A DNA stretch of 64,000 nucleotides, from positions 434,001 through 498,000 of the forward strand of contig NC_013216.1 of assembly GCF_000024205.1 (NCBI RefSeq), written 5' to 3'. The DNA is from Desulfofarcimen acetoxidans DSM 771 (GTDB lineage: Bacteria > Bacillota > Desulfotomaculia > Desulfotomaculales > Desulfofarciminaceae). Of the stretch, positions 1 to 64,000 are shown in pieces (position 1 is the first letter of the stretch; every line of letters starts with the position of its first letter). A program made the position numbers and the translations under genes. The notes beneath the pieces were generated by a model that searched no databases, was not told the origin of the DNA, and saw only the letters and a list, made by a program, of their open reading frames with translations.

Positions 1-3000
1 TTGCTTTTCCCGGAGCGAATTTGTTATCGCCTACGCCATTGGAAATACCCCTATCCTTGGCCGCTGCGAGATAGCCGGTGTAGTAGGTGCTGCCAGCATC
101 GCTAAAGTTGTCGGAGGGGTTTACAATTGGCTCGATGCCGTAGGCTCTCAGCAGCATAGTGATAAACTGTTCGCGTGTCAGTGTTGCGTTGGGGCTGAAT
201 GTCGTTGCCGATGTGCCGTTGGTGATACCTTTCTCTGCACAGAAGCTGACCGCCGCATAGAACCAATCGGCTTCCTTCGCATCGGTAAAGGGATTGACCC
301 ACGTAGGCTTCGCTGTGTCTTGCCCCACCACATAGAGAGAGAGATGGTCAAGGTTAAAGCTGACCACGCCGTTTTTGAAAGTGCAGTCAAGTTTCTCCAA
401 CTCGCCCCCGTCGTTCAAATACCATACGGCTACAGGCTGCGGGCCGGTATAGGGCATAGAAACGGCGAGCGTCCCATCAAAGGTACTAATCTTCTTCGTG
501 CCGGAGGTGATGTTGATGTCCAGCACAATATCGCCGCTCTTGACCGATTTCTTTTGTTCGTCGGTGAGAGAGCTGGTTGCCGCCTGTTTCAATTCAATGG
601 CCAGATTGCTGCCGGAAGCCTGCTGCGCAACCGAGACTGTTGCATCCTCGTCAAGGGTGATGGTGCCGACAGGCAGCTTGACAGTCGTGTCAAGACCCGC
701 TTTTGCAAAGGTTGCCAGCACATCCTTGGGAATGGACGCCGCCGTGATGCCGCTTACCTTGGAGAGGTCGAGTACCGCTTCGTTGCTCTTGCTCTTTTCG
801 ATGATTTCGTTGACCTTGACCATGGGCAGCGAGAGGGAGGCCGTGCCATTTGAGGCGGTGTAGTTCACAGAAACCGTGCCACCTGCCGCAGGGATGGTCG
901 GTGTGGTCGGAATACTGCTGCCGCCACCGCCGGAGCCACCGCCTGATTTATATTCAAAAATCACCTTTACCGTCACATTTGAGGCGGGCATATTGAATTT
1001 GTTGCCGGTAATTGTAACACCGCCGTCGATGACCTGCCATTCCTTGAACCGATAGCCGTTATTCGCATTGGCAGTCAGAGTAATTTGTGTTCCCTGTGAT
1101 GCAGAGCTAATATTAGCGTTTGCCGTACCGTTGCCGTCAGTCTGGACGGTGATGGTATAGGTAGTAGGTGCTTGTTCCAGCGTGAAGTTGACGGTATAAG
1201 TCTTAGTAGTTGTTTTATCCTCAGCGGTTACCTTCACGGCTGCACTGCCGGGCAGGGATATCGCTTGTGTTATACTTGCGACAGCCTTTGTATTATAAAC
1301 GTCTGCGCTTACTGTCGCAGCTTGGCTGCCGGGCAGGGTGTCATATGGCAGTTCCACACTATATGCGAAAACATTCGGATCAAAACCGCTTACTGTGCTA
1401 CCTCCTACTTTCAAATCGCTCAAACCGGCATCATCGGAAAGTATATAATTGTTTACGATGTTAACAGTAAGCTTGGCAGAATCGCCTTTGTCAAAGTCTA
1501 TCATAAATTCTGCCGTATTTCCTTCGGAAAAACCCTGTTCCTCAAGATAGCTGCTCTTGATGGTTAGCGCACTTTCGGTAACGATATATGCAGCAGGTGT
1601 TGTCAAAGACGTTGTCCCATATACCACATCCGTAATCGTAGAAGCGCTGTTCCATATGATGGCGGTACTTACATCGCCGGGGCTGTTCAGGTCATAACTC
1701 GCACTTGCCGGGCTGATGGCTGCATTTACTACGCTGTACTCCCATTGTGCATACACAGTAATCGGCCCGGTGACATCGGTATTCGCCGTAAATGCAGTTC
1801 CGCTTCCGTTGACCTGCGTGTTCCAGCCGTTGAAGGTATATCCGCTCCTCCCAGGTGCGGTTGGCAGGATACCCGCCTTGCCGCCTGTGATGACTGCTTT
1901 TGTATTGGGGCTTGCCTCGGTGTCGCCGCCGTTTTTGTCAAAGGTGACAAGAGAGGTGGCCTTTACCTCAAATGCGCCGGGCATTGCCTTGACAGCACTT
2001 GTGCCTTTTCCCGGTATGGTAAATACATTATAATCAAGGTCCGTGCTGGCTTTTTCACTCTCGTCGGTCACGGGCGTGCTCTCAATCAGCAGGGGCGTGA
2101 CGGCAACAATTTTGCCTTCTGCCGTAACCGATGCGCCACACTTGACGTCGCCGTCGTCGGGATCCATCCAAGTTGCCGCCAGTATGCCGACTCCGCCGCT
2201 ATTTGACGAGCTGACATTCCCGCCCACACGGATTTCGGCGCCAACAAAGGACACCGCCACGGCATTCTCCCTCGTCACAGAGATATTGCCGAGCACCACC
2301 ACGCTAGCTTTATTACTCCGGGCGTTGATAGCATAATCCGGCGCTGTGACGTTGCCCCAAGTCTCAACATAACCATTGCTTACGCTGATGCCTTCTCTGC
2401 CGCCCGTCACCGTTACGCTGCCTCTTACGGTAAGTTCAGCCTCCGCGTCCAAAAGCGCAGCGCGGCTATTTTCGCCGGATATTGTGAGGTCGCCAAATAT
2501 ACGTACGACTTGGGTTGAGGTACCGCCGTCGAAGGACGCCACATATGCGCCGCAGGCGGATTTGCCCGAAACCGTCACGTCTTTGTCCACGATGACAGCG
2601 CTGCCGCTGTTTAAGCACTCTATGCCATAGGCATCCTCGCCCTCCGCCCGGACGCTGCCTTTTACGCCGACAAAGCTGTCATCGGCAGCGTAGATCGCGG
2701 TGCCGCCAACCGTGGAGGTCACAGTGACAGCTTCTTCTGTCACTGCGTCATAACCATCGAATCCGCTGTCATTTGCCGCGTAGATGCCGTATTCAATTCC
2801 CGGCCCGGCGACAATGTTCAGTAAGCCCAAACCGTCAATTGAGCTATCCTCAATTGTCAGTTGGTCTTGATTTAAGCAAATCGCGGCGATCTGCGGATTG
2901 TTGGACATGGCATTCACATTCGATTCGGCATTCGCTCCGGGCTGCACTGTCAGCGTGTACCCGTTTAAGTCGAGCGTCACGCTGCACATACCATCCGGTG

Positions 3001-4939
3001 CAATGGGATTTGGATAGGTAATGTCATCCGCCAGCTTCAAGGTGTGCTGATTCCATTCACCGGAATCCACCTTGTCCAGCGCGGTCTTGAGCGCATCTGC
3101 ATCACCCACCTCATGCTCGGTCACCGGGTCGGATATGCCATCGCCTGTGAGGTTGAGCGTCACGGGGAGCGCGTGGGTGTAGGTTGGCTCTCCATCAGGC
3201 TCCGCCGGGTTATCTATAACTGTGCAACTGTACTGCCAGCCGTTCATGTCGGAGGTAAGTCCGTCGCTAATGGAGTAGGTTTTGCCCGTCTCTCCCTCAA
3301 GCTCCACAAAGCCCTTGTCATCGTTCTTGTTGACAACCCACTGATACGCGTCACCGGTTTTGTCAATTTCGAGAGTGATGCCGCTGTCATATCCTACCTC
3401 ATATTCCGTATCCATGCCCGAAATTGTCGCCTTGTATTCGATGTCCGGCGGGGAATTAGGCCCCTGAAGCGAGCCCTGCTTCACCTCACCCAAGTATTTA
3501 TTGACGATGAAGGCGTTTGAGGGATCGAACCAGTTATCGCGGGCGCTACCGGCATACGTGTCGGAAATGAACCGGGCCGCAGAAAACTTCCACCATCCAT
3601 AAACCTCTCCATTGTTCCCTACATGGTTGTTGGATTCCCAGTTGATCCAGCCGTCGCGGCAATTCCGAGAGACATAGTGGTTGCACAAAAAGGCTAATTC
3701 CGCAGGTCTATTCCCAACATTATTAAAGTTGCCTTTGTCCGCGTCAAAAAAGATATTATACAAAGATTGCTGCCCGCCGTAATTTTCCCGAAGTATTTGA
3801 TACTCGGCAGGGGTCGGCTGGTTGGTGTACACCTCCCAGCCCCCGCTCCATGCAGTGCGCCGGGCAGTTTTGTCATTCGTCAAGCTCATGAGGTAATCCA
3901 CGGAGGTATACCGCTCTGCACTTTGCGAAAAGTCCGCCCAAGCGGCTTCATCCCCCCAGGCATTCTTGGTCACATATGCGACTTTGATGTCGGGGGAGAA
4001 CGCACACAGGTCAATCCCCTGCTTGATGTCACGGGCGATGCGCAGGTTGGGGTGCCGGTAAACGCTGATGGTATTGTCAGGATTGACGACGGAGGTGCGT
4101 TTGACCATCTTATCCATCAGCTCGGCATCGTCCTTCAAGTCCTTCATTCGACTCTCAGCTTGGTACTTTGCGAGCCTGGCCGACGGAGTGTCTCCTTGAT
4201 TGTTATCGATAATCGACTGACAGGCAAGCTGGCTCATGGCTGAGAACAATGTGTATATCGACAGCTGCTTGTTGCGGAAGTCCTCCCGCATTACATAACC
4301 TTGATGCTCCCAGATATTCACGTATCGGTCATAGAGGTCAATGGCACCGAAGATATTGCAAGAACCGCCCTCCACTGCTTTTACGATCCTTAGCTGATTT
4401 CCGAGGTTTATGGTAGCGTTTTTCAGCGAATTGCCGCCGACCATGTAGTTCGGATCCTCCCCTTTAAATATTTTTTCAAAAAGGATTTTTAACATGGCGG
4501 GATCGGTTATTTTTTGCGCACTGCTAAGCTCATTGTAAACGCTGATGTAGTTGTTGATGGAATCCCCGTAGCCGTTCAAGAAATTTCGAAGCTCCTGTCT
4601 GTCAAGCTTTTTGGACATCTCTGCGATATCATTTTTAAGACCCTGAATTTGAACCTTGATTGCCTCAAGGGCTTGCAAGACCTGATCCGTTTGTGTCCCG
4701 AAAATCTTGCCCATAGCCTGGTTCATGGGGTAGCCGGCGATACTGCTTACCACGCCGCCAGCCAGCTTCTCGCCTGCCCACACGGCAAGTCCATTCCCTG
4801 CGCCCAGGATCATGGGGGCATCCGACTGCAAGGTGCTTTCCTCTATATCCTCGGCGGCAAATGCCGGGGATGCCAAAGGTACCAGCAACACTAGTGCCAA
4901 CAGCAGCGAGAGTGCCTTTCTTAAAATATTTCGCTTCAT
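1..4939 (-). CDS. Giant SLH-anchored multidomain surface protein (3' end outside window)
   Basis: An open frame of about 1646 codons starts at ATG 4939 behind GAGGAGGAA (4945-4953) and runs off the left edge. It begins with a signal peptide (KRNILRKALSLLLALVLL, then a PAFAAED cleavage region). Residues about 30-500 are unrecognised and partly helical. About 675-960 is a repetitive Gly/Val-rich stretch like a right-handed beta-helix. About 995-1063 is an InlB-type Listeria-Bacteroides repeat (FDKNGG...YTFNGWNT...YAQW). About 1073-1160 resembles a CBM_X2 Ig-like domain, and about 1165-1255 a cadherin-like beta-sandwich (LSDLKVGGSTVSGFDPN). A second divergent InlB-like repeat and a GGGSGGGGSS linker follow. 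SLH domains start near residue 1547 (NPFTDAKEADWF). The protein is probably exported and held on the cell wall, with adhesin or sugar-binding type modules. The exact role is unknown. The frame was checked at four points and is intact. Confidence 0.9.
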   Translation of the reverse strand, partial: MKRNILRKALSLLLALVLLVPLASPAFAAEDIEESTLQSDAPMILGAGNGLAVWAGEKLAGGVVSSIAGYPMNQAMGKIFGTQTDQVLQALEAIKVQIQGLKNDIAEMSKKLDRQELRNFLNGYGDSINNYISVYNELSSAQKITDPAMLKILFEKIFKGEDPNYMVGGNSLKNATINLGNQLRIVKAVEGGSCNIFGAIDLYDRYVNIWEHQGYVMREDFRNKQLSIYTLFSAMSQLACQSIIDNNQGDTPSARLAKYQAESRMKDLKDDAELMDKMVKRTSVVNPDNTISVYRHPNLRIARDIKQGIDLCAFSPDIKVAYVTKNAWGDEAAWADFSQSAERYTSVDYLMSLTNDKTARRTAWSGGWEVYTNQPTPAEYQILRENYGGQQSLYNIFFDADKGNFNNVGNRPAELAFLCNHYVSRNCRDGWINWESNNHVGNNGEVYGWWKFSAARFISDTYAGSARDNWFDPSNAFIVNKYLGEVKQGSLQGPNSPPDIEYKATISGMDTEYEVGYDSGITLEIDKTGDAYQWVVNKNDDKGFVELEGETGKTYSISDGLTSDMNGWQYSCTVIDNPAEPDGEPTYTHALPVTLNLTGDGISDPVTEHEVGDADALKTALDKVDSGEWNQHTLKLADDITYPNPIAPDGMCSVTLDLNGYTLTVQPGANAESNVNAMSNNPQIAAICLNQDQLTIEDSSIDGLGLLNIVAGPGIEYGIYAANDSGFDGYDAVTEEAVTVTSTVGGTAIYAADDSFVGVKGSVRAEGEDAYGIECLNSGSAVIVDKDVTVSGKSACGAYVASFDGGTSTQVVRIFGDLTISGENSRAALLDAEAELTVRGSVTVTGGREGISVSNGYVETWGNVTAPDYAINARSNKASVVVLGNISVTRENAVAVSFVGAEIRVGGNVSSSNSGGVGILAATWMDPDDGDVKCGASVTAEGKIVAVTPLLIESTPVTDESEKASTDLDYNVFTIPGKGTSAVKAMPGAFEVKATSLVTFDKNGGDTEASPNTKAVITGGKAGILPTAPGRSGYTFNGWNTQVNGSGTAFTANTDVTGPITVYAQWEYSVVNAAISPASASYDLNSPGDVSTAIIWNSASTITDVVYGTTSLTTPAAYIVTESALTIKSSYLEEQGFSEGNTAEFMIDFDKGDSAKLTVNIVNNYILSDDAGLSDLKVGGSTVSGFDPNVFAYSVELPYDTLPGSQAATVSADVYNTKAVASITQAISLPGSAAVKVTAEDKTTTKTYTVNFTLEQAPTTYTITVQTDGNGTANANISSASQGTQITLTANANNGYRFKEWQVIDGGVTITGNKFNMPASNVTVKVIFEYKSGGGSGGGGSSIPTTPTIPAAGGTVSVNYTASNGTASLSLPMVKVNEIIEKSKSNEAVLDLSKVSGITAASIPKDVLATFAKAGLDTTVKLPVGTITLDEDATVSVAQQASGSNLAIELKQAATSSLTDEQKKSVKSGDIVLDINITSGTKKISTFDGTLAVSMPYTGPQPVAVWYLNDGGELEKLDCTFKNGVVSFNLDHLSLYVVGQDTAKPTWVNPFTDAKEADWFYAAVSFCAEKGITNGTSATTFSPNATLTREQFITMLLRAYGIEPIVNPSDNFSDAGSTYYTGYLAAAKDRGISNGVGDNKFAPGKA

Positions 4940-5090
4940 AATTCTTCCTCCTCATAATTCTTCCTTCTCAATTTGGGATAAGTATTCTAATGAGCCTACA
5001 AATCGGTCGATACAATTTTACTATTTTTGAGGGAAAGGGGTTAATGCGTTCGTGATCGTATTTCCTGCGTTTTGAATCATTTCCCAAGCA

Positions 5091-5125
5091 AAAAAAAGGC
5101 CTCCGAAACCGTTTGGTGGGAGGTC
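5091..5125 (-). terminator. Intrinsic terminator of the AraC/PAS regulator gene
   Basis: On the minus strand a GACCTCC/GGAGGCC stem is followed by seven or eight T. It lies just past the stop codon at 5141. Confidence 0.75.
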
Positions 5126-5140
5126 TATCTCATGGACTTA

Positions 5141-6076
5141 CTATTTTTGCATCATCCTTGCCCGATACTCGGACGGTGTCATGCCCAATTCCTGTTTTAG
5201 TTTTTTCGCTAGATTCCCATTGTAATTCACACCGCATTCATCGAAAACCTGAGCAATGGACAGGTTGTTGTCGCACAGCATTTCCTTGAGCTTTTGAAGC
5301 TTAACACCCTGATAATACTGGTGGGGCGTCGTGCCGGTGTGCTGCTTGAACAGGCGGGTATAATGTGGCTTGCTAATGTGGACGATACTTGAAAGCGCAT
5401 CCGCATCAAAGTCCTCTTTCCAGTGATCATCCATGTATTCCTTGCCCTGTATCACTTCTTCCCGGCCCTGATAGTATCGAGAAGGGATAAAAATGCCCAC
5501 AACATATGCGATTTGATGATTTTCATCATAGATGGGAAAAGAGGTCATATTGACAAATATGCTTTCTGAGGGCAATTCTGCATTGCCGCCATACTTTGAG
5601 ACGGCCTCTCGAATCGGCATTTTGACATCGTAGATATGAGCGACCTCTCCCCGATAGGCTCGCTCGACAAAATCCTTGATGCCCCATTTTTCAAGGTTCG
5701 GCTCATAGCGCGTATTAAATATTCTTAAATCCTCCGGCGGATCGGACAATTTTATATGCCTAAAAAAGGCAGCGTTTGCAAATAACATTGCACCCTCCGG
5801 ATCGCATATTTGTACCGGATAAGGAAAATGCTTGAACATTTCCACAAACAAATCCTTGTTTTCAGTCAGTGATGGTGGCGACCCGAAGGACTCTTCTGTT
5901 TTTCCTGTGGATTTTTTATATCTTTTATCTTTGGGTTTTGCGACATCTTTGGGGATTAGCCAGAAGCCGCCCTTTTTTACTGCACCCGGAATGCGGCCGG
6001 CTGTCAAATGGTGGCTGATTGACCGCCTAGAAAGACCCCATTTTTCTGCCGCTTCATTGACTGTGATATATTTCAT
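5141..6076 (-). CDS. AraC-type regulator with N-terminal HTH and PAS sensor
   Basis: 311 aa transcription factor with three parts. Residues 1-50 form an excisionase/MerR-like HTH (VNEAAEKWGLSRRSISHHL). Residues about 85-205 look like a PAS domain (HFPYPVQICDPEGAMLFANA). Residues about 225-311 are a two-helix AraC/XylS DNA-binding domain (ISKPHYTRLFKQHTGTTPHQYY...GMTPSEYRARM). The arrangement suggests a cytoplasmic sensor regulator; the ligand cannot be read from sequence. It lies upstream of the giant surface protein on the same strand, with a terminator between, so it is a separate unit and a possible regulator of that gene. Start ATG 6076 follows a reasonable AG-rich site. Confidence 0.85.
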   Translation of the reverse strand: MKYITVNEAAEKWGLSRRSISHHLTAGRIPGAVKKGGFWLIPKDVAKPKDKRYKKSTGKTEESFGSPPSLTENKDLFVEMFKHFPYPVQICDPEGAMLFANAAFFRHIKLSDPPEDLRIFNTRYEPNLEKWGIKDFVERAYRGEVAHIYDVKMPIREAVSKYGGNAELPSESIFVNMTSFPIYDENHQIAYVVGIFIPSRYYQGREEVIQGKEYMDDHWKEDFDADALSSIVHISKPHYTRLFKQHTGTTPHQYYQGVKLQKLKEMLCDNNLSIAQVFDECGVNYNGNLAKKLKQELGMTPSEYRARMMQK

Positions 6077-6203
6077 ACTTCCACCTGCTTCTTAGAATTT
6101 TACAGGTTAATTATACTTCCAAGCGTGGAAAAGTGCAAGAGCAATCGCTGATGTGAACTCTCAATGGAAGTAGTCCTCAAAGGTGCTGATTATTCTTGGT
6201 TAA

Positions 6204-6806
6204 TTAGAAAAAATCATAGTCATCCAGCTTTCCTGCTAACTCGGCGGCTTCTTCTACGTCAAAACAGTTTTCGAATTCCAGAATGGCTTTATACTTGCCC
6301 AGCTCCCGGATTACACCATGCTCTTTCATAGCGCGTGCCAGCTCGTTAATCTCGTCGAAGGAAGAGATTGCATCGCAGAGCATATCTATCGTAGTTTTCT
6401 CAACGATGGCACAAACGTCGCCCATTTCAAGATCACGGTATGAGCCGACACCCAGTTGTTCGGCTACAGCTTTCAGCTCGTCCTCATGGACAGGGCAGTT
6501 TACCCATATTCCATCTTCTTCGTCCAGATCCAGCTCATCGCTGTTCGCAATGAGCTTAACCTGAATGTATGGCTCATCATCACCCAAAAGCACAGCCCGG
6601 TCCGACATGGATATCCCGTCATATACCACGCTTTCCGACAGCAGTCGGTATGCGGCGTTGATGGCATCGGCAATGGCGGCATTAGGTTTCTCTGCAATTT
6701 CCTGCTCCAAGCAGGAGCGCGTTTGTGTCGACATACGCTGTATCAGCTCTCCCAAGCAGTTCAGTTCCCTGATCGACCTATTCTGTATGGTCAAGCGCAA
6801 AACCAC
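6204..6806 (-). CDS. Acidic hypothetical protein, ArdA-like character, probably frameshifted at its start
   Basis: Up to 200 aa, very acidic. The C-terminal half (GIWVNCPVHEDELKAVAEQL ... FDEINELARAM) recalls the acidic antirestriction proteins of mobile elements, which mimic DNA, but similarity to ArdA is only by style. The listed start is GTG 6806. However, the good ribosome site GGAGGG serves a TTG about 30 bases earlier, and that frame (MTNKEIPWFC) stops after 11 codons. The natural N-terminus therefore appears lost to a frameshift near 6795. It lies at the edge of the decayed conjugative-type block. Confidence 0.55.
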   Translation of the reverse strand: MVLRLTIQNRSIRELNCLGELIQRMSTQTRSCLEQEIAEKPNAAIADAINAAYRLLSESVVYDGISMSDRAVLLGDDEPYIQVKLIANSDELDLDEEDGIWVNCPVHEDELKAVAEQLGVGSYRDLEMGDVCAIVEKTTIDMLCDAISSFDEINELARAMKEHGVIRELGKYKAILEFENCFDVEEAAELAGKLDDYDFF

Positions 6807-6844
6807 GGGATTTCTTTATTAGTCAACTTTTCTCCCTCCTATAT

Positions 6845-7048
6845 TCAGGTATCAATGGTTTCCACTCCTACATCCCCAAAATAGTCCAGATGTACACCTT
6901 CATCACCGGTGTTCCAATAATCTGTGCTTGTACCGTCACCCATCCCGCCGCCTCCATCCACATTCCCATCCCCGATAGCAAAGGCAGTCATTGGCAGAAA
7001 CATCGTTATCAGCAGGGTAATTAGCAATATGCTGAGTATTCGTTTCAT
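6845..7048 (-). CDS. Small secreted protein, probably truncated
   Basis: 67 aa: a clear signal peptide (KRILSILLITLLITMFLPM, then TAFA) followed by a Gly/Asp-rich mature part (GDGNVDGGGGMGDGTSTDYW). A start of this kind heads longer surface proteins in clostridial conjugative elements, as I recall them, so this may be the stub of a larger gene. ATG 7048 has AGGAGG-like bases upstream (near 7054). It lies downstream of the DUF6550-like gene, behind a terminator. Confidence 0.55.
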   Translation of the reverse strand: MKRILSILLITLLITMFLPMTAFAIGDGNVDGGGGMGDGTSTDYWNTGDEGVHLDYFGDVGVETIDT

Positions 7049-7067
7049 AAAATTCCTCCTTCAACGC

Positions 7068-7095
7068 AAAAAAGCACAGCATTTCTGCTGTGCTT
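7068..7095 (-). terminator. Intrinsic terminator after the DUF6550-like gene
   Basis: A perfect 10-bp stem AAGCACAGCA/TGCTGTGCTT is followed by a T-run on the minus strand, about 30 bases past the stop at 7124. Confidence 0.85.
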
Positions 7096-7123
7096 CACCT
7101 TATTATTTTCTTAGACTGTCAGT

Positions 7124-7651
7124 TCATATTCCCAATCTTATTTCCGTTTTCGTATATATCCTCGGCTGTCGTACCCACATTTGGCCTTTATCATTCTTAT
7201 CTCCGGCTTTTGGAGTAGAGGGAGAAGAGCTATTCTCTGGCTTCGTTACCTTATCGTGTTCAACTGGTTTTACTGTGTCAAACTTTTCTCCGTCCGGATT
7301 CTTGCCCGGGTCGGTCTTTTGGCTTCCGGACGGCTCCGGTGGTTTGGTTACATCCGGCTGTAAGTTCTGCACCGGCTGGTCAGTTTGATCCGCAGGCTTA
7401 TCCGTAGGAGCCGGGATCGGCTCGTCAAGCTGGATGACCAGCTCTTTGTCGTTTGTTTTTTCTGCTGTTTCTTCCATATTATTGATATCCGGAGTGACCT
7501 CGGCTTTGACCAAGGTTGCCGGAGTGTTTTCGCCGCCTGTTGGCGTTTCTGTCTGAAAGCGGGAGGAGATCGCAAAAATCAGCCCCACACAGATGACGCA
7601 AAGCCCGGCGATAAGAAGATTTCGTTTGGTTTTATCGTTCATATTCATCAT
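7124..7651 (-). CDS. DUF6550-like membrane-anchored linker protein of conjugative elements
   Basis: 175 aa. One N-terminal TM helix (LLIAGLCVICVGLIFAIS, about residues 11-28) follows a short basic segment. The rest is a long Pro/Lys/Asp/Thr-rich extracellular stretch with low-complexity repeats (KPADQTDQPVQNLQ, KPPEPSGSQKTDPG). This composition fits the DUF6550-type proteins I associate with Tad/conjugation blocks of clostridial mobile elements. A good ribosome site (AAAGGAGG) precedes tandem ATGs at 7651/7648. The frame is intact, unlike most of its neighbours. Confidence 0.65.
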   Translation of the reverse strand: MMNMNDKTKRNLLIAGLCVICVGLIFAISSRFQTETPTGGENTPATLVKAEVTPDINNMEETAEKTNDKELVIQLDEPIPAPTDKPADQTDQPVQNLQPDVTKPPEPSGSQKTDPGKNPDGEKFDTVKPVEHDKVTKPENSSSPSTPKAGDKNDKGQMWVRQPRIYTKTEIRLGI

Positions 7652-7742
7652 AGAATTTGCCTCCTTTTCAGTTTTTTTACCTCTTTACAGTTCCACACCC
7701 TACCACAGGTTTTTTCAGAAGTCTACCGAATCTGTGAAAAAG

Positions 7743-7997
7743 TTAAAATACAGACATATATCTTGCCTTCACCTTGAGATTTATCCGTATCGGCGGCAGT
7801 ATTTTACCCGTAAAGGATACCGGAACCTCCAAGTGGATGGTTGCGTCGGCAATAAACCTTTGGGCATTGGCCGGGTCGGAGGGCGCCAGAGGCGCGTTCC
7901 GGACATTGACCGACAAACTATAGAGCCTGAATTCCATAGCCTCACCCGCGTATTTCACATGGTACCCGCCGCTTCTTTGCAGGCCCAGCGCCCTGTC
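7743..7997 (-). pseudogene. C-terminal remnant of a DUF4320-like pilin/conjugation protein
   Basis: Readable in one frame as LDRALGLQRSGGYHVKYAG, then a C-terminus rich in beta-strand-like segments (HLEVPVSFTGKILPPIRINL). This matches the end of DUF4320-type, TadE-like proteins found next to Tad components in conjugative elements. The N-terminal half is missing: the frame meets a stop inside the palindrome at 7998-8040. The GTG at 7958 is an internal codon, not a true start. Confidence 0.6.
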
Positions 7998-8040
7998 CAG
8001 GTGAGCAAAGTGTCAACGTAGCTGACACTTTGCTCACCTG
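7998..8040. repeat. Perfect 18-bp inverted repeat at a deletion junction
   Basis: The arms are 7998-8015 and 8023-8040 (CAGGTGAGCAAAGTGTCA and its exact complement) with a 7-base loop. It sits exactly between the truncated DUF4320-like and TadC-like genes. There is no T-run, so it is not a standard terminator. Confidence 0.95.
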
Positions 8041-8046
8041 AGCCGC

Positions 8047-8448
8047 CTACCGGTTGGTAGCCTGCGGCGTAGCCTTCCCGCACTCCGTGGTAAACATCAC
8101 CGGAGCCAGCAGAGGGAGCAGGAGCAGGCAGGGAATGACACCAAGGAGGATGGCTCCCGCCTTGACGATGGCGTATGCCGCATAGACCTCCGGGGTCATG
8201 CTGATGCCCGCGGCCTTGAGGACATTTTCCATTCGGCTCTTTTTATACTCATCCATGGGGATGTGCCTGGAGAGCCTGACCGCAAAGGACATGAGACATG
8301 CCTCGGTGGTGTTGGCGGACTTTTTATTTCTTTTTGCGTAACTCAGCATAGCCTTGGCCGTCCCCATGGTGGGCAGCTTCAGCACATCTGCCAGAATAAA
8401 AAACAGCCCTGTGGCAAACAGGGCCGCAAAGAGTAATAGTGTTGTCAT
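8047..8448 (-). pseudogene. Truncated TadC/type II secretion F-like membrane protein
   Basis: 133 aa. It has an N-terminal TM helix (LLLFAALFATGLFFILADVL), a cytoplasmic stretch (SRHIPMDEYKKSRMENVLKA, typical of Tad/GspF membrane proteins) and a second TM hairpin (AILLGVIPCLLLLPLLAPV). It then ends in an unrelated tail. Family members are about twice this length, so the C-terminal half is deleted up to the palindrome. In an intact system this would be the inner-membrane platform protein working with the CpaF-type ATPase upstream. Confidence 0.65.
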
Positions 8449-8453
8449 ATCGG

Positions 8454-9633
8454 CTACCTCCTGTATTCGATGGGCTTGGTCAGCCGGATCACGAAGGCGG
8501 TGCTGATGAAGATCGCCGCCGCGCAGACCGCCAGGACAAACTGTTCGATTGCGGTGTGCATCAAGGTTTCATACCAGCTCCTGTTGAGGAAATACATAAT
8601 GGGAATGTTTCCGATCACAAGAATGACCATGATGATGAATTCCTTGCGCGGCTCAAAGACCATGTATTCCAGCTCGGCATTCACAATGCGCATGTCACTG
8701 AGCTTTGAAACGATGGGCGTCAGGGTGGTCTTAAGGTTGCGGTCATACCGGCAGGCGGCAATGGCGTCGCACCATTCCCGGAACACCTCGTTTTCGAGAA
8801 ACCGTTTCTGCAGGCCCGGCGAGATGCCTTGCACCAGTCCGTGCCGTCCGTCGATGATAAACCGGGCGTCCTCTATGCGGTTTTCCATGATGGTATACTG
8901 GAACAGCGGACGGAAATTCCGGCTGCCGTCAGGCAGGATTTCGCATTCCATGATCTCCATCACGCGCCGCTGCTTGCAGAACACGATAATGGGATAGGCT
9001 TCGGTCACATACCCCATAAGGGTTTCGTCCGACATGTCCACCGCCCGTTTGCAGAGAGATACCATCCTGCGGTAGGTGGCTTCGCAACTGTTAGAGTGGA
9101 TAGTGGTCAGCACCGTGATTCCGGTACGGGCGGCTTCCTGCGCTGCGCATCTCGCCCACAACGATAATGTCCGGATTGAACCGGAGGCACATATCCAGCA
9201 GGACGATCTGGTCGATGCGCTGCCGCTCGTTTTCACTGTCGCGGGTCAGGGTATGGATGACGCTGTTGATGATTTTTCCGTCCTTCTCCCGTACCAGCGC
9301 CAGCTCACGGGAGCCGTTTTCGATGGTAAAAATCCTTTTACTGTCCGGGATGGTGGTCAGAAGCCAGCCTGCCAGGGCGGTCTTGCCGGAGCTGGTGGCT
9401 CCGGCTACACAGATGGAAATGCCGTAGCGAAGGCACTCCGCGAGAAAGTCCAGCATCCCCGCTGTAGCCGTGCCGCCCCGTATAAAGTCCTCTTTTTTCA
9501 GGTTTTGCGGATTGACAATTCGGATGGAGCCGCAATGGAACAAGGGGTCAACGATTGCCCTGCCGTTATCCACGTATCCGGCAGTGTTGCCGTAATAGAG
9601 GATACGCTGGTTTTTGATACTGATACTGCTCAT
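8454..9633 (-). pseudogene. Broken CpaF/TadA secretion ATPase fused to the end of a TadB-like protein
   Basis: The gene starts at ATG 9633 behind AAAGGAGG. Walker A is visible (GATSSGKTALAG), as are the aspartate box region and RFNPDIIVVGEMRS. Near 9150 the frame breaks: the expected RSAEANAAQEAARTG has become RSA/QEAARTG in the next frame, a small deletion between short repeats. The second frame continues with the ATPase end (TVLTTIHSNSCEATYRRM ... GISPGLQKRFLEN). It then passes without a stop into a TadB-like C-terminus with two TM helices (FIIMVILVIGNIPIMYFL; FVLAVCAAAIFISTAFVI). The start is also shortened (DPLFHC/GSIRIVNPQN). At least three deletions are therefore seen in one gene pair. 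No functional ATPase is expected. Confidence 0.8.
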
Positions 9634-9691
9634 AGAGATGCCTCCTTTCAATGGGCTTTCTTCTCCGGTTTAGCCGGAGCGGTCTGTTTTT

Positions 9692-10108
9692 TTACATGTC
9701 CATTTTCATGCCGCCCTGCTCCTGTTCCTTTTGATGGGCCTCAATGGTTTCCAGCGACGGGTGGATCACCACGCCCCGTTTCATTTCGAACACGCAGCAA
9801 TCGTCGCTGTCGCAGATCATCACCCTGTGCTGGTAGTCCTTCTGCATTTCGATGTAGTCTTTGACTTCCTGCATGCTGCATAATCCTACGCCGGCAGAAT
9901 ACTTGCCATCGGGCAGGAAGCTGTACCCGCTGTATTCCGGCTCATGCTCCCGCAGGTCGAGGGCGCCGCACTTTGAACCCGCACAGCCAACGGCGCAGGT
10001 GAGTTTTACCCTATCACCGGCAGCCAGCTCCATCTCCCGCAGGAGCTGTGGGGGGATGATGAGCCGTCCCTTTCTGTCTACGGTGCTTTGAAATTCAATG
10101 ATTTTCAT
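9692..10108 (-). CDS. AbrB/SpoVT-type transcription regulator
   Basis: 138 aa. Residues 1-50 form a swapped-hairpin AbrB domain (IIEFQSTVDRKGRLIIPPQL), which binds DNA as a dimer. A middle section carries four Cys (CAVGCAGSKCG and later CDSDDCCVF). The C-terminus is acidic and Met-rich. Genes of this type accompany Tad/Dam-like genes in clostridial conjugative elements, where they probably control element genes. The frame is intact. The start at 10108 has GGAGG upstream. Confidence 0.8.
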   Translation of the reverse strand: MKIIEFQSTVDRKGRLIIPPQLLREMELAAGDRVKLTCAVGCAGSKCGALDLREHEPEYSGYSFLPDGKYSAGVGLCSMQEVKDYIEMQKDYQHRVMICDSDDCCVFEMKRGVVIHPSLETIEAHQKEQEQGGMKMDM

Positions 10109-10176
10109 AAAACATTTCCTCCTTGCCGCCCCGTGATGGGGGCGTGTTTTAATTTCGCACGGCTATATAAAGCCGT

Positions 10177-11031
10177 TTATTCCAGGTTGCAATAATCCAG
10201 GTCAAAAAGGCCCATCTGCATGGGCATATCCCGCATGCGTTGCGAGGTGTCATAGTTGGAGATAAACACTTTCGGGAATTCACAGCCGTTGTCATACCGC
10301 TGTGCCAGGTTGTTGATGCGGCTGACGGCTTCAATGTTGTAACCGGCGTAAAGCTCACGGATGTACCCGCAGTCGTTGTAGCTCACCAGCCATTTGCCCT
10401 GGCAGCCGCACATGGTTCTCCTTGCCGAACTCCACCGCGTAGTGGTCTTCCGTTTCAAAGTACGGGGGGATCGCAGTAAAAAAAGGCATTGCTCCTGTCA
10501 TACTGCCGGATCAATGCCTTAAAGTCCTTGTTTTCGATTACCGTATCCTTGAGCCTGCGGCTTCCTTGCCATATCAGGTGGAAGGTCTTGCGGATGTCAA
10601 AGGGCTGGCAGCCGTAGCTGTAGCGGATGATCTTGAAGAAGGCGGCGGCCCGTTTGACATCGTTCATGGCGGCGTTTTCAGTTAAGAAGGGCTTTGATTT
10701 CTTCATATTGGGGCGGGAGCAGATTGTTCTGCGCCAGCTCCAGTTCTTCCCGCAGGTATTCGTTGCTGAATTCATCCCTGCCGTTTAAAGGAAAGAAATT
10801 TAGTTCCTTCAGTAGCGCCATGGGGCGCTCCTTGACGCAGCGAAACAGGTTGGCGAGGTCGGAGTTGAAGTCGTTATACACCTCCATGGGCGTGTCGGGC
10901 GGCTTTCCGAACAGCACCCAGCCTCCGCCGCCGAATACCTCGATGTACCGCCCGAACTCCTTGGGCATCCGCTGATAAATGAGAGGGCGCAAGGCTTTTT
11001 TTCCGCCGACCCAACTGATAATGCTGTTCAA
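10177..11031 (-). pseudogene. Broken DNA adenine methyltransferase (Dam, D12 class)
   Basis: Three frames together spell a Dam-type enzyme. The first (from TTG 11031) has ISWVGGKKALRPLI and VFGGGGWVLFGKPP, the SAM-binding FxGG region. A frameshift lies near 10680. The second frame gives VKRAAAFFKIIRYSYGCQP and ends at FFYCDPP. One extra C in the run near 10468-10473 then breaks the DPPY catalytic motif. The third frame gives GKWLVSYNDCGYIRELYAGY to the end. A further short loss is seen before GCQGKW. The start overlaps the stop of the upstream gene, so it was translationally coupled. The product would have methylated adenine in the mobile element and host DNA; it is now inactive. Confidence 0.85.
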
Positions 11032-11231
11032 TCCGTCCTCACCTCCCCGGCCTGCCGATCCTGTCCATATCGGTCCGCAGGCAGCTTCCAGCAGATAAAG
11101 CCAACACGGGGATACGGACAGCCTTTGCAGCGTGTTGTGTCTTTCGGGGGCGGGACGGTATATCGTTTTCCTGGCGGTGCGTGAGCGTCGCCGTTTTCTT
11201 GTTTCTGTTGTGATTTTTTGCCTTTATCCAT
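11028..11231 (-). CDS. Small basic protein with a CxxC...C motif
   Basis: 67 aa starting at ATG 11231 behind AAAGGAGG. Lys/Gln/Pro-rich, with a single Cys cluster (CKGCPYPRVGFICW) that could bind a metal. It lies in the same frame as the longer upstream frame but has its own ribosome site, and a terminator hairpin stands between. I therefore treat it as a separate gene. It overlaps the Dam-like start by 4 bases. Function unknown. Confidence 0.6.
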   Translation of the reverse strand: MDKGKKSQQKQENGDAHAPPGKRYTVPPPKDTTRCKGCPYPRVGFICWKLPADRYGQDRQAGEVRTD

Positions 11232-11678
11232 CGATGCGGCCTCCTTTCCGGCAACAAAAAGGCGCCTCCTTATATAAAGAAAGCGCCTCAATATGCCTCC
11301 CATTTGTTGAGATTGTTGTGTCTGGATGAATTCATCCACCACCTGCATTAATTCTTTTGCACTCTTTGAATCACTGGCTGCCAGTCTGTCAGCCATATCT
11401 TCATAACCATATGGGCAGGCTTGTTCTATTGCCTGGCAGAGCGTATTGATGTCAACGAGGCTATCGCTGCCGGCCAGCTTTTCGACAATGGCTTCACCAA
11501 CCTCATTTAATCCTGTGAGTTTGACAGACAAATCCTTTGTGTCCGCAACAGCTACTTTGCCCGGAGGCAGCCGGACTCCAATACTTCCGAGATGATCAGG
11601 CATATCATAAATGTTTAGGGGGAAATCCACTGCCAGGCTGTTCCCTTGATGCCGAATAAAAGCATAAACAGTTTTCAT
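11028..11678 (-). CDS. Hypothetical mobile-element protein reading through into the next gene
   Basis: The 216-aa open frame combines two genes. The original protein is probably only about 130-140 aa: MKTVYAFIRHQGNSLAVDFP, a beta-rich N-terminus, then an acidic helical part (VDINTLCQAIEQACPYGYED). Residues about 128-149 (LRRFLYIRRRLFVAGKEA) translate a terminator hairpin and ribosome site, so they do not look like real protein. The rest is the small Cys-motif protein listed separately. ATG 11678 follows GGGAGGT and is 1 base from the previous stop. I do not recognise the family. Confidence 0.5.
   Translation of the reverse strand: MKTVYAFIRHQGNSLAVDFPLNIYDMPDHLGSIGVRLPPGKVAVADTKDLSVKLTGLNEVGEAIVEKLAGSDSLVDINTLCQAIEQACPYGYEDMADRLAASDSKSAKELMQVVDEFIQTQQSQQMGGILRRFLYIRRRLFVAGKEAASMDKGKKSQQKQENGDAHAPPGKRYTVPPPKDTTRCKGCPYPRVGFICWKLPADRYGQDRQAGEVRTD
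11255..11288 (-). terminator. Terminator-like hairpin now inside an open frame
   Basis: The AGGCGC...GCGCCT stem is followed by five T on the minus strand. It is read through by the 11028-11678 frame, which suggests that the upstream gene lost its original stop. Confidence 0.6.
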
Positions 11679-11679
11679 C

Positions 11680-11977
11680 TTACATACCTCCCATCTTCAT
11701 ACCCGATTCCTGCGTCAATTCTGCCTGCTGCTCTGCTTTCAATACTGCTTCGGCAGAGGGTTCGGCTTTTTCAATTTGTTCCTTAATTTTTTTAGCCCAT
11801 CTATCTGCTTAATTGTAAGGTCTGTTCTCTCATCCAAGCTGTAGCTGGCCGCACGGTAAATATCCAGCAGATGTTCCTCTTGTTAAACAATCGATGCTCG
11901 TCATTTATTTCTCCTGCTGTTATTACTTGTGAAGCAACTCTACGTGCAATCTCGTCAAAAAATCTGTTGCTGTCCAT
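11680..11977 (-). pseudogene. Frameshifted small hypothetical gene
   Basis: It starts at ATG 11977 (MDSNRFFDEIARRVASQVIT) behind AAAGGAGAT. Frameshifts lie near 11880 and 11800; other frames continue with LDIYRAASYSLDERTDLTIK and then EQIEKAEPSAEAVLKAEQQA. The end GMKMGGM sits directly before the next gene's start. It belonged to the same operon as the genes downstream. Function unknown. Confidence 0.6.
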
Positions 11978-11994
11978 TTTTAAATCTCCTTTAC

Positions 11995-12034
11995 TAAAAA
12001 ATATAGGCCGTATCTCAAAATTTGAAATACAGCC
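11995..12034 (-). terminator. Hairpin plus T-run in the leader of the decayed operon
   Basis: A long stem (GGCTGTATTTCAA pairing with TTGAGATACGGCC) followed by a T-rich run lies just before the ribosome site of the 11977 gene. It may be the terminator of a lost gene or an attenuator. Confidence 0.5.
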
Positions 12035-12085
12035 CTCAGGTTGTCGATAAAAATATATCGTCGGGATGAATTTATATAAAGAAAT

Positions 12086-12126
12086 AAAAAAACGCCCTCC
12101 GGTTTTTTGTTTATAACCATAGGGCG
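12086..12126 (-). terminator. Intrinsic terminator, minus strand
   Basis: CGCCCT/AGGGCG stem followed by seven T on the minus strand. Confidence 0.7.
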
Positions 12127-12249
12127 CTATTTTCTATTAGTTTTGTTTGTACGAGTGTTCAGATCTCTCCAGATTGTCGAAAAGAGCTGATTTCATCCTT
12201 AAATTTGAAGTTAAAAAACGGGGTATTTACCCCGAGAGAGTCTTATGTC

Positions 12250-12279
12250 ATGCGGTTTTGACCGCATGGCATTTTTTTT
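12250..12279 (+). terminator. Terminator-like hairpin, plus strand
   Basis: ATGCGGT/ACCGCAT stem with a 4-base loop, then GGCA and eight T. No plus-strand gene precedes it, so its partner gene has probably been lost. Confidence 0.5.
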
Positions 12280-12291
12280 GACCTAACATGA

Positions 12292-12320
12292 TGGTGGAGG
12301 CGGGGGGAGTCGAACCCACC
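12292..12320 (-). other. tmRNA (ssrA) 3'-end fragment, likely attachment site
   Basis: On the minus strand this reads GGGTTCGACTCCC, then CCCGCCTCCACCA: a T-loop and an acceptor end with CCA, as in Gram-positive tmRNA. The matching 5' half (an acceptor beginning with GGAGGCG or similar) is absent upstream, so this is not a full tRNA or tmRNA. Integrative elements often use the ssrA 3' end as attB. It lies at the boundary between the GC-rich decayed conjugative block and the AT-rich DNA. Confidence 0.7.
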
Positions 12321-12379
12321 GTGATACTATCGTCAGTGTCCGAACGGTCAAAAACGGAACTATCAAAACGAGGGTAGTA

Positions 12380-13819
12380 TTATTTTTCATCCCGGTTACT
12401 GACAAGTTGAGCCAGCAGTTCCTTTCGATTGGAAACCCCGGCTTTTCTGAGTAAATTTCTTACGTGAAATTTGACGGTGTGGCGAGAGATATTCAAATGA
12501 GCTGCGATTTCCGGGTCGGTCCAGCCCTTACAGATGAATTCGTACACTCTTTTCTCACTGGCTGTGAAATTATACCAAAATTCCGGGTAATGGGTAACTG
12601 TTTGGTTTTCTTCCCCTTTGTTTGTTGCCGTTGGTTCGTGAAAAGAATCATAAACTCCATCATGCTTGGGTAGTGAAACCGACAGATGTTGGAGCAGTTG
12701 TACTAGCAAAGGGTTAATCAAAAACAAAAGACAGGCTCCTATCACAGACATTACAGGGCTTTCCAACGGGTTTGTCAAAACGCCTGTGTCTATGGCTATT
12801 CCGGGGGCAGTTATAAAAAAAAGGGATAGTCCCAGGCCAAAGCCAAAGGACCTCTGGGTGCCGAGAAATAGAGATAATTTTCGCAGTGTAAGCCAAAAAA
12901 ATAAGTCCAATGCTCCAAGGCCCGCAGCCAGAATGATTAACGTTAAGGCAAGCACCACCGATTTGTCAAGACCAATTAACGATGTTGCCAGTCCTATCCC
13001 AAGTGCACTTAGGCTGATAGTCCCCAGCCAGTATAAAGAATGCTTTTGGGCGTTTAAAGACAGGCCTAAAACTGCAGCGGCATATATAAAGGAACCTATC
13101 CCCATTATATCCGGCCATTTCAAGTGGAAAAGTGGCAGCACAGCCCTGTACCAGAGGCCTCCGGAAAAAAAAGCTGCGGCTACCAAGAACGCTATTCCGA
13201 GAAAGGTAGTTAATCCGGCCTTTATATCTTTTTGTTCATTCTGAACATTTTGAAGTTTTACTGAAGGTTGTTTCCGGGTAATGTAAAAAGCACTTATGAG
13301 GGGGGCCAGTCCGGAAAGTGCTGAAGCAGTTATAAATGCTGTTTTAGGGATGTTATGAGCGAATCCAATCAGACCGAGCAAAACATTGGTGAGAGCCATA
13401 GCCACACCGAGAGTCAGCTCGGGAGCTATATTGCTGCCGGTAAAGACGCAGGCCCAAGCCAAGACCAGGTAGGCAGAGCTAAAGCCTAAAATAATGCAAA
13501 TTATATATTTAATAGAACCGCTTTGTGGAAGAATCGTATATGCAATCGTCAGAACCAAAACACTAACTCCGGCCAGTTTTATAAAAGTTTTATTTTGGAG
13601 CATGGTTATAGATAATGAACCGATTGTAAAAAGTCCCAAACCATGGCTTGCAGTAAAAAGGTGTCCTAAAACGTAAAAATTAGGACCGGCTACTCCTTGT
13701 AGGAAAAAGCCATGCATCGGGTAGCTTAGTATCCATGTAAACAACAAGGTTAGGGATATGGAATCGCCCGCCCATCCGCCAAGTTTTAACATTGCCCTGC
13801 TTTCCGATATCTTTTTCAT
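12380..13819 (-). CDS. LuxR-family regulator with multi-TM N-terminal domain
   Basis: 479 aa. Residues about 15-390 contain roughly 12 TM helices in an MFS-like arrangement (for example FIKLAGVSVLVLTIAYTIL). Residues about 410-479 are a LuxR/FixJ HTH (FTASEKRVYEFICKGWTDPE, then IAAHLNISRHTVKFHVRNLL). Such membrane-bound LuxR proteins are common in some anaerobic Firmicutes and Actinobacteria, often in many copies, and are thought to sense a small molecule and control a nearby gene. The divergent SLH protein gene (14277) is the natural candidate target. The frame is intact. Confidence 0.88.
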   Translation of the reverse strand: MKKISESRAMLKLGGWAGDSISLTLLFTWILSYPMHGFFLQGVAGPNFYVLGHLFTASHGLGLFTIGSLSITMLQNKTFIKLAGVSVLVLTIAYTILPQSGSIKYIICIILGFSSAYLVLAWACVFTGSNIAPELTLGVAMALTNVLLGLIGFAHNIPKTAFITASALSGLAPLISAFYITRKQPSVKLQNVQNEQKDIKAGLTTFLGIAFLVAAAFFSGGLWYRAVLPLFHLKWPDIMGIGSFIYAAAVLGLSLNAQKHSLYWLGTISLSALGIGLATSLIGLDKSVVLALTLIILAAGLGALDLFFWLTLRKLSLFLGTQRSFGFGLGLSLFFITAPGIAIDTGVLTNPLESPVMSVIGACLLFLINPLLVQLLQHLSVSLPKHDGVYDSFHEPTATNKGEENQTVTHYPEFWYNFTASEKRVYEFICKGWTDPEIAAHLNISRHTVKFHVRNLLRKAGVSNRKELLAQLVSNRDEK

Positions 13820-14276
13820 AATTAATAATTTCTTTATTCAAAGACAGTTTCCTGCTAAAAGAATAAATATTATCTTACACTGCCCCAAAGGGTAGGTTGC
13901 AGGGGGAGTTATGGATAATTTTTTTGCACAGTTAAAAACTGCATTAAGGGGTAGTAGTTAGTTTCTTTTTGAGAGGATAAAATGAGTGATATCCCTTAAT
14001 GCCTAATAGATCTGTTTCTGAAAGAGGTGTTTTAGTATAAGTAGATTAACAGGGATTTTTATTATTCTTCTGACAGAGCTATATTAGGACTGGTAACAAT
14101 TCTGGTCCATCGAATAGTAAAACAATCTTATTTTTCTAACCATGGGATTAATGAATTAGATTTTACAGGTCTGTCCTGTATTAGTAATAAACAATAATTT
14201 AACAAAGGAGGATAGAACACACCGGAGTAAGGATTTACCGTTATGCAAAATTGTAAAAAGGGAGGCCAAAGGAATA
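13820..14276. other. Divergent intergenic region between LuxR regulator and SLH gene
   Basis: 457 AT-rich bases that must hold both promoters. A GGGAGG ribosome site at about 14261 serves the plus-strand gene. Another AAAGGAGG at about 14205 has no frame after it. I see no riboswitch or clear palindrome. Confidence 0.5.
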
Positions 14277-17200
14277 GTGCATAACAATAGACTATTTATT
14301 GTCGTACTAATCATATATATGCTTCTAATCTTTACGGGTTACGCAGTAGCTGCCGAATTTTCCGATATATCCGGCCATTGGGCCCAAGGACAAATTAATA
14401 AATGGGCCGAAAAAGGCTTGGTCAGTGGTTACCAGGACGGAACATTCAAACCTAACAACCAAATCAGCCGAGCTGAATTTGTAGCCATGATCAACCGTGC
14501 CTTTGCCATTGACAAGGGCAATACCACCGCCGATTTTACCGATGTTAAACCCGGTAAATGGTATTACGAAGAGGTGATTTCAGCCAAAACAGCAGGATAT
14601 ATCGGCGGCTATGTCGACGGCACATTCAAGCCTGACCAAACCATCACCCGTCAAGAGGTAGCCAGTATATTAGTCAGACTGCTAAAAATTAACCCGTCTA
14701 TCGAAGGACTGGCCAAATTCGGCGATGCCGGCCAGATTCAGGAATGGGCCAGGGGCAGCGTTGGCGCAGCTGCCAAGGCCGGTTTAATGAGGGGCATGCC
14801 CGACAACACCTTTAAACCGATACGGAGCATCACCCGGGCCGAAGCCGTGGTTTCCCTGCACAACGCTTTGGCATACGCATCGGGCGAACCAAAAACCGTG
14901 GAGGAACCAAAAACCGTAGTGGGAACTACGTTGGAAGGTACAGTAACCCTTGACGGCAGTGCTTTAGATAAAGTAGTGGTGCGGATTTTTGCCGCCGACA
15001 GCCATAAAGTACTAAAAGAAGTTCAAACTGATAATCAGGGTTACTTCAAAGCCGAATTAAAAGCCGGTTATTACGACATAACTGCTACCACCGACAGTGC
15101 GGTTGCTTATAAAGCCGACGTTAATATCGTTGAAAACAAGATTGCGGAAATTAACCTAAACCTTGAAGACGCGGCTATCGTAAAAGGTATCTTGAAAGAC
15201 AACAATGGCCGGGCAGTAAAAAATGCCACTATCTTATTCACCACTAACCCAACCTTCATTACCTCCACCAACATAAATGGTGAATATACCATAGCGGTTA
15301 TGGCTGACAGGACCTACACTGTCCGTGCTTATGAACAAATCCATAACGATAAGGAACCCAGCGTTGTGACCAGCAGTCAGCATGTCGGTTCCGCCGGTAC
15401 CCAGAATATTGGTACTCTTAAGGCTCCCTTCACCCTGGCCTACACCGGTGGCAGCAGTGGTGGTGGTAGTAGTTCCAATACCCAAATTATATCAATAAAT
15501 ACCATTGACAACTTATCTATAATCAACGGGTCAACCGGCCAAAAAACTATTACCACCAGCCCCACAGACGTTACGATTAAGGCTTTCAGCAGCAGCGAAC
15601 AAGTAGCCGGTGTAACCGTTTTGAGCAAAACAATGACAATTAGTGCTAATGAGGCCGGCAATGCAACAATTACCGTGACTGCTGAAAAGTCCGGTTATGA
15701 AAGTACAACCCGAACTTTCACGGTTAATGTAATAGAGAAAGATAAATCAATACCGCTGGACAATCCGGTAATAATTCCGGAAGATGCAAAGAAACTGGAA
15801 TTTACAAATGGCGTTCAATTGGACTTTTCCGTGATTACCATTCCCGCTGAAAACACGTTGACCGTTACAGAACTAAGCGACAGTGATTATGAGGTACCCT
15901 CTGTTCAGGAAGGTCAGGTATTTAAAACCGCCGGGAAAGTTGTCAAAATAGAGCTTCAGGGCAATGTAGACCTCAATAAAGGTGTAAATTTGGTACTGCC
16001 ATTTGAAGGTGACCCTGGCGCTGACCTGGCAATTTTCTACTTTGACAACGGCGAATGGAAATATATGGATTCGATTGTGGATGTATCTAATAAAGTTATT
16101 CAAACCACTGTTTATCATTTTTCCAATTGGGCACCGTTTAAAGCTTCGCAGGTTGCTAAACCGGAAGCGAGCACCGCATCCGGGGAAATAGAAAAGGGCA
16201 CAAATGTTAGTTTAACAACAACTTCAGAAGGTGCAACCATCTACTACACAACTGATGGGACTGTTCCGACAATTAGAAGCAGCAAATATACCGGACCGAT
16301 TGGCATAAACAGTAACCTGACCATTAAAGCCATTGCTGTAAAAAGTAATATGAGGAACAGTGATGAGGCGACATTCGAGTACACCGTTACTGAAGTCCCC
16401 GTAACCGGTATAGATGTCAGTTTGGTAAAGATGGACTTAACAGTAGAAAAAACTCTTGAGATAGACGCAACAGTGATTCCTGAAAACGCAACAAATAAAA
16501 ATGTAGCTTGGACTTCAAGCAATGAAGAAGTAGCAACTGTAAGTAGCAGCGGTTTAGTAACAGGAGTGGGTGTAGGCGTCGCAACTATCACAGCAACTAC
16601 GAAAGATGGTGGATTTGCGGCAACCTGCGAGGTCACCGTAACGGCGGCATCTCCCCAAACTCCTGTGGAATTGGAAATCATCTGTTCCTCTGAGAGAGAA
16701 ATATGGGTATCGGTTTGGAATGTATCTGGCAATGAACATGAGCCGCTACTTAAACTGGATAGAGAAAATTTTTTGCTGTCTGATGCTAATGGAAATGAAG
16801 TGGAATTCAAGTTTAACGATCCGGAAGTTCGAGACCCTGATATTCCTGAACATGAATACTTGCTAAGCCCTACTGAAGGTGAATTTACAGGAACTAATAA
16901 ATTAACATTTACCAAAGCAGGCTATCAGTCCGGCAGCAAGTTATTCACTATAGTTTCTGGAGATGAAGGTCCGTTTACGCCAGGTGAAGGAGGAATACTT
17001 CCCGCCTTTGACCCTTTCACACCCCAACAAAATACCATTGGCTGTTTGTATTCAGTCAAAAGCCAGCGGGAAAACAGGTGGCTTGGCGGGACGGAACCCG
17101 TAGTGGAACTAAGATTCTCACCGGCGTCTCAGAATGATGCCGAGAGCTATACTCTGCAGTATTCTACGAACGGCACAAACTGGCAAAACTATCAAGTATA

Positions 17201-17957
17201 TTCTGAGGATTTAAAAAGCTCGGCAACCCAGGACAATTTCAGCCTTTCTAATCCCGGCGGGTCCTATTACTACCGTCTTTTGGTAAATGGCGGGCCTAAA
17301 AATGGCTATACATCAAACGCTGTAGCTGCACCGTTATCCAATATCAACACATATTTCAGCGGGTGGTCCCTGGATGAAAGCGTGTATATTAGCGGGACTA
17401 TGGCGCCCTGGATCGGCAGGGGCCTGGAGGCAGCTTTTACTGTTAAAAGTCTCGAGGAACAGTCAGTGGTGGACGAAGTATATTTAAGCTGCCAGTGGTA
17501 CAGAGTAAATCCGGCTACTTACGAAATGGAACTTATCGACGGAGCGACAAGCTTAACCTATATTACAAACGAATCGGACGCAGGCTATAAATTGCTTATC
17601 CAGGCAACGGGAGATGGGATAAATATAGGTGGTTTTGAGCAGGTAATGTCCGGTTTTAAAAATGTATTGCCCAACAAAGCCTTTGCCTCAGATGTAACTG
17701 ACAGCGGATTTACGCTCAATCTCTATAAAAGCGTGGACAATCTGACAAGCGATGTTTTAATTCTTCGGAATTCCAATGATGATCTCGTTCCCATTATTTC
17801 TGTAACGCCGGTGGGAAGCAGTAAAGCAAAATTCACCATCAATGCAGATATTCCGGCAACCAATGGGCCGTACCGTTTGGAAAACAAATCAGATTTCTGG
17901 CTGCTTATGGAAGAGAAGGAGCAAGGATACATGCATGAGGGGTTAACCATTGAGTAA
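14277..17957 (+). CDS. SLH-domain surface protein with Ig-like and chitobiase-type modules
   Basis: 1226 aa, GTG start 14277 behind GGGAGG. Signal peptide (about 1-25, ending TGYAVAAEF). Three SLH domains at about 26-205 (FSDISGHWAQGQINKWAEKG; FTDVKPGKWYYEEVISA; FGDAGQIQEWARGSVGAAAK) should bind pyruvylated secondary wall polymer. Next are two carboxypeptidase-regulatory-like folds (about 215-385) and a GGSSGGGSSS linker. Then come an Ig-like domain, a chitobiase C-terminal-type domain (about 635-710, GATIYYTTDGTVPT) and a Big_2 domain (about 710-795, NVAWTSSNEEVATVSSSGLV). Long beta-rich C-terminal parts are unassigned. Likely a structural or adhesive cell-wall protein, possibly under control of the divergent LuxR protein. 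Confidence 0.92.
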   Translation: MHNNRLFIVVLIIYMLLIFTGYAVAAEFSDISGHWAQGQINKWAEKGLVSGYQDGTFKPNNQISRAEFVAMINRAFAIDKGNTTADFTDVKPGKWYYEEVISAKTAGYIGGYVDGTFKPDQTITRQEVASILVRLLKINPSIEGLAKFGDAGQIQEWARGSVGAAAKAGLMRGMPDNTFKPIRSITRAEAVVSLHNALAYASGEPKTVEEPKTVVGTTLEGTVTLDGSALDKVVVRIFAADSHKVLKEVQTDNQGYFKAELKAGYYDITATTDSAVAYKADVNIVENKIAEINLNLEDAAIVKGILKDNNGRAVKNATILFTTNPTFITSTNINGEYTIAVMADRTYTVRAYEQIHNDKEPSVVTSSQHVGSAGTQNIGTLKAPFTLAYTGGSSGGGSSSNTQIISINTIDNLSIINGSTGQKTITTSPTDVTIKAFSSSEQVAGVTVLSKTMTISANEAGNATITVTAEKSGYESTTRTFTVNVIEKDKSIPLDNPVIIPEDAKKLEFTNGVQLDFSVITIPAENTLTVTELSDSDYEVPSVQEGQVFKTAGKVVKIELQGNVDLNKGVNLVLPFEGDPGADLAIFYFDNGEWKYMDSIVDVSNKVIQTTVYHFSNWAPFKASQVAKPEASTASGEIEKGTNVSLTTTSEGATIYYTTDGTVPTIRSSKYTGPIGINSNLTIKAIAVKSNMRNSDEATFEYTVTEVPVTGIDVSLVKMDLTVEKTLEIDATVIPENATNKNVAWTSSNEEVATVSSSGLVTGVGVGVATITATTKDGGFAATCEVTVTAASPQTPVELEIICSSEREIWVSVWNVSGNEHEPLLKLDRENFLLSDANGNEVEFKFNDPEVRDPDIPEHEYLLSPTEGEFTGTNKLTFTKAGYQSGSKLFTIVSGDEGPFTPGEGGILPAFDPFTPQQNTIGCLYSVKSQRENRWLGGTEPVVELRFSPASQNDAESYTLQYSTNGTNWQNYQVYSEDLKSSATQDNFSLSNPGGSYYYRLLVNGGPKNGYTSNAVAAPLSNINTYFSGWSLDESVYISGTMAPWIGRGLEAAFTVKSLEEQSVVDEVYLSCQWYRVNPATYEMELIDGATSLTYITNESDAGYKLLIQATGDGINIGGFEQVMSGFKNVLPNKAFASDVTDSGFTLNLYKSVDNLTSDVLILRNSNDDLVPIISVTPVGSSKAKFTINADIPATNGPYRLENKSDFWLLMEEKEQGYMHEGLTIE

Positions 17958-18055
17958 TAACAACAAGTAATATAATGAAACTTGGTATGTTAGCAGGAAT
18001 AGCAATTTTCCTAAACAATCTGTTTAAAAGATAGGCCAAAGCTACAATTCTGCTC

Positions 18056-18099
18056 GTAAGAATTTGGAAAGAGAAAAAATGTTCTTTCCAAATTCTTAC
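18056..18099. terminator. Perfect 17-bp hairpin between convergent genes
   Basis: Arms 18056-18072 and 18083-18099 (GTAAGAATTTGGAAAGA and its complement) with a 10-base A-rich loop. It lies between the SLH gene and the convergent flavin reductase gene and could act in both directions, though there is no strong T-run. Confidence 0.7.
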
Positions 18100-18127
18100 C
18101 GGGTCTATCCCTGATAAGATATGTATT

Positions 18128-18685
18128 TTACAATTTTTTGTATTCCACACCTTCTTTGAACAAATTCCCCACAGCCTGACCTAAATCAAAGTAACTGGTG
18201 CCCATCATAATCATCGGATTGATTTTTAGCGGATCGGGCTTGTTGCCCGTCAAGCATTGCTTATTTAGGTATGTAGAAACTATCTCCCCAAAGAACACTT
18301 CAAAGCCGTAAATAGGAACTATTTGAATGATCTTGCAGAGAAAATTCAATGGACATTCGCTAATCATGGGAGCTTTTTTAAGTTCATCATAAAACGAAGT
18401 AAACACAATTGACTTGTCTGTTGTTTTTCCCGATACTATACCGCAATAATCTGTTATTTGAACCATATCTGCCGAGGGTACATTGATACTAAAATATCCA
18501 TTTTCCTTAACCCCAATAGTTGTATAATGAGTGCTTTTTAATGAGACGTAAAACACTGGTTCCAGACACACCATACCAAATGCCCCAACGGTGGCATAGT
18601 TAGGCTTGCCATTTACATCGGCTCCGACAAGGACAGTTGGAGCAGGACTTACCATAGGATAATTTTTGATTTTTAATTTTTCCAC
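18128..18685 (-). CDS. Flavin reductase-like FMN-binding protein
   Basis: About 185 aa of the flavin-reductase-like split-barrel family (PMVSPAPTVLVGADVNGKPN, then YATVGAFGMVCLEP; TTIGVKENGYFSINVPSAD). These proteins bind FMN and act in electron transfer or flavin reduction in anaerobes. I chose GTG 18685: GGGAGG (18692-18697) sits 7 bases before it, whereas the longer frame from TTG 18700 would start inside that ribosome site. Upstream on the same strand lies an HxlR-type regulator, a common pairing that suggests redox control. Confidence 0.85.
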   Translation of the reverse strand: MEKLKIKNYPMVSPAPTVLVGADVNGKPNYATVGAFGMVCLEPVFYVSLKSTHYTTIGVKENGYFSINVPSADMVQITDYCGIVSGKTTDKSIVFTSFYDELKKAPMISECPLNFLCKIIQIVPIYGFEVFFGEIVSTYLNKQCLTGNKPDPLKINPMIMMGTSYFDLGQAVGNLFKEGVEYKKL

Positions 18686-18866
18686 ATTAAAACCTCCCAA
18701 GTTTAATTTTGCTTAGAAGCCAGTACTAAAAATATAATGGAAATCCCATAAAAAGAATAGACTTTTTCTTTTTTGCGAGTTAAACTATTGTTATAGTATG
18801 CCCCAAAGCCTATATGCCATTTTTTAATTTTCATGGGCATCCATATAATTCGAGAAATATTATGTT

Positions 18867-18907
18867 AAAAAACCGATTATCCTTATCGTAGGAAAATCGG
18901 TTTTTTT
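18867..18907. terminator. Intrinsic terminator
   Basis: AAACCGATT/AATCGGTTT stem with A-run before and seven T after, so usable on either strand. It lies in the gap 18701-19099, in which I otherwise see no gene. Confidence 0.7.
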
Positions 18908-19099
18908 AATCTATAAATGTCTTAACGTGGGTTCTTCAGCGTTTTACTGTGACAGATCCTTGTCGCGCATGGCGTTAAGGCCTGAATCTGAAGTTGAGCG
19001 GATAAAAGATATAGCTAACTCAACAATTCGACAACAAACACATTAACCTTTTCTAAAGATAGAAATGGCTATCAATAACCGTTCACTTTGCCATATTCA

Positions 19100-19486
19100 T
19101 TACTGCACATTATTTTCCTTATCGTATACTTGTTCTAAATACTTAGCCCCAAAACCGTGCATCATTTCCAAAATGGGGATTATTTCCTTTCCAACCTCTG
19201 TTAATCCGTATTCCACTTTAGGAGGAACAACAGCGTAAACCTTCCTAAATATAAGATTATCCTCTTCTAAGCTTCTTAACTGCTGTGTGAGCATTTTTTG
19301 AGTAACATGAGGCAATCTTTTTTTAATGTCATTAAATCTCAGTGTATTGTAGCTTAAATACCACAGGATTAATATTTTCCATTTGCCGGAAACTATTTTT
19401 TGCACCAAAACCATTGGACATTTATCATACTTAACACATTTTTCCTTCATGTGACATTCCTCATGCCTTTTCTCTTTGTCAATCAT
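19100..19486 (-). CDS. HxlR-family winged-helix regulator
   Basis: 128 aa. Typical HxlR features: CPMVLVQKIVSGKWKILILW at residues about 24-43, LRFNDIKKRLPHVTQKMLTQ, then QLRSLEEDNLIFRKVYAVVPP and VEYGLTEVGKEIIPIL. Extra N-terminal Cys/His residues (HEECHMKEKC; CPM) may make it redox or thiol sensitive. HxlR proteins often repress an adjacent oxidoreductase. The flavin reductase gene lies about 400 bases downstream on the same strand. A GGGG-type ribosome site precedes the ATG. Confidence 0.88.
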   Translation of the reverse strand: MIDKEKRHEECHMKEKCVKYDKCPMVLVQKIVSGKWKILILWYLSYNTLRFNDIKKRLPHVTQKMLTQQLRSLEEDNLIFRKVYAVVPPKVEYGLTEVGKEIIPILEMMHGFGAKYLEQVYDKENNVQ

Positions 19487-19732
19487 TTTTCCACCCCAAT
19501 ATTTTTAAGTATCTTTTGGGTTACTATAATACAAAAAAGTACCTAGTTGCCAAAAAGATATTTTGTGTTTAATATTATAACACAGAATACGGAGGTAATT
19601 GATAAAGTAATTACAGAGATGAATTAGGTAGGGAACTAGCTTAGTTAGAGACCTTATTACTTTGGGTTTGTAGAAATTCACCAAAAATGCATTAAAACCT
19701 TTATAAAGACTATTGAGATAGGAGAGGTTGAT

Positions 19733-21799
19733 ATGAATCATTTTTACTATTATGAGTTGTGTGAAATTTTGAGTTTTGTTGCCGCAGGTAAACTTGCCGT
19801 TCTTAACAGTATCGAAGAAGAATCAGAAAATTATATTCAATTTTTTCGAAAAAACCATATTGATGTTATCAACAATGAGAACAATCAAATTCAGGAAAAA
19901 GATTTGTTCTTCATATATACTATATACAGTGAAAATGGGGTTAACAAAATTATTGATTCCGGTTGTGAGTTTATACTCCCAATCATGGAATACTCTGGTC
20001 AATTACCTATGCAATCTTTAAAAGAAAGAGTTGCAAAATTACAAGGTCATTTTCAAAACAGAACAGGGAAATTGATCCTTTTATCAGATCAAAAAACCTG
20101 TGATTTATTTGAGGAACTAAATTTTATCCCTGATTTTTTTATAAATACATCGGGTTTTATTGAGAGCAATACTGAACGGGTAAACCCAAAACCCGGTGTA
20201 CCGAGAAATGCATTTTTCCTTATTTATACCTCAGTTGAACTAGGTCAGCTTTTTGAAAAATTAAAATATTACCAAGCATTTTATTTTGCTAATGATGAAA
20301 AAGTTCATTTGCCGACAGTTTATCTGATCAATAAGATCGGCAAGCTTAAACGTGATAAAAACGTGAAAGTATATTATTTTAACCCACCTGTTCTTGCTGC
20401 GGTAAAACACCCATCCGAGAATGAGAAGATGATTATGGATGCATTTTCTAAGTGTACTTTATATGAGTTTATTGGCATGCTAATTGAAGGTAAGTTTCAT
20501 GATTCTTTAGTTAATCATAAGTTAGAATATTTTACTAAAGATTACATGAAAGAGATATTGCATATACCGAGATTGATTCAGATAAATCAACTAAAGTCTT
20601 TGGAGGATTATGAAAGTCAATATGTGAATATTAAAGGCGGAAAAAGGTTCACTACAGACGCTCCCGATCAATATAAAAACATCATTCATTGCTTTGGCTC
20701 CAGCCAGACTTATAGTTTCGGTGTGGAGGATAAGTATACGTTTTCTTCCTGCCTGCAAAGGCGGGTAAACAAAAATTATCCGGATACATATCTGGTCCTT
20801 AACTATGGAGTTGTTGGATATTTTGCCTGTCATATGCTCAAAGCCATGGATAATGCTCAGATTAATGAGGGAGACATAATCATTTTTTATACGGCTATTG
20901 ACTCTGAATATTTTTTTGATTTTGCTGTTGCTGCCGATATTACTACCTATAATTTTCAGCCTATGTTTCAAAGACCACATAATATGGGTGATGTGTTTAT
21001 TGACACAACCCATATCAATCATTATGGCCTTGAAAAACTGACAGAAAAAGCTTTTAAGGTAATGTTCACATACAAAGATATTTTAAATGATTTTAGTGAA
21101 ATCAGAACAAGTAAATTGAATGAGCCGCTCAACCAAATCACCAGCAATCCTGAGTTTGCAAATTATTTATCCTATCTGGCAGAAGAAAAAATTGTTGATT
21201 TCAACCAAAAGAAGATTGGCTCAGTAGTCATGAACTGCAATCCTTTTACCTTGGGACATCAATACTTGATACAATTTGCTTCGGAGTCGGTGGATTATCT
21301 TTATATTTTTCTTGTAGAGGAAGATAGATCGGTGTTCTCATTTGAAGATAGATATAATATGGTAAAAGCGGGAATAAGCAAATTTGATAATGTTAAACTA
21401 CTCAGAAGCGGTAATTTCATTATTTCCAGTATCACTTTTCCGGAATACTTCACCAAAGAAACTAATAAGGATGTAATCATTGATCCATCATTGGACTTGG
21501 ATATTTTCGGTAATTGCATTGCAAAAGCACTCAATATATCAGTACGATTTGCAGGTGAAGAACCATTTGACCCAATAACAAAGCAGTACAACCGTTTCAT
21601 GGAGAATTTACTAAAGAAATACGATATTAAATTCGTAGAAATAAAACGCAAGGAATATTTAGATAGTCCCATCAGTGCTTCGAGAGTAAGAAAGCTATTA
21701 AAAGAAGGAAACTTAGAGGAAATGAAGAAAATAGTACCTAAGACAACCTATGATTATTTGCTCAATTGTTGGAAGGGTTTAGATTCTTGTCACCGTTAA
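19733..21799 (+). CDS. SGNH hydrolase-like protein fused to a CitC-type nucleotidyltransferase
   Basis: 688 aa in three parts. Residues 1-300 are unrecognised. About 315-430 look like an SGNH/GDSL module: block I is CFGSSQTYSFGVED (Ser in place of the usual Asp of GDS) and block V is DTTHINHYG (Asp-x-x-His). About 493-685 match the catalytic domain of citrate lyase ligase CitC: VVMNCNPFTLGHQYLI carries the nucleotide-binding T-x-G-H motif, then FVEIKRKEYLDSPISASRVR has the ISxSxVR motif. No citrate lyase genes (citDEF) are nearby, so activation of citrate lyase is unlikely; transfer of a nucleotide or acyl group to an unknown substrate is possible. Good ribosome site (GGAGAGG). A strong terminator follows. 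Confidence 0.8.
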   Translation: MNHFYYYELCEILSFVAAGKLAVLNSIEEESENYIQFFRKNHIDVINNENNQIQEKDLFFIYTIYSENGVNKIIDSGCEFILPIMEYSGQLPMQSLKERVAKLQGHFQNRTGKLILLSDQKTCDLFEELNFIPDFFINTSGFIESNTERVNPKPGVPRNAFFLIYTSVELGQLFEKLKYYQAFYFANDEKVHLPTVYLINKIGKLKRDKNVKVYYFNPPVLAAVKHPSENEKMIMDAFSKCTLYEFIGMLIEGKFHDSLVNHKLEYFTKDYMKEILHIPRLIQINQLKSLEDYESQYVNIKGGKRFTTDAPDQYKNIIHCFGSSQTYSFGVEDKYTFSSCLQRRVNKNYPDTYLVLNYGVVGYFACHMLKAMDNAQINEGDIIIFYTAIDSEYFFDFAVAADITTYNFQPMFQRPHNMGDVFIDTTHINHYGLEKLTEKAFKVMFTYKDILNDFSEIRTSKLNEPLNQITSNPEFANYLSYLAEEKIVDFNQKKIGSVVMNCNPFTLGHQYLIQFASESVDYLYIFLVEEDRSVFSFEDRYNMVKAGISKFDNVKLLRSGNFIISSITFPEYFTKETNKDVIIDPSLDLDIFGNCIAKALNISVRFAGEEPFDPITKQYNRFMENLLKKYDIKFVEIKRKEYLDSPISASRVRKLLKEGNLEEMKKIVPKTTYDYLLNCWKGLDSCHR

Positions 21800-21830
21800 A
21801 ATTCATAGGATAGCACAAAGGATGATTATT

Positions 21831-21863
21831 AAAGATAGCCTGCCAATGTGGCAGGCTATCTTT
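21831..21863. terminator. Strong intrinsic terminator
   Basis: Perfect 15-bp stem (AAAGATAGCCTGCCA and complement) with a 3-base loop; A-rich before, T-rich after. Confidence 0.85.
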
Positions 21864-21969
21864 AATAAGGGGGAGAGCCTCTTGATATAAGGCGGCACCA
21901 CTTTTTATCAAAAAGTTTAAGAGAAATTATAGATAGAGAACGTAGTATTCTATGAAAGGAGATGAAAAA

Positions 21970-22515
21970 ATGAACTTTTCAGAGAGTGAACTTATATCTG
22001 AAATAAAGAAGCGAAACTTGAACGCTTATGAATCCTTAATCAAAGAGTACACCAAGCCCGTTTATTATTTAACCTATAACATTTTAAACATCGGCAACAG
22101 TAAAGAGGACATCGAAGAGTGCGTAGCCGACGTCTTTTTGGAGGTTTGGCTAAAAATCAATGGATTTGACAGCGAGAGAAGCAATTTCAAAACCTGGGTT
22201 TTAATTATCACAAAATATAAAGCTCTTACATATAAGCGCAAACTTAAAAAAAATCATGTTGAAAACATTGATGATTACCAGCTTGAGGAGTCCGATACCG
22301 TTGAAAGACAGATCATCGATAGAGAAACACAGAAAAAACTGCTGGAAATAATCAATAGCTTTAATAAAACGGACAAGGAACTTTTTATCCGCAGGTATTT
22401 TTACAACGAGAAAATTAGCGATATTATGCAATCTTTGGGGTTGAGCCGTTCGGCGCTGGACAACAGGCTCTTAAGAGGCAGAAAAATAATCAAGGAGGTT
22501 TTATCCTATGACTGA
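21970..22515 (+). CDS. ECF-type RNA polymerase sigma factor
   Basis: 181 aa. Region 2 at about 10-75 (LIKEYTKPVYYLTYNILNIG; FLEVWLKINGFDSERSNFKT) and region 4 at about 120-175 (FNKTDKELFIRRYFYNEKIS, then SLGLSRSALDNRLLRGRKII). It redirects RNA polymerase to a small regulon. I chose ATG 21970 since AAAGGAGAT lies just before it; the in-frame ATG at 21952 precedes that site. The last 8 bases overlap the anti-sigma gene, the usual coupling of a sigma factor to its inhibitor. Confidence 0.92.
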   Translation: MNFSESELISEIKKRNLNAYESLIKEYTKPVYYLTYNILNIGNSKEDIEECVADVFLEVWLKINGFDSERSNFKTWVLIITKYKALTYKRKLKKNHVENIDDYQLEESDTVERQIIDRETQKKLLEIINSFNKTDKELFIRRYFYNEKISDIMQSLGLSRSALDNRLLRGRKIIKEVLSYD

Positions 22516-23824
22516 AAAGCAAATTCAGACGCTAATGCAAAATCTTGATAATGATTTGCTGGCCAAGGAACTGGATGATTTAACGAACGGCTTGGAAATC
22601 GATTTGGACTCTATTACCAAAAAAGCATTCACTAAACTGAATAAGAGGAGGTTAAAAATGAAAAGAAAAAGAATATATCCCCTTGTGGCAGCGTCTTTAA
22701 TTGCGGTTATCGGTATATCCAACGCCTATGCCGCGGAGATTTCGGATTTTGTCGGATCTTTCTTCAATCAAAGAGCAATCTATTCAACTGTTGTAGACGG
22801 AAGCGCCTACTATCTGGAATCCCCCTTGCAATTGGATAAAGAAAGCAAACTGGAAAATGTTATTTTTACAAAGGACAAGTTGGAGATGAGTTTAACTCTT
22901 ACTTTAACAGAGGATAAACCTCCTGAAATATCAGTTGCTACAGCAAACGGCAAAATTTATAAACCGGGTGGTTACGGTTACGACAATAATCGGCTGCAAC
23001 TCAGCTTTTGGAATGAAGCGGGGCATAATTACGTATTCTCGCCAACGAAAGAATTGAAATTGAATATTGGAGAAAAAAGTTATAGTATTCATTTAGCGGA
23101 AGGTGCACCTGTAGTTGGCAGCGGTGAAATTAAACCTGCTGAACAAACGGATATTGGGTGGATAAATGTTGGTTATAAGAAAATCGATCAGGGTGTGCAG
23201 ATTTTAACTAGTTTTACCGACAAAGATTTGAAACTGGTAGGTATTGGTGAACCGGTTCAAAAAACTGTGACACGAATGTTTAAAAATGAAAAGGGTATCA
23301 TAACCAGCGGAACTTCCTCAATGACCAAGCCCCTCCTTGGTTATGATAAAGATAAAAATATTTATACCTACAACCGGGCTAAAAATGCCGTCGGCAGGCC
23401 CGTCATTCAATTTGAATCCCAAGCTCCTGCCGATAAAGAAATTGAACTGAAAATACCAGGTCTGCTTGTTGGTTATGAAAAGGATTTCGGTAATTTTGAT
23501 GTGGCAATTCCAGGGTTGAACGAAGAAAAAAGAATTGACCGGGAAATCGACTTGAAATTGCAAAAAATCATTTTGCAAAGTATTAAAAGAACCTCCGCAA
23601 CAACAGCCGAGTTAAAATTTGCGTTGAACACGGGAGACACTGCAAAGGTTGCCGTTCAAGAGGTCAGCCTTTACAGTAAGGATGTGCAAAGCGGAGACAG
23701 CGTTTGGCAAGGCGACATTTGTACAATGCGTATCAGTTTTGCTGAAAAATTAAAAAATGCTGAGTTTAACGTGAGCTGGCCGCGCTTTGTGGTAAACGGT
23801 GATTGGACTCTGAGAATTAAATAA
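22508..23824 (+). CDS. Membrane-bound anti-sigma-type protein (DUF4179-like)
   Basis: 438 aa. The N-terminal 50 residues are cytoplasmic and helical (LMQNLDNDLLAKELDDLTNG, likely sigma-binding). One TM helix lies at about 57-76 (YPLVAASLIAVIGISNAYA). A large beta-rich extracellular domain follows, with DUF4179-like features just after the membrane (FFNQRAIYSTVVDGSAYYLE). It presumably holds the upstream ECF sigma factor until an envelope signal arrives. An internal ATG behind AAGAGGAGG near 22658 might give a shorter form. Followed by a hairpin at 23836-23866. Confidence 0.82.
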   Translation: MTEKQIQTLMQNLDNDLLAKELDDLTNGLEIDLDSITKKAFTKLNKRRLKMKRKRIYPLVAASLIAVIGISNAYAAEISDFVGSFFNQRAIYSTVVDGSAYYLESPLQLDKESKLENVIFTKDKLEMSLTLTLTEDKPPEISVATANGKIYKPGGYGYDNNRLQLSFWNEAGHNYVFSPTKELKLNIGEKSYSIHLAEGAPVVGSGEIKPAEQTDIGWINVGYKKIDQGVQILTSFTDKDLKLVGIGEPVQKTVTRMFKNEKGIITSGTSSMTKPLLGYDKDKNIYTYNRAKNAVGRPVIQFESQAPADKEIELKIPGLLVGYEKDFGNFDVAIPGLNEEKRIDREIDLKLQKIILQSIKRTSATTAELKFALNTGDTAKVAVQEVSLYSKDVQSGDSVWQGDICTMRISFAEKLKNAEFNVSWPRFVVNGDWTLRIK

Positions 23825-23835
23825 TGGTTTATGGC

Positions 23836-23866
23836 AGAAGCCGGTTGCATTTTACAGCCGGCTTCT
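23836..23866 (+). terminator. Hairpin terminator after the anti-sigma gene
   Basis: About 12-bp stem (AGAAGCCGGTTG with CAGCCGGCTTCT, one wobble); weak T-run. Confidence 0.65.
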
Positions 23867-24002
23867 TGGCATTTATATTGTAGGAATGATGATAGGGAAC
23901 AACTGAAATATAATTTCCCAGTTTTATAACCATAGCATACCCGTTCATATAGCCGAACACTGTCGGCATCTTCATTTTGGGACGGAAAATTAACTCTATT
24001 TT

Positions 24003-24779
24003 TCACGAACCTGTTGACTTATATCTTCTAAGTCCGAATCTCCAGAAAGAATAGCTAGGTATTATGAATAACAGTCCTAATAACGGTGTCAGCATATACG
24101 ATACACTTGTCTTCATATCAAGCAGATACAGAAGCGGATAATATTGAAACAGCGCCAATGGTACGATAAACGTAAAAAAATTCAAGACCTTCTTGCCATA
24201 TATAGAAAAGGGATATCGCCCAAATTCTTTGCCGCCGTCCGTGAAAATATTCATAAACTCTAAACCCTCAATTGTAAAAAACGAAAAGGAGGCATAAATC
24301 AAAAACAGGCAGAAAAATATGATACTCCCACAGAATATCATGAGAAAAAGCGTTAATATCTTATCCCAGGTCCAGATTACGCCGCTTGCAGGTATTGCAT
24401 AGCAAAAAACGATGATAGACTGTAAAAGCCGTCCAATACGGGTAAGCTCTATTTTGGAAGATAAAACCTGGAATATTTCCTGCCGTGGGCGTACAAGCAC
24501 CCTGTCAAATTCTCCGTTGCCAATCATTAGCGGAAAAACGTCAAAGCCGCGACCGAAGCATTCGGCGAGTGAAAACGCCATCAAAGATGTTGCAAAGCAT
24601 AAAAGCACCTGCTGAAATATGAATCCCTCAACCTCATTGAAGCGGGTAAACATGAAATAGACGCCGAGCAGGGAGGTAAAAGAGACTAAAAATTGTCCTG
24701 CTGCCGTTAGAAAAAAAGAAACCTTGTATTGCATCTGACTTTTAAGGTGCATGGAGAAAAACTTCAAATACAGTCCCAT
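24003..24779 (-). CDS. ABC-2 type transporter membrane subunit (second permease)
   Basis: About 258 aa with six predicted TM helices (for example VSFFLTAAGQFLVSFTSLLG). It has the ABC-2 family pattern NGEFDRVLVRPRQEIFQVL in the first cytoplasmic loop, as in DUF990-type permeases. ATG 24779 is chosen because GGGAGGA lies right before it; the longer TTG start at 24797 precedes that site. The start is 1 base from the previous gene's stop (TGATATG), so translation is coupled. It forms an exporter with the ATPase and the partner permease upstream. Substrate unknown. Confidence 0.85.
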   Translation of the reverse strand: MGLYLKFFSMHLKSQMQYKVSFFLTAAGQFLVSFTSLLGVYFMFTRFNEVEGFIFQQVLLCFATSLMAFSLAECFGRGFDVFPLMIGNGEFDRVLVRPRQEIFQVLSSKIELTRIGRLLQSIIVFCYAIPASGVIWTWDKILTLFLMIFCGSIIFFCLFLIYASFSFFTIEGLEFMNIFTDGGKEFGRYPFSIYGKKVLNFFTFIVPLALFQYYPLLYLLDMKTSVSYMLTPLLGLLFIIPSYSFWRFGLRRYKSTGS

Positions 24780-24780
24780 A

Positions 24781-25584
24781 TCATCCTCCCTGTACAACGA
24801 CTCTTTTGAGTGCGTTTTTCATCAGCAGCCTGCCGATCAGCACAAGAACTAACAGCCAAAATAGCTGCAAGCCAATACCCAGTGCCGCGTCCGTACCCGC
24901 AATGTTCCCGCTGTATATTCGCAGCGGCATGTTCTGCATGGCGGCAAACGGCATAAGCTCGGCCACGGTTAGAAAGGCCGGAGGAAAAAACGGTAGCGGA
25001 ATTGTTGCTCCGGCCATAAAGTCGGCCAGCACAGCCGAGATCAGCCTCACACCCATAGGCGACAAGGTGTAAAATGTTGATATATAGATAAGCATACTGA
25101 ACGATACCACAACAAACAGGCTGAGTGACGCTGAAACCAAAAACAGTATAAATTGTCCGGCGTTTACGGGCAAGGACATTCTGAACGGTTCCGGTACGAT
25201 GAATGCCACGATGAGTATGGGGAAGCATCGAAGTACTGCCTTTGCCAGCCTGTTTGCCATTGACTGGCAGAACCAGCGGCTGTATAAGTCCACCGGCCGC
25301 GCAAGCTCATAGGCTATACCTCCGCTTGTAATGGAAGCGAATATCTCTCCTTCAAAAAACCAAACCATAAACAGCGCCAGAAGTGCCTGCTGCATCCATA
25401 TGTAGGAAACCGTCTGGGAGAACTCCATTGGAAACGCGGCAGGATTAGCTCTATAGAATGCCGAAAATGCGAGTATTTCCATAAGTCCCCAGGCGAATTG
25501 CGTTGCCATGCCCGCGATTGCTGCTGCGCGATATTGAAGACTGTTTATAAAGCGTATTCGGATAATCGCGATGTATTTTTTCAT
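24781..25584 (-). CDS. ABC-2 type transporter membrane subunit (first permease)
   Basis: 267 aa with six TM helices. It shares the fold of the next gene: ITSGGIAYELARPVDLYSRW matches the NGEFDRVLVRPRQE loop of its partner. The two probably form a heterodimer. Its start overlaps the end of the ATPase gene by 4 bases (ATGA). In related systems this pair exports antibiotics, toxins or lipids; the sequence does not say which. Confidence 0.85.
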   Translation of the reverse strand: MKKYIAIIRIRFINSLQYRAAAIAGMATQFAWGLMEILAFSAFYRANPAAFPMEFSQTVSYIWMQQALLALFMVWFFEGEIFASITSGGIAYELARPVDLYSRWFCQSMANRLAKAVLRCFPILIVAFIVPEPFRMSLPVNAGQFILFLVSASLSLFVVVSFSMLIYISTFYTLSPMGVRLISAVLADFMAGATIPLPFFPPAFLTVAELMPFAAMQNMPLRIYSGNIAGTDAALGIGLQLFWLLVLVLIGRLLMKNALKRVVVQGG

Positions 25585-26555
25585 ATGCGGTACTCCTTAT
25601 ACAGGACCGCTACCATTTCCTCGGCGCTGATACCAGAAACTGAAATGTCAAGCACTTCTACTTGCGATGATAGATGTGCTATCGCGGTTGACACGGAGCA
25701 TATGAGCGGGTCAAGCTCAATTATCAATCTTCCTTCTTTCTGTTCAGTCACGGTCATCCCGTCACAAAGCTTTGAAACTTCGCCATTGTATTCAAAAACA
25801 ACCGTTTTTCGAGTGGAAAAATGCTTTTTTAACTCCAGCAAGCTTCCGTCCAGCAATATACGTCCCTTGCCGATCAGTAAAATTCGTTCCGTCAATGCTT
25901 CAATGTCCTGCATGTCGTGAGTTGTCAGTATGACAGTCGTGCCGCGCTCAGTATTGAGTTTTTTTATGAACTGCCGTACCGCGATTTTAGAGACAGCGTC
26001 CAGCCCGATGGTCGGCTCATCTAAAAAGAGTGTTTGGGGACTGTGCAGTAATGATGCGGCCAGTTCGCACCGCATACGCTGCCCAAGACTGAGACTGCGT
26101 GTCGGCGTTTTCAGAAGCTCCGACAGATCGAGCAGTTCGACAAGCTCATCAAGATTGTGTCTGTATTCCGTTTTATTCACCTTGTAAATATCGCGGATAA
26201 GCTCAAAGCTGTCACATACAGGTACGTCCCACCATAACTGGCTGCGCTGACCGAAAACAACGCCAATGTTTTTGGTGTGCTCAATTCTATCCTGCCATGG
26301 TGTGCGTCCGTCAATCTTGCATGAGCCGTTATCGGGTGTCAAGACGCCGCACATGATTTTAAGCGTGGTGCTTTTTCCCGCCCCATTTGGACCTATGTAA
26401 CCAATCATTTCGCCGTCGTTGATTGTGAAACTCACGTCACTGAGAGCATGAACAGTTTCGTATTCGCGTGAGAAAAGCGCTTTAAATGCCTGTCCAAATC
26501 CAGACTTTCGTTTTGCTATCCTAAATGTTTTATTGATATTTTTCAGTATTATCAT
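25581..26555 (-). CDS. ABC transporter ATPase for the ABC-2 exporter
   Basis: 324 aa. Walker A (GYIGPNGAGKSTTLK, about residues 52-66), Q-loop region (FGQRSQLWWDVPV), signature SLGQRMRCELA, Walker B TLFLDEPTIGLD and the H-loop TTHD. The C-terminal about 85 residues extend beyond the core, as in DrrA/NatA-like exporters. First gene of a three-gene, tightly overlapping minus-strand operon ending at 24003. No regulator lies beside it. Confidence 0.92.
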   Translation of the reverse strand: MIILKNINKTFRIAKRKSGFGQAFKALFSREYETVHALSDVSFTINDGEMIGYIGPNGAGKSTTLKIMCGVLTPDNGSCKIDGRTPWQDRIEHTKNIGVVFGQRSQLWWDVPVCDSFELIRDIYKVNKTEYRHNLDELVELLDLSELLKTPTRSLSLGQRMRCELAASLLHSPQTLFLDEPTIGLDAVSKIAVRQFIKKLNTERGTTVILTTHDMQDIEALTERILLIGKGRILLDGSLLELKKHFSTRKTVVFEYNGEVSKLCDGMTVTEQKEGRLIIELDPLICSVSTAIAHLSSQVEVLDISVSGISAEEMVAVLYKEYRI

Positions 26556-26840
26556 TGAATTTCTCTCTTTATTTTAGTCAGCACAAATTAACATGGAACC
26601 AAATTCCTTCTTGATATCAAATTATCTTTTCAACATGAATACATAAATACCTTCTTGGGGGTAAGTAAACATTTATATATTACATATTTTTTATAAAAAA
26701 GAAGGATTAAAAACCCTTCCTTTTTATTATTATTTTCTCAAAAAGAGAAGGATTGTGTAATTATATGACGAATTTATGGCAAGTGGAGCGAAGGAATATT
26801 AAGTCATTACCTTATTTTGAATAAAAAGGAGGGATATATA
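26556..26840. other. AT-rich divergent region
   Basis: Holds the promoters of the exporter operon (minus) and the MreB-like gene (plus). A weak hairpin with AAGG/CCTT arms and a T-run is seen near 26700-26728. Nothing else is recognised. Confidence 0.4.
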
Positions 26841-27854
26841 ATGTCAATTGGCATATTTTCAAAAGATATAGGAATAGATTTGGGGAATGCTAACTTACTC
26901 GTATATGTGAAGGATGAAGGCATTGTTTTAAACGAACCGTCAGTAGTTGTAATTGAAAAAAATGCAAATAAAATATTGGCTGCAGGATATAATGCAAAAA
27001 TGATGATTGGGCGAACTCCGAAAAATATCGTAGCAATCCGACCATTAAAAGGTGGAGTAATTAATGATTTTAATGCTACTCAAGCTATGATAAAGCTATT
27101 TATTAAAAAAGCATTACCTAAATTTTCCATGTTTAAGCCTAGAGTTGTAGTTTCTGTACCTATGGGTGTTACAACTGTAGAAGGACAGGCAGTTCGCCAA
27201 GCAGTCCTGCAGGCCGGGGTTCGAGAAGCTTATCTAGTGGAAGAACCGATGGCAGCCGCTATTGGTTCAGGTCTTCCGGTGCATGAACCTATTGGAAATA
27301 TGATTATAGATATTGGCAGCGGAATCACAGAAGTAGCTGTAATATCCATGGGCGGCATTGTAACTAGCAATTCTATTCGTATAGCAGGGGATGATATGGA
27401 TGAAGCCATTATTCATCATATTAAAAAAGAACATAATCTGCTAATTGGAGAGCGAACAGCTGAACAAATTAAAATTAATATTGGAATAGCTTACCCTTTA
27501 GAAGATACAAAAGCGATAAAGATAAAGGGTAGAGATTTGCAGACCGGTCTGCCTAGAGAAGAAAATATTACATCTAAAGAAATTTATCAGGCTTTATCTG
27601 AACCCTTGGCAAGCATTAGTGCTGCCATCATATCTACCCTGGAACAAACTCCTCCTGATTTTTCCGTGGATATTATTAATAACGGAATTGTTTTGGTCGG
27701 CGGGGGAGCAATGCTTAGAGGGATCGATCATCTGATACATATGCAAACCGGTATATCAGTATATGTAGTTAACCAGCCATTGCTTGCAGTAGCGAATGGC
27801 TCTGGAAAAATTTTGGAAAATATTAATGTGTTGCGCAAGACTTTGCTAAATTAA
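26841..27854 (+). CDS. MreB/Mbl-family actin-like protein (orphan)
   Basis: About 337 aa. Actin-fold motifs: phosphate 1 (IGIDLGNANLLVYV), connect 1 (LVEEPMAAAIGSGLPV), phosphate 2 (MIIDIGSGITEVAVISMGG) and the adenosine motif (GIVLVGGGAMLRGI). MreB-type proteins polymerise on the membrane and guide cell-wall synthesis. I chose ATG 26841 since AAGGAGGG lies just before it; the longer frame begins upstream of this site. No mreC/mreD genes follow, so it is a lone paralogue, as with Mbl or MreBH. Confidence 0.92.
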   Translation: MSIGIFSKDIGIDLGNANLLVYVKDEGIVLNEPSVVVIEKNANKILAAGYNAKMMIGRTPKNIVAIRPLKGGVINDFNATQAMIKLFIKKALPKFSMFKPRVVVSVPMGVTTVEGQAVRQAVLQAGVREAYLVEEPMAAAIGSGLPVHEPIGNMIIDIGSGITEVAVISMGGIVTSNSIRIAGDDMDEAIIHHIKKEHNLLIGERTAEQIKINIGIAYPLEDTKAIKIKGRDLQTGLPREENITSKEIYQALSEPLASISAAIISTLEQTPPDFSVDIINNGIVLVGGGAMLRGIDHLIHMQTGISVYVVNQPLLAVANGSGKILENINVLRKTLLN

Positions 27855-27946
27855 AATATCACAATAATACAAAGTACATCTGTGAGATTAAAGAAAATGA
27901 ATGATTGATAATCTAAAATTTTCCTATTGAACCATCTAAAAATGGC

Positions 27947-27974
27947 TTGATTATTTTGAATTATCATGTATAAT
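27947..27974 (+). promoter_or_regulatory. Sigma-A-type promoter of a short leader transcript
   Basis: TTGATT, 16 bases, TATAAT. It lies about 75 bases before hairpin 28049-28102, with no coding frame between, so it would make a short non-coding RNA of about 120 bases. Confidence 0.55.
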
Positions 27975-28048
27975 ATGAATTAGAGTAACAGGAAGTTATT
28001 CGAAAAGTCTTTTGTTAAGCTATTAATCAAAAAAAGAGATATAAATAT

Positions 28049-28102
28049 AACCATGAAGGTTTATCTTGCCGGAGCAGGGTGCGTTCATGGTTTTTTATTT
28101 TT
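28049..28102 (+). ncRNA. CCAYGAAGG-family hairpin with T-run (copy 1)
   Basis: AACCATGAA (28049-28057) pairs with TTCATGGTT (28084-28092), then T6ATTTTT. It shares its stem with six other hairpins in the window. The rest of the gap 27855-28392 shows no convincing gene; a ribosome-site-like AAAGGAGG on the minus strand near 28236 leads only to a very short frame. Confidence 0.6.
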
Positions 28103-28392
28103 CAAGTGCTAGGCTATGTCTAAAATACCGGTTATTTGACTTAAATGTTAAAAGCTTTACCTTGGCAAAGCTTTTAATTTCCTTAAAATTGCCATACGGT
28201 TTTTCAGACATTCTCGTGTGGTAATAAATATTTCCTCCTTTCAATAAGGCAAATGGGATTGGGCACCCGTTTACCTTATATTTTTGTGTTTTATTCCGCA
28301 GTGCAAAAACCTAACTATAACGATAAACCTTAATTGTGAGTGAAGAGTATACAGAGAAGTATCTTAGAATATAGATAAGAATATATTAGCCT

Positions 28393-29187
28393 TTATCCCA
28401 TAAATCGCTGCTTTTCTTCTAATTTTAGAGTAGTATCAGTCAAATATTTAGTGTAAGGGTGTTGTGGTTTCATAAAAACCTGTTCACTGTCGCCAATCTC
28501 CACCAAACGGCCTTGATGCATCACAGCAATCCTGTTGCTGACGGCCCTTGCTACTTCCAGGTCATGAGAAATAAATAGCATCCCGATGTTATGCTCCCGC
28601 TGGAGTTTTTTCATTAATTCCAGGATTTGAGCCTGTACCGAGATATCCAGCATTGAAGTTGGTTCGTCGGCTACAATAAATTTAGGTTTCAAGGCAAGCA
28701 CCCTGGCAATAGCGACACGCTGAGCTTGTCCCCCGCTGAGTTCGTGGGGATAACGTTCCAGGTGTTCCTTTAAAAGACCGACATCATTCAATAATTGGAG
28801 TATCTTTTCCTTTTCTTCTTCTTTTCTCTTTATAAGTTTATGGATTCTCAGCGGCTCTGCCATTGCTTCATAGATTTTTCGCCGGGGATACAAGGATTGC
28901 TGGGGATGCTGGAATATTATTTGCATTTCCTTTCTTAGCTTTTGCAGCTCTGCCGGTGATTTGACCGTCAACTCAGTATTTTCAAACCGGATACTGGCAG
29001 AGGTCGGCCTTATAAGCATGAGCAAAAGCCGGGCTACCGTAGACTTTCCACAACCGCTTTCTCCCACCAGTCCCAGGGTTTCCCCTTGTTTGATTGAAAA
29101 ACTTACTCCGTTTACAGCCTTAACTGTTCTTTTATAAAACAGTCCTCCTGTATACTCTTTAACCAGGTTTTTAACTTCTATGAGCAT
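28393..29187 (-). CDS. Oligopeptide/nickel-type ABC importer ATPase (DppF/NikE-like)
   Basis: 264 aa. Walker A GLVGESGCGKSTVARLLL, signature LSGGQAQRVAIARVLA, Walker B FIVADEPTSMLD and H-loop LFISHDLEVARA. The C-terminal HPYTKYLTDTTL matches the Opp/Dpp/Nik ATPase tail. Last gene of the operon; its ATG overlaps the end of the partner ATPase by 17 bases. With that partner it drives uptake through the two permeases. Confidence 0.92.
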   Translation of the reverse strand: MLIEVKNLVKEYTGGLFYKRTVKAVNGVSFSIKQGETLGLVGESGCGKSTVARLLLMLIRPTSASIRFENTELTVKSPAELQKLRKEMQIIFQHPQQSLYPRRKIYEAMAEPLRIHKLIKRKEEEKEKILQLLNDVGLLKEHLERYPHELSGGQAQRVAIARVLALKPKFIVADEPTSMLDISVQAQILELMKKLQREHNIGMLFISHDLEVARAVSNRIAVMHQGRLVEIGDSEQVFMKPQHPYTKYLTDTTLKLEEKQRFMG

Positions 29188-30178
29188 GAAAGCACCTCAC
29201 AAAATGGTTAGTAAGAATCTCTTCCATATCCGGATGATGAGCGGCACAGCGGGATGACGATGTTTTGCATCTGGGCTGGAATTTGCATCCCGGAGGGAGA
29301 TTAGTAAGGCTCGGACTAAAGCCGGGAATAGAGTTAAACCCTCTTCCCGGCAGAGAATTAAGCAGTGATTTTGTATAAGGATGCCGGGAATGATTTAGTA
29401 TTTGGGAAACTGGTCCGGTTTCCACTATTTCTCCGGCATACATAACGGCAACGCGATCTGCCAGCGCTGCCGCAACAGAAAAATCATGGGTAATAAGCAG
29501 CATTGATGAAGTGCTGGATGAAACCTGTTCTTTAAGCAAATCCACTACTCTTTTTCTCAGCACAGCATCAAGCCCTTTAGTAGGCTCATCAACCAGAATC
29601 AAGCCGGGATTGCATGCTATTCCCATGGATATCAGTACCCGCTGTCTCATTCCTCCGCTTAACTGATGAGGATAGCAGCAAATGCTTGTTGTGGGATCAG
29701 GCAAACGCAGCCGGCTAAACAGATTTATTGTTTCATGTTTTGCTGCTGATTTGTTGCATTTTTTATGCAACCTAATGATTTCCATAACCTGAATGCCAAT
29801 TTTCATCAGTGGATTTAGTGAAGTGGCAGGATTTTGCGGAATCATGCCAATTGCCTTTCCCCGGAGTCCTCTTAATTCTTCCTCATCGATCCCCAGAATT
29901 TCTTTTCCCAGGTAGCGGATACTTCCTTCCGTGCAGGCATTTTTAGGTAACAAACCAAGAATACTCAGCACCAGAACAGATTTGCCGCAACCTGTTTCTC
30001 CTACCAGGGCAACAACTTCATGATGATTAATATTGATTGAGACATTATCTAATGCTTTTAATACTGTATCTTTAATCTTGAAAAAGGCTTTCAGATCAAC
30101 AATGGAAAGGAGCGGTTCAGTCACCGCATGTTTATGCCGGAAACTGTCTGTATCTGAAAAAGCAAGAAAATCTGTCAT
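29171..30178 (-). CDS. Oligopeptide/nickel-type ABC importer ATPase (DppD/NikD-like)
   Basis: 335 aa. Walker A ALVGETGCGKSVLVLSIL, signature LSGGMRQRVLISMGIA, Walker B LILVDEPTKGLD. The C-terminal HPYTKSLLNSLPGR plus a Cys cluster (CKFQPRCKTSSSRC) is the oligopeptide-transporter C-terminal motif. In related ATPases such a Cys cluster can carry a Fe-S cluster. A longer-than-usual N-terminus (about 20 extra residues) precedes the ABC fold. ATG 30178 has AAGGAGT upstream. Confidence 0.92.
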   Translation of the reverse strand: MTDFLAFSDTDSFRHKHAVTEPLLSIVDLKAFFKIKDTVLKALDNVSININHHEVVALVGETGCGKSVLVLSILGLLPKNACTEGSIRYLGKEILGIDEEELRGLRGKAIGMIPQNPATSLNPLMKIGIQVMEIIRLHKKCNKSAAKHETINLFSRLRLPDPTTSICCYPHQLSGGMRQRVLISMGIACNPGLILVDEPTKGLDAVLRKRVVDLLKEQVSSSTSSMLLITHDFSVAAALADRVAVMYAGEIVETGPVSQILNHSRHPYTKSLLNSLPGRGFNSIPGFSPSLTNLPPGCKFQPRCKTSSSRCAAHHPDMEEILTNHFVRCFHAHRS

Positions 30179-30201
30179 TGCACTACTCCTTCCTGTTCAA
30201 T

Positions 30202-31065
30202 TTATTCTATCTGCCCTTCGCGCAGTCTGGGGTCAAGGACATCTCTCAAGCTGTCCCCCAGCATATTAAAAGCCAGAACGGTTATCATCACAGCCAGTCC
30301 GGGAAACAGGGTAATATGTGGAGCTGTCCGGATAAACTCGCGTCCTTCGTTAATCATTGCTCCCCATTCTGCGGTAGGGGGCTGGGCGCCCAGCCCAAGA
30401 AAGCTTAAACTTGCCCCGGCCAGCACCACATGAGCTATGTCCAGGGCAGCCATTACTATTACTGGAGTTACTATACTGGGTAAAATATATTTAAACATAA
30501 TACTGATTTGGCTGTTGCCCATGGCCCTTGCCGCTTCCACAAACTCTGACTGTTTAACTGATAGAACTTCGCCTCTGATAAGCCTTGTATATCCGGTCCA
30601 GTGCACCATCGTTAAGGCAATGATTATACTGCTCAGGCCCGGACCTATTGCTGCAATCAGAGCCAGGGAGAGGATAATCCCCGGGAAAGCAAGCATAACA
30701 TCGACAGTACGCATAATCAGGCTGTCCAGAATTCCTCCGAAATAACCTGATATCAGTCCGATTAATACTCCGCTAATGCCACTGATAGCTACAACTATGG
30801 CCGCTGTACTTAAAGACGTGTGTGTCCCTTCAATTACCCTGCTAAATATACATCTGCCCAGCGAATCTGTACCAAAAGGATATTTAAAAGAGGGTGGCTG
30901 TACCTTATCGGCGAGGCTTACCGCTGCCGGATCGTGTGGCATAATCCATTGCCCCGCCAGGGCTAACAGAAAGATAAACACAACTACTGTGGCACTGCTT
31001 GACAGCATTCGGTTGCTCTTTAATGTTTCTTTACAATTTGTAAATACTGTAACAAGCTCCTTCAT
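30202..31065 (-). CDS. Oligopeptide/nickel-type ABC importer permease (DppC/NikC-like)
   Basis: About 287 aa. N-terminal OppC-type TM helix (SSATVVVFIFLLALAGQWIM), then a periplasmic segment containing FGTDSLGRCIFSRVIEGT, typical of DppC/NikC. The BPD permease EAA loop is EFVEAARAMGNSQISIMFKY. I start at ATG 31065, directly after the previous stop and behind GGAAGGG. The in-frame ATG at 31083 lies inside the upstream gene and before this site. Confidence 0.9.
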   Translation of the reverse strand: MKELVTVFTNCKETLKSNRMLSSSATVVVFIFLLALAGQWIMPHDPAAVSLADKVQPPSFKYPFGTDSLGRCIFSRVIEGTHTSLSTAAIVVAISGISGVLIGLISGYFGGILDSLIMRTVDVMLAFPGIILSLALIAAIGPGLSSIIIALTMVHWTGYTRLIRGEVLSVKQSEFVEAARAMGNSQISIMFKYILPSIVTPVIVMAALDIAHVVLAGASLSFLGLGAQPPTAEWGAMINEGREFIRTAPHITLFPGLAVMITVLAFNMLGDSLRDVLDPRLREGQIE

Positions 31066-31066
31066 T

Positions 31067-32017
31067 TTAGACTTCCCTTCCATAGCGTATTCTGGGATCC
31101 ATCAGGACGTAAGCCAGGTCTACCAGCAAATTGACTACGGCGTAGGAAGTGGCGATTAAGACTATAATGCCCTGGACCATAGGGATATCTTTAGCTAATA
31201 TTGAATCAATCAGCAGTTTTCCTAACCCCGGCCAGGCAAACACCGTCTCCACGACTACCGTTCCTCCAAGCATATGTCCAAATTGAAGTCCAACTATGGT
31301 TATTACCGGGAGAAAAGCGTTCCTTAACGCATGCCGCCATACGACCACGCTTTCATGCAGACCTTTTGCTTTGGCTGTTAAAATATAATCCTGGTTCAAT
31401 ATCTCAAGCATGCATGAACGCATCATGCGCATAGTAACCGCCGACATACCTGCTGCTATTGTTACGCATGGCAGCACCACATCAGATATTTGCCTGAATC
31501 CTGCTACCGAAAACAGGTCTAATTGAAGGGAAAAAACAATGATTAATAACAGCGCCAGCCAAAAACTTGGTATAGACACAGCGAAAAGAGCACATAACCG
31601 GCTGAGGTGATCAAACACAGAATTCCTTCTTGCCGCAGAAAAAACTCCAACCGGAATTGCTATCAGCAGTGAAAGTGCAACACTCACCAGAGCCAGCAGG
31701 ACTGTTGCCGGAAATCTCAACCCAATGATCTGAGCCACGGAAGTTCTGTAAACATAGGATTCCCCAAGGTTCCCTCTGACAGCTTCTTTTATCCAGGAAA
31801 AATACTGCTTATCCAATGGTTCATCCAACTTGTACCGGTTCGTGATATTGGTAACTTCCGAATCTGTGGGCTCTTGTTCTATTCCTATAAAAGCATGCTT
31901 CAGGATAGTCACAGGAGTATCTCCCGGCGTCAGATGTAATATTCCGAATGTTAGCATGGAAGCTGCTGCAACGACTAAAATTGCAGCAGCTAAACGCTTA
32001 AAAAGAAATTGCCACAT
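31067..32017 (-). CDS. Oligopeptide/nickel-type ABC importer permease (DppB/NikB-like)
   Basis: 316 aa with six TM helices. Its start (MWQFLFKRLAAAILVVAAAS) and the GDTPVTILKHA region are typical of OppB/NikB. EAA loop: DYILTAKAKGLHESVVVWRH; TM end FAWPGLGKLLIDSILAKDIP. It lies 5 bases downstream of the binding-protein gene, so both are in one operon. It pairs with the DppC-like permease. Confidence 0.92.
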   Translation of the reverse strand: MWQFLFKRLAAAILVVAAASMLTFGILHLTPGDTPVTILKHAFIGIEQEPTDSEVTNITNRYKLDEPLDKQYFSWIKEAVRGNLGESYVYRTSVAQIIGLRFPATVLLALVSVALSLLIAIPVGVFSAARRNSVFDHLSRLCALFAVSIPSFWLALLLIIVFSLQLDLFSVAGFRQISDVVLPCVTIAAGMSAVTMRMMRSCMLEILNQDYILTAKAKGLHESVVVWRHALRNAFLPVITIVGLQFGHMLGGTVVVETVFAWPGLGKLLIDSILAKDIPMVQGIIVLIATSYAVVNLLVDLAYVLMDPRIRYGREV

Positions 32018-32022
32018 ACCTT

Positions 32023-33582
32023 CTACTCCTTAATCCCCACTTCTGTTGTAAGCATGTAATCATGAGCTGTAGGATTAAATACAAAGTTCTCGATTTTGCT
32101 GTTCATGACAGCGGCCACACCGTAATAGGCAATTGGTAGTACAGGCACTTCATCTTCCAGAATTTGCTGTACCTGTTTGGAAAGCTCATACTTTTTCTGC
32201 TGGTCATCTACAGCAACACATTCATCGATCAATTGGTCAACTTTTGCATTATTGTAGCCAATTAATTTGTTGTTTTCAGAATAATACAGTACTTGTAAAT
32301 GATAGCTGGGAGTAGGAATCATAGCGGTCGCAAAAGCACTCATTTTCATATCCCATTTGCCTGTTGAAGCAACTTGGCTCATGGCGGAATTTTCCATAAT
32401 CTCAATCTTCAAATCAATCCCTGCTTGTTTGAATTGATCCTGTAAAGCTTGAGCCATTGGAGGAAGGCCCGGTCTCTGCGGATAAGTCATAAGGGTTATT
32501 TTCAGCGGTTGGCCGTTTTTATCTATGATTCCGTCTCCATCAGTATCTTTCCAACCCGCTTCTTCCAATAGTAATTTTGCCTTGCCGGGAGAATAGGGAT
32601 AACCTTTTAAATTTTCGTTTGTCCACGCCATTCCCGGCATGAATGGCCCCTTGGCAGGAGTTCCGCATCCGAAAAGCACATGTTTAGTAATACTTTCCCT
32701 GTCAATAGCATAGCTCAAAGCTTTTCTGACTCTTACATCGTTGAACGGTTCTTTTTTCAGGTTCATTTCCACAATATATGTCCTGGCGGTAGGATTGAGT
32801 TCGACTTTAAGTCCTTTCTCCTTGCCCAATCTCTCCAGTTCATTATAAGGTGGATCACAGGTAAAATCTATTTCCCCTTTTTCCAAGGCCAGAGCACGGG
32901 TATTGGGATCCGGCAAAGGACGTATTTCCAATTTTTCCAGCTTGGCGGGAGTTCCCCAGTAGTCCTTATACTTTGCCATCTCCATGTCGCCTGTTGATGC
33001 TTCAAATTGTTCTAACATAAAAGGTCCCGTACCGATAGGTTTGATAAGTTTGCCGGCTTTATCAACCGAGCTTGGCGCGATAACAGATGCGCCCATATAA
33101 TGCAGCGAAGCAGGGAAATCGCCGGTTGGAGCTGTTGTTGTAATTTTTAATGTATGATCGTTCTCTACTTCTATTGATTTTATTTTTGTAAATGTTTGAA
33201 CCTGCGGGTTAACAGCAATAGCTCTCATGAGCGACCATTTCACTGCTTCTCCATCCATCGGTGTGCCGTCATGGAATTTGACCCCTTGGCGAAGAACAAT
33301 ACTCCATGTGTTTGCATCTATTCTTTTCCATTCAGTTGCAAGACCGGGTTTTAACTCAAAATTCTCCTTTACTCCTACCAATGTTTCTGTGATCATGGCT
33401 TTTTCAGTCGTCAAAGTGCCACTAGTTGACGGATCAATACTGTCGATTTTCCACATTTCTCCTACTACCAATTTTTTATTACTGTCCTTATTTTCTTTTT
33501 TTACACCACAACCTGATGTGAGAAGGACGCTGATGGTCATCAGTATACAAACTACGATAAACATGATTTTCCTTTTAATCAT
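32023..33582 (-). CDS. ABC importer substrate-binding lipoprotein (SBP_bac_5; NikA/DppA-like)
   Basis: 519 aa. Lipoprotein signal (MFIVVCILMTISVLLTSGC, Cys about 25). SBP_bac_5 features: GLATEWKRIDANTWSIVLRQ, GVKFHDGTPMDGEAVKWSL and ALSYAIDRESITKHVLFG. The family captures peptides, nickel, or metal-chelate complexes outside the membrane. I cannot fix the ligand by eye. A nickel or metallophore role is suggested by neighbours (a P1B metal ATPase and a methyltransferase) but not shown. Start ATG 33582 lies behind GGAGAAAA. A CCAYGAAGG-type hairpin with T-run lies upstream. Confidence 0.9.
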   Translation of the reverse strand: MIKRKIMFIVVCILMTISVLLTSGCGVKKENKDSNKKLVVGEMWKIDSIDPSTSGTLTTEKAMITETLVGVKENFELKPGLATEWKRIDANTWSIVLRQGVKFHDGTPMDGEAVKWSLMRAIAVNPQVQTFTKIKSIEVENDHTLKITTTAPTGDFPASLHYMGASVIAPSSVDKAGKLIKPIGTGPFMLEQFEASTGDMEMAKYKDYWGTPAKLEKLEIRPLPDPNTRALALEKGEIDFTCDPPYNELERLGKEKGLKVELNPTARTYIVEMNLKKEPFNDVRVRKALSYAIDRESITKHVLFGCGTPAKGPFMPGMAWTNENLKGYPYSPGKAKLLLEEAGWKDTDGDGIIDKNGQPLKITLMTYPQRPGLPPMAQALQDQFKQAGIDLKIEIMENSAMSQVASTGKWDMKMSAFATAMIPTPSYHLQVLYYSENNKLIGYNNAKVDQLIDECVAVDDQQKKYELSKQVQQILEDEVPVLPIAYYGVAAVMNSKIENFVFNPTAHDYMLTTEVGIKE

Positions 33583-33815
33583 TACATTTTCTCCTTTTTT
33601 ATTTTATCGCTGTCATCACAAACCTTTGATTGCAGTCCTAATTAATATTAGCCGGAAAGCCTCAAGACCAGGTTTTTGACTTAGATAATGGCAGCAAAAA
33701 TTTAAGCTGACTCATTGTCTTTTTAGTTGATTTTTTAGCTTTTGCATCTATATATCACTATCACCACCTAATTTGTAAAAAATTTTGTGAAATTGGTATG
33801 GCCACAGGTGTAGAA

Positions 33816-33872
33816 ATTAAAAAATAAAACCACAAAAGTATGTCCGTTTCTTTGGACATAACCTTCATGGTT
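33816..33872 (-). ncRNA. CCAYGAAGG-family hairpin with T-run (copy 2)
   Basis: On the minus strand AACCATGAAGG (33872-33862) pairs with CTTTTGTGGTT (33838-33828, several G-U pairs), with an inner ATGTCC/GGACAT stem, then a T-rich run. It lies after the methyltransferase stop and about 250 bases before the binding-protein start. It could end the first transcript or attenuate the second. The remaining 230 bases of leader hold no gene I recognise. Confidence 0.6.
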
Positions 33873-33917
33873 AAAATTTTCAGTGTTATATTTTGTTTTT
33901 ATAATAGATTTACTTTC

Positions 33918-34610
33918 TTATTTATCAGTCAGCACGAAGCGAAATATGTATGCCTGCTCATAGGTGGCTTTCATTCTATCAGCAATGCGTAAAAAGCCGT
34001 CTTTTTTGCGGGAAACATCGATAAAACCTTGAGGATGGCGACGTTGAATTTCCACGTTGAAACCCTCTGATGCGAAGGTTTCGGCAATAAAGTCCAGTGT
34101 ATGGGCATTGGACTCTACCAGACTGTTTTCATTAATCCATATGGTAAAATGCTGCAGACTGGGATTGTCATTTAAATCAGTGTAAGTGGCATAATACACT
34201 CCACCGGGTTTTAACATCTGCTTAATCTTCCAGGCGTGGCTTTTTAGGTCTTTAATTAAATAAATTACAGCCTGACTTACAGCAAGGTTAAATTTGTTGG
34301 TGTACTGCTCCGGAGTATTTGTTGCAACATAAGTAAGCGGCAAATCACCTTTACGAGAATTAGCGACAGCTATTGACTGCTGTGCCAGATCAATACCCAT
34401 ACCCTCTTTAAAGGGTTTGACTTGATATAAATGGCGCAAAAATCCTCCCTGATTACAGCCAAAGTCAAGCACTGTCATATCAGACAGATCCTGCTCCTGA
34501 ATTAAATTGATGACTTCTTTCCAGCCTCTTAGATGTCTTTCTTCCATTTGCTGCTCGCCTTCTTCGAGATTTTGCCACCATATGTCATAAAGCCTGTCTT
34601 GCTGCATCAT
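33918..34610 (-). CDS. Class I SAM-dependent methyltransferase
   Basis: 230 aa. SAM-binding motif I is VLDFGCNQGGFLRHLY (about residues 47-62), followed by GIDLAQQSIAVANSRKGD. Motif post-I/II and MLKPGGVYYATYTDLNDNPS are typical of methyltransferase_11/25. The N-terminal stretch YDIWWQNLEEGEQQMEERHL is unusual. The substrate is unknown. It leads the ABC importer genes on the same strand and is divergent from MarR, so it may modify the imported or exported ligand. Its 5' leader holds hairpin 34681-34730. Confidence 0.85.
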   Translation of the reverse strand: MMQQDRLYDIWWQNLEEGEQQMEERHLRGWKEVINLIQEQDLSDMTVLDFGCNQGGFLRHLYQVKPFKEGMGIDLAQQSIAVANSRKGDLPLTYVATNTPEQYTNKFNLAVSQAVIYLIKDLKSHAWKIKQMLKPGGVYYATYTDLNDNPSLQHFTIWINENSLVESNAHTLDFIAETFASEGFNVEIQRRHPQGFIDVSRKKDGFLRIADRMKATYEQAYIFRFVLTDK

Positions 34611-34680
34611 GTTTTATAACCTCCATTTTATTTGGTAATATATTTCAGCATCGGATTATATAAAGCAAAGAGTTTTAAGC

Positions 34681-34730
34681 AAACAAAAAACCACGAAGGC
34701 AAGACAATTTTGTCTCATTATCCTTCGTGG
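34681..34730 (-). ncRNA. CCAYGAAGG-family hairpin with T-run in the methyltransferase leader (copy 3)
   Basis: Minus strand: CCACGAAGG (34730-34722) pairs perfectly with CCTTCGTGG (34699-34691), with an inner AGACAA/TTGTCT stem, then six T, G, and three T. It lies about 70 bases before the methyltransferase start and after the divergent promoter region. A terminator in this position must be a 5'-UTR attenuator. Confidence 0.75.
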
Positions 34731-34884
34731 ATATGTTCTCATTATTTGAATTTGGGTAGAGTTACGAATGAATATCTGATAACAATCTGCTGATCAGCTG
34801 TTATTTATTAAAATTATAATTTATTTTGTAGAACGGTGCAATATAGTATTGTGAAAATTTCAAAATTTATAATGAAATGACTGT

Positions 34885-34946
34885 TATTTATTATTATTTG
34901 ATTGTCAAATAATAATAAATAGGTTATCATAATAATTGAATTTCAA
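34885..34946. promoter_or_regulatory. Palindromic operator region, likely MarR binding sites
   Basis: A perfect 17-bp inverted repeat (34885-34901 and 34905-34921, core TTTGATTGTCAAA) is followed by a second palindrome TTGAATTTCAA (near 34937-34947). Both lie in the 382-bp divergent gap between the methyltransferase and MarR genes, next to AT-rich promoter-like sequence. MarR proteins usually bind such palindromes in their own promoter. Confidence 0.7.
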
Positions 34947-34992
34947 ACAATTATAATTATATACATTATTATTTTCAAAGGAGGATAAATAG

Positions 34993-35412
34993 ATGAAAGC
35001 TATTGAAGAACTAACCGATGAGCTTTTACTTTTTTTTAACGGTTTTGCCTCATGGGAAAGCTCGGTAATTCGTTCCAGTGACTTGACTGTTTCTGAGGCT
35101 CATGCCATTGAAGTGCTGGGGCAGTATGGAAAGATGAATATGAAGAACTTGGCCCAAAAATTAGGCGTAACCACTGGGACCACAACTGTTACAGTAGATA
35201 GATTGGAAAAAAAGGATTATGCCAAACGTGAAACAACTAGGGAAGACAGGCGGGTCAATCTGATCAGTTTGACGGAGAAGGGAATGAGAGCCTTTGCAGA
35301 ACATCACAATTTCCACCTTAATTTAACAGAGCAAATGGTATCCAACCTGTCTGAAGAAGAAATTGAGCAGTTTCACAAAATTCTTAAAAAAATAAATGCC
35401 GAGACTTTTTAA
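34993..35412 (+). CDS. MarR-family transcription regulator
   Basis: 139 aa. Winged helix with GQYGKMNMKNLAQKLGVTTG, then TTTVTVDRLEKKDYAKRETT and the wing motif EDRRVNLISLTEKG (conserved DxR). MarR proteins are usually repressors released by a ligand or metal. It lies 17 bases before the P1B ATPase gene in one operon and is divergent from the methyltransferase/importer genes, so one operator region could control both. AAAGGAGG precedes ATG 34993. Confidence 0.93.
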   Translation: MKAIEELTDELLLFFNGFASWESSVIRSSDLTVSEAHAIEVLGQYGKMNMKNLAQKLGVTTGTTTVTVDRLEKKDYAKRETTREDRRVNLISLTEKGMRAFAEHHNFHLNLTEQMVSNLSEEEIEQFHKILKKINAETF

Positions 35413-35429
35413 ACAAGGAGCTGGTTCAA

Positions 35430-37322
35430 GTGATAGGCAGATATACAAATGTCAGTAAGTATCGGGAATTATTGATGATGAGAGAGTTTTATTTGGTTTT
35501 TTCAGGAATTGTACTCATTATAGCCAGTTTTTTGCTGGAAAAAAGGGCTTACATTTTGCCTGCCGATATACTGGCGTTAACGGCAGTGGCAATACTGGGG
35601 GGACCGATTATTCTGGGTGCGGCCAGAGGTTTGCTGAAAAAGGAGCTTAACGTTGATGAATTGGTTAGTCTGGCTATGATTGCCTCGGTGTTAACAGGCG
35701 ACTATTTGCCGGCAGCAGTGGTGGCCCTGATTATGGTTTTAGGCTCATTGATGGAAGAGTTTACCGCTCAAAAAGCCAGATCAGCCATAAACGCACTTAT
35801 ACAACTGGGTTCTGATCAGGCTACTGCCATACGGGACGGTGCTGAGATTTCCGTGCCGTTACAGGAAATACATCTGGGTGACAGGGTAATTATTCGCTCC
35901 GGCGAGAAGGTTCCTGTGGATGGTGTTGTTGTTCGTGGCAATGCTTCCATTAACCAAGCCTCACTTACCGGAGAGTCCTTACCTGTGGATAAAACAATAG
36001 GTGATTCTGTTTATGCCGGTTCAGTAAGCTATTCCGGGATGATAGTGATAGAAGTACAAAAGGTGGGGGAAGATACAGCTTTAGGCAAATTGATCCGGCT
36101 GGTTCAAGATGCTGAAAGCCAAAAGGCCCCGATTTTAAGAGTAGCCGATCATTATGCCAAATATTTTACCCCGGTTATTATAACCCTTAGTTTCCTGGTG
36201 TATCTCTTTTCAGGGGATTTGCAACGTGCAATTACGGTACTTATTGTTGGTTGTCCCTGCGCCTTTATTCTTTCTGCCCCCACGGCCGTAGTATCGGCTC
36301 TGGGCAATGCGTCCAGAAACGGAATACTTATTAAAGGCGGTGCAATTTTAGAGGAAGTATCCAGAATTGCTGTTATCGTTTTTGACAAGACAGGTACACT
36401 TACTATCGGCAGGCCTGTGGTTGCCGGGATTAATCCCTTAAACGGACTTACGCAAGATTACGTGCTTTCTGTAGCGGCCGCGGCGGAGAAATATTCCGAA
36501 CATCCTTTAGCCCGAGCTATTCTTGAAGCCGCGGAGCAAAAGAAATTGTCTATAGGCGAACCGGAAATGTTTAAAAATATCGTTGGTGAGGGTGTAACTT
36601 CACAGGTTCACGGTAAAAATATTTTTGTTGGTACCGAGTCTGGAGAACAAAACGTAGAGCGGTTAAATCTAATGGGAACAGAAACTGAGGCTGGAGTTAA
36701 AGTTCTTACAGTAAAAGAAAACAACATAGCAATCGGAAATATATACATAAAAGATAGGCTGCGCCCTGTTGTGCCGGTTTTAGTAAAAGCTTTGCAGGAC
36801 TTTAATCTTAAAAAAATCCTAATGTTAACCGGAGATGATTACTCTGTGGCAGTTCATATCGCCGGAGCAAGCGGCATTAAAGAGTTTTACGCCGGGCTTT
36901 TGCCGGAGCAAAAATTAAAACATATAAGACAACTGCAAGAGTCAGGCTATAAAGTGGCAATGGTTGGTGACGGAATAAACGATGCCCCTTCTTTGGCTGC
37001 AGCGGATATCGGTATTGCTATGGGAGCCATGGGGACAGATGTGGCTATGGAAGCTGCGGATATCGCCCTGTTGAGTGATGATCTGACAAAACTGCCCTAT
37101 CTGTTGCGACTGGGCAGGTCTACTATAAAAACTATTAATTTTAATATAGCTTTTGCTGTGGTTTTTAACGGATTGGCTCTGATTGCCTCGGGTGCGGGTT
37201 TATTAAATCCAATAATGGGAGCAATTACTCATAATATAGGGTCGCTTCTGGTTGTTCTAAATTCAGCTCGACTTATTGCATTGAAAACGGATAAGTCATG
37301 GCCAGTTAACCAACCAATTTGA
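35430..37322 (+). CDS. P1B-type heavy-metal transporting ATPase
   Basis: 630 aa. Actuator TGES (QASLTGESLPVDK), CPC metal motif in TM6 (VGCPCAFILSAPTAVVSAL), phosphorylation motif VFDKTGTLTIG, HP motif (EHPLARAI) and hinge GDGINDAPSLAAADIGIAMG. The last TM pair ends HNIGSLLVVLNSARL, typical of the Zn/Cd/Co/Pb (P1B-2-like) group. There is no N-terminal HMA domain or His-rich tail, so the enzyme is shorter than most CadA/ZntA. It exports a transition metal using ATP. Coupled to MarR; closed by the terminator at 37512. Confidence 0.93.
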   Translation: MIGRYTNVSKYRELLMMREFYLVFSGIVLIIASFLLEKRAYILPADILALTAVAILGGPIILGAARGLLKKELNVDELVSLAMIASVLTGDYLPAAVVALIMVLGSLMEEFTAQKARSAINALIQLGSDQATAIRDGAEISVPLQEIHLGDRVIIRSGEKVPVDGVVVRGNASINQASLTGESLPVDKTIGDSVYAGSVSYSGMIVIEVQKVGEDTALGKLIRLVQDAESQKAPILRVADHYAKYFTPVIITLSFLVYLFSGDLQRAITVLIVGCPCAFILSAPTAVVSALGNASRNGILIKGGAILEEVSRIAVIVFDKTGTLTIGRPVVAGINPLNGLTQDYVLSVAAAAEKYSEHPLARAILEAAEQKKLSIGEPEMFKNIVGEGVTSQVHGKNIFVGTESGEQNVERLNLMGTETEAGVKVLTVKENNIAIGNIYIKDRLRPVVPVLVKALQDFNLKKILMLTGDDYSVAVHIAGASGIKEFYAGLLPEQKLKHIRQLQESGYKVAMVGDGINDAPSLAAADIGIAMGAMGTDVAMEAADIALLSDDLTKLPYLLRLGRSTIKTINFNIAFAVVFNGLALIASGAGLLNPIMGAITHNIGSLLVVLNSARLIALKTDKSWPVNQPI

Positions 37323-37511
37323 AGTATTGATAAGTTTAAACTGCCAGTGCAAAAGGATAGCAGGCAACGGTGCCAGCAATGGCTTTTCTTAGAGTGGAAT
37401 GAAATGATACGCATCGATATAAACCATAACAGTGTTAAGAATTGGTGTCGGTTGCATTGGGTGTTCGAGTATGCGGCTTAAAAGTTCAAACTGATGTAGA
37501 AATAAGGAAAA

Positions 37512-37554
37512 CACTAAAAAACCTGCCTTGTTTATCGGGGCAGGTTTTTTAGTG
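37512..37554. terminator. Strong two-way intrinsic terminator
   Basis: Perfect 16-bp stem (CACTAAAAAACCTGCC and complement) with an 11-base loop after the P1B ATPase gene. Confidence 0.88.
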
Positions 37555-37575
37555 CTAAAACCACACAACTAGAAT

Positions 37576-37709
37576 TACACGATTATGTGATTTTTAGTGA
37601 TTATTTTATTATAATAATGTGATTCATCTTGACTGATATTGGAATTTCGCCTATACTTATCAATATAAATGTGATTATAATACGATAAATATTTATAATA
37701 ATGTGTTAT
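37576..37709 (+). promoter_or_regulatory. Four repeats of an ATAATGTGATT motif before the DUF4143 ATPase
   Basis: Near-copies are at about 37582 (ATTATGTGATT), 37614 (ATAATGTGATT), 37667 (AAATGTGATT) and 37699 (ATAATGTGTTA), all in the promoter gap. They may be binding sites of an unknown regulator. Confidence 0.4.
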
Positions 37710-37724
37710 TTGGGAGGTGGTAGT

Positions 37725-39068
37725 ATGGAAAGACTGGTTATGCAAAAGCTGCTGGACTGGAAAAACTCCAAATATCGAAAACCCCTTATTTTAAAAGGGG
37801 TACGTCAGGTCGGTAAAACTTGGCTTCTCAAGGAATTCGCAAAACGCCGCTATGGAAACATGGCTTATTTCAACTTTGATGAGAACCCGGAGTATAAACA
37901 GTTTTTTGAGAGCACCAAGGATGTGGAGCGTATTCTGCAAAACCTGATGATGGCAAGCGGTGAGGTCATTAAACGAGACAGCCCGGAGGACACGCTCATT
38001 GTTTTTGACGAGATACAGGAATGTCCCAACGCTTTGAACACGCTGAAATATTTCTGTGAAAACACGCCCCATTATCATGTGGCTTGTGCAGGATCGTTAT
38101 TGGGCATTGCTCTTTCCAAACCTGCTTCTTTTCCGGTTGGCAAGGTGGATTTTTTGGAAATCATGCCAATGACCTTTACGGAATTTTTAATGGCCAATGG
38201 CGACGGAAACTTCGCCGCTTACATGGACAGCGTAGATAGAATCGAGCCAATTCCGGAGGCTTTTTTCAATCCACTATATGAGAAGCTTAAAATGTATTTT
38301 GTAACAGGCGGTATGCCGGAATCTGTTCGCTCCTGGACGCAAGACCGGAATGTAGAGCTGATGCAGCAGGTTCTGTCTAATATTTTGGGCGCCTATGAAC
38401 GTGATTTTGCCAAGCACCCAGACCCTAAGGACTTTCCGAAAATATCGCTGATATGGAAGTCAATCCCTTCCCAACTGGCAAGGGAGAATAAGAAGTTTAT
38501 CTATAAGGTTGTTAAGGAAGGAGCAAGGGCCAGAGAATACGAGGATGCCCTGCAATGGCTTTGCGATGCAAACCTAACTTATAAGATATACCGCAGTACC
38601 GCGCCGGGTTTGCCAATTTCGGCTTATGACGATTTATCTGCCTTCAAGTTATATATGGCAGATGTAGGACTGTTGCGCCGCTTATCCCTTTTAGCCCCTT
38701 CTGCCTTTGGCGAGGGCAATCGGCTGTTTGTGGAATTTAAAGGTGCTTTAAGTGAGAATTATGTCCTGCAGGCGCTGCAAAACCAGTTTGAAGTCATGCC
38801 ACGCTATTGGACGATGGACAATCCGCGGTATGAAGTTGACTTTCTAATCCAGAGAGAAAACGAGATTTTACCGGTGGAAGTAAAATCGGAGAGCAATGTG
38901 GAAAGCCGGAGCCTGAAAAAGTACAAAGAAAAATACGAAGATAAGGTAAAGCTTCGTGTCCGGTTTTCATTGAATAACCCGCGCCTTGATGATGACCTGC
39001 TGAATATACCGTTGTTTATGGCCGATCATGCGGATAGGATTATCGGGATGGCTTTGGAGCGGATTTAA
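37725..39068 (+). CDS. AAA-type ATPase with DUF4143 domain
   Basis: About 447 aa. Walker A in KGVRQVGKTWLLKEFAKRR near residue 25, Walker B in LIVFDEIQECPNALNTLKYF. The middle region (LEIMPMTFTEFL; YFVTGGMPESVRSW) and the C-terminal DUF4143 nuclease-like part (YEVDFLIQRENEILPVEVKS, with D...E.K residues) are typical. The family is very common in anaerobes and its function is unproven. ATG 37725 follows GGGAGGTGG. An IS605-type element begins within a few bases of the stop codon. Confidence 0.9.
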   Translation: MERLVMQKLLDWKNSKYRKPLILKGVRQVGKTWLLKEFAKRRYGNMAYFNFDENPEYKQFFESTKDVERILQNLMMASGEVIKRDSPEDTLIVFDEIQECPNALNTLKYFCENTPHYHVACAGSLLGIALSKPASFPVGKVDFLEIMPMTFTEFLMANGDGNFAAYMDSVDRIEPIPEAFFNPLYEKLKMYFVTGGMPESVRSWTQDRNVELMQQVLSNILGAYERDFAKHPDPKDFPKISLIWKSIPSQLARENKKFIYKVVKEGARAREYEDALQWLCDANLTYKIYRSTAPGLPISAYDDLSAFKLYMADVGLLRRLSLLAPSAFGEGNRLFVEFKGALSENYVLQALQNQFEVMPRYWTMDNPRYEVDFLIQRENEILPVEVKSESNVESRSLKKYKEKYEDKVKLRVRFSLNNPRLDDDLLNIPLFMADHADRIIGMALERI

Positions 39069-39208
39069 CCAAACCCCGCCAGAATTCCCCCACCTCTAAG
39101 GTGGTGGGATGAATGGCGGCCTTGTTTTGTGTACTAATAAAATGTTTGCCAAAGCCTCTATGATGTGGCAAAATATAATCAGACGCAATAACGAAAGGCT
39201 GATTATTA

Positions 39209-39613
39209 TTGAGCAAACTTGATACAAATAGCCACTCGGTCTTCTTACTCACATATCATCTGATTTTGGTAGTAAAATATCGCAGAAAAGTTATAAACGA
39301 CACAATAGCAAACCGTATCAAAGAAATTGGTGAGTATATTGCACCAAAATATAATATTAGTTTTCTTGAATACAACCATGACAAAGATCACACACGCATA
39401 TTGTTCAAGGCTCACCCTAATACGGAAATTTCTAAGTACATCAATGCATTCAAAAGTGCATCATCCAGACTTATTAAAAAGGAGTTTCCGGAAGTTAGAA
39501 AGCAGCTGTGGAAAGAATATTTTTGGTCGCAAAGTTTTTGTCTTCTAACTACAGGTGGTGCACCCATTGAAGTAATTAAGAAGTACATTGAAACCCAGGG
39601 TGAAAAGAGGTGA
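39209..39613 (+). CDS. tnpA: IS200/IS605 TnpA (Y1 HUH transposase) with altered HUH motif
   Basis: 134 aa, TTG start. Family hallmarks are present: LTYHLILVVKYRRKVI, SSRLIKKEFPEVRKQLWKEY, FWSQSFCLLTTGGAPIEVIK and the catalytic Tyr in KKYIETQG. The metal-binding HxH is damaged: DHTRILF stands where family members have DHxHILF, so the second His is Arg (CGC from CAC). The enzyme is probably unable to bind its metal. It overlaps tnpB by 4 bases. Confidence 0.9.
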   Translation: MSKLDTNSHSVFLLTYHLILVVKYRRKVINDTIANRIKEIGEYIAPKYNISFLEYNHDKDHTRILFKAHPNTEISKYINAFKSASSRLIKKEFPEVRKQLWKEYFWSQSFCLLTTGGAPIEVIKKYIETQGEKR

Positions 39614-40710
39614 ATCATTTGCAAATTGTCTACCGGTTTGAAATGCGTCCGACCAAAGAGCAACAGAAAAAAATGTTTCACACACTAAAACTTTGCCGGA
39701 AACTCTATAACTGGTCTTTATCTGAGCGTCAGCGTGTGTATAAAGAAACCGGCCAAGGGTTGACATATAATAAACAGCAGAATATGCTGCCGGGCTATAC
39801 AAAAGAACATCTGGAATACAAGCAAGTTCACAGTCAGGTAATGCAGGATACTTTGCGCCGGGTAGACTTTGCCTATCAGCGGTTTTTTGCCAAAGAAGCC
39901 GGATACCCCCGGTTCAAAAACCGTGACCATTACACATCATTTACCTATCCCCAGGTGGATGCTGTAAAGAAAACTTTCTCTAAGCCGGGTAAAATCTATC
40001 TCTCTAAGATTGGTTTTGTAAAAATGACAACTCACCGGGAATTTGATGCCAGTCAAATATCCAGGGTTAACATAAAGTATCACGGTGGTAAGTGGTACGC
40101 TAATTTGACTGCCGAAGTGGAAGTACTCGAAAATCTTATCGACAGTACCAAATCCATTGGAATAGACGTGGGCCTTGAACATTTTGCTGTATTGTCTGAT
40201 AGTACAGAAATAGGAACCCCAAAATACTATCGTAAATCAGAAAGGAAGTTAGCCAAACAACAGCGAAGACTTTCTCGCAAAAAGAAAGGTTCTAACAACC
40301 GAGGGAAAGCCAAAACTAAAGTGGCTAAACTTCATGCTAAGATAACTAATCAACGAAAAGACTTTCTACACAAGGCCAGTCTAGACGTGGTTCAGAGCCA
40401 TGATATTGTCTTCATGGAAGATCTAAAGAGCAAGAACATGGTCAAAAACCACTACCTAGCTAAAAGCATACATGATGCTTCATGGGGTACATTCAGAAAC
40501 TTTGTTGAGTATAAATGTCACAGATATGGTAAAATATTTCTTCCTGTCCCTCCTCATGGCACTTCCCAGACATGTCTTTGTGGTGCCAATGTGCCAAAGG
40601 ATTTGAGTGTCAGAGTGCACCGGTGTCCTGCTTGTGGAATGGTTATGCCCAGGGATTTGGTGTCAGCCATATTGATAGAACGTCGTGGCTTAGAAATGCT
40701 AGCGGCTTAG
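39610..40710 (+). CDS. tnpB: TnpB RNA-guided nuclease (OrfB_IS605)
   Basis: 366 aa. N-terminal helix-rich part (LCRKLYNWSLSERQRVYKET). RuvC-I Asp in SIGIDVGLEHFAVLS, RuvC-II Glu in IVFMEDLKSKNM, zinc ribbon CLCGANV...CPACG and RuvC-III Asp in MPRDLVSAIL. All three RuvC acids appear present. TnpB uses an RNA from the element's right end to cut DNA and so retain the element. Likely active even if TnpA is not. Confidence 0.92.
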   Translation: MNHLQIVYRFEMRPTKEQQKKMFHTLKLCRKLYNWSLSERQRVYKETGQGLTYNKQQNMLPGYTKEHLEYKQVHSQVMQDTLRRVDFAYQRFFAKEAGYPRFKNRDHYTSFTYPQVDAVKKTFSKPGKIYLSKIGFVKMTTHREFDASQISRVNIKYHGGKWYANLTAEVEVLENLIDSTKSIGIDVGLEHFAVLSDSTEIGTPKYYRKSERKLAKQQRRLSRKKKGSNNRGKAKTKVAKLHAKITNQRKDFLHKASLDVVQSHDIVFMEDLKSKNMVKNHYLAKSIHDASWGTFRNFVEYKCHRYGKIFLPVPPHGTSQTCLCGANVPKDLSVRVHRCPACGMVMPRDLVSAILIERRGLEMLAA

Positions 40711-40877
40711 ATATATAGTTGTAGGGCGGGGACCGCCCGAAGTCGTGCCTGCTGGAGGCCGTGTAAGACCTATTGCTCTTTGTAACGGTAGGCCGTGGCT
40801 GATGAATCAGGAAACGCTCGTTGATGTTCCTTTGGAAGCCCCCGCTTCTTAGTGGAACGTAAGCGGGGGTAGTTCAC
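40711..40877 (+). ncRNA. Probable right-end omega RNA (reRNA) of TnpB
   Basis: Structured, GC-rich, non-coding stretch after tnpB with several stems (GGGCGGGGACCGCCC near 40724; the right-end hairpin at 40839-40869). By analogy to ISDra2, the guide would be the roughly 16-20 bases that follow the element end at about 40877. Confidence 0.65.
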
Positions 40878-40966
40878 AAAGGCTGATAAATAGAGATACC
40901 AAGAGTTAAGAACACAATTATTGAGATAGGGGGGGTTGATTTGTTGATGAAAGAAATCGTTACAAT

Positions 40967-41203
40967 TTAATCTTCCGGCATAGGCCGTTCGAGCACTGCA
41001 TTTGGGTGGTCATTTTCCCTGGACGTCTTCCTTGAGTGGCACGACTGGCAAAGAGGCTGGAGGTTCTCTCTGGCCAAGTTAACCACGTCGCCGTCAATTT
41101 GGTCGACCTGGGTAGCAGGGGTAAGCCGGCCTTTCTTTGCACACTCACGGCAAAGGGGTTCCTCTTTGAGGACCGATAACCTCAGCTTACGCCAGGCGGG
41201 CAC
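40967..41203 (-). pseudogene. Remnant of a phage-type HNH endonuclease
   Basis: 78 aa C-terminal part: LCRECAKKGRLTPATQVDQI, then DGDVVNLARENLQPLCQSCH. Both CxxC pairs remain, but the key His of the usual VDHI motif is Gln (VDQI), and the usual N-terminal third is missing. HNH nucleases of this kind sit beside phage packaging genes. Inactive prophage debris. Confidence 0.7.
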
Positions 41204-41312
41204 CGTAGCCCTGCTTTGTGGATGAGCCGCGCTGGCGGTTATCCCCCGCTAGGGCTATTATATTCTGCTATTCCTATATTACCATTATACAACTTTACTT
41301 TCGTCATTTTCG

Positions 41313-42317
41313 TCAACTTTTGATTGACCTTTTAAACATAACCTGAGTATAATTCTCAATGTCATTGGGCATTAACATATTGTACTTTTGCTTTACAGCA
41401 ATAAAATACTCACCGATAATCTCTTTGCTGATTTTGCGGTTAGAATGTGTGTCAGCAGGCAGATTGCCACGCGTTTTGATCCAAGGCATTTCAGAGTGCG
41501 TAAACCGCTCCAGTATTTTCCCACTGTAACAGCAAAAGTTCTGAATAATACTGTCAATAACGGCTTTTTCCGCATCCGTAAACACAGAAACATCAAATTC
41601 ATCGTTGCTTTCAATTGGGTCAAAACGGTAACTCGAATAACGGTTATAGATTTCCCGGTAAACCGGGCCATGTACCCAAGCTTCGCAATCCTCTGTAAAC
41701 AAGAAACTGTCCATAAATGCATAATAGAAACCCTGAATATAATAAAGAGCTTTCTGCAATGCCAGCGGTGTAATATCTTCGCACCGGAACAACAGGTAAC
41801 CGATGACCTTATCTACTTTAGACGTCTCATTTTTTTGTTCACCAAGCAATTCTACAGTGGCGCGTTTGCTCTTTTCATACGCCATTAGAGATTTCAGGTT
41901 TCCTTTGCTTTCTTCCAGCAGTGACAGATAAAAAGCCGGTTCCTCATAAATTCTCCGCAGTACATCGGAATACTGCTTTGTCGGCATATCACCGTCACAA
42001 TAGCGGGTAAACGTCATTTCTCCCCAACCTAAAAGCAAGGAGAGTGGACGTTTTCCAATGTTGTACTTTTGTGGAATCTCCAAGATTTTCTCAAACGAAA
42101 TGATCCCGTTTTTTTGACGATAAGCATCATACAATATTTTTAGATTCTCATCCTCAATTTCGGCTGCATAGACTTCAGCACCACATTCGGCACATATCGC
42201 CTTCTTTCCGGCAAATTCATATTCTTCACCTTTTAATGCGCCTGTCGTAGAAACACTTTTCAATGAATAGGCAACATCTTTTCTGCATTCCTCACAAAAT
42301 GTCATTTTCCCATCCAT
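41313..42317 (-). CDS. Panacea-domain antitoxin with N-terminal zinc finger/HTH
   Basis: About 334 aa. Residues 1-50 carry a YgiT/MqsA-like zinc finger (FCEECRKDVAYSLKS ... CAECGAEV). An HTH follows (LGWGEMTFTRYCDGDMPTKQ, then YSDVLRRIYEEPAFYLSLLE). The C-terminal half is a Panacea/SocA-type domain (VIGYLLFRCEDITPLALQKA, then LYYIQGFYYAF; EAWVHGPVYREIYNRYSSYR). Panacea domains neutralise many toxin types. The zinc-finger/HTH part should repress its own operon. ATG 42317 is chosen for the AAAGGAGG in front of it. It lies just downstream of its toxin gene. Confidence 0.85.
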   Translation of the reverse strand: MDGKMTFCEECRKDVAYSLKSVSTTGALKGEEYEFAGKKAICAECGAEVYAAEIEDENLKILYDAYRQKNGIISFEKILEIPQKYNIGKRPLSLLLGWGEMTFTRYCDGDMPTKQYSDVLRRIYEEPAFYLSLLEESKGNLKSLMAYEKSKRATVELLGEQKNETSKVDKVIGYLLFRCEDITPLALQKALYYIQGFYYAFMDSFLFTEDCEAWVHGPVYREIYNRYSSYRFDPIESNDEFDVSVFTDAEKAVIDSIIQNFCCYSGKILERFTHSEMPWIKTRGNLPADTHSNRKISKEIIGEYFIAVKQKYNMLMPNDIENYTQVMFKRSIKS

Positions 42318-42344
42318 AAAGCTCCCTCCTTTCACTTCAGGGCA

Positions 42345-42755
42345 TTACCTAAACAAGTAATCTATCGGCTTATTACGCTTATGGAATGATATGACTACCA
42401 CACGCTTTCCTCCATTGGGGTCGATTATGTTAAATTTGTTATAAACATCTACCCATTCCTCATTGCCTTCAAAATTGAACAGCATGACCTGCGGACAAAA
42501 AACATATAACACCTCATGCTCAAATCCCAATTTCATATTTTGCAGAGTATGGCAGAAGTCCTCTGGTGCTATTTTTAGAAGAATCTCTTTCTGCTTTTTG
42601 TTGGTGAGATTATATTCATTTATGAAATCAATGTTTTCCTGTCTATTCTCATTTTTTGAAATGTAAAATCGGCTTTCTCTAACGCAATCCTGTATTGTCT
42701 GCAAAACAGTAAAAATTTGCTCTTTGGTATATTTCTGATTGTAATGAGGGTCCAT
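42345..42755 (-). CDS. Toxin partner of the Panacea antitoxin (MqsR-like)
   Basis: About 136 aa. EYNLTNKKQKEILLKIAPED, FCHTLQNMKLGFEHEVLYVF and VVVISFHKRNKPIDYLFR. The pattern (GF-E-VLYVF, C-terminal FHK) and pairing with a YgiT/MqsA-like antitoxin suggest an MqsR-like mRNA interferase, but the match is by eye. ATG 42755 follows AGAGGTGAT. About 27 bases separate it from the antitoxin start, so this is one operon. It lies inside phage debris, consistent with cargo that stabilised a prophage. Confidence 0.7.
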   Translation of the reverse strand: MDPHYNQKYTKEQIFTVLQTIQDCVRESRFYISKNENRQENIDFINEYNLTNKKQKEILLKIAPEDFCHTLQNMKLGFEHEVLYVFCPQVMLFNFEGNEEWVDVYNKFNIIDPNGGKRVVVISFHKRNKPIDYLFR

Positions 42756-42837
42756 TGCATCACCTCTTTGCAATGCAATGATACTATATTATATGCTGTT
42801 TGTAAATATATATGCATCAATTGGTGCACATTTTAAA

Positions 42838-42874
42838 AAAGAGTGCTCTCGTCAACAGCCGGAAAGCACTCTTT
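42838..42874 (-). terminator. Intrinsic terminator, minus strand
   Basis: Perfect 10-bp stem AAAGAGTGCT/AGCACTCTTT followed by a T-run on the minus strand, just after the phage regulator fragment at 42881. Confidence 0.75.
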
Positions 42875-42880
42875 ACGATA

Positions 42881-43009
42881 TCAGACAGCTATATTTTTCT
42901 TTTCATTAAAACGGTGCTTTTTTAAAAACTCGTTATGCTTGCGGCGCGGGTACTGCCCATCATATTTGCCGATAGAAAACGCAATCTGCTGCCACGTCAT
43001 GCCGTTGAT
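42881..43009 (-). pseudogene. C-terminal fragment of a phage regulator-like protein
   Basis: 42 residues with no start codon: INGMTWQQIAFSIGKYDGQY, then PRRKHNEFLKKHRF. This is the end of the small HTH/sigma-like late regulators of clostridial phages. The gap 43010-43199 shows no frame. Confidence 0.5.
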
Positions 43010-43199
43010 GTTTTATTTCTATGTTTTTTTCTCTCATGCAAGTCCTTTCTGCCTTTCCAGGGTTCCAGGTTCCAAGGGGAACCAAGAATTCCAAACCTAT
43101 ACGCGCATATATGCGGGTACGCACGATAACCCTTTTCCTATATCTATAATTCTTTATTTATATTGGAACTATGGAACCTTTGGAAAAAGCGTTGATAAA

Positions 43200-43390
43200 T
43201 CAAGGTTCTAAAAGGTTCCGAGATTGAGGTGTGGATTCATCTGAAGCTCGTACCCACACATACTGAGCGCCATAGCCCTTGATTTTCTTTTTCTGACCGG
43301 AATACGCCCAGCCGCCGATCTTTTGCATGATCAGCTTGATTTTGTAGCTATCCACCTGAGCCGGTACGGGAATATTTACATTCGCCGCTG
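43200..43390 (-). pseudogene. C-terminal fragment of a phage replication-type protein
   Basis: About 60 meaningful residues (VDSYKIKLIMQKIGGWAYSG, then QKKKIKGYGAQYVWVR) resembling the end of phage primase/VirE-like proteins; weak recognition. The upstream part of this frame is antisense to the methyltransferase fragment at 43405, so a junction lies near 43395. Confidence 0.45.
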
Positions 43391-43404
43391 CTGAAATAAC
43401 AAAT

Positions 43405-43592
43405 GATAAGATATATGCGGTGGAGATATCCAAAGAAATGCTGGAGGTATTGCGGGTAAGAGCAGAGGAAAAGAATCTTGAAAATGTCATAACGGTAAAC
43501 GGCATTCAGGCAATGCCGGAATCTTCCTGTAGTGTTATTTTGCTTTGTACCGTTTTACATGAAGTGTCTGATGTGCAGAATATGATGAATAA
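43405..43592 (+). pseudogene. Fragment of a class I SAM methyltransferase
   Basis: No proper start: YAVEISKEMLEVLRVRAEEK, ENVITVNGIQAMPESSCSVI, LLCTVLHEVSDVQNMM. These are motifs post-I to III of a UbiE-like methyltransferase. Both ends are lost. Confidence 0.6.
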
Positions 43593-43621
43593 GGGGCATA
43601 ATAACAAGGAGTGTGGGTGAA

Positions 43622-44041
43622 ATGTGGAAATGTCCGAAGTGCGGTCGTGAATTTAAAAACACGGAACAAGATCACTTTTGTGTAAAACCAAACAGTATTG
43701 ACGAATATATCGCGGCACAACCGGAAGATGTGCGGCCTCTGTTACAAAATATCCGCGAAGCTATCCACGCAGCTGCGCCGGAAGCCACGGAGAAGATCTC
43801 GTGGCAGATGCCGACATTCTGGCAGGACGAAAACCTCATCCACTTTGCGGCATTCAAAAAACATATTGGGCTGTATCCCGGCGGCGAAGCTACGTCTGAG
43901 TTTGCGAAGCGGCTCGCAGGATATAAGACTTCCAAGGGAGCGATCCAGTTGCCACTTGGCAAGCCAATCGATTATGAACTCATCACCGATATTGTGCGGT
44001 GGAGAACAAAGCGGAAAGCGAAAGGGAGTGAAATTCTATGA
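43622..44041 (+). CDS. DUF1801-type protein with N-terminal zinc ribbon
   Basis: About 139 aa. Start MWKCPKCGREFKNTEQDHFC (CxxC and later C, a zinc ribbon). Then a DUF1801/YdhG-like fold (IREAIHAAAPEATEKISWQM, PTFWQDENLIHFAAFKKHIG, LYPGGEATSEF). Proteins with this fold have been linked to iron handling, but the role is uncertain. ATG 43622 is preferred because AAGGAG lies upstream. It overlaps the next gene by 4 bases. Confidence 0.82.
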   Translation: MWKCPKCGREFKNTEQDHFCVKPNSIDEYIAAQPEDVRPLLQNIREAIHAAAPEATEKISWQMPTFWQDENLIHFAAFKKHIGLYPGGEATSEFAKRLAGYKTSKGAIQLPLGKPIDYELITDIVRWRTKRKAKGSEIL

Positions 44042-44385
44042 CAAATGAGCGCGTATATAAGATGGCGTTTTCGACCGTCTACCCGCTGCTTGTTCAAAAG
44101 GCGGAGCGCAAAGGGCGTATCAAATCCGAGGTTGATGCCGTGATTTGCTGGTTGACGGGATATGACGATTCTGGCTTGCAAGTGCAAATTGTGAAGAATG
44201 TAGACTACGAAACTTTCTTTAACGAAGCCCCACAGATAAATCCGAACGCTGCCAAAATTTCAGGTGTGATTTGCGGGCACCGTGTCGAAGAAATCAAAGA
44301 CCCACTCATGCAGAAAATCAGGTGGCTTGACAAACTGGTGGATGAATTGGCAAAAGGAAAGCCAGTGGAAAAGGTTTTGAGATAG
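44038..44385 (+). CDS. DUF2200 family protein
   Basis: 115 aa: MTNERVYKMAFSTVYPLLVQ, KAERKGRIKSEVDAVICWLT and FFNEAPQINPNAAKISGVIC match the DUF2200 family (about 110 aa, function unknown). The start overlaps the DUF1801-like stop (ATGA), so the two are co-translated. Confidence 0.85.
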   Translation: MTNERVYKMAFSTVYPLLVQKAERKGRIKSEVDAVICWLTGYDDSGLQVQIVKNVDYETFFNEAPQINPNAAKISGVICGHRVEEIKDPLMQKIRWLDKLVDELAKGKPVEKVLR

Positions 44386-44410
44386 ATAAAAAAATTAATA
44401 GATTATTGAA

Positions 44411-46077
44411 AAAGGAGGATATAACTGTTGCTAGAAAACTAAATTAATATCAAAAAACCTGCCATAATATGATATGATTTTGGTAGGTGATTAGGATGGA
44501 AAACCATATAAGTATTGGCAAAGCAGCTAAATATTTAGGGGTTAGTATTAATACTTTACGTGTTTGGGAAAAGAAAAAGATGTTACTTAAGGCTGTAAAG
44601 GAGACTAATAGCGCCTTAGTAATTATTGAGTATAAAGACCGTTTAGCACGGTTCGGTTATGCCTACTTAGAGAAATACATTAGCGACTTTGGCGGGCATA
44701 TTGTAGTAATAGAAAAAAAGCTGTCAAAGGTCATTGAAAGCGAGGTGACTGCCAGTGAAGACAACGGCGATGGGGATAATCCCGGAACTGACAGCTAAAC
44801 AGAAAAATACATTGATAACCTCATGGATCGTTACTGTGCCGCAGTTCGTTGGGCATTTAAAAGACTGCTGGACGGATGGAAAGTACAGGACATTCGTATA
44901 ACTGTACAAGGAAAGTTCAGACTTAACTCCCGGCAGGCTAACGATGCAGTATATGATGCCCAGACCACAATCAAAAGCCAATATGAATTAGTGCAGATGT
45001 ACTGTGAAAACGCCAAAGCAAAGGTTGAATTTACAGAAAAGCGTATCGCCAAGGCTAAATCACCGGCTAAGGTTGCCAAACTGCAAAAACGGTTAGAAAA
45101 GGAACAGCGTAAACTGGTCTTCTGGCAAAAGCACCTGGATAACAATACCTTTCCGCCTGTTGTATTCGGAGGAAAGAAGCTCTTTCAAGAACGCTGCAAA
45201 GGTAATATTACCAGGGAAGAGTGGCAGGAAGTCAGAAGTAACCGTTATCTGTCACGGGGAGATAAAACCAAAGGCGGCAACCTAAATACCCGCATATACG
45301 AAGACCAAGACCAAATCTATCTTGATATAGCCGCCGACCCGGTACAGAAAGGGAAATCCGTTCGGTATAACCGCATAATGGTGCCGGTCTATTTAGCTCA
45401 AAAGCCATCGAAAAAGACCGGCAAGATTAACGGTATCAACTACCGGCAAATGGTTTTGGATTATCTTAAAACAGGCAGTGCCTATCAGGTAGAAATCCTC
45501 TGCAGAGACGGGAAATATTACGTCCATGTGAGTATTGAAGAAGAAGTTCCGATGCCATATAACCATAAGGGTGCGTTTGGTGTAGACACCAACCCGGACG
45601 GATTAGGCGTAACCCAGGTAGAATGTCTGGGGCAATACCGGGGCAGTGAATGGCTTGGTCAAGGCGAATGGACTTATGCCAGAACAAACCGGAGAGATAA
45701 CCGAACCTGCGAAATGGCTAAGAAAGTAATCCTCCAGGCTAAAGAAAAAGGTTACGCCTTGGCGGTAGAGGACTTGAAGTTTAAAAATGACAAGTCCGTA
45801 ACGGCCAAGTTTAACCGAATGAGTCACAGTTTTGTCCGGTCGAAGTTTCTAAAAGCAGTTGACCGGTGTGCTGCCCGTGAGGGAGTGCCGATATTAAAGG
45901 TAAAACCGGCTTTTACTTCGGTCATAGGCATCCTAAAATACAAGCACATGTACGGCATAGCTGTTCACGAAGCGGCAGGCTATGTCATAGCCCGGCGTGG
46001 CTTGGGCTTTGATCATGAGAAGATACCCAAGATATTGCTTGATAAACTGGTTAAAAAGAAACTTGAATTTAAACAAA
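44411..46077 (+). mobile_element. Damaged IS607-family element, copy 1
   Basis: Nearly identical to 55275-57440 from the leader through tnpB. It has an internal deletion in tnpA, a frameshift at the start of tnpB, and loss of the 3' end from about 46077. The right-end RNA region is absent. Confidence 0.88.
44496..44798 (+). pseudogene. tnpA: IS607 TnpA (serine recombinase) with catalytic N-terminal half deleted, copy 1
   Basis: About 100 aa. MerR-like HTH (SIGKAAKYLGVSINTLRVWE) is joined in frame to the late part of the recombinase (KAVKETNSALVIIEYKDRLA, RFGYAYLEKYISDFGGHIVV). The stretch with the active Ser (YARVS), present in copy 2, is missing. Arg residues of DRLARFG remain. Inactive alone. 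Confidence 0.85.
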
Positions 46078-46103
46078 GCTTGTGTCAAAGTTTGGTAAGT
46101 TAA
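44755..46103 (+). pseudogene. tnpB: IS607-type TnpB, frameshifted and 3'-truncated, copy 1
   Basis: Starts at GTG 44755, overlapping tnpA. One G is lost (CAGAAAAATAC against CAGAAAGAATAC in copy 2), breaking the frame after about 17 codons; the long frame resumes at 44823. RuvC-I (FGVDTNPDGLGVTQVE) and RuvC-II (LAVEDLKFKND) are intact, but the C-terminus is replaced after KLEFKQ. Copy 2 has about 40 more residues. Confidence 0.85.
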
Positions 46104-46196
46104 ATATATTGATAAATATATTGATAAATTTATTTGTAATGCATATAATAATATCAAATGAAACTTGCTTAAAAGGTAAGAAAGGGTTTGATAAAT

Positions 46197-46526
46197 ATGC
46201 CTGAAAACATCTCTGTGAGGAATGTCATGAATTCTTTGGTACCAATATCCCGCTTTAACAAAGGCGAAGCTAACAAAATCTTTGATGAAGTTAAGGAAGC
46301 TGGATTTAAGATTGTGTTGAAAAATAATACGCCGACTTGTGTACTCTTAACGCCCGAAGTTTACGAACAAATGCTTGAAACGATAGAGGAATACCGGTTG
46401 TTACTGGAAGCGGAAAAACGTATGGAGAATACAAGTTCTGATGACTTAGTCCCGCAAGACAAAGTGTTAGCCGAGCTTGGTATAAACAAAACAGACTTGG
46501 ATAATGTAGAAGTGGAGCTTGAGTAA
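46197..46526 (+). CDS. Phd/YefM-type antitoxin
   Basis: 109 aa. Phd/YefM fold: MNSLVPISRFNKGEANKIFD, EVKEAGFKIVLKNNTPTCVL, LTPEVYEQMLETIEEYRLL, with an acidic C-terminus (toxin-binding). ATG 46197 follows AAAGGG. The RelE-type toxin start (GTG 46527) is at its stop codon, so this was a normal antitoxin-toxin operon before the IS1634 insertion. Confidence 0.85.
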   Translation: MPENISVRNVMNSLVPISRFNKGEANKIFDEVKEAGFKIVLKNNTPTCVLLTPEVYEQMLETIEEYRLLLEAEKRMENTSSDDLVPQDKVLAELGINKTDLDNVEVELE

Positions 46527-46550
46527 GTGTGGCAGGTGGAGTATTTAAAA

Positions 46551-48571
46551 CCCAGGTTTCGCACTAAGGGATCAGTAAACTGGGAACCACTGCCAAACCT
46601 TATTTTCTAAAATTATCCTTAAACCATTTCTCAATATGATAAGAAAAATTGATTGCTGAATTAATAACCTCTATTAATTCAAGTGGATGTGGTAAGTTAA
46701 ACAGATTAACCAATACATCAATAGTATTAGGAATATTCGTCCCATTCCAATGGTGTATACCAATAGGCTGCAACCTTTGTTCTGAGATAGTTAGGTCGCC
46801 AAGTTCTCTCTGTAATTTTTGGGGAGACATCTTTTTGCCATTTTTAGCTAACAGCCAGGCTGCTAAATTAAGCACAAGCATAGCCAATACTTTTAAAAAG
46901 CAATAGGCATCTACTCTTTCAGGATTGCGAAGGAATACTTGTTGTAAATCAAGAGAACCCTTCAAAAACCTAAAACTGATTTCGATGTCGTTCCTACCAC
47001 GATAGCGGGTAAGCAGTTCATTAGCATCAACCTTCTCTTTGTCATGGTTGGTTAAAAGCACAAAGATACCGTCGGTTTTCTCAAGCTCTGGAATTATAGC
47101 TTCATCTTTTGACCAGGACATAACAATAGCATTATGTTGATTTAGTTTAATTGTTACATTAAACAGCCTACGCATTTCAGGCTGCCCTTTAAAAATATTA
47201 TCTACTGCTTTTTCACAGGCTTCCTTCGTAATTAAGTTACGTTTGTTGAGCTTACCATTTAGTTCTACTAATGCATCTTCTGTGCTGGTTATACGCTTTT
47301 GACGACGCTCTTGTTCCTTAGGTTTTTTGTTTAAATCACAATAAATAACCGCCCTTATAGTATGTGTCGCAAATATTCGCTTACTTTTTTTGAGTTGCTT
47401 TTTGTTCTTACTACCCTCTGAGGGAGGCTCAAGTTTTACCTTAAACGTATATTTTGTCTCTAACGCCTCGTAGTGTCTGGGTAGATTTCTTTCTATTTCT
47501 TTCTTAGAGCGATAGTCAATAGCAGCAAAATCATCTTTTTTAGCCTCATTTAATTGCTCTAAGACCCAATTCTTTGATAGCTCATCCTTGAGTGGACCTA
47601 TAAAAAAGGCCTTTTGGTTGCTATTAGTAAGCATCAAATGCATATTATCTTGGGTTAGGATACCACGATCAATAATCATCTCAAATTCTTGGTCATCGGT
47701 AATCTCTTTAACCTTCTCGAATGAACGCTCAAAAGTCGTACCGCCTTGAACATTACCGGAATCAATTGATGATGTTACCGGCAAAGATGCACCAGAGGCT
47801 ATCGTAAGATTAAGGATTAATTGTTTTAAACCCGGTAGACCACCATACCCGTATTGAACTTTATCGTTATCCTCCATAACACCAGAGACTGGAATGGAGG
47901 ATGTGTCATTGTAAAAAGTGTTAAGTGGAACTCCAAATTTCTTGGATGCTGATAAAACAATATCCTGCAATACATTAGCCATATATTTTGCATTTGAGTT
48001 TATAGCGTCAAGGGCTCTACCCATTTTGTCATCATTAAATTTTTCGGACGGTATACCGAGTATTGTTTCGACTTGCCAGTTTTCACAAGCTTCTTCAAAT
48101 TTATATAAACGGGTGAGATCTTTATTTCTGCCCAGCATGTCGCCAACCATTATTTCACATGCCAAACCAGTACTTACCCGACATTTAGAACCGTTGGCTC
48201 TGTCTTCACGTAGATGCTCATAAGTAACATATTCTTCGCCTATAAAGTTGTCAATTATTTTACCGATGCCCAGGCTTCTTGCTAAAAAGACACCGATAAG
48301 TACTGCACCTGAGGGATCTGCCTTCGGAACTTCTACTTTTAATTCGGGCATTATCTTCATCAATATTTCGGGGGGTAATTTAGCTAGTTGTTCTAAAATA
48401 GGTTGTAAGTCCATGACGATCCCTCACTAATATTTATTCTTATTAGTGATAATTCGACACAAAAAACAGAGATCCTTCCAGTTTATGGATCAGTTTTTTT
48501 TATGGTTGTAATTAATATTATTTATGCTCCACTATTTTACAGGTTTAGATTTTTATCTTGCGGAAGGTGGG
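46551..48571 (-). mobile_element. IS1634-family insertion sequence, 2,021 bp, with target duplication
   Basis: Ends CCCAGGTTTCGCA (46551) and CCCACCTTCCGCA (complement of 48571 inward) are inverted repeats matching at 10 of 13 positions. TTAAAA directly flanks both sides (46545-46550, 48572-48577) as a 6-bp target duplication. One transposase gene is inside, in opposite orientation to the toxin gene. Confidence 0.9.
46600..48414 (-). CDS. IS1634-family DDE transposase
   Basis: 604 aa, a normal length for the family. Catalytic residues: Asp in FYNDTSSIPV, Asp in MIIDRGILTQDN, Glu in YRGRNDIEISFRFLKG (the YREK-type motif of the IS4 superfamily). Frame intact, so the element may be able to move. 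It starts at ATG 48414; no strong ribosome site is seen. Confidence 0.92.
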   Translation of the reverse strand: MDLQPILEQLAKLPPEILMKIMPELKVEVPKADPSGAVLIGVFLARSLGIGKIIDNFIGEEYVTYEHLREDRANGSKCRVSTGLACEIMVGDMLGRNKDLTRLYKFEEACENWQVETILGIPSEKFNDDKMGRALDAINSNAKYMANVLQDIVLSASKKFGVPLNTFYNDTSSIPVSGVMEDNDKVQYGYGGLPGLKQLILNLTIASGASLPVTSSIDSGNVQGGTTFERSFEKVKEITDDQEFEMIIDRGILTQDNMHLMLTNSNQKAFFIGPLKDELSKNWVLEQLNEAKKDDFAAIDYRSKKEIERNLPRHYEALETKYTFKVKLEPPSEGSKNKKQLKKSKRIFATHTIRAVIYCDLNKKPKEQERRQKRITSTEDALVELNGKLNKRNLITKEACEKAVDNIFKGQPEMRRLFNVTIKLNQHNAIVMSWSKDEAIIPELEKTDGIFVLLTNHDKEKVDANELLTRYRGRNDIEISFRFLKGSLDLQQVFLRNPERVDAYCFLKVLAMLVLNLAAWLLAKNGKKMSPQKLQRELGDLTISEQRLQPIGIHHWNGTNIPNTIDVLVNLFNLPHPLELIEVINSAINFSYHIEKWFKDNFRK

Positions 48572-48894
48572 TTAAAAGAAGCGGTAGAGGATTTAAAACG
48601 GCTTGACTTTAGCCAGCGTTTGCAGGTACTTAAAGCCATTGACAAGGTATCAAGCAATCCTTTTCCGCAGACAGAAGGCGGTTACGGCAAACCTCTCGGC
48701 AATAGGGATAGTACAAAACTGGCTGGCTATCTCAAAATAAAGTTGAAAAAGCTTGGTTTGCGGGTGGTATACAAGCTGGTGATGGAAAATGATGTAATGA
48801 GAGTTATCATAATATCAGCACGTGCGGATGATGAGGTATACCTTATGGCACAGAAACGAACAGATAAATAGTAAAAGTTTGATAAACGTTTGGT

Positions 48895-49094
48895 AGTAAC
48901 CGATGAAATGATAAGAGAGTATGTAGAAAAACAAACGGAAGATGAATTAGAAGAAAATTTTAGGGTTACGACATGAGTTTAGTCATGGTTTCTTTAGTTG
49001 ATTTTAGCCAATGGCTTCATTTAGCTGGCTTTAGCCGCAATTAATGACTTTCAGTTATTGACAAACCTACCGGCCTCAGCCGGTAGTCGTTTAG
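48895..49094 (+). mobile_element. 3' remnant of an IS200 element
   Basis: About 200 bases match the end of the intact IS200 at 60665-61280: the last 30 or so codons of tnpA (DEMIREYVEKQTEDELEENF), the ATGACTTTCAG region and the right-end hairpin CTACCGGC/GCCGGTAG. The 5' part is gone. Confidence 0.88.
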
Positions 49095-49123
49095 TGACCG
49101 GTCAATTTACTACTTAATATTGA
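49095..49123 (+). repeat. 29-bp direct repeat, copy 1 (copy 2 at 49399-49427)
   Basis: TGACMGGTCAATTTACTACT..., 28 of 29 bases identical. Copy 2 lies inside the 49304 membrane-protein gene; copy 1 touches the right end of the IS200 remnant. It suggests a fragment of a duplicated membrane-protein gene into which IS200 had moved. The rest of 49124-49303 is not recognised. Confidence 0.85.
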
Positions 49124-49303
49124 TGTTTCTGCTAATCTAAATTGCCCAAAAGCAGACGGGATTGCCTGTCCGACAATTGCTGTATATAATGACCATATCA
49201 CATAGGAAAGGAAAAGACGCCCCTGATTGAATGTGCTTTTGAGCCACCAAAAGCACCAGAGACGTCTACTACAATTGGTATGGTTAATTTGAGGTGAGTT
49301 AAT

Positions 49304-49756
49304 TTGAATAACAGACTGTATAATATTATATTTCCAATATGGTTGATGTTATTTAACCCATTAATAGGTATACCTATGTTATTTGTAAATTATTTTATTG
49401 ACAGGTCAATTTACTACTTAATATTGAGGAATAATGAATTTTATGTTAATAATAAGAAATCTTTTAATACTTGTGTCAATTTAGCTTTTATTATGGGTAT
49501 TACGGTAGACTTTTTGGGTTTTATTTTTTTAGTATTAGTCAAAGGATTAGAGTATTCTAATTATAAAGAGTGGATAGGTTTAGAAGTTATATTTACGATT
49601 ATTGGATGTTCACTCTTAATAGGATTTCTAAACTATCATTTATCTCTTACATTAAAAATACCAAAGAATATAGCTTTTAAGATAGGAGTATGTATGGGAA
49701 TTATAACTACTCCATGGTTATTTCTAATACCTCCATATTATAATAACTTTAAATAA
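49304..49756 (+). CDS. Small integral membrane protein, unknown
   Basis: 150 aa with about four TM helices (IIFPIWLMLFNPLIGIPMLF; LAFIMGITVDFLGFIFLVLV; VIFTIIGCSLLIGFL; IGVCMGIITTPWLFLIPPYY). Very AT-rich. TTG start behind TGAGGTGA. No family recognised. Isolated between remnants. Confidence 0.6.
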   Translation: MNNRLYNIIFPIWLMLFNPLIGIPMLFVNYFIDRSIYYLILRNNEFYVNNKKSFNTCVNLAFIMGITVDFLGFIFLVLVKGLEYSNYKEWIGLEVIFTIIGCSLLIGFLNYHLSLTLKIPKNIAFKIGVCMGIITTPWLFLIPPYYNNFK

Positions 49757-50540
49757 TGAAAAGAACTTGTGATTAATGTTAACTTAACCGTTATATGGGT
49801 GAACAAGCATAAATACAGGCTACTATAACGGACAAATAAACCGGGCTGACTTAATGCATGGGCTTATATGAAAGGTATCAGTTTGATAACGAGGTTTAAT
49901 TGAATAACGAACATAAACGCATAAAAACAGAGTGCCTTATATAATAATCTGGTCCATGCGATAATAAACTACAAAGGTTTTCAGAGTTTTTCAAGTACTC
50001 TGAAACACTATAGTGGGGGTATCGCAATGGATGAAATAACTCAGGTTAAAATCCGGTTCCATATAGGAAATGGTATGTTAAAGTGATTGTAGATGAATAG
50101 CTTATTATAGATCTTAGAGTTTCCGCTAATAAAGAAATAGAAAATTGTGCCGAGTAAAGCTTTTATGAACACAGCTTAAAGTATTTTACCGTTGGTTCAC
50201 CAATGCTGGCTAAATCATTGATAATCCGGTAACAAATGTTAAAACAGTGACCGTTGTCAAGCAGGCTCTAAAGTGGTTCGCGCGGAAAATTATTTTGCTG
50301 GTCATAGCTAAACTCATAACTGCGCTGTCAGTGATTGATTGGTCAGCATATCTTTCTCATAGGAAAGTTCTTTTATCGAAAATGGGGCAGAAAAATATTG
50401 TTAAAAATAGGGAAGGAATTTTGTAAATTATAGAGAATATAGTCTTAAGAGAAGAGAACGCAGAACGCGACAAGAAGTCGTGATACCAGATATGAACGAG
50501 AAACTCAAAGCAAATTGTGTTTATGCAAGCTTAATAAGTA
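49757..50540. other. Gene-free decayed stretch
   Basis: About 780 bases without a credible frame. Short stubs such as MDEITQVKIRFHIG (near 50028) look like the start of a lost gene. Confidence 0.45.
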
Positions 50541-50547
50541 TATTTTT

Positions 50548-50600
50548 ACCACGAAGGTATTGACCTGTAAAAAAGGTTAACTTTCGTGGTTTTTATTTTC
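50548..50600 (+). ncRNA. CCAYGAAGG-family hairpin with T-run (copy 4)
   Basis: ACCACGAAGG (50548-50557) pairs with CTTTCGTGGT (50581-50590); an inner ACCT/AGGT stem; then TTTTATTTT. The surrounding about 105 bases (from about 50508) are repeated at 53234-53340. Confidence 0.65.
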
Positions 50601-50870
50601 TGTGCTTAACCAGTTAAGGCTTTTTGCTGATATGATACAGTAAAATATGGAGACGGGTGTCGGTGATCGTTGAACCTCATAAAAATGTTTTATAAAAAAT
50701 AAAATTTGTATAAATAAGACTTAAAAAAATAAAAGTTAAAAAAAGAAATATAAGATACTATGTATAAATATTTCTTAAGAGGCAATAGCGAAAGCAAGAC
50801 ACACTGCTGCCGTCTGACCAATCCGGAGTGAAGGAGAACGAAATACGCTGAAAAATTCGTGTTCAACGTG

Positions 50871-51017
50871 TAAAGTACCTGGATAGTTTTCAATAACCTT
50901 GCTTCTGTTGCTGCTAAGAAGAAATTTCAAGAGATGTTTACCCAATTGTTACATATTAATGGTGTGATGGTTTCAGCAAGGATTGTTGAATTAAGTGAAA
51001 GTAAAAATTTACTGTCT
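50871..51017 (+). pseudogene. Short coding remnant, unrecognised
   Basis: Open without a start: STWIVFNNLASVAAKKKFQE, then MFTQLLHINGVMVSARIVEL and ESKNLLS before a stop. It has protein-like composition; family not recognised. Confidence 0.35.
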
Positions 51018-51739
51018 TGATAGTAATTATTTCCTTTTTTGAGACAAGCAAAGAAAGAAGGAAAGCTCTTGGAGGAAATGAATCTGGCTTCACTGTTACC
51101 ATCAGGAAAATCGAAGAATATGCAGAAAAGGATTGCGAAGCCAAGCGAAATGCAGAAAACTTGAAACAGATTAATCAATTAATTAATTCTTCCAGAAAGC
51201 ATCGTCACGATTTCCACCATCAGCTACAGGCGATTTACGGGTTGCTGGAAAGTGGTTCTTATGAAGGAGCGAAGAACTATATCAACAGTTTTTTCGGTAC
51301 AATAACGAAAACCAGAGAATTGATTGAAACGGATAATGTAAACGTCAGTGCCATTCTTAATACCAAAGTAGGCTTGGCCGAAGCCAGAAACATAGACTTG
51401 GAAGTCGGTGTTGAGTGCAATCTGAAAGAACTGCCTTTAAGCTCTTTTGATGTAAGCTCTCTGCTCGGCAACCTGATCGATAATGCCTTGGAAGCCGTGG
51501 AAAATAATGAAAGTGAACATAGGCAGGTGAAAGTAATGATCGACTTCGAACGCGGGCAAACCAATTGGGCCGGATATCCGGGAATCTATTTTCAAACCCG
51601 GTTTTACATCAAAAGAAGGCCACTCCAGCCTGGGTCTGTCCATAGTAAAGGACATCACAGCCAAATACGGAGGTGGTGTAGATCTGAGCAGTAAGGATAA
51701 AGAAACGATCTTTACTGTGAAAATACCTCTCAAAAGGTA
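51017..51739 (+). pseudogene. Sensor histidine kinase remnant (Spo0B/GHKL type)
   Basis: The readable part contains the phospho-acceptor His in SSRKHRHDFHHQLQAIYGLL (SPOB-type helix) and the N box (SSLLGNLIDNALEAVENNES). A short deletion and frameshift near 51580 remove the middle ATP lid. The next frame holds the G boxes (KEGHSSLGLSIVKDITAKYG) and the proper end FTVKIPLKR. The N-terminal sensor domain is missing. Such kinases (CitA/DcuS- or AgrC-like) sense external ligands. Confidence 0.8.
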
Positions 51740-51970
51740 AGGTAGTTTGAATGGATTTGAATCGGCTAGCCCCAAAAACTGCAATTACAAATTCGAAGGT
51801 CTTTGGTATAGAACTATTAAATTGAAGGGGGGTGTATGAACAGTGTTAAGGATCGTTAAAAAGCTGGTGCCCTCTTGATAGTCTGCGCCCGGATCATGCC
51901 TGCTAGCTGGCTTTGGGATTAGCATCCCGTTCCCCTCTTGAAACCTGAATAAAGGATGAGAAATTTCCTA

Positions 51971-52108
51971 ATGAAAATTACTATCTTAGTTGTCGAAGAT
52001 GATCCAAGCGTACGTAGTGTGATTAAATTTCTCCTAAATATTTATGGAGCAGGGGAATCATCATCATTAGTGGTTGTAAGCCCCTGCGGAATTGATGTAT
52101 CGCTGTGA
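51971..52108 (+). pseudogene. Response regulator receiver stub
   Basis: MKITILVVEDDPSVRSVIKF then LLNIYG: the first 25 or so residues of a receiver domain with the acidic DD pair, followed by unrelated sequence and a stop. With the kinase remnant it marks a lost two-component system. Confidence 0.65.
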
Positions 52109-52209
52109 ATAAGAAGAAACCAGGTTTCAATTTCAATGTTAGTTATGCAGAAACTATACTCGCCGAGATCGATTAGGATAATCGGTGGAGACTGGGGGAT
52201 AATTGAGTC

Positions 52210-53163
52210 ATGCAAAAAAAAGAAGTTGGGCCTGAGCGGAGATTCATTACATCTCCATATATGTTGTTAACTCTCGCCACTCTATTCTGGGCCGGTAATA
52301 CCGTGGTCGGCAAAGCCGCCAATTTGCTGATACCGGCGTTTAGCCTGTCGTTTTGGCGGTGGGTGGTAGCCTTATTCCTGATACTACCATTTGGCGTTCG
52401 AGCGGTGCAGCGCGACTGGGACTTTTATTGTAAAAATTGGAAATACTTGATGATGCTAGCGTTTTTTAGTGTCACCGCCTTCAACACTTTTCTCTACTGG
52501 GCGCTGAATTGGACCACCGCTATTAATGTCAGCGTTATCTTTGCAACGATGCCTTTGGTGATTTTTTTTCTCTCGTGGATGGTGGGTGGGCAGAAAGCCA
52601 AAGTCAATCAAATCATAGGTGTGCTATTGGCCCTAATCGGTGTATTGATCGTCATTTCCAAAGGTAACATTAGTATTCTTATGAATTTGAATATAAATTA
52701 CGGCGATATACTTGTTCTTGTCTCGGTGGTATGCTTCGGAATCTATTCAATTCTATTTAAGAAGCTCCAGGCAGATGTTGATCAAATAGGACTGATCACA
52801 GTATTTATCTTTTTTGGGCTTATTGGCATTGCTCCGTTTTATGCCTGGGATATTTATCAACACCATTTCTTTTCTGTAGATATAAAGATGGTATGGATTT
52901 TACTATACGTGGGGCTTTTCCCATCGTTGCTATCTTTCTTCTTCTGGAATAAGGCAATTGAATCCGGTGGAGCACATATTGCCGGTATGTTTTTCAATCT
53001 CGTACCGGTCTTTTCCAGTGTGCTTGCCGTAATATTTCTTAAAGAGATTTTCACTTTGTCCCACCTGATCGGAATGGTATTAATTTTTATCGGAATATAT
53101 TTCTCAACGTTTTATGAACACCGTCCTCTTGAGGCTGACATTCAGCGAGAAAACCGAGCCTGA
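52210..53163 (+). CDS. EamA/DMT-family transporter
   Basis: 317 aa with ten TM helices in two EamA repeats: FWAGNTVVGKAANLLIPAFS, then NWTTAINVSVIFATMPLVIF in repeat 1; VVCFGIYSILFKKLQADVDQ and FFFWNKAIESGGAHIAGMFF, then LVPVFSSVLAVIFLKE in repeat 2. Drug/metabolite exporters of this family move amino acids or small metabolites. Intact gene in otherwise decayed DNA. Confidence 0.9.
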   Translation: MQKKEVGPERRFITSPYMLLTLATLFWAGNTVVGKAANLLIPAFSLSFWRWVVALFLILPFGVRAVQRDWDFYCKNWKYLMMLAFFSVTAFNTFLYWALNWTTAINVSVIFATMPLVIFFLSWMVGGQKAKVNQIIGVLLALIGVLIVISKGNISILMNLNINYGDILVLVSVVCFGIYSILFKKLQADVDQIGLITVFIFFGLIGIAPFYAWDIYQHHFFSVDIKMVWILLYVGLFPSLLSFFFWNKAIESGGAHIAGMFFNLVPVFSSVLAVIFLKEIFTLSHLIGMVLIFIGIYFSTFYEHRPLEADIQRENRA

Positions 53164-53233
53164 TACCAAATTAAAACAAATTTTATTTGTGAAATTTGCT
53201 AACTATTCAACAGGTGTACACTAACCCTATCTT

Positions 53234-53340
53234 TAAAAGCAAATTATGTTTATATAAGCTTAATAAGTATGTTTTTGCCGCAAAGCTATTGCTTGTAAAA
53301 GGGGTTAACTTTCGTGGTTCTCATTTTCTGTGCTTAACCA
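53234..53340 (+). repeat. Degenerate copy of the 50508-50612 leader repeat (hairpin copy 5)
   Basis: Shares AGCTTAATAAGTAT, GGTTAACTTTCGTGGTT and TCTGTGCTTAACCAGTT with the earlier copy. The left stem arm has changed to GCCGCAAAG, so the pairing is weakened. Confidence 0.75.
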
Positions 53341-53637
53341 GTTGAGCAAAGTAATTGTATAGACGTCTGTACGAAGGATAATTGCTTTTTAAAGATACTG
53401 GATGCCGGGGAAATTATTCCGATGAGGCAGCTATATTACCGTAATGAGGTAGAAATTATCGCTTTGTTCGGATAAAGATTTTATAAAAACTAGGTTAAAT
53501 GTATAAAAAAATATCTTATAAAGAAGGAATTTCTTGAATTGTATAGAATATAAAAATAGTGAAAAAACTAATAGCTGAAGCTATTTTGTCTTGCAAAACA
53601 GAAGAAGTAGTTTAATACAGATATATATTGGATAATA

Positions 53638-53690
53638 AACCACGAAGGTTTGTTTCTGTATGAAACAAGTTTTTGCGGTTTTTGTTTTTT
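53638..53690 (+). ncRNA. CCAYGAAGG-family hairpin with T-run (copy 6)
   Basis: A 20-bp stem with one mismatch and several G-U pairs (from AAACCACGAAGG; the other arm ends TTTTTGCGGTTT), then TTTGTTTTTT. Confidence 0.6.
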
Positions 53691-53739
53691 AAACGTAAGG
53701 TCAAAAAGTAATCAAAATTGCAAATTGTATTAGCATTTT

Positions 53740-53790
53740 AACCATGAAGGTTATCATCCATTATAGGGAAACCTTCATGGTTTTTTAATT
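53740..53790 (+). ncRNA. CCAYGAAGG-family hairpin with T-run (copy 7)
   Basis: Perfect 13-bp stem: AACCATGAAGGTT (53740-53752) and AACCTTCATGGTT (53770-53782), then six T and AATTTT. It lies about 22 bases before the readable DUF4198-like remnant. Confidence 0.75.
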
Positions 53791-53803
53791 TTCCATGGAC
53801 AGC

Positions 53804-54018
53804 CTCTGGACGGTTTAGCAGTGGACATAGCTTGCAATGGGCCAGGTGGATATCGCCGGTTCCATAAAATGGAGGGCGGAGACGGTCAAATTACTTTCCA
53901 GGGAAAATCACCGGGACGCTACTTGCTGCTCGCTCGCCGCAAATTACAGGAAGGTGAGGAAGAAGTATATGATGAGCTTTCATTAACCTCTACTTTTGCG
54001 ATTATGATTAAAAAATAA
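53804..54018 (+). pseudogene. C-terminal remnant of a DUF4198/NikK-like protein
   Basis: QPLDGLAVDIACNGPGGYRR, QITFQGKSPGRYLLLARRKL and YDELSLTSTFAIMIKK match the end of DUF4198 proteins (Ig-like, linked to Ni/Co uptake). About 200 N-terminal residues are absent; GTG 53821 is probably an internal codon. It lies 20 bases before the tetrapyrrole methylase gene, so both were one operon. Confidence 0.6.
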
Positions 54019-54038
54019 AACAGAAAGAGGTAAAACTT

Positions 54039-54851
54039 GTGAAAAACAAAGTTATTGGACGTGGTAAGTTTTATGTTATTGGAAAAGGACCGGCCGGGCC
54101 TCAGATGGCCACTTTGCAGGCTTTGAACATGATTGAACAGATGGATGCTATTGTAGCTCCAGATAATGATGTGAAACTCTTTGCAGAGTATGTCGGAGAA
54201 AAGCCGGTTCTATTCGATCCGTGGGAAGGATTTTGGAATTACGAAGGTAAACAAATGTTGGACTTAACTGAAGATGAAATGGAGAAATTTCGTATAAAAC
54301 GATTCAATTTGAGAGATGAGAGAGTGAACACAATTAAGGAATTTCTCATTCAGGGGAAAGATGTTGCACTGCTTGATGCCGGCAATCCCTGTTTTTTTGG
54401 TCCCAGCCACTGGTATGTGGAACAGTTCGATCAGCAGGATATTGTTATTATTCCCGGTATGGGATGCGAAGCAGCGGCTTTGGCAGCTCTGGGGAAAAGT
54501 ATCATTCCCTCATATGACACCCGCTTTGTCATGCAAACAGCCCCTCTTTATTTGGAAGGTTGGGAGCAGATATTAAAAGATCTGAATCAGTATCCGGTTA
54601 GTATAGTTGCATACATGACTTTGAGCAATCCGAAAAAATTGTTTGCAGGCCTTGAAAAATTATATCCTACTGATATGCCATGCGCCATTGTCTATTGGGC
54701 AGGATATCCGGATAAGCAGCGTGTCATAAGAGGAACTGTTGCTGATATGGGGCAAAAACTTTCAGAAGATGAGGAAAACCACATGGGGCTTCTGTTCATC
54801 GGGCGTTTTCTTAATGGAAAACCTTACGAAGCAGCTATGAAACAACAATAG
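54039..54851 (+). CDS. Tetrapyrrole methylase-family SAM methyltransferase
   Basis: 270 aa, GTG start behind AAAGAGGT. TP_methylase features: FYVIGKGPAGPQMATLQALN (GxGPG-like P-loop, here GKGPAG), ALLDAGNPCFFGPSHWYVEQ, IIPGMGCEAAALAALGKSII, AIVYWAGYPDKQRVIRGTVA. Most related in style to CbiF/CobM-type corrin methylases. No cobalamin or sirohaem genes are nearby, so the substrate is unknown; the family also includes peptide methylases (borosin type) and diphthine synthase. With the DUF4198 remnant it may act in Ni/Co-related metabolism. Confidence 0.85.
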   Translation: MKNKVIGRGKFYVIGKGPAGPQMATLQALNMIEQMDAIVAPDNDVKLFAEYVGEKPVLFDPWEGFWNYEGKQMLDLTEDEMEKFRIKRFNLRDERVNTIKEFLIQGKDVALLDAGNPCFFGPSHWYVEQFDQQDIVIIPGMGCEAAALAALGKSIIPSYDTRFVMQTAPLYLEGWEQILKDLNQYPVSIVAYMTLSNPKKLFAGLEKLYPTDMPCAIVYWAGYPDKQRVIRGTVADMGQKLSEDEENHMGLLFIGRFLNGKPYEAAMKQQ

Positions 54852-55270
54852 AATATTATTAGCTGTGTGTACAGAAACATATTCGCAAAGAGAGAGGATT
54901 AAAATGCAATTTAGAGCATTAAATAAAAAGGTGATGCTGATAACTTACATAGCTTGAGGAAGAAACAGCAGAGCAGGCTGCATTTGATTTTTCTGGATGC
55001 ATATGGATATTAATTCAGGAGTTAAGGATACTATTTTCAAATATGTACAGGAACAGGGTGAGGATGGTATCCTGCGGCAGAAAAACAGGTATTGTCTGGG
55101 TATTATAACCCGGTGGGCGGATAAATGATTATTTTTATTTAGTATGCATGGTGCAATATAGTATATGTTGTGCTCAGAATTACGTTATTCTAATGATATT
55201 TGTCAAAATAATCGTTCAGGAAAATAATAACCGGATGATTATTGAATAAACACAAGTTTATATAATAACC
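54852..55270. other. Decayed intergenic stretch
   Basis: Holds a possible 43-codon frame at 54997-55128 (MHMDINSGVKDTIFKYVQEQ), not recognised. A 15-base motif GGTGCAATATAGTAT at 55150-55164 is identical to one at 34835-34849 in the methyltransferase/MarR gap. Confidence 0.4.
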
Positions 55271-55357
55271 AAAGGGAGGTATATAACTGTTACTAGAAAA
55301 CTAAATTAATATTAAAAAACCTGCTATAATGTGATATAATTTTGGCAGGTGATTAGG

Positions 55358-55792
55358 ATGGAAAACTATATAAGTATTGGCAAAGCAGCTAAATATTTAG
55401 GGGTTAGTATTAATACTTTACGTGTTTGGGAAAAGAAAAAGATATTAGTTCCAGAAAGAACTCCTACTGGCCATCGCCGCTATAAAATGTCCCAAGTAGG
55501 ATCCTTTGAGGGCAAAAAATATAGCCGAATTCAAAATACCGTATTTCTCTACGCCAGGGTATCTACGCAAAAACAGGCTGATGCCGGGAATCTTGATCGA
55601 CAAATAGGAAGGCTTACTGAATATGCATCAAATAACAAATATGCTATTCAGGCTGTTTTTCGTGATATTGCCAGTGGTTTAAATGGAAAACGTGGCGGCA
55701 GAGTAGCAAAAAAGCTGTCAAAGGTCATTGAAAGCGAGGTGACTACCAGTGAAGACAACGGCGATGGGAATAATCCTGGAACTGACAGCTAA
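55358..55792 (+). pseudogene. tnpA: IS607 TnpA (serine recombinase) with the second half of its catalytic domain deleted, copy 2
   Basis: About 144 aa. MerR-like HTH (SIGKAAKYLGVSINTLRVWE; PERTPTGHRRYKMSQV) and first part of the recombinase with the active Ser (FLYARVSTQKQADAGNLDRQ). After DIASGLNGKRGGR it jumps in frame to the tail KKLSKVIESEV. The DRLARFG segment (conserved Arg residues) kept by copy 1 is missing. It overlaps tnpB by 44 bases. Confidence 0.85.
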
Positions 55793-57206
55793 ACAGAAAG
55801 AATACATTGATAACCTCATGGATAATTACTGTGCCGCAGTTCGTTGGGCATTTAAAAGACTGCTGGATGGATGGAAAGTACAAGACATTCGTATAACTGT
55901 ACAAGGAAAGTTCAGACTTAACTCCCGGCAGGCTAACGATGCAGTATATGATGCCCAGACCACAATCAAAAGCCAATATAAATTAGTGCAGATGCACTAT
56001 GAAAACGCCAAAGCAAAGGTTGAATTTACAGAAAAGCGTATCGCCAAGGCTAAATCGCTGGCTAAGATTGCCAAACTGCAAAAACGGTTAGAAAAGGAAC
56101 AGCGTAAACTGGCCTTCTGGCAAAATCACCTGGATAACAATACTTTTCCGCCTGTTGTATTCGGAGGAAAGAAGCTCTTTCAAGAACGCTGCAAAGGCAA
56201 TATTACCAGGGAAGAGTGGCAGGAAGTCAGAAGTAACCGTTATCTATCACGGGGAGATAAAACCAAAGGCGGCAACCTAAATACCCGCATATACGAAAGC
56301 CAAGACCAAATCTATCTTGATATAGCCGCCGACCCGGTACAGAAAGGGGAATCCGTTCGGTATAACCGCATAACGGTGCCGATCTATTTAGCTCAAAAGC
56401 CATCGAAAAAGACCGGCAAGATTAACGGTATCAACTACCGGCAAATGGTTTTGGATTATCTTAAAACAGGCAGTGCCTATCAGGTAGAAATCCTCCGCAG
56501 AGACGGTAAATATTACGTCCATGTGAGTATTGAAGAAGAAGTTCCGATGCCATATAACCATAAGGGTGCGTTTGGTGTAGACACCAACCCGGACGGATTA
56601 GGCGTAACCCAGGTAGACTGTCTGGGGCAATACCGGGGCAGTGAATGGCTTGGTCAAGGCGAATGGACTTATGCCAGAACAAAACGGAGAAATAACCAGA
56701 CCTGTGAAATGGCTAAGAAAGTGATCCTCCAGGCTAAAGAAAAAGGTTACGCCCTGGCGGTAGAGGACTTAAAGTTTAAAAATGACAAGTCCGTAACGGC
56801 CAAGTTTAACCGAATGAGTCACAGTTTTGTCTGGTCGAAGTTTCTAAAAGCAGTTGACCGGAGTGCTGCCCGTGAGGGAGTGCCGATATTAAAGGTAAAA
56901 CCGGCTTTTACTTCGGTCATAGGCATCCTAAAATACCAGCACATGTACGGCATAGCTGTTCACGAAGCGGCAGGCTATGTCATAGCCCGGCGTGGCTTGG
57001 GCTTTGATCATGAGAAGATACCCAAGATGTTGCTTGATAAACTGGTTAAAAAGAAACCTGAATTTAAACAAATGGCAAATTGGAAACAATGGTCAGCAGT
57101 TAAAAAGTCTGTGCTGGCCAAGATTAAAAAAATCACGAAAAGGAAGAAGGTGAATAGCCTGGTTTCATGGCAGATTCACCGGAAAAATGTGTTAGGTATA
57201 GGTTAA
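55749..57206 (+). CDS. tnpB: IS607-associated TnpB-like protein without zinc ribbon
   Basis: 485 aa, GTG start. RuvC-I Asp in FGVDTNPDGLGVTQVD, RuvC-II Glu in ALAVEDLKFKNDKSV. The usual Cys4 zinc ribbon is absent: VKPAFTSVIGILKYQHMYGI takes its place. At the RuvC-III position the sequence is AVHEAAGYVIARRGLGF, with His-Glu instead of the common RD. This marks a divergent TnpB-like subgroup whose cutting activity is uncertain. Otherwise intact; copy 1 is a broken version. Confidence 0.85.
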   Translation: MKTTAMGIILELTAKQKEYIDNLMDNYCAAVRWAFKRLLDGWKVQDIRITVQGKFRLNSRQANDAVYDAQTTIKSQYKLVQMHYENAKAKVEFTEKRIAKAKSLAKIAKLQKRLEKEQRKLAFWQNHLDNNTFPPVVFGGKKLFQERCKGNITREEWQEVRSNRYLSRGDKTKGGNLNTRIYESQDQIYLDIAADPVQKGESVRYNRITVPIYLAQKPSKKTGKINGINYRQMVLDYLKTGSAYQVEILRRDGKYYVHVSIEEEVPMPYNHKGAFGVDTNPDGLGVTQVDCLGQYRGSEWLGQGEWTYARTKRRNNQTCEMAKKVILQAKEKGYALAVEDLKFKNDKSVTAKFNRMSHSFVWSKFLKAVDRSAAREGVPILKVKPAFTSVIGILKYQHMYGIAVHEAAGYVIARRGLGFDHEKIPKMLLDKLVKKKPEFKQMANWKQWSAVKKSVLAKIKKITKRKKVNSLVSWQIHRKNVLGIG

Positions 57207-57440
57207 TCCCTTTGCTATAAATTTTGCGGGCGGCACAGTACACGCAGCGAAAGGCTGTTGCCGCAAGTCGGAACCCAGGCGGAGGTAACACCTTCTCCGG
57301 GTAGTACACTCGCTTTAAGCAGTGGCGGGGAAACTCTTTTAGAGGAGACCACCCGGAACATAGGCGAGAGCCTATGGCCTAGCAGTTGAATCCTGTGACA
57401 CTGCCACCCGTTTGTCGGACGGGTGAAAAAACTACTTGTA
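57207..57440 (+). ncRNA. Candidate omega/right-end RNA of the IS607 TnpB
   Basis: About 230 structured, GC-rich bases in otherwise AT-rich DNA. Hairpins include CCCGTTTGTCGGACGGG (near 57407), AGGCGAGAGCCT (near 57362) and CGGAGGTAACACCTTCTCCG (near 57280). No frame. Placed like the guide RNAs of TnpB elements. Confidence 0.6.
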
Positions 57441-57476
57441 GTTTTTAGTAGGTTTTAGAAACCAGGCAGAACAATT

Positions 57477-58658
57477 ATGTGTATACCAATAAGTGTATTG
57501 ACCCGGGAGTTTGAGGGGGAGACTCTCTATAATCAAGGTCTTTCCTATTTCAAAAAGGGGAGTCCATTTAGCCAGGAAGGGATAATAGCTTTAAATGAGG
57601 CCAAGGCCATTTTCAACAGGGCTATTGATTTAGAGCCTGAACTGGCGGATGTCTATTACATGAGAGGAGTTACCACGCTGCAGTTTGTTCACTTCTACAA
57701 CCGCCCGTTTAATAAAGAACAAGAAGGAATGTTTGAAGAAGCGCTAAAAGATTTTGATAAGGCACTGCAGATTAATGAAGATTATTCCATTGCCTATGCG
57801 GGGTTTGGCAATGCCTATGATCGCTACGGAAGCTTTGATGAAGCGATTGGGTGGTACAATAAAGCACTTGAGCGGGAGGCTGAGATCAAAAGCAAATGGG
57901 GTGAGAGTTCTCTGTCTGAAATCTATTTCAGCAGGGGAAGGGCTTATCATCGAACGCTTAAGCATTGCTGCATTCAGGATTATGAGAAGTCATTGGCTTA
58001 TTCTCATATTTACACTCCGATGCATTTGGCAAATGCCTATATTCAGGCTGGGAGATGGGCCGACGCTGCTGCTATGGCCGATAAGTCAGTGGAAGCGGTT
58101 GCGGCTAAAGAGAAAAAAGCGCCATGGGACTACCGGGCATACCTGATCAGGGCAAATTGTTGCTTTAGAGCTCGAAATTATCAGGAGTGTGTGGATGCTT
58201 TGAGATGTGCTTTGGAAATTGCTCCTTTTGTTGATCCGGAAATATTATTGCTTTTGGGAAAAGCGTTCCGGCTCAAGGGATGTGAAGAGGAAGCCTTAAA
58301 TTATTTTAAGCGGGTGATAACAACTTGTGGTGATTTAATTGAAAAACCCAACCAGATGAAACCGGCTTACACCGTGTATAATATTAGGGGCTTGGTTTGG
58401 CTGGAGTTGGAGCAATACCAGGAGGCTATTAATGATTTTTCAAGGACTGTGGAATTAGCACCTGAGTATTATCCTCACGGCCACACGCATTATAAATCGG
58501 AGGGTTTGAAGAATTTGGGTTTGGCTTATTTAGAAGAAGGAAACCGGCAAAAAGCCGGGGAGTGCTTCCAGAAAGCACTTGCTATGGTGGAAGAGCAGGG
58601 CTTGGAGTTAGCCGGCAGAGAAATTAATGAGATTGATGAGATAAAGGCATGGATTTGA
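57477..58658 (+). CDS. TPR-repeat protein
   Basis: 393 aa made of about eight tetratricopeptide repeats (for example AFNRAIDLEPELADVYYMR-like units; DKALQINEDYSIAYAGFGNA; QEAINDFSRTVELAPEYYPH). TPRs form a protein-binding superhelix. No signal peptide. The start is uncertain: the GTG at 57477 has a weak ribosome site, and IS607 ends about 40 bases earlier, so the original 5' end may have been altered. It overlaps the radical SAM gene by 10 bases, so the two are translated together and may form a complex. Confidence 0.85.
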   Translation: MCIPISVLTREFEGETLYNQGLSYFKKGSPFSQEGIIALNEAKAIFNRAIDLEPELADVYYMRGVTTLQFVHFYNRPFNKEQEGMFEEALKDFDKALQINEDYSIAYAGFGNAYDRYGSFDEAIGWYNKALEREAEIKSKWGESSLSEIYFSRGRAYHRTLKHCCIQDYEKSLAYSHIYTPMHLANAYIQAGRWADAAAMADKSVEAVAAKEKKAPWDYRAYLIRANCCFRARNYQECVDALRCALEIAPFVDPEILLLLGKAFRLKGCEEEALNYFKRVITTCGDLIEKPNQMKPAYTVYNIRGLVWLELEQYQEAINDFSRTVELAPEYYPHGHTHYKSEGLKNLGLAYLEEGNRQKAGECFQKALAMVEEQGLELAGREINEIDEIKAWI

Positions 58659-59494
58659 CACTGCAAATTGAGCCTGCCAGAGTATGCAATTTAAACTGTT
58701 CTATTTGCATGAGGCCGAATATCACCGGTTCCCAAAATCGTGTCCTGTCTTTAGAAAACTTTCAGAAAATTTGCGATTCTGCAGTCTCCTCAAAGATGTT
58801 CCGGTATGTTGGCCTGCATGGTTGGGGCGAGCCTCTTTTGAATGAGCAGTTATTTGATATGATCAAGTATGCCGAAGCCGGAGGTCTGTCAACCAATCTT
58901 ACCACTAATGGGAGACTGGTTGGTGAAAGGATGGAAGAAATATTCGCCAGCGGTTTGCAGCAAATTGCTTTTGGTGTATACGATTTGAAGCTGTTAAAAA
59001 AAATAATGCCCATAGTAATGGAATTGCTCAAAAGGAGAGACAGGCATGGCTTAAAAATTCCTAAGATCTATCTTGATATTACTATTTACCGGGAAAACCT
59101 GCATCAAATTCAGGATTTCCTCAGAATTGCTCATGAGCTGGGAACGGATGCGGTTATTTTACACCGTCTTTTCAATGTTTATAATATAAATCCTTCTATA
59201 AAATACATTACGTCTGATGAAGAAACAAAGTTATTTGAAGAGGTTAAAAGGATGGCCCAAAATAGCGCTATCGAGATTTATCTTCCCTCTAAACATTGTT
59301 ATCCTTGTAAGGTTGTTAGATGCAGCATTTTTGTGACGGTCGATGGTGAAGTGACCCCTTGCTGTTTTTTGCCGGAATATCGTCTGGCTAACGCCCTGGA
59401 AATGAGTTTGGCAGAGGTAATTGCTTCCGCGAGTTATAGTAATTTTATATCAAAGATGGCTAAAGGAGCAATCTGTGGGAGTTGTAGATGGTAA
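58649..59494 (+). CDS. Radical SAM/SPASM-type protein
   Basis: 281 aa. CxxxCxxC cluster in RVCNLNCSICMRPN (about residues 13-20) binds the 4Fe-4S cluster that cleaves SAM; YVGLHGWGEPLLNEQLFDMI is the GGEP-like motif (GWGEP). C-terminal Cys residues (CYPCKVVRC, VTPCCFLPE, CGSCRW) form a SPASM-type auxiliary cluster region. Related proteins modify peptides or act on small molecules. No precursor peptide gene was found next to it. Works with the TPR protein, probably as scaffold. Closed by a terminator. Confidence 0.88.
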   Translation: MDLTLQIEPARVCNLNCSICMRPNITGSQNRVLSLENFQKICDSAVSSKMFRYVGLHGWGEPLLNEQLFDMIKYAEAGGLSTNLTTNGRLVGERMEEIFASGLQQIAFGVYDLKLLKKIMPIVMELLKRRDRHGLKIPKIYLDITIYRENLHQIQDFLRIAHELGTDAVILHRLFNVYNINPSIKYITSDEETKLFEEVKRMAQNSAIEIYLPSKHCYPCKVVRCSIFVTVDGEVTPCCFLPEYRLANALEMSLAEVIASASYSNFISKMAKGAICGSCRW

Positions 59495-59505
59495 GTAAAA
59501 AGATA

Positions 59506-59539
59506 AACTCCTGCCTGAGTTTTTGTTCAGGTAGGAGTT
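59506..59539. terminator. Intrinsic terminator
   Basis: AACTCCTGCCTGA pairs with TCAGGTAGGAGTT (one wobble). It ends the radical SAM transcript and overlaps the stop of the small minus-strand frame. Confidence 0.7.
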
Positions 59540-59654
59540 ATGTGGCATAGTGACACTTCAACAATAAATCCATATTTTCTGTAAAGTGATTTATTTTATC
59601 GATCATATCCTGTATATCTTTGATGTAATCAATAAACTCCCTCTGTCGTTTCAT
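59538..59654 (-). CDS. Short HepT/DUF86-like fragment
   Basis: 38 aa: MKRQREFIDYIKDIQDMIDK, then INHFTENMDLLLKCHYAT. Resembles the N-terminal helix of HepT-type toxins (DUF86), normally about 110 aa, so it is probably a truncated remnant. GGTGAGG lies upstream of the ATG. No MntA-type partner is seen. Low certainty. Confidence 0.4.
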   Translation of the reverse strand: MKRQREFIDYIKDIQDMIDKINHFTENMDLLLKCHYAT

Positions 59655-59820
59655 AAAGATACAACCTCACCTAAAATACTACAATGGTCTTGATTATTAT
59701 ACAACATGAGGTTTTTCAGGTATTCCCTAGTGTTAAGTTCCTTCTTTAAATATCTTTGGCGAGCGGGAAGGGGTATCCCGGTTGCCGCTTTTTTGTGTAA
59801 AAAATATTGTTTAGTAAACG

Positions 59821-60309
59821 TTATTCTCCAAATAATTCAGACGCTTTTTGGGCGATGCGCTGTCCAAAAATATAACACAGGCTTTCACCTTGCTCATAGT
59901 GTCCCTTTACCGCCACCGCCCCCAAATGAATGTACGGGCGCCCACAACCGGTGCCGCTGGAATAAACCAGCATTCCTTTGGTGATAAGATGGTCGATAAC
60001 AGTGGAGAGGGCTGTGTGGAAACCTCCTTGCAGACCGTTTGCCGTGGCAAAAACAGCACCCAGCTTACCTCCTAAATTATAATTATGGGATTCATCAAAC
60101 CATTTTTTTAACTGCCAGCAAGTATTGGCAAAATAGGTTGGTGTACCGAAAATTACGGCCTTGCTCTCATTTAAGAAATCGTCGTCAACAGCATCAAGAG
60201 GAAACATCCTCACCTCTACGTTAGGTACAGTTTCCATGCCCGTTTTAACAATATCCGCCATTCTCTGAGTATTACCTGTTTGACTGAAATACAAAATTGA
60301 AATTTTCAT
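59821..60309 (-). CDS. Flavodoxin/WrbA-like NAD(P)H oxidoreductase
   Basis: About 162 aa. FMN phosphate loop SILYFSQTGNTQRMADIV at the N-terminus, VIFGTPTYFANTCWQLKKWF (isoalloxazine loop), GKLGAVFATANGLQGGFHTA. Flavodoxin-like proteins carry electrons or reduce quinones. I chose ATG 60309, directly before the fold; the frame extends to 60351. Single-gene unit. The gap 59655-59820 has no gene. Confidence 0.85.
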   Translation of the reverse strand: MKISILYFSQTGNTQRMADIVKTGMETVPNVEVRMFPLDAVDDDFLNESKAVIFGTPTYFANTCWQLKKWFDESHNYNLGGKLGAVFATANGLQGGFHTALSTVIDHLITKGMLVYSSGTGCGRPYIHLGAVAVKGHYEQGESLCYIFGQRIAQKASELFGE

Positions 60310-60455
60310 TGCCTTTACTAATTCACTCCTTTCTTTACATATTCCCAACAAATTATCTCCTTGTTGAGTAATCAGGGATGATTTGATTGGCCCATTTACA
60401 AATAAATCATATATTATATAATTTCATCCTGTCAACAATTGTTTTTAAGCGATTC

Positions 60456-60484
60456 TTGGCAGGACTCAAGGGGCTTGATATAAT
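60456..60484 (+). promoter_or_regulatory. Near-consensus sigma-A promoter
   Basis: TTGGCA, 17 bases, TATAAT. It points toward the ABC importer genes at 61322, with the IS200 element now in between. Confidence 0.7.
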
Positions 60485-60491
60485 TAACAAA

Positions 60492-60660
60492 AGTTCTGCA
60501 GAAGCAGGCCCCGGGTGCTTGGAAAATATTGGATTAGGTGTGGGCTGAAGCCCACATAGAAACACGGATTTTTTGATTCACAAAATTGATTATTGTTAAG
60601 GATAACATTGAAGTTATAGTAAGGCGCTAAGAAGGCTCCATGGGGGTCTTTTTTTATTTT
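60492..60660 (+). promoter_or_regulatory. Structured leader interrupted by IS200, class unknown
   Basis: Contains the hairpin GTGGGCTGAAGCCCAC (near 60541), a GC-rich segment GCAGGCCCCGGGTGC, and a T-run after GGGGGTC (near 60640). It lacks the cobalamin B12 box, so it is not a standard B12 riboswitch. Probably the original 5' UTR or attenuator of the importer operon. Confidence 0.4.
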
Positions 60661-60664
60661 CAAA

Positions 60665-61280
60665 ATGCCAACTCTAAAGCCTTCGCCTTTATGCGAATAG
60701 CTTTAGCGTGATTATTTTGAGAAGGACAAGGATATCATTCACTTAGAGGTGAATGGTATGACAGAATATAGAAAAAGTAGTCACTCAGTATATGACATAA
60801 GGTATCATTTTGTATGGGTTACAAAATATAGATACAAGGTATTGCGCGATAAAGTAGCATTGAGATTAAGAGACTTGATCAGGCAAAGCTGTCAAAGTAG
60901 TGATATCGTGATATTAAAAGGTAGTGTAGGTAAAGAACACATACACTTGTTGTTAAGTTGCCCACCACATTTGTCACCATCAAAAATTGCTCAATATCTA
61001 AAGGGAAGATCATCGAGATTGCTTCAGGAAGAATTCCCTGAGCTTAAAAAAAGATATTGGGGCCAGCATCTTTGGGCACGAGGTTACTTTTGTGCAACAG
61101 TTGGAGCAGTAACCGATGAAATGATAAGAGAGTATATAGAAAAACAAACGGAAGATGAATTAGAAGAAAATTTTAAGGTTACGACATGAGTTTAGTCACG
61201 GTTTCTTTAGTTGGCTTTAGCCGAAATTAATGACTTTCAGTCATCGACAAACCTACCGGCTTCAGCCGGTAGTCGTTTAG
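60665..61280 (+). mobile_element. IS200 element (tnpA only), complete
   Basis: Left-end hairpin CTAAAGC/GCTTTAG with inner TTCGC/GCGAA (60674-60706); right-end hairpin CTACCGGC/GCCGGTAG (61253-61272). A 200-bp remnant of the same element is at 48895-49094. It separates a promoter and leader from the ABC importer gene. Confidence 0.85.
60758..61189 (+). CDS. tnpA: IS200 TnpA (Y1 HUH transposase)
   Basis: 143 aa. YDIRYHFVWVTKYRYKVL, intact HUH motif in GKEHIHLLLSCPP, catalytic Tyr in EMIREYIEKQTEDEL. ATG 60758 lies behind AGAGGTG; the in-frame GTG 60749 lies at that site. All key residues are present, unlike the IS605-type TnpA at 39209, so this one could be active. Confidence 0.92.
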   Translation: MTEYRKSSHSVYDIRYHFVWVTKYRYKVLRDKVALRLRDLIRQSCQSSDIVILKGSVGKEHIHLLLSCPPHLSPSKIAQYLKGRSSRLLQEEFPELKKRYWGQHLWARGYFCATVGAVTDEMIREYIEKQTEDELEENFKVTT

Positions 61281-61321
61281 TTAATTGGGAGATAGTAAAA
61301 AAAGGAGGAGACACTATCAAA

Positions 61322-62382
61322 ATGAAAAAAATCTCTGCCCTGTTGCTTGCATTGACTCTTCTTCTCGCGCTGTTAACAGGTTGCTCATCCGGGAGCAGCG
61401 TCTCCCCGGAAGCTTCCTCCGTCTCCAATAAGCCCGGCACCCGTACAATAACGGACATGGCAGACCGCAAAGTTGAAATACCGGCGACCATCAACTCCGT
61501 TGCAACAATCGGAGCGACTGCCCGTATGCATAGGGCAACTCCGGTATGCCCTATGCATACGTGAATCATGCCAGATTTTCCAAACTGACGCCGGTAGCTT
61601 CCGGCGGTGCGAGCAGCAAAACATACGAAGAAGCCCTTGCAACACTTCACCCGGACATTATATTTACCAATTCCTCTGATATGGAAACTGTGAATACATT
61701 GCAGCAGAAGCTTAAAATTCCCGTTGTCGTTCTTTCGTACACAGGTATCTTCAGTGACAGCGTTTATAGTGCCCTTACGCTTATAGGCGATATCATGGGA
61801 ACTCAGGAGCGCTGCGCCGAACTGATCACAGCTATGAAGGGATGGCAGAATGATCTCAACAACCGCACTAAGGATATCGCGGATATGGATAAACCCACCG
61901 TATACGCGGGTGCCGTCAGTTTTTCCGGTGGTCATGGAATTGAAGGAACTTACGCGAAATATCCTCCCTTCGTTGCAATAAACGCAAAGAATGTTGCCGA
62001 CGAAACCGGAAAAGACGGATCCATGCTTATTGAGAAGGAGAAGCTCACCGTCTGGAATCCTGACATCATCTTCCTGACTCCCGGCAACATGCAGCTTGTT
62101 AACGATGACTATAAGACAAATCCGAGCTTTTACAGCAACCTGAAGGCTGTTAAAGATGGCAATGTATACTCCCAGATAAATTATAACTATTACGGTTGCA
62201 ATATAGAACTCTCAATAGCCGATGCATATTATGCCGGCATCATCATCTATCCGGACGTATTCTCAGATGTCGACTTCGAAGCAAAAGCTGACGAGATATT
62301 TAAGAAAATGCTTGGCCAGCCCTATATGCAGATACTTAAGGATTCAGGTAACGGTTTTGGCAAGATCGCTATAGGTAAGTGA
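61322..62382 (+). pseudogene. Broken periplasmic binding lipoprotein of a FecCD-type importer
   Basis: The start at ATG 61322 (AAAGGAGGAG upstream) gives a lipoprotein signal (ALTLLLALLTGCSSGS, Cys 21) and TITDMADRKVEIPATINSVA, the usual opening of iron-siderophore/corrinoid binding proteins. At about 61523 a palindrome and deletion shift the frame; it resumes from 61546 (MPYAYVNHARFSKLTPVASG) to the end, with EEALATLHPDIIFTN. About 25-30 residues are missing at the junction (the YAGC/D-type segment). The downstream permease and ATPase are intact, so the importer lacks its receptor. Confidence 0.85.
61523..61561. repeat. Perfect 15-bp inverted repeat at the frameshift in the binding-protein gene
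   Basis: Arms 61523-61537 and 61547-61561 (CGTATGCATAGGGCA and its exact complement), 9-base loop. The right arm is native coding sequence (GMPYAY); the left arm is new, so it appears copied from it in reverse. Confidence 0.95.
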
Positions 62383-63455
62383 TGGCGACAATATTAAATC
62401 TTACTAAAACGCAAAAAACATATCGAGAGTATATACAATTTAAGATAATGGTCATCTTTCTGATGGCCATTATCACAATAGTGGCGGCTCTTTTTGCAAT
62501 TGTTGCCGGTTCTGCCGGTCTGACGATAAAAGAGGTATTGCTTACCTTGATAGGACAAGGAACCGAAATAACCAAAACAGTTGTCCTCAGTCTTCGCCTC
62601 ACCAGAGTGGTGACGTCGATTATTGGAGGAATCGGTCTGGCAGTGACAGGCTGCGCCATGCAGAGCATTCTGCGCAATCCGCTCGCTTCCGCGTCAACAA
62701 TCGGTGTGTCGCAGGGTGCCGCCTTCGGCGCTGCTTTTGCAATCATTGTGTTAGGTGCCGGCGTACAATTTCACACTAATGATGCCGTAACGGTTACGAA
62801 TCCTTATCTTGTATCCGTTTGCGCCTTTGCATTTTCCATGATATCAACCTTCGTGGTTCTCGGACTTTCGAGATTCAAGAAGGTTTCACCCGAAACGATA
62901 ATCCTTTCGGGTGTTGCGTTGAGCGCGCTTTTCGGGGGCGGCACAACGATTATGCAATACTTTGCCGATAACGAGAGTCTGTCGGCAATAGTGTTCTGGA
63001 CTTTCGGAGATATGGGCCGTACATCGTGGAAGCAGATCATAATTATGGCAACCATTGTTTTTTTGGCAACTATCTATTTCTCCTTCAACAGATGGAACTA
63101 CAATGCTCTCGAAAGCGGTGAAAACAGTGCCAAGGGACTCGGTGTCAATGTAGAGTCGATGCGTATTGTCGGAATGACCGTATGCTCCTTTACAGCAGCG
63201 GTAATCGTTTCATTTGTCGGTATAATCAATTTTGTCGGTTTGGTATCTCCGCATCTCATGCGGCGTTTAATTGGTGATGACTATCGTTTTTTACTTCCGG
63301 CCTCTGCTCTAATGGGTGCGTTTATGTTGCTGTTCAGTGATACAGTGGCGCGTTTGGTGGTTTCTCCCGTAGTTCTGCCGATCGGTGCAATCACGTCTTT
63401 CCTGGGAGCTCCGTTATTCCTCTATCTTTTATTCAAGGGGGTCAGGACCAGATGA
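62382..63455 (+). CDS. FecCD-family ABC importer permease
   Basis: 357 aa with about nine or ten TM helices. Family motifs: LRLTRVVTSIIGGIGLAVTG, then CAMQSILRNPLASASTIGVS and FVGIINFVGLVSPHLMRRLI, then SDTVARLVVSP. Imports siderophores, haem or corrinoids with a binding protein and ATPase. ATG 62382 overlaps the stop of the upstream gene (TGATG). The end overlaps the ATPase start (ATGA). Confidence 0.93.
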   Translation: MATILNLTKTQKTYREYIQFKIMVIFLMAIITIVAALFAIVAGSAGLTIKEVLLTLIGQGTEITKTVVLSLRLTRVVTSIIGGIGLAVTGCAMQSILRNPLASASTIGVSQGAAFGAAFAIIVLGAGVQFHTNDAVTVTNPYLVSVCAFAFSMISTFVVLGLSRFKKVSPETIILSGVALSALFGGGTTIMQYFADNESLSAIVFWTFGDMGRTSWKQIIIMATIVFLATIYFSFNRWNYNALESGENSAKGLGVNVESMRIVGMTVCSFTAAVIVSFVGIINFVGLVSPHLMRRLIGDDYRFLLPASALMGAFMLLFSDTVARLVVSPVVLPIGAITSFLGAPLFLYLLFKGVRTR

Positions 63456-64000
63456 TAAATGTCCAGCACTTAACTTTTTCCTACTGCAAAGCCTTTCAGG
63501 TTCTGAAAAATATAGAATTTACCGCTAATGTAGGGCAGTGTGTTGCTATATTGGGAAACAATGGCGCAGGAAAAAGTACAATGGTGAAATGCCTGAACCG
63601 AATACTTGAGCCTCAGGAAGGTGCGGTGGTCGTCAATGGGCGTGACGTCAGCAAGCTGAAGCGTCAAACGATCGCACAAGATATGGCATATGTTTCTCAA
63701 CAGAATGACAGTTCTAAGTTTACGGTATACGATTCAGTCCTGCTGGGCAGGAAGCCGTACATTAAAATGAACCCGACAGACGAAGACCACCGGATAACGA
63801 AGGACATAATCGATCGTATGGGGCTTAACAGCTTTACTCTCAGGTATATTGATGAACTGTCCGGCGGTGAGCTTCAGAAGGTTATGCTTGCGCGTGCGCT
63901 TGCCCAGCAGCCAAAGGTGCTGATGCTTGATGAACCGACCAGCAATCTCGACCTTAAAAATCAGTACGAGGTAATGGGAATAGTCCATGATATCGCAATT
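63452..64000 (+). CDS. FecE/BtuD-type ABC importer ATPase (3' end outside window)
   Basis: 183 codons visible. Walker A ILGNNGAGKSTMVKCLNRIL, Q-loop (MAYVSQQND), signature DELSGGELQKVMLARALAQQ, Walker B VLMLDEPTSNLD. Partner of the FecCD permease. The H-loop lies past the right edge. Confidence 0.93.
   Translation, partial: MINVQHLTFSYCKAFQVLKNIEFTANVGQCVAILGNNGAGKSTMVKCLNRILEPQEGAVVVNGRDVSKLKRQTIAQDMAYVSQQNDSSKFTVYDSVLLGRKPYIKMNPTDEDHRITKDIIDRMGLNSFTLRYIDELSGGELQKVMLARALAQQPKVLMLDEPTSNLDLKNQYEVMGIVHDIAI

Follow-up and report, generated by a model that had tools for sequence, protein, structure and literature searches.

The hairpin at 34691-34730 on the minus strand of the window (the whole 64-kb stretch of DNA that was analysed) is predicted to stop transcription within the 5' leader of a methyltransferase/nickel-transporter operon. 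It represents a family of two-hairpin leaders that is widespread in anaerobic bacteria and apparently undescribed. The leader is probably a transcription-attenuating RNA: stabilisation of a small alternative hairpin (P2) by a factor would give read-through of the methyltransferase-nik operon, with P2 and an upstream hairpin (P1) as the twin sites of that factor.

A predicted terminator in the leader of a methyltransferase/nickel-transporter operon

Read on the minus strand, 34730-34691 is CCACGAAGG-ATAATGAGACAAAATTGTCTTG-CCTTCGTGG (5' arm CCACGAAGG, 34730-34722; 3' arm CCTTCGTGG, 34699-34691; 15 related leaders were aligned), and the sequence continues into the U-tract TTTTTTGTTTG (34690-34680), i.e., a G+C-containing hairpin lies directly 5' of a U-tract, as in intrinsic terminators. 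The perfect 9-bp outer stem, the inner stem and the T-rich run described in the earlier note were confirmed by the minus-strand sequence and by folding against shuffles: a 70-nt slice with the hairpin gave -23.0 kcal/mol compared to a shuffle mean of -10.3 (z -4.8), and none of 200 shuffles equalled it. A simple terminator scan, which accepts loops of 3-8 nt only, missed the hairpin.

The T-run is present on the minus strand only, and the hairpin is therefore oriented toward the methyltransferase, the ATG of which is at 34610, 70-80 nt 3' of the hairpin and in agreement with the distance of about 70 bases given before. No minus-strand gene lies directly upstream (34993-35412 is a MarR gene on the plus strand), so that the hairpin, as previously claimed, ends no upstream minus-strand gene. 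The operon starts with a class I SAM-dependent methyltransferase (33918-34610, minus strand), the first gene past the leader, followed on the same strand by a NikA-like solute-binding protein (SBP_bac_5; 32023-33582), for which the best NCBIfam models are nickel solute-binding proteins with scores below their cut-offs, and by the remaining genes of a Nik/Opp-type ABC transporter (28393-32017; permeases at 31067-32017 and 30202-31083, ATPases at 29171-30178 and 28393-29187). On the divergent side, the MarR gene and a heavy-metal P-type ATPase are transcribed in the opposite direction.

A promoter is predicted at 34813-34841 on the minus strand (-35 TTGCAC, 34841-34836; -10 TATAAT, 34818-34813; 17-nt spacer). 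It is supported by conservation, as most of this leader's nearest relatives in Sporomusaceae retain it, and the hairpin lies between this promoter and the first gene of the operon, with no gene ending upstream. We infer a transcription start at about 34806-34811, upstream of 34681 and thus the opposite of the downstream start that the earlier note had named as speaking against its reading. A motif overlapping the -35 box, TTTTCACAATACTATATTGCA (34837-34857, minus strand), is conserved among the closest Sporomusa counterparts of this leader; with its CAATA-nnn-TATTG dyad it is a possible operator. A 28-codon open reading frame (34742-34656) spans the terminator and was considered as a leader peptide, which was rejected as a convincing ribosome site is missing. 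Farther upstream, a perfect 17-bp inverted repeat, TATTTATTATTATTTGA-TTG-TCAAATAATAATAAATA (34885-34921), overlaps the predicted plus-strand MarR promoter and is a probable MarR operator; judged by eye, the MarR protein shows an HH..H pattern like that of AdcR, and proteins closely related to it are found near metal genes in Sporomusaceae (G489, G491).

The methyltransferase looks imported, because it is 80-84% identical to Sporomusa proteins, while 100 genomes related to the source genome contain nothing close to it (no match better than E ~2e-7); a plasmid search gave distant methyltransferases only. A recently imported, Sporomusa-only leader in decay was dropped as a full account because the source genome holds 17 copies of the family. 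Transposase-like ORFs were noticed by eye near the metal-uptake island, at 39209-40710, 46600-48414 and 55349-57206 of the window.

A family of leaders in Sporomusaceae and other anaerobic bacteria

Of 150 relatives searched, 64 (from 43 of the 92 genera) contain the terminator pattern CCAYGAAGG-N12-40-TTYRYGG-N-TT, which was built on the hairpin 5' arm CCAYGAAGG; a reversed-pattern control gave about 7 hits. Among 380 genomes, a stricter pattern was concentrated in Sporomusaceae and a few neighbours. A covariance model built from five leaders identified copies in 9 of 12 Sporomusa-family genomes (E 1e-15 to 1e-22), and over 380 genomes of the class it gave no match outside this family. Leader, promoter and terminator are shared with Sporomusa while the stem sequences vary; in Sporomusa malonica (L033), for example, the same promoter (TTTTCACAATAnTATATTGCA...17 nt...TATAAT) and a 16-nt block, AACATATCCACGAAGG, are conserved, and the inner stem differs by paired changes. 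A search for ATCCACGAAGG in four genomes revealed more such leaders, before the methyltransferase and also before an iron/B12-type binding protein. In Sporomusa sp. KB1 the leader-methyltransferase region occurs twice on one contig, in identical copies (L030, L031).

There are two leader subtypes, the first mostly ahead of methyltransferase/nik/fec operons, and the other before exbB-exbD-tonB, TonB receptor, ECF, methyltransferase or cobN operons, or before a nik-type operon also carrying larC. In subtype-B leaders (L165, L168, L171, L173, L175) the terminator loop GGUUAAGAAUGACC is conserved across species and resembles the P1 loop AAGAA. Two leaders (L240 and L233) have a further AUGAA hairpin (UUAGCCAUGAAGGU...) directly 3' of the family terminator, which suggests triple-hairpin variants.

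No Rfam family (including NiCo, cobalamin and T-box) was matched by the leaders at gathering or relaxed thresholds; the sole Rfam hit in 16 family loci was a cobalamin riboswitch near a family leader (L292, 2731-2918), a separate element. In papers on nickel RNA regulation, Sporomusa transcriptome architecture and Negativicutes regulation the element is not described, which is weak evidence since subscription journals were barely covered. Viral contigs scanned with a 15-mer gave 96 hits, none of them a family member by the arm test.

Genes behind the leaders

A genuine NikA is found behind one leader (TIGR02294, 734 bits with a cut-off of 393), Opp2B nickel permeases behind leaders score over their cut-off, and CbiM was recognised by eye in six copies, two of which were confirmed by Pfam. 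Other first genes encode FecCD, FmdE, CobN/Mg-chelatase-like proteins, DUF3842, DUF4198 and a ZnuA-like protein; TonB, ExbB (identified by sequence) and an ECF S component are also present behind leaders, and LarC is located farther down one operon under a leader. A P-loop ATPase was called CooC-like solely on the basis of its sequence (CbiA/ParA in Pfam, no match in NCBIfam). Some downstream genes (e.g., CN_hydrolase, DUF1835) are not metal genes; together, the downstream genes point to nickel and/or cobalt.

DUF3842 is a candidate partner of the leaders and no more than that. Leaders occurred in 61 of 110 genomes with DUF3842 and in 3 of 40 without it (Fisher p 5e-8; 150 genomes, 20 unlisted negatives being obtained by subtraction); the same association would arise from common descent and a common use of nickel. 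DUF3842 genes frequently sit beside leaders or between them; cases flanked by leaders or just upstream of them were observed at G001 C17 33332-34039, G016 C44 127693-128251 and G000 C1 1171214-1171802.

The P1 and P2 hairpins

The 5' arm of the terminator can refold into P2, a small hairpin with the consensus NNCC[AYGAA]GGNN (e.g., AUAUCC[ACGAA]GGGUAU in Sporomusa, and AGAACC[ACGAA]GGUUUU or ACC[ACGAA]GGU elsewhere). In the 34691-34730 copy it is UAUCC[ACGAA]GGAUA (34719-34733, minus strand), inside the terminator 5' arm, and on paper the two structures are mutually exclusive. By itself, P2 has little stability (about -1 to -7 kcal/mol) compared with the terminator (-14 to -38 kcal/mol). It folds and covaries in the relatives: over 96 copies, outer pairs 3 and 4 are formed in 93% and 78%, respectively, vs 71% and 50% when the 3' flanks are permuted among copies, and 0 of 2000 permutations reach either value. 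A conserved, mutually exclusive structure of the kind expected of an attenuator is thus present in the family and kept in this copy, including its AYGAA loop.

Upstream, most members carry P1, the loop of which is of the type (N)NGRA and the stem of which differs between nearly all copies (e.g., UUGAGUC[AAGAA]GACUCAA, GGUGAUC[UGAA]GAUCACC, AAAUAGCA[AUGAA]UGCUGUUU and GGCGAC[CGGA]GUCGCC). With a stem of at least 5 bp it was found in 59 of the 96 copies (dinucleotide-shuffle mean 5.3, maximum 10; eight other loop classes gave 0-13), and 34 copies had a stem of 7 bp or more (1.1 in shuffles; 0-4 for the other classes). These statistics, as well as those for P2, overstate the evidence somewhat, because related copies do not count as independent observations, and because the NGRA class was broadened after copies had been inspected; with the narrower NGAA class, which was fixed before most copies were fetched, 26 of 71 copies had P1 at p below 0.05. 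The contrast with the control loop classes stays large despite these caveats. A P1 of at least 5 bp is missing in 37 of the 96 pattern copies, so P1 is common and not obligatory, and either it is optional or some pattern matches are plain terminators.

The 34691-34730 copy is among those without P1. No hairpin with an (N)NGRA loop was found upstream of it (p 0.78), and at the P1 position (34781-34802, minus strand) there is AACAGCUG[AUCAG]CAG-A-UUGUU, the loop of which is not of this class. By promoter, terminator, P2 and gene context, the copy classifies as a family member, albeit an untypical one.

These data bear on the alternative that survives best, although we consider it unlikely, namely that the hairpin is an ordinary unregulated intrinsic terminator, which closes a short RNA or keeps antisense transcripts from the MarR/P-type ATPase side out of the operon, the family likeness reflecting a mobile or recombining terminator sequence. 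It is favoured by the degenerate P1 of this copy, by a copy (28051-28090) with no gene after it, and by some hits outside a metal context. It leaves unexplained, however, why the covarying P2 always has AYGAA at its tip, why a second hairpin with a matching loop lies upstream, and why the position before nickel/cobalt genes recurs. Against a mobile repeat, a DNA search of the genome with the whole leader matched only the leader itself and the MarR palindrome; with no second genomic copy, the leader is not a simple repeat.

Proposed mechanism

In the attenuation model preferred here, RNA polymerase would by default stop at the U-run ahead of the methyltransferase-nik operon. P2 is formed from the terminator's own 5' arm; as long as P2 is held folded, this arm could not pair with the 3' arm, and read-through would follow. 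P1 and P2 look like twin binding sites because the upstream P1 carries a matching (N)NGRA loop in most members; the factor reading both would act in trans and would most likely be a dimeric or sequentially binding RNA-binding protein. As the genes concerned are nickel/cobalt uptake and insertion genes, the signal may be one of these metals, and read-through would be expected when metal is scarce. The 34691-34730 copy, which retains P2 and the terminator but no longer has the consensus loop of P1, may give a weak response, work through P2 only or merely dampen expression, and its regulation is the least certain part of this account. The proposal of the earlier note that the hairpin switches expression by premature termination is thus upheld as far as termination within a leader is concerned (a promoter is predicted upstream, and the family stands before nickel/cobalt uptake genes); that it switches, as well as termination in vivo, is what we infer from the model.

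The earlier note had also suggested an antiterminator pairing within 34731-34860. Such a pairing exists: 34774-34764 (UAUUCAUUCGU) can pair with the terminator 5' arm (10 bp, one bulge), and this duplex is part of the minimum free energy structure when the 3' arm is left out of the leader. That the copy was rewired in the source genome, with this duplex as a conventional antiterminator, is nevertheless improbable, and it was rejected because the duplex does not exceed chance expectation (p 0.09) and the other copies show nothing corresponding to it; what is conserved as an alternative structure is the local P2 (34733-34719).

Beyond this operon, we lean slightly toward a wider reading, in which undescribed, widespread, protein- or ligand-dependent dual-hairpin antitermination RNAs with GRA loops coordinate a nickel/cobalt uptake and insertion regulon across Desulfotomaculia-type Bacillota and Sporomusaceae, via an RNA-binding metal regulator for which DUF3842 is one candidate partner. 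Acetogens and sulfate reducers need nickel for CO dehydrogenase and hydrogenase, and bacterial nickel uptake is usually ascribed to DNA-binding regulators such as NikR. If the reading is true, many of these organisms would instead set their nickel supply by RNA-level antitermination, a regulon would be defined that comprises transporters, TonB systems, LarC, CobN-like chelatases and unknowns such as DUF3842 and EamA, and the search for an RNA-binding metal sensor would become directly testable.

Comparison with known systems

The NiCo (czcD) riboswitch is likewise a 5' leader tied to nickel/cobalt homeostasis genes and to transcription termination. It has a four-way-junction aptamer and switches efflux genes on with metal, whereas the family leaders have neither an Rfam match nor a junction. 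A protein-free metal or metabolite riboswitch, in which P1, linker and P2 together would be an aptamer for Ni2+/Co2+ or a metal complex, would suit the metal-related regulon and the strongly conserved loops; we regard it as very unlikely, however, because the conserved part consists of two hairpins of 4-8 bp with short loops about 46-99 nt apart, the linker is not conserved between subtypes, there is no multi-helix core, and neither NiCo nor another family of Rfam was matched.

In LicT/SacY-type RAT antiterminators the antiterminator hairpin also overlaps the terminator 5' arm, and it is stabilised by a protein. The RAT is a single hairpin of about 30 nt with internal loops in sugar operons, whereas the family has very small hairpins, a fixed AYGAA loop and, in addition, P1 as a separate hairpin. 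NikR, which shares the control of nickel uptake genes, acts on promoter DNA, whereas the family element is transcribed and conserved as RNA hairpins.

The leaders targeted by ANTAR proteins (EutV, NasR, AmiR) are closest in logic: they have two small hairpins with look-alike loops, the second of which overlaps the terminator 5' arm and would prevent termination when stabilised, and there are several leaders per genome in one regulon. EutV-type targets have hexaloops with A1 and G4 (PMC3369931), and the linkers between their hairpins are 5-12 nt, a longer linker abolishing EutV action (PMC3369931, PMC8934654). In the family, by comparison, the loops are (N)NGRA tetra/pentaloops and AYGAA (4-5 nt), the hairpins are about 35-90 nt apart (46-99 nt between P1 and P2 loops), and the genes are those of nickel/cobalt uptake; neither loop sequence nor spacing fits, and the family was not filed with the ANTAR leaders. 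That it is a divergent target read by resident response-regulator ANTAR proteins is the least probable of the alternatives, hardly to be expected despite the shared EutV/NasR/AmiR architecture (PMC3369931) and the presence of these proteins in 4 of 4 genomes tested, given the mismatches just described, their occurrence in 91 of 100 relatives irrespective of whether leaders are present, and the location of their genes next to glnA, groESL or an amino-acid-permease-like gene in the genomes checked. Across genomes, ANTAR presence is only weakly associated with leaders (p 0.013), much more weakly than DUF3842.

Other family members in the window

At least five more terminators of the same type, absent from the earlier note, were identified in the window. 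One lies between the methyltransferase and the nikA-like gene (33830-33870, minus strand; P2 UAACC[AUGAA]GGUUA). Four others are on the plus strand. The unit at 50466-50589 has a canonical P1, CGCGAC[AAGAA]GUCGUG (50466-50482), P2 UACC[ACGAA]GGUA, and a terminator at 50549-50589. Upstream of a tetrapyrrole-methylase gene, the unit at 53570-53678 comprises P1 AAUAGC[UGAA]GCUAUU (53570-53585) and P2 plus terminator (53640-53678), and a second, tandem family terminator with P2 UAACC[AUGAA]GGUUA follows at 53742-53780, before the methylase at 54039. Since the units at 50466-50589 and 53570-53678 both carry the upstream P1 with an (N)NGRA loop, they are better test objects than 34691-34730. The last unit (27983-28090), complete with P1 GAGUAAC[AGGAA]GUUAUUC (27983-28001), P2 and terminator (28051-28090), lies downstream of an mreB-like gene with no plus-strand gene after it; it may be a relic, or else act as a free-standing RNA to which the regulator binds.
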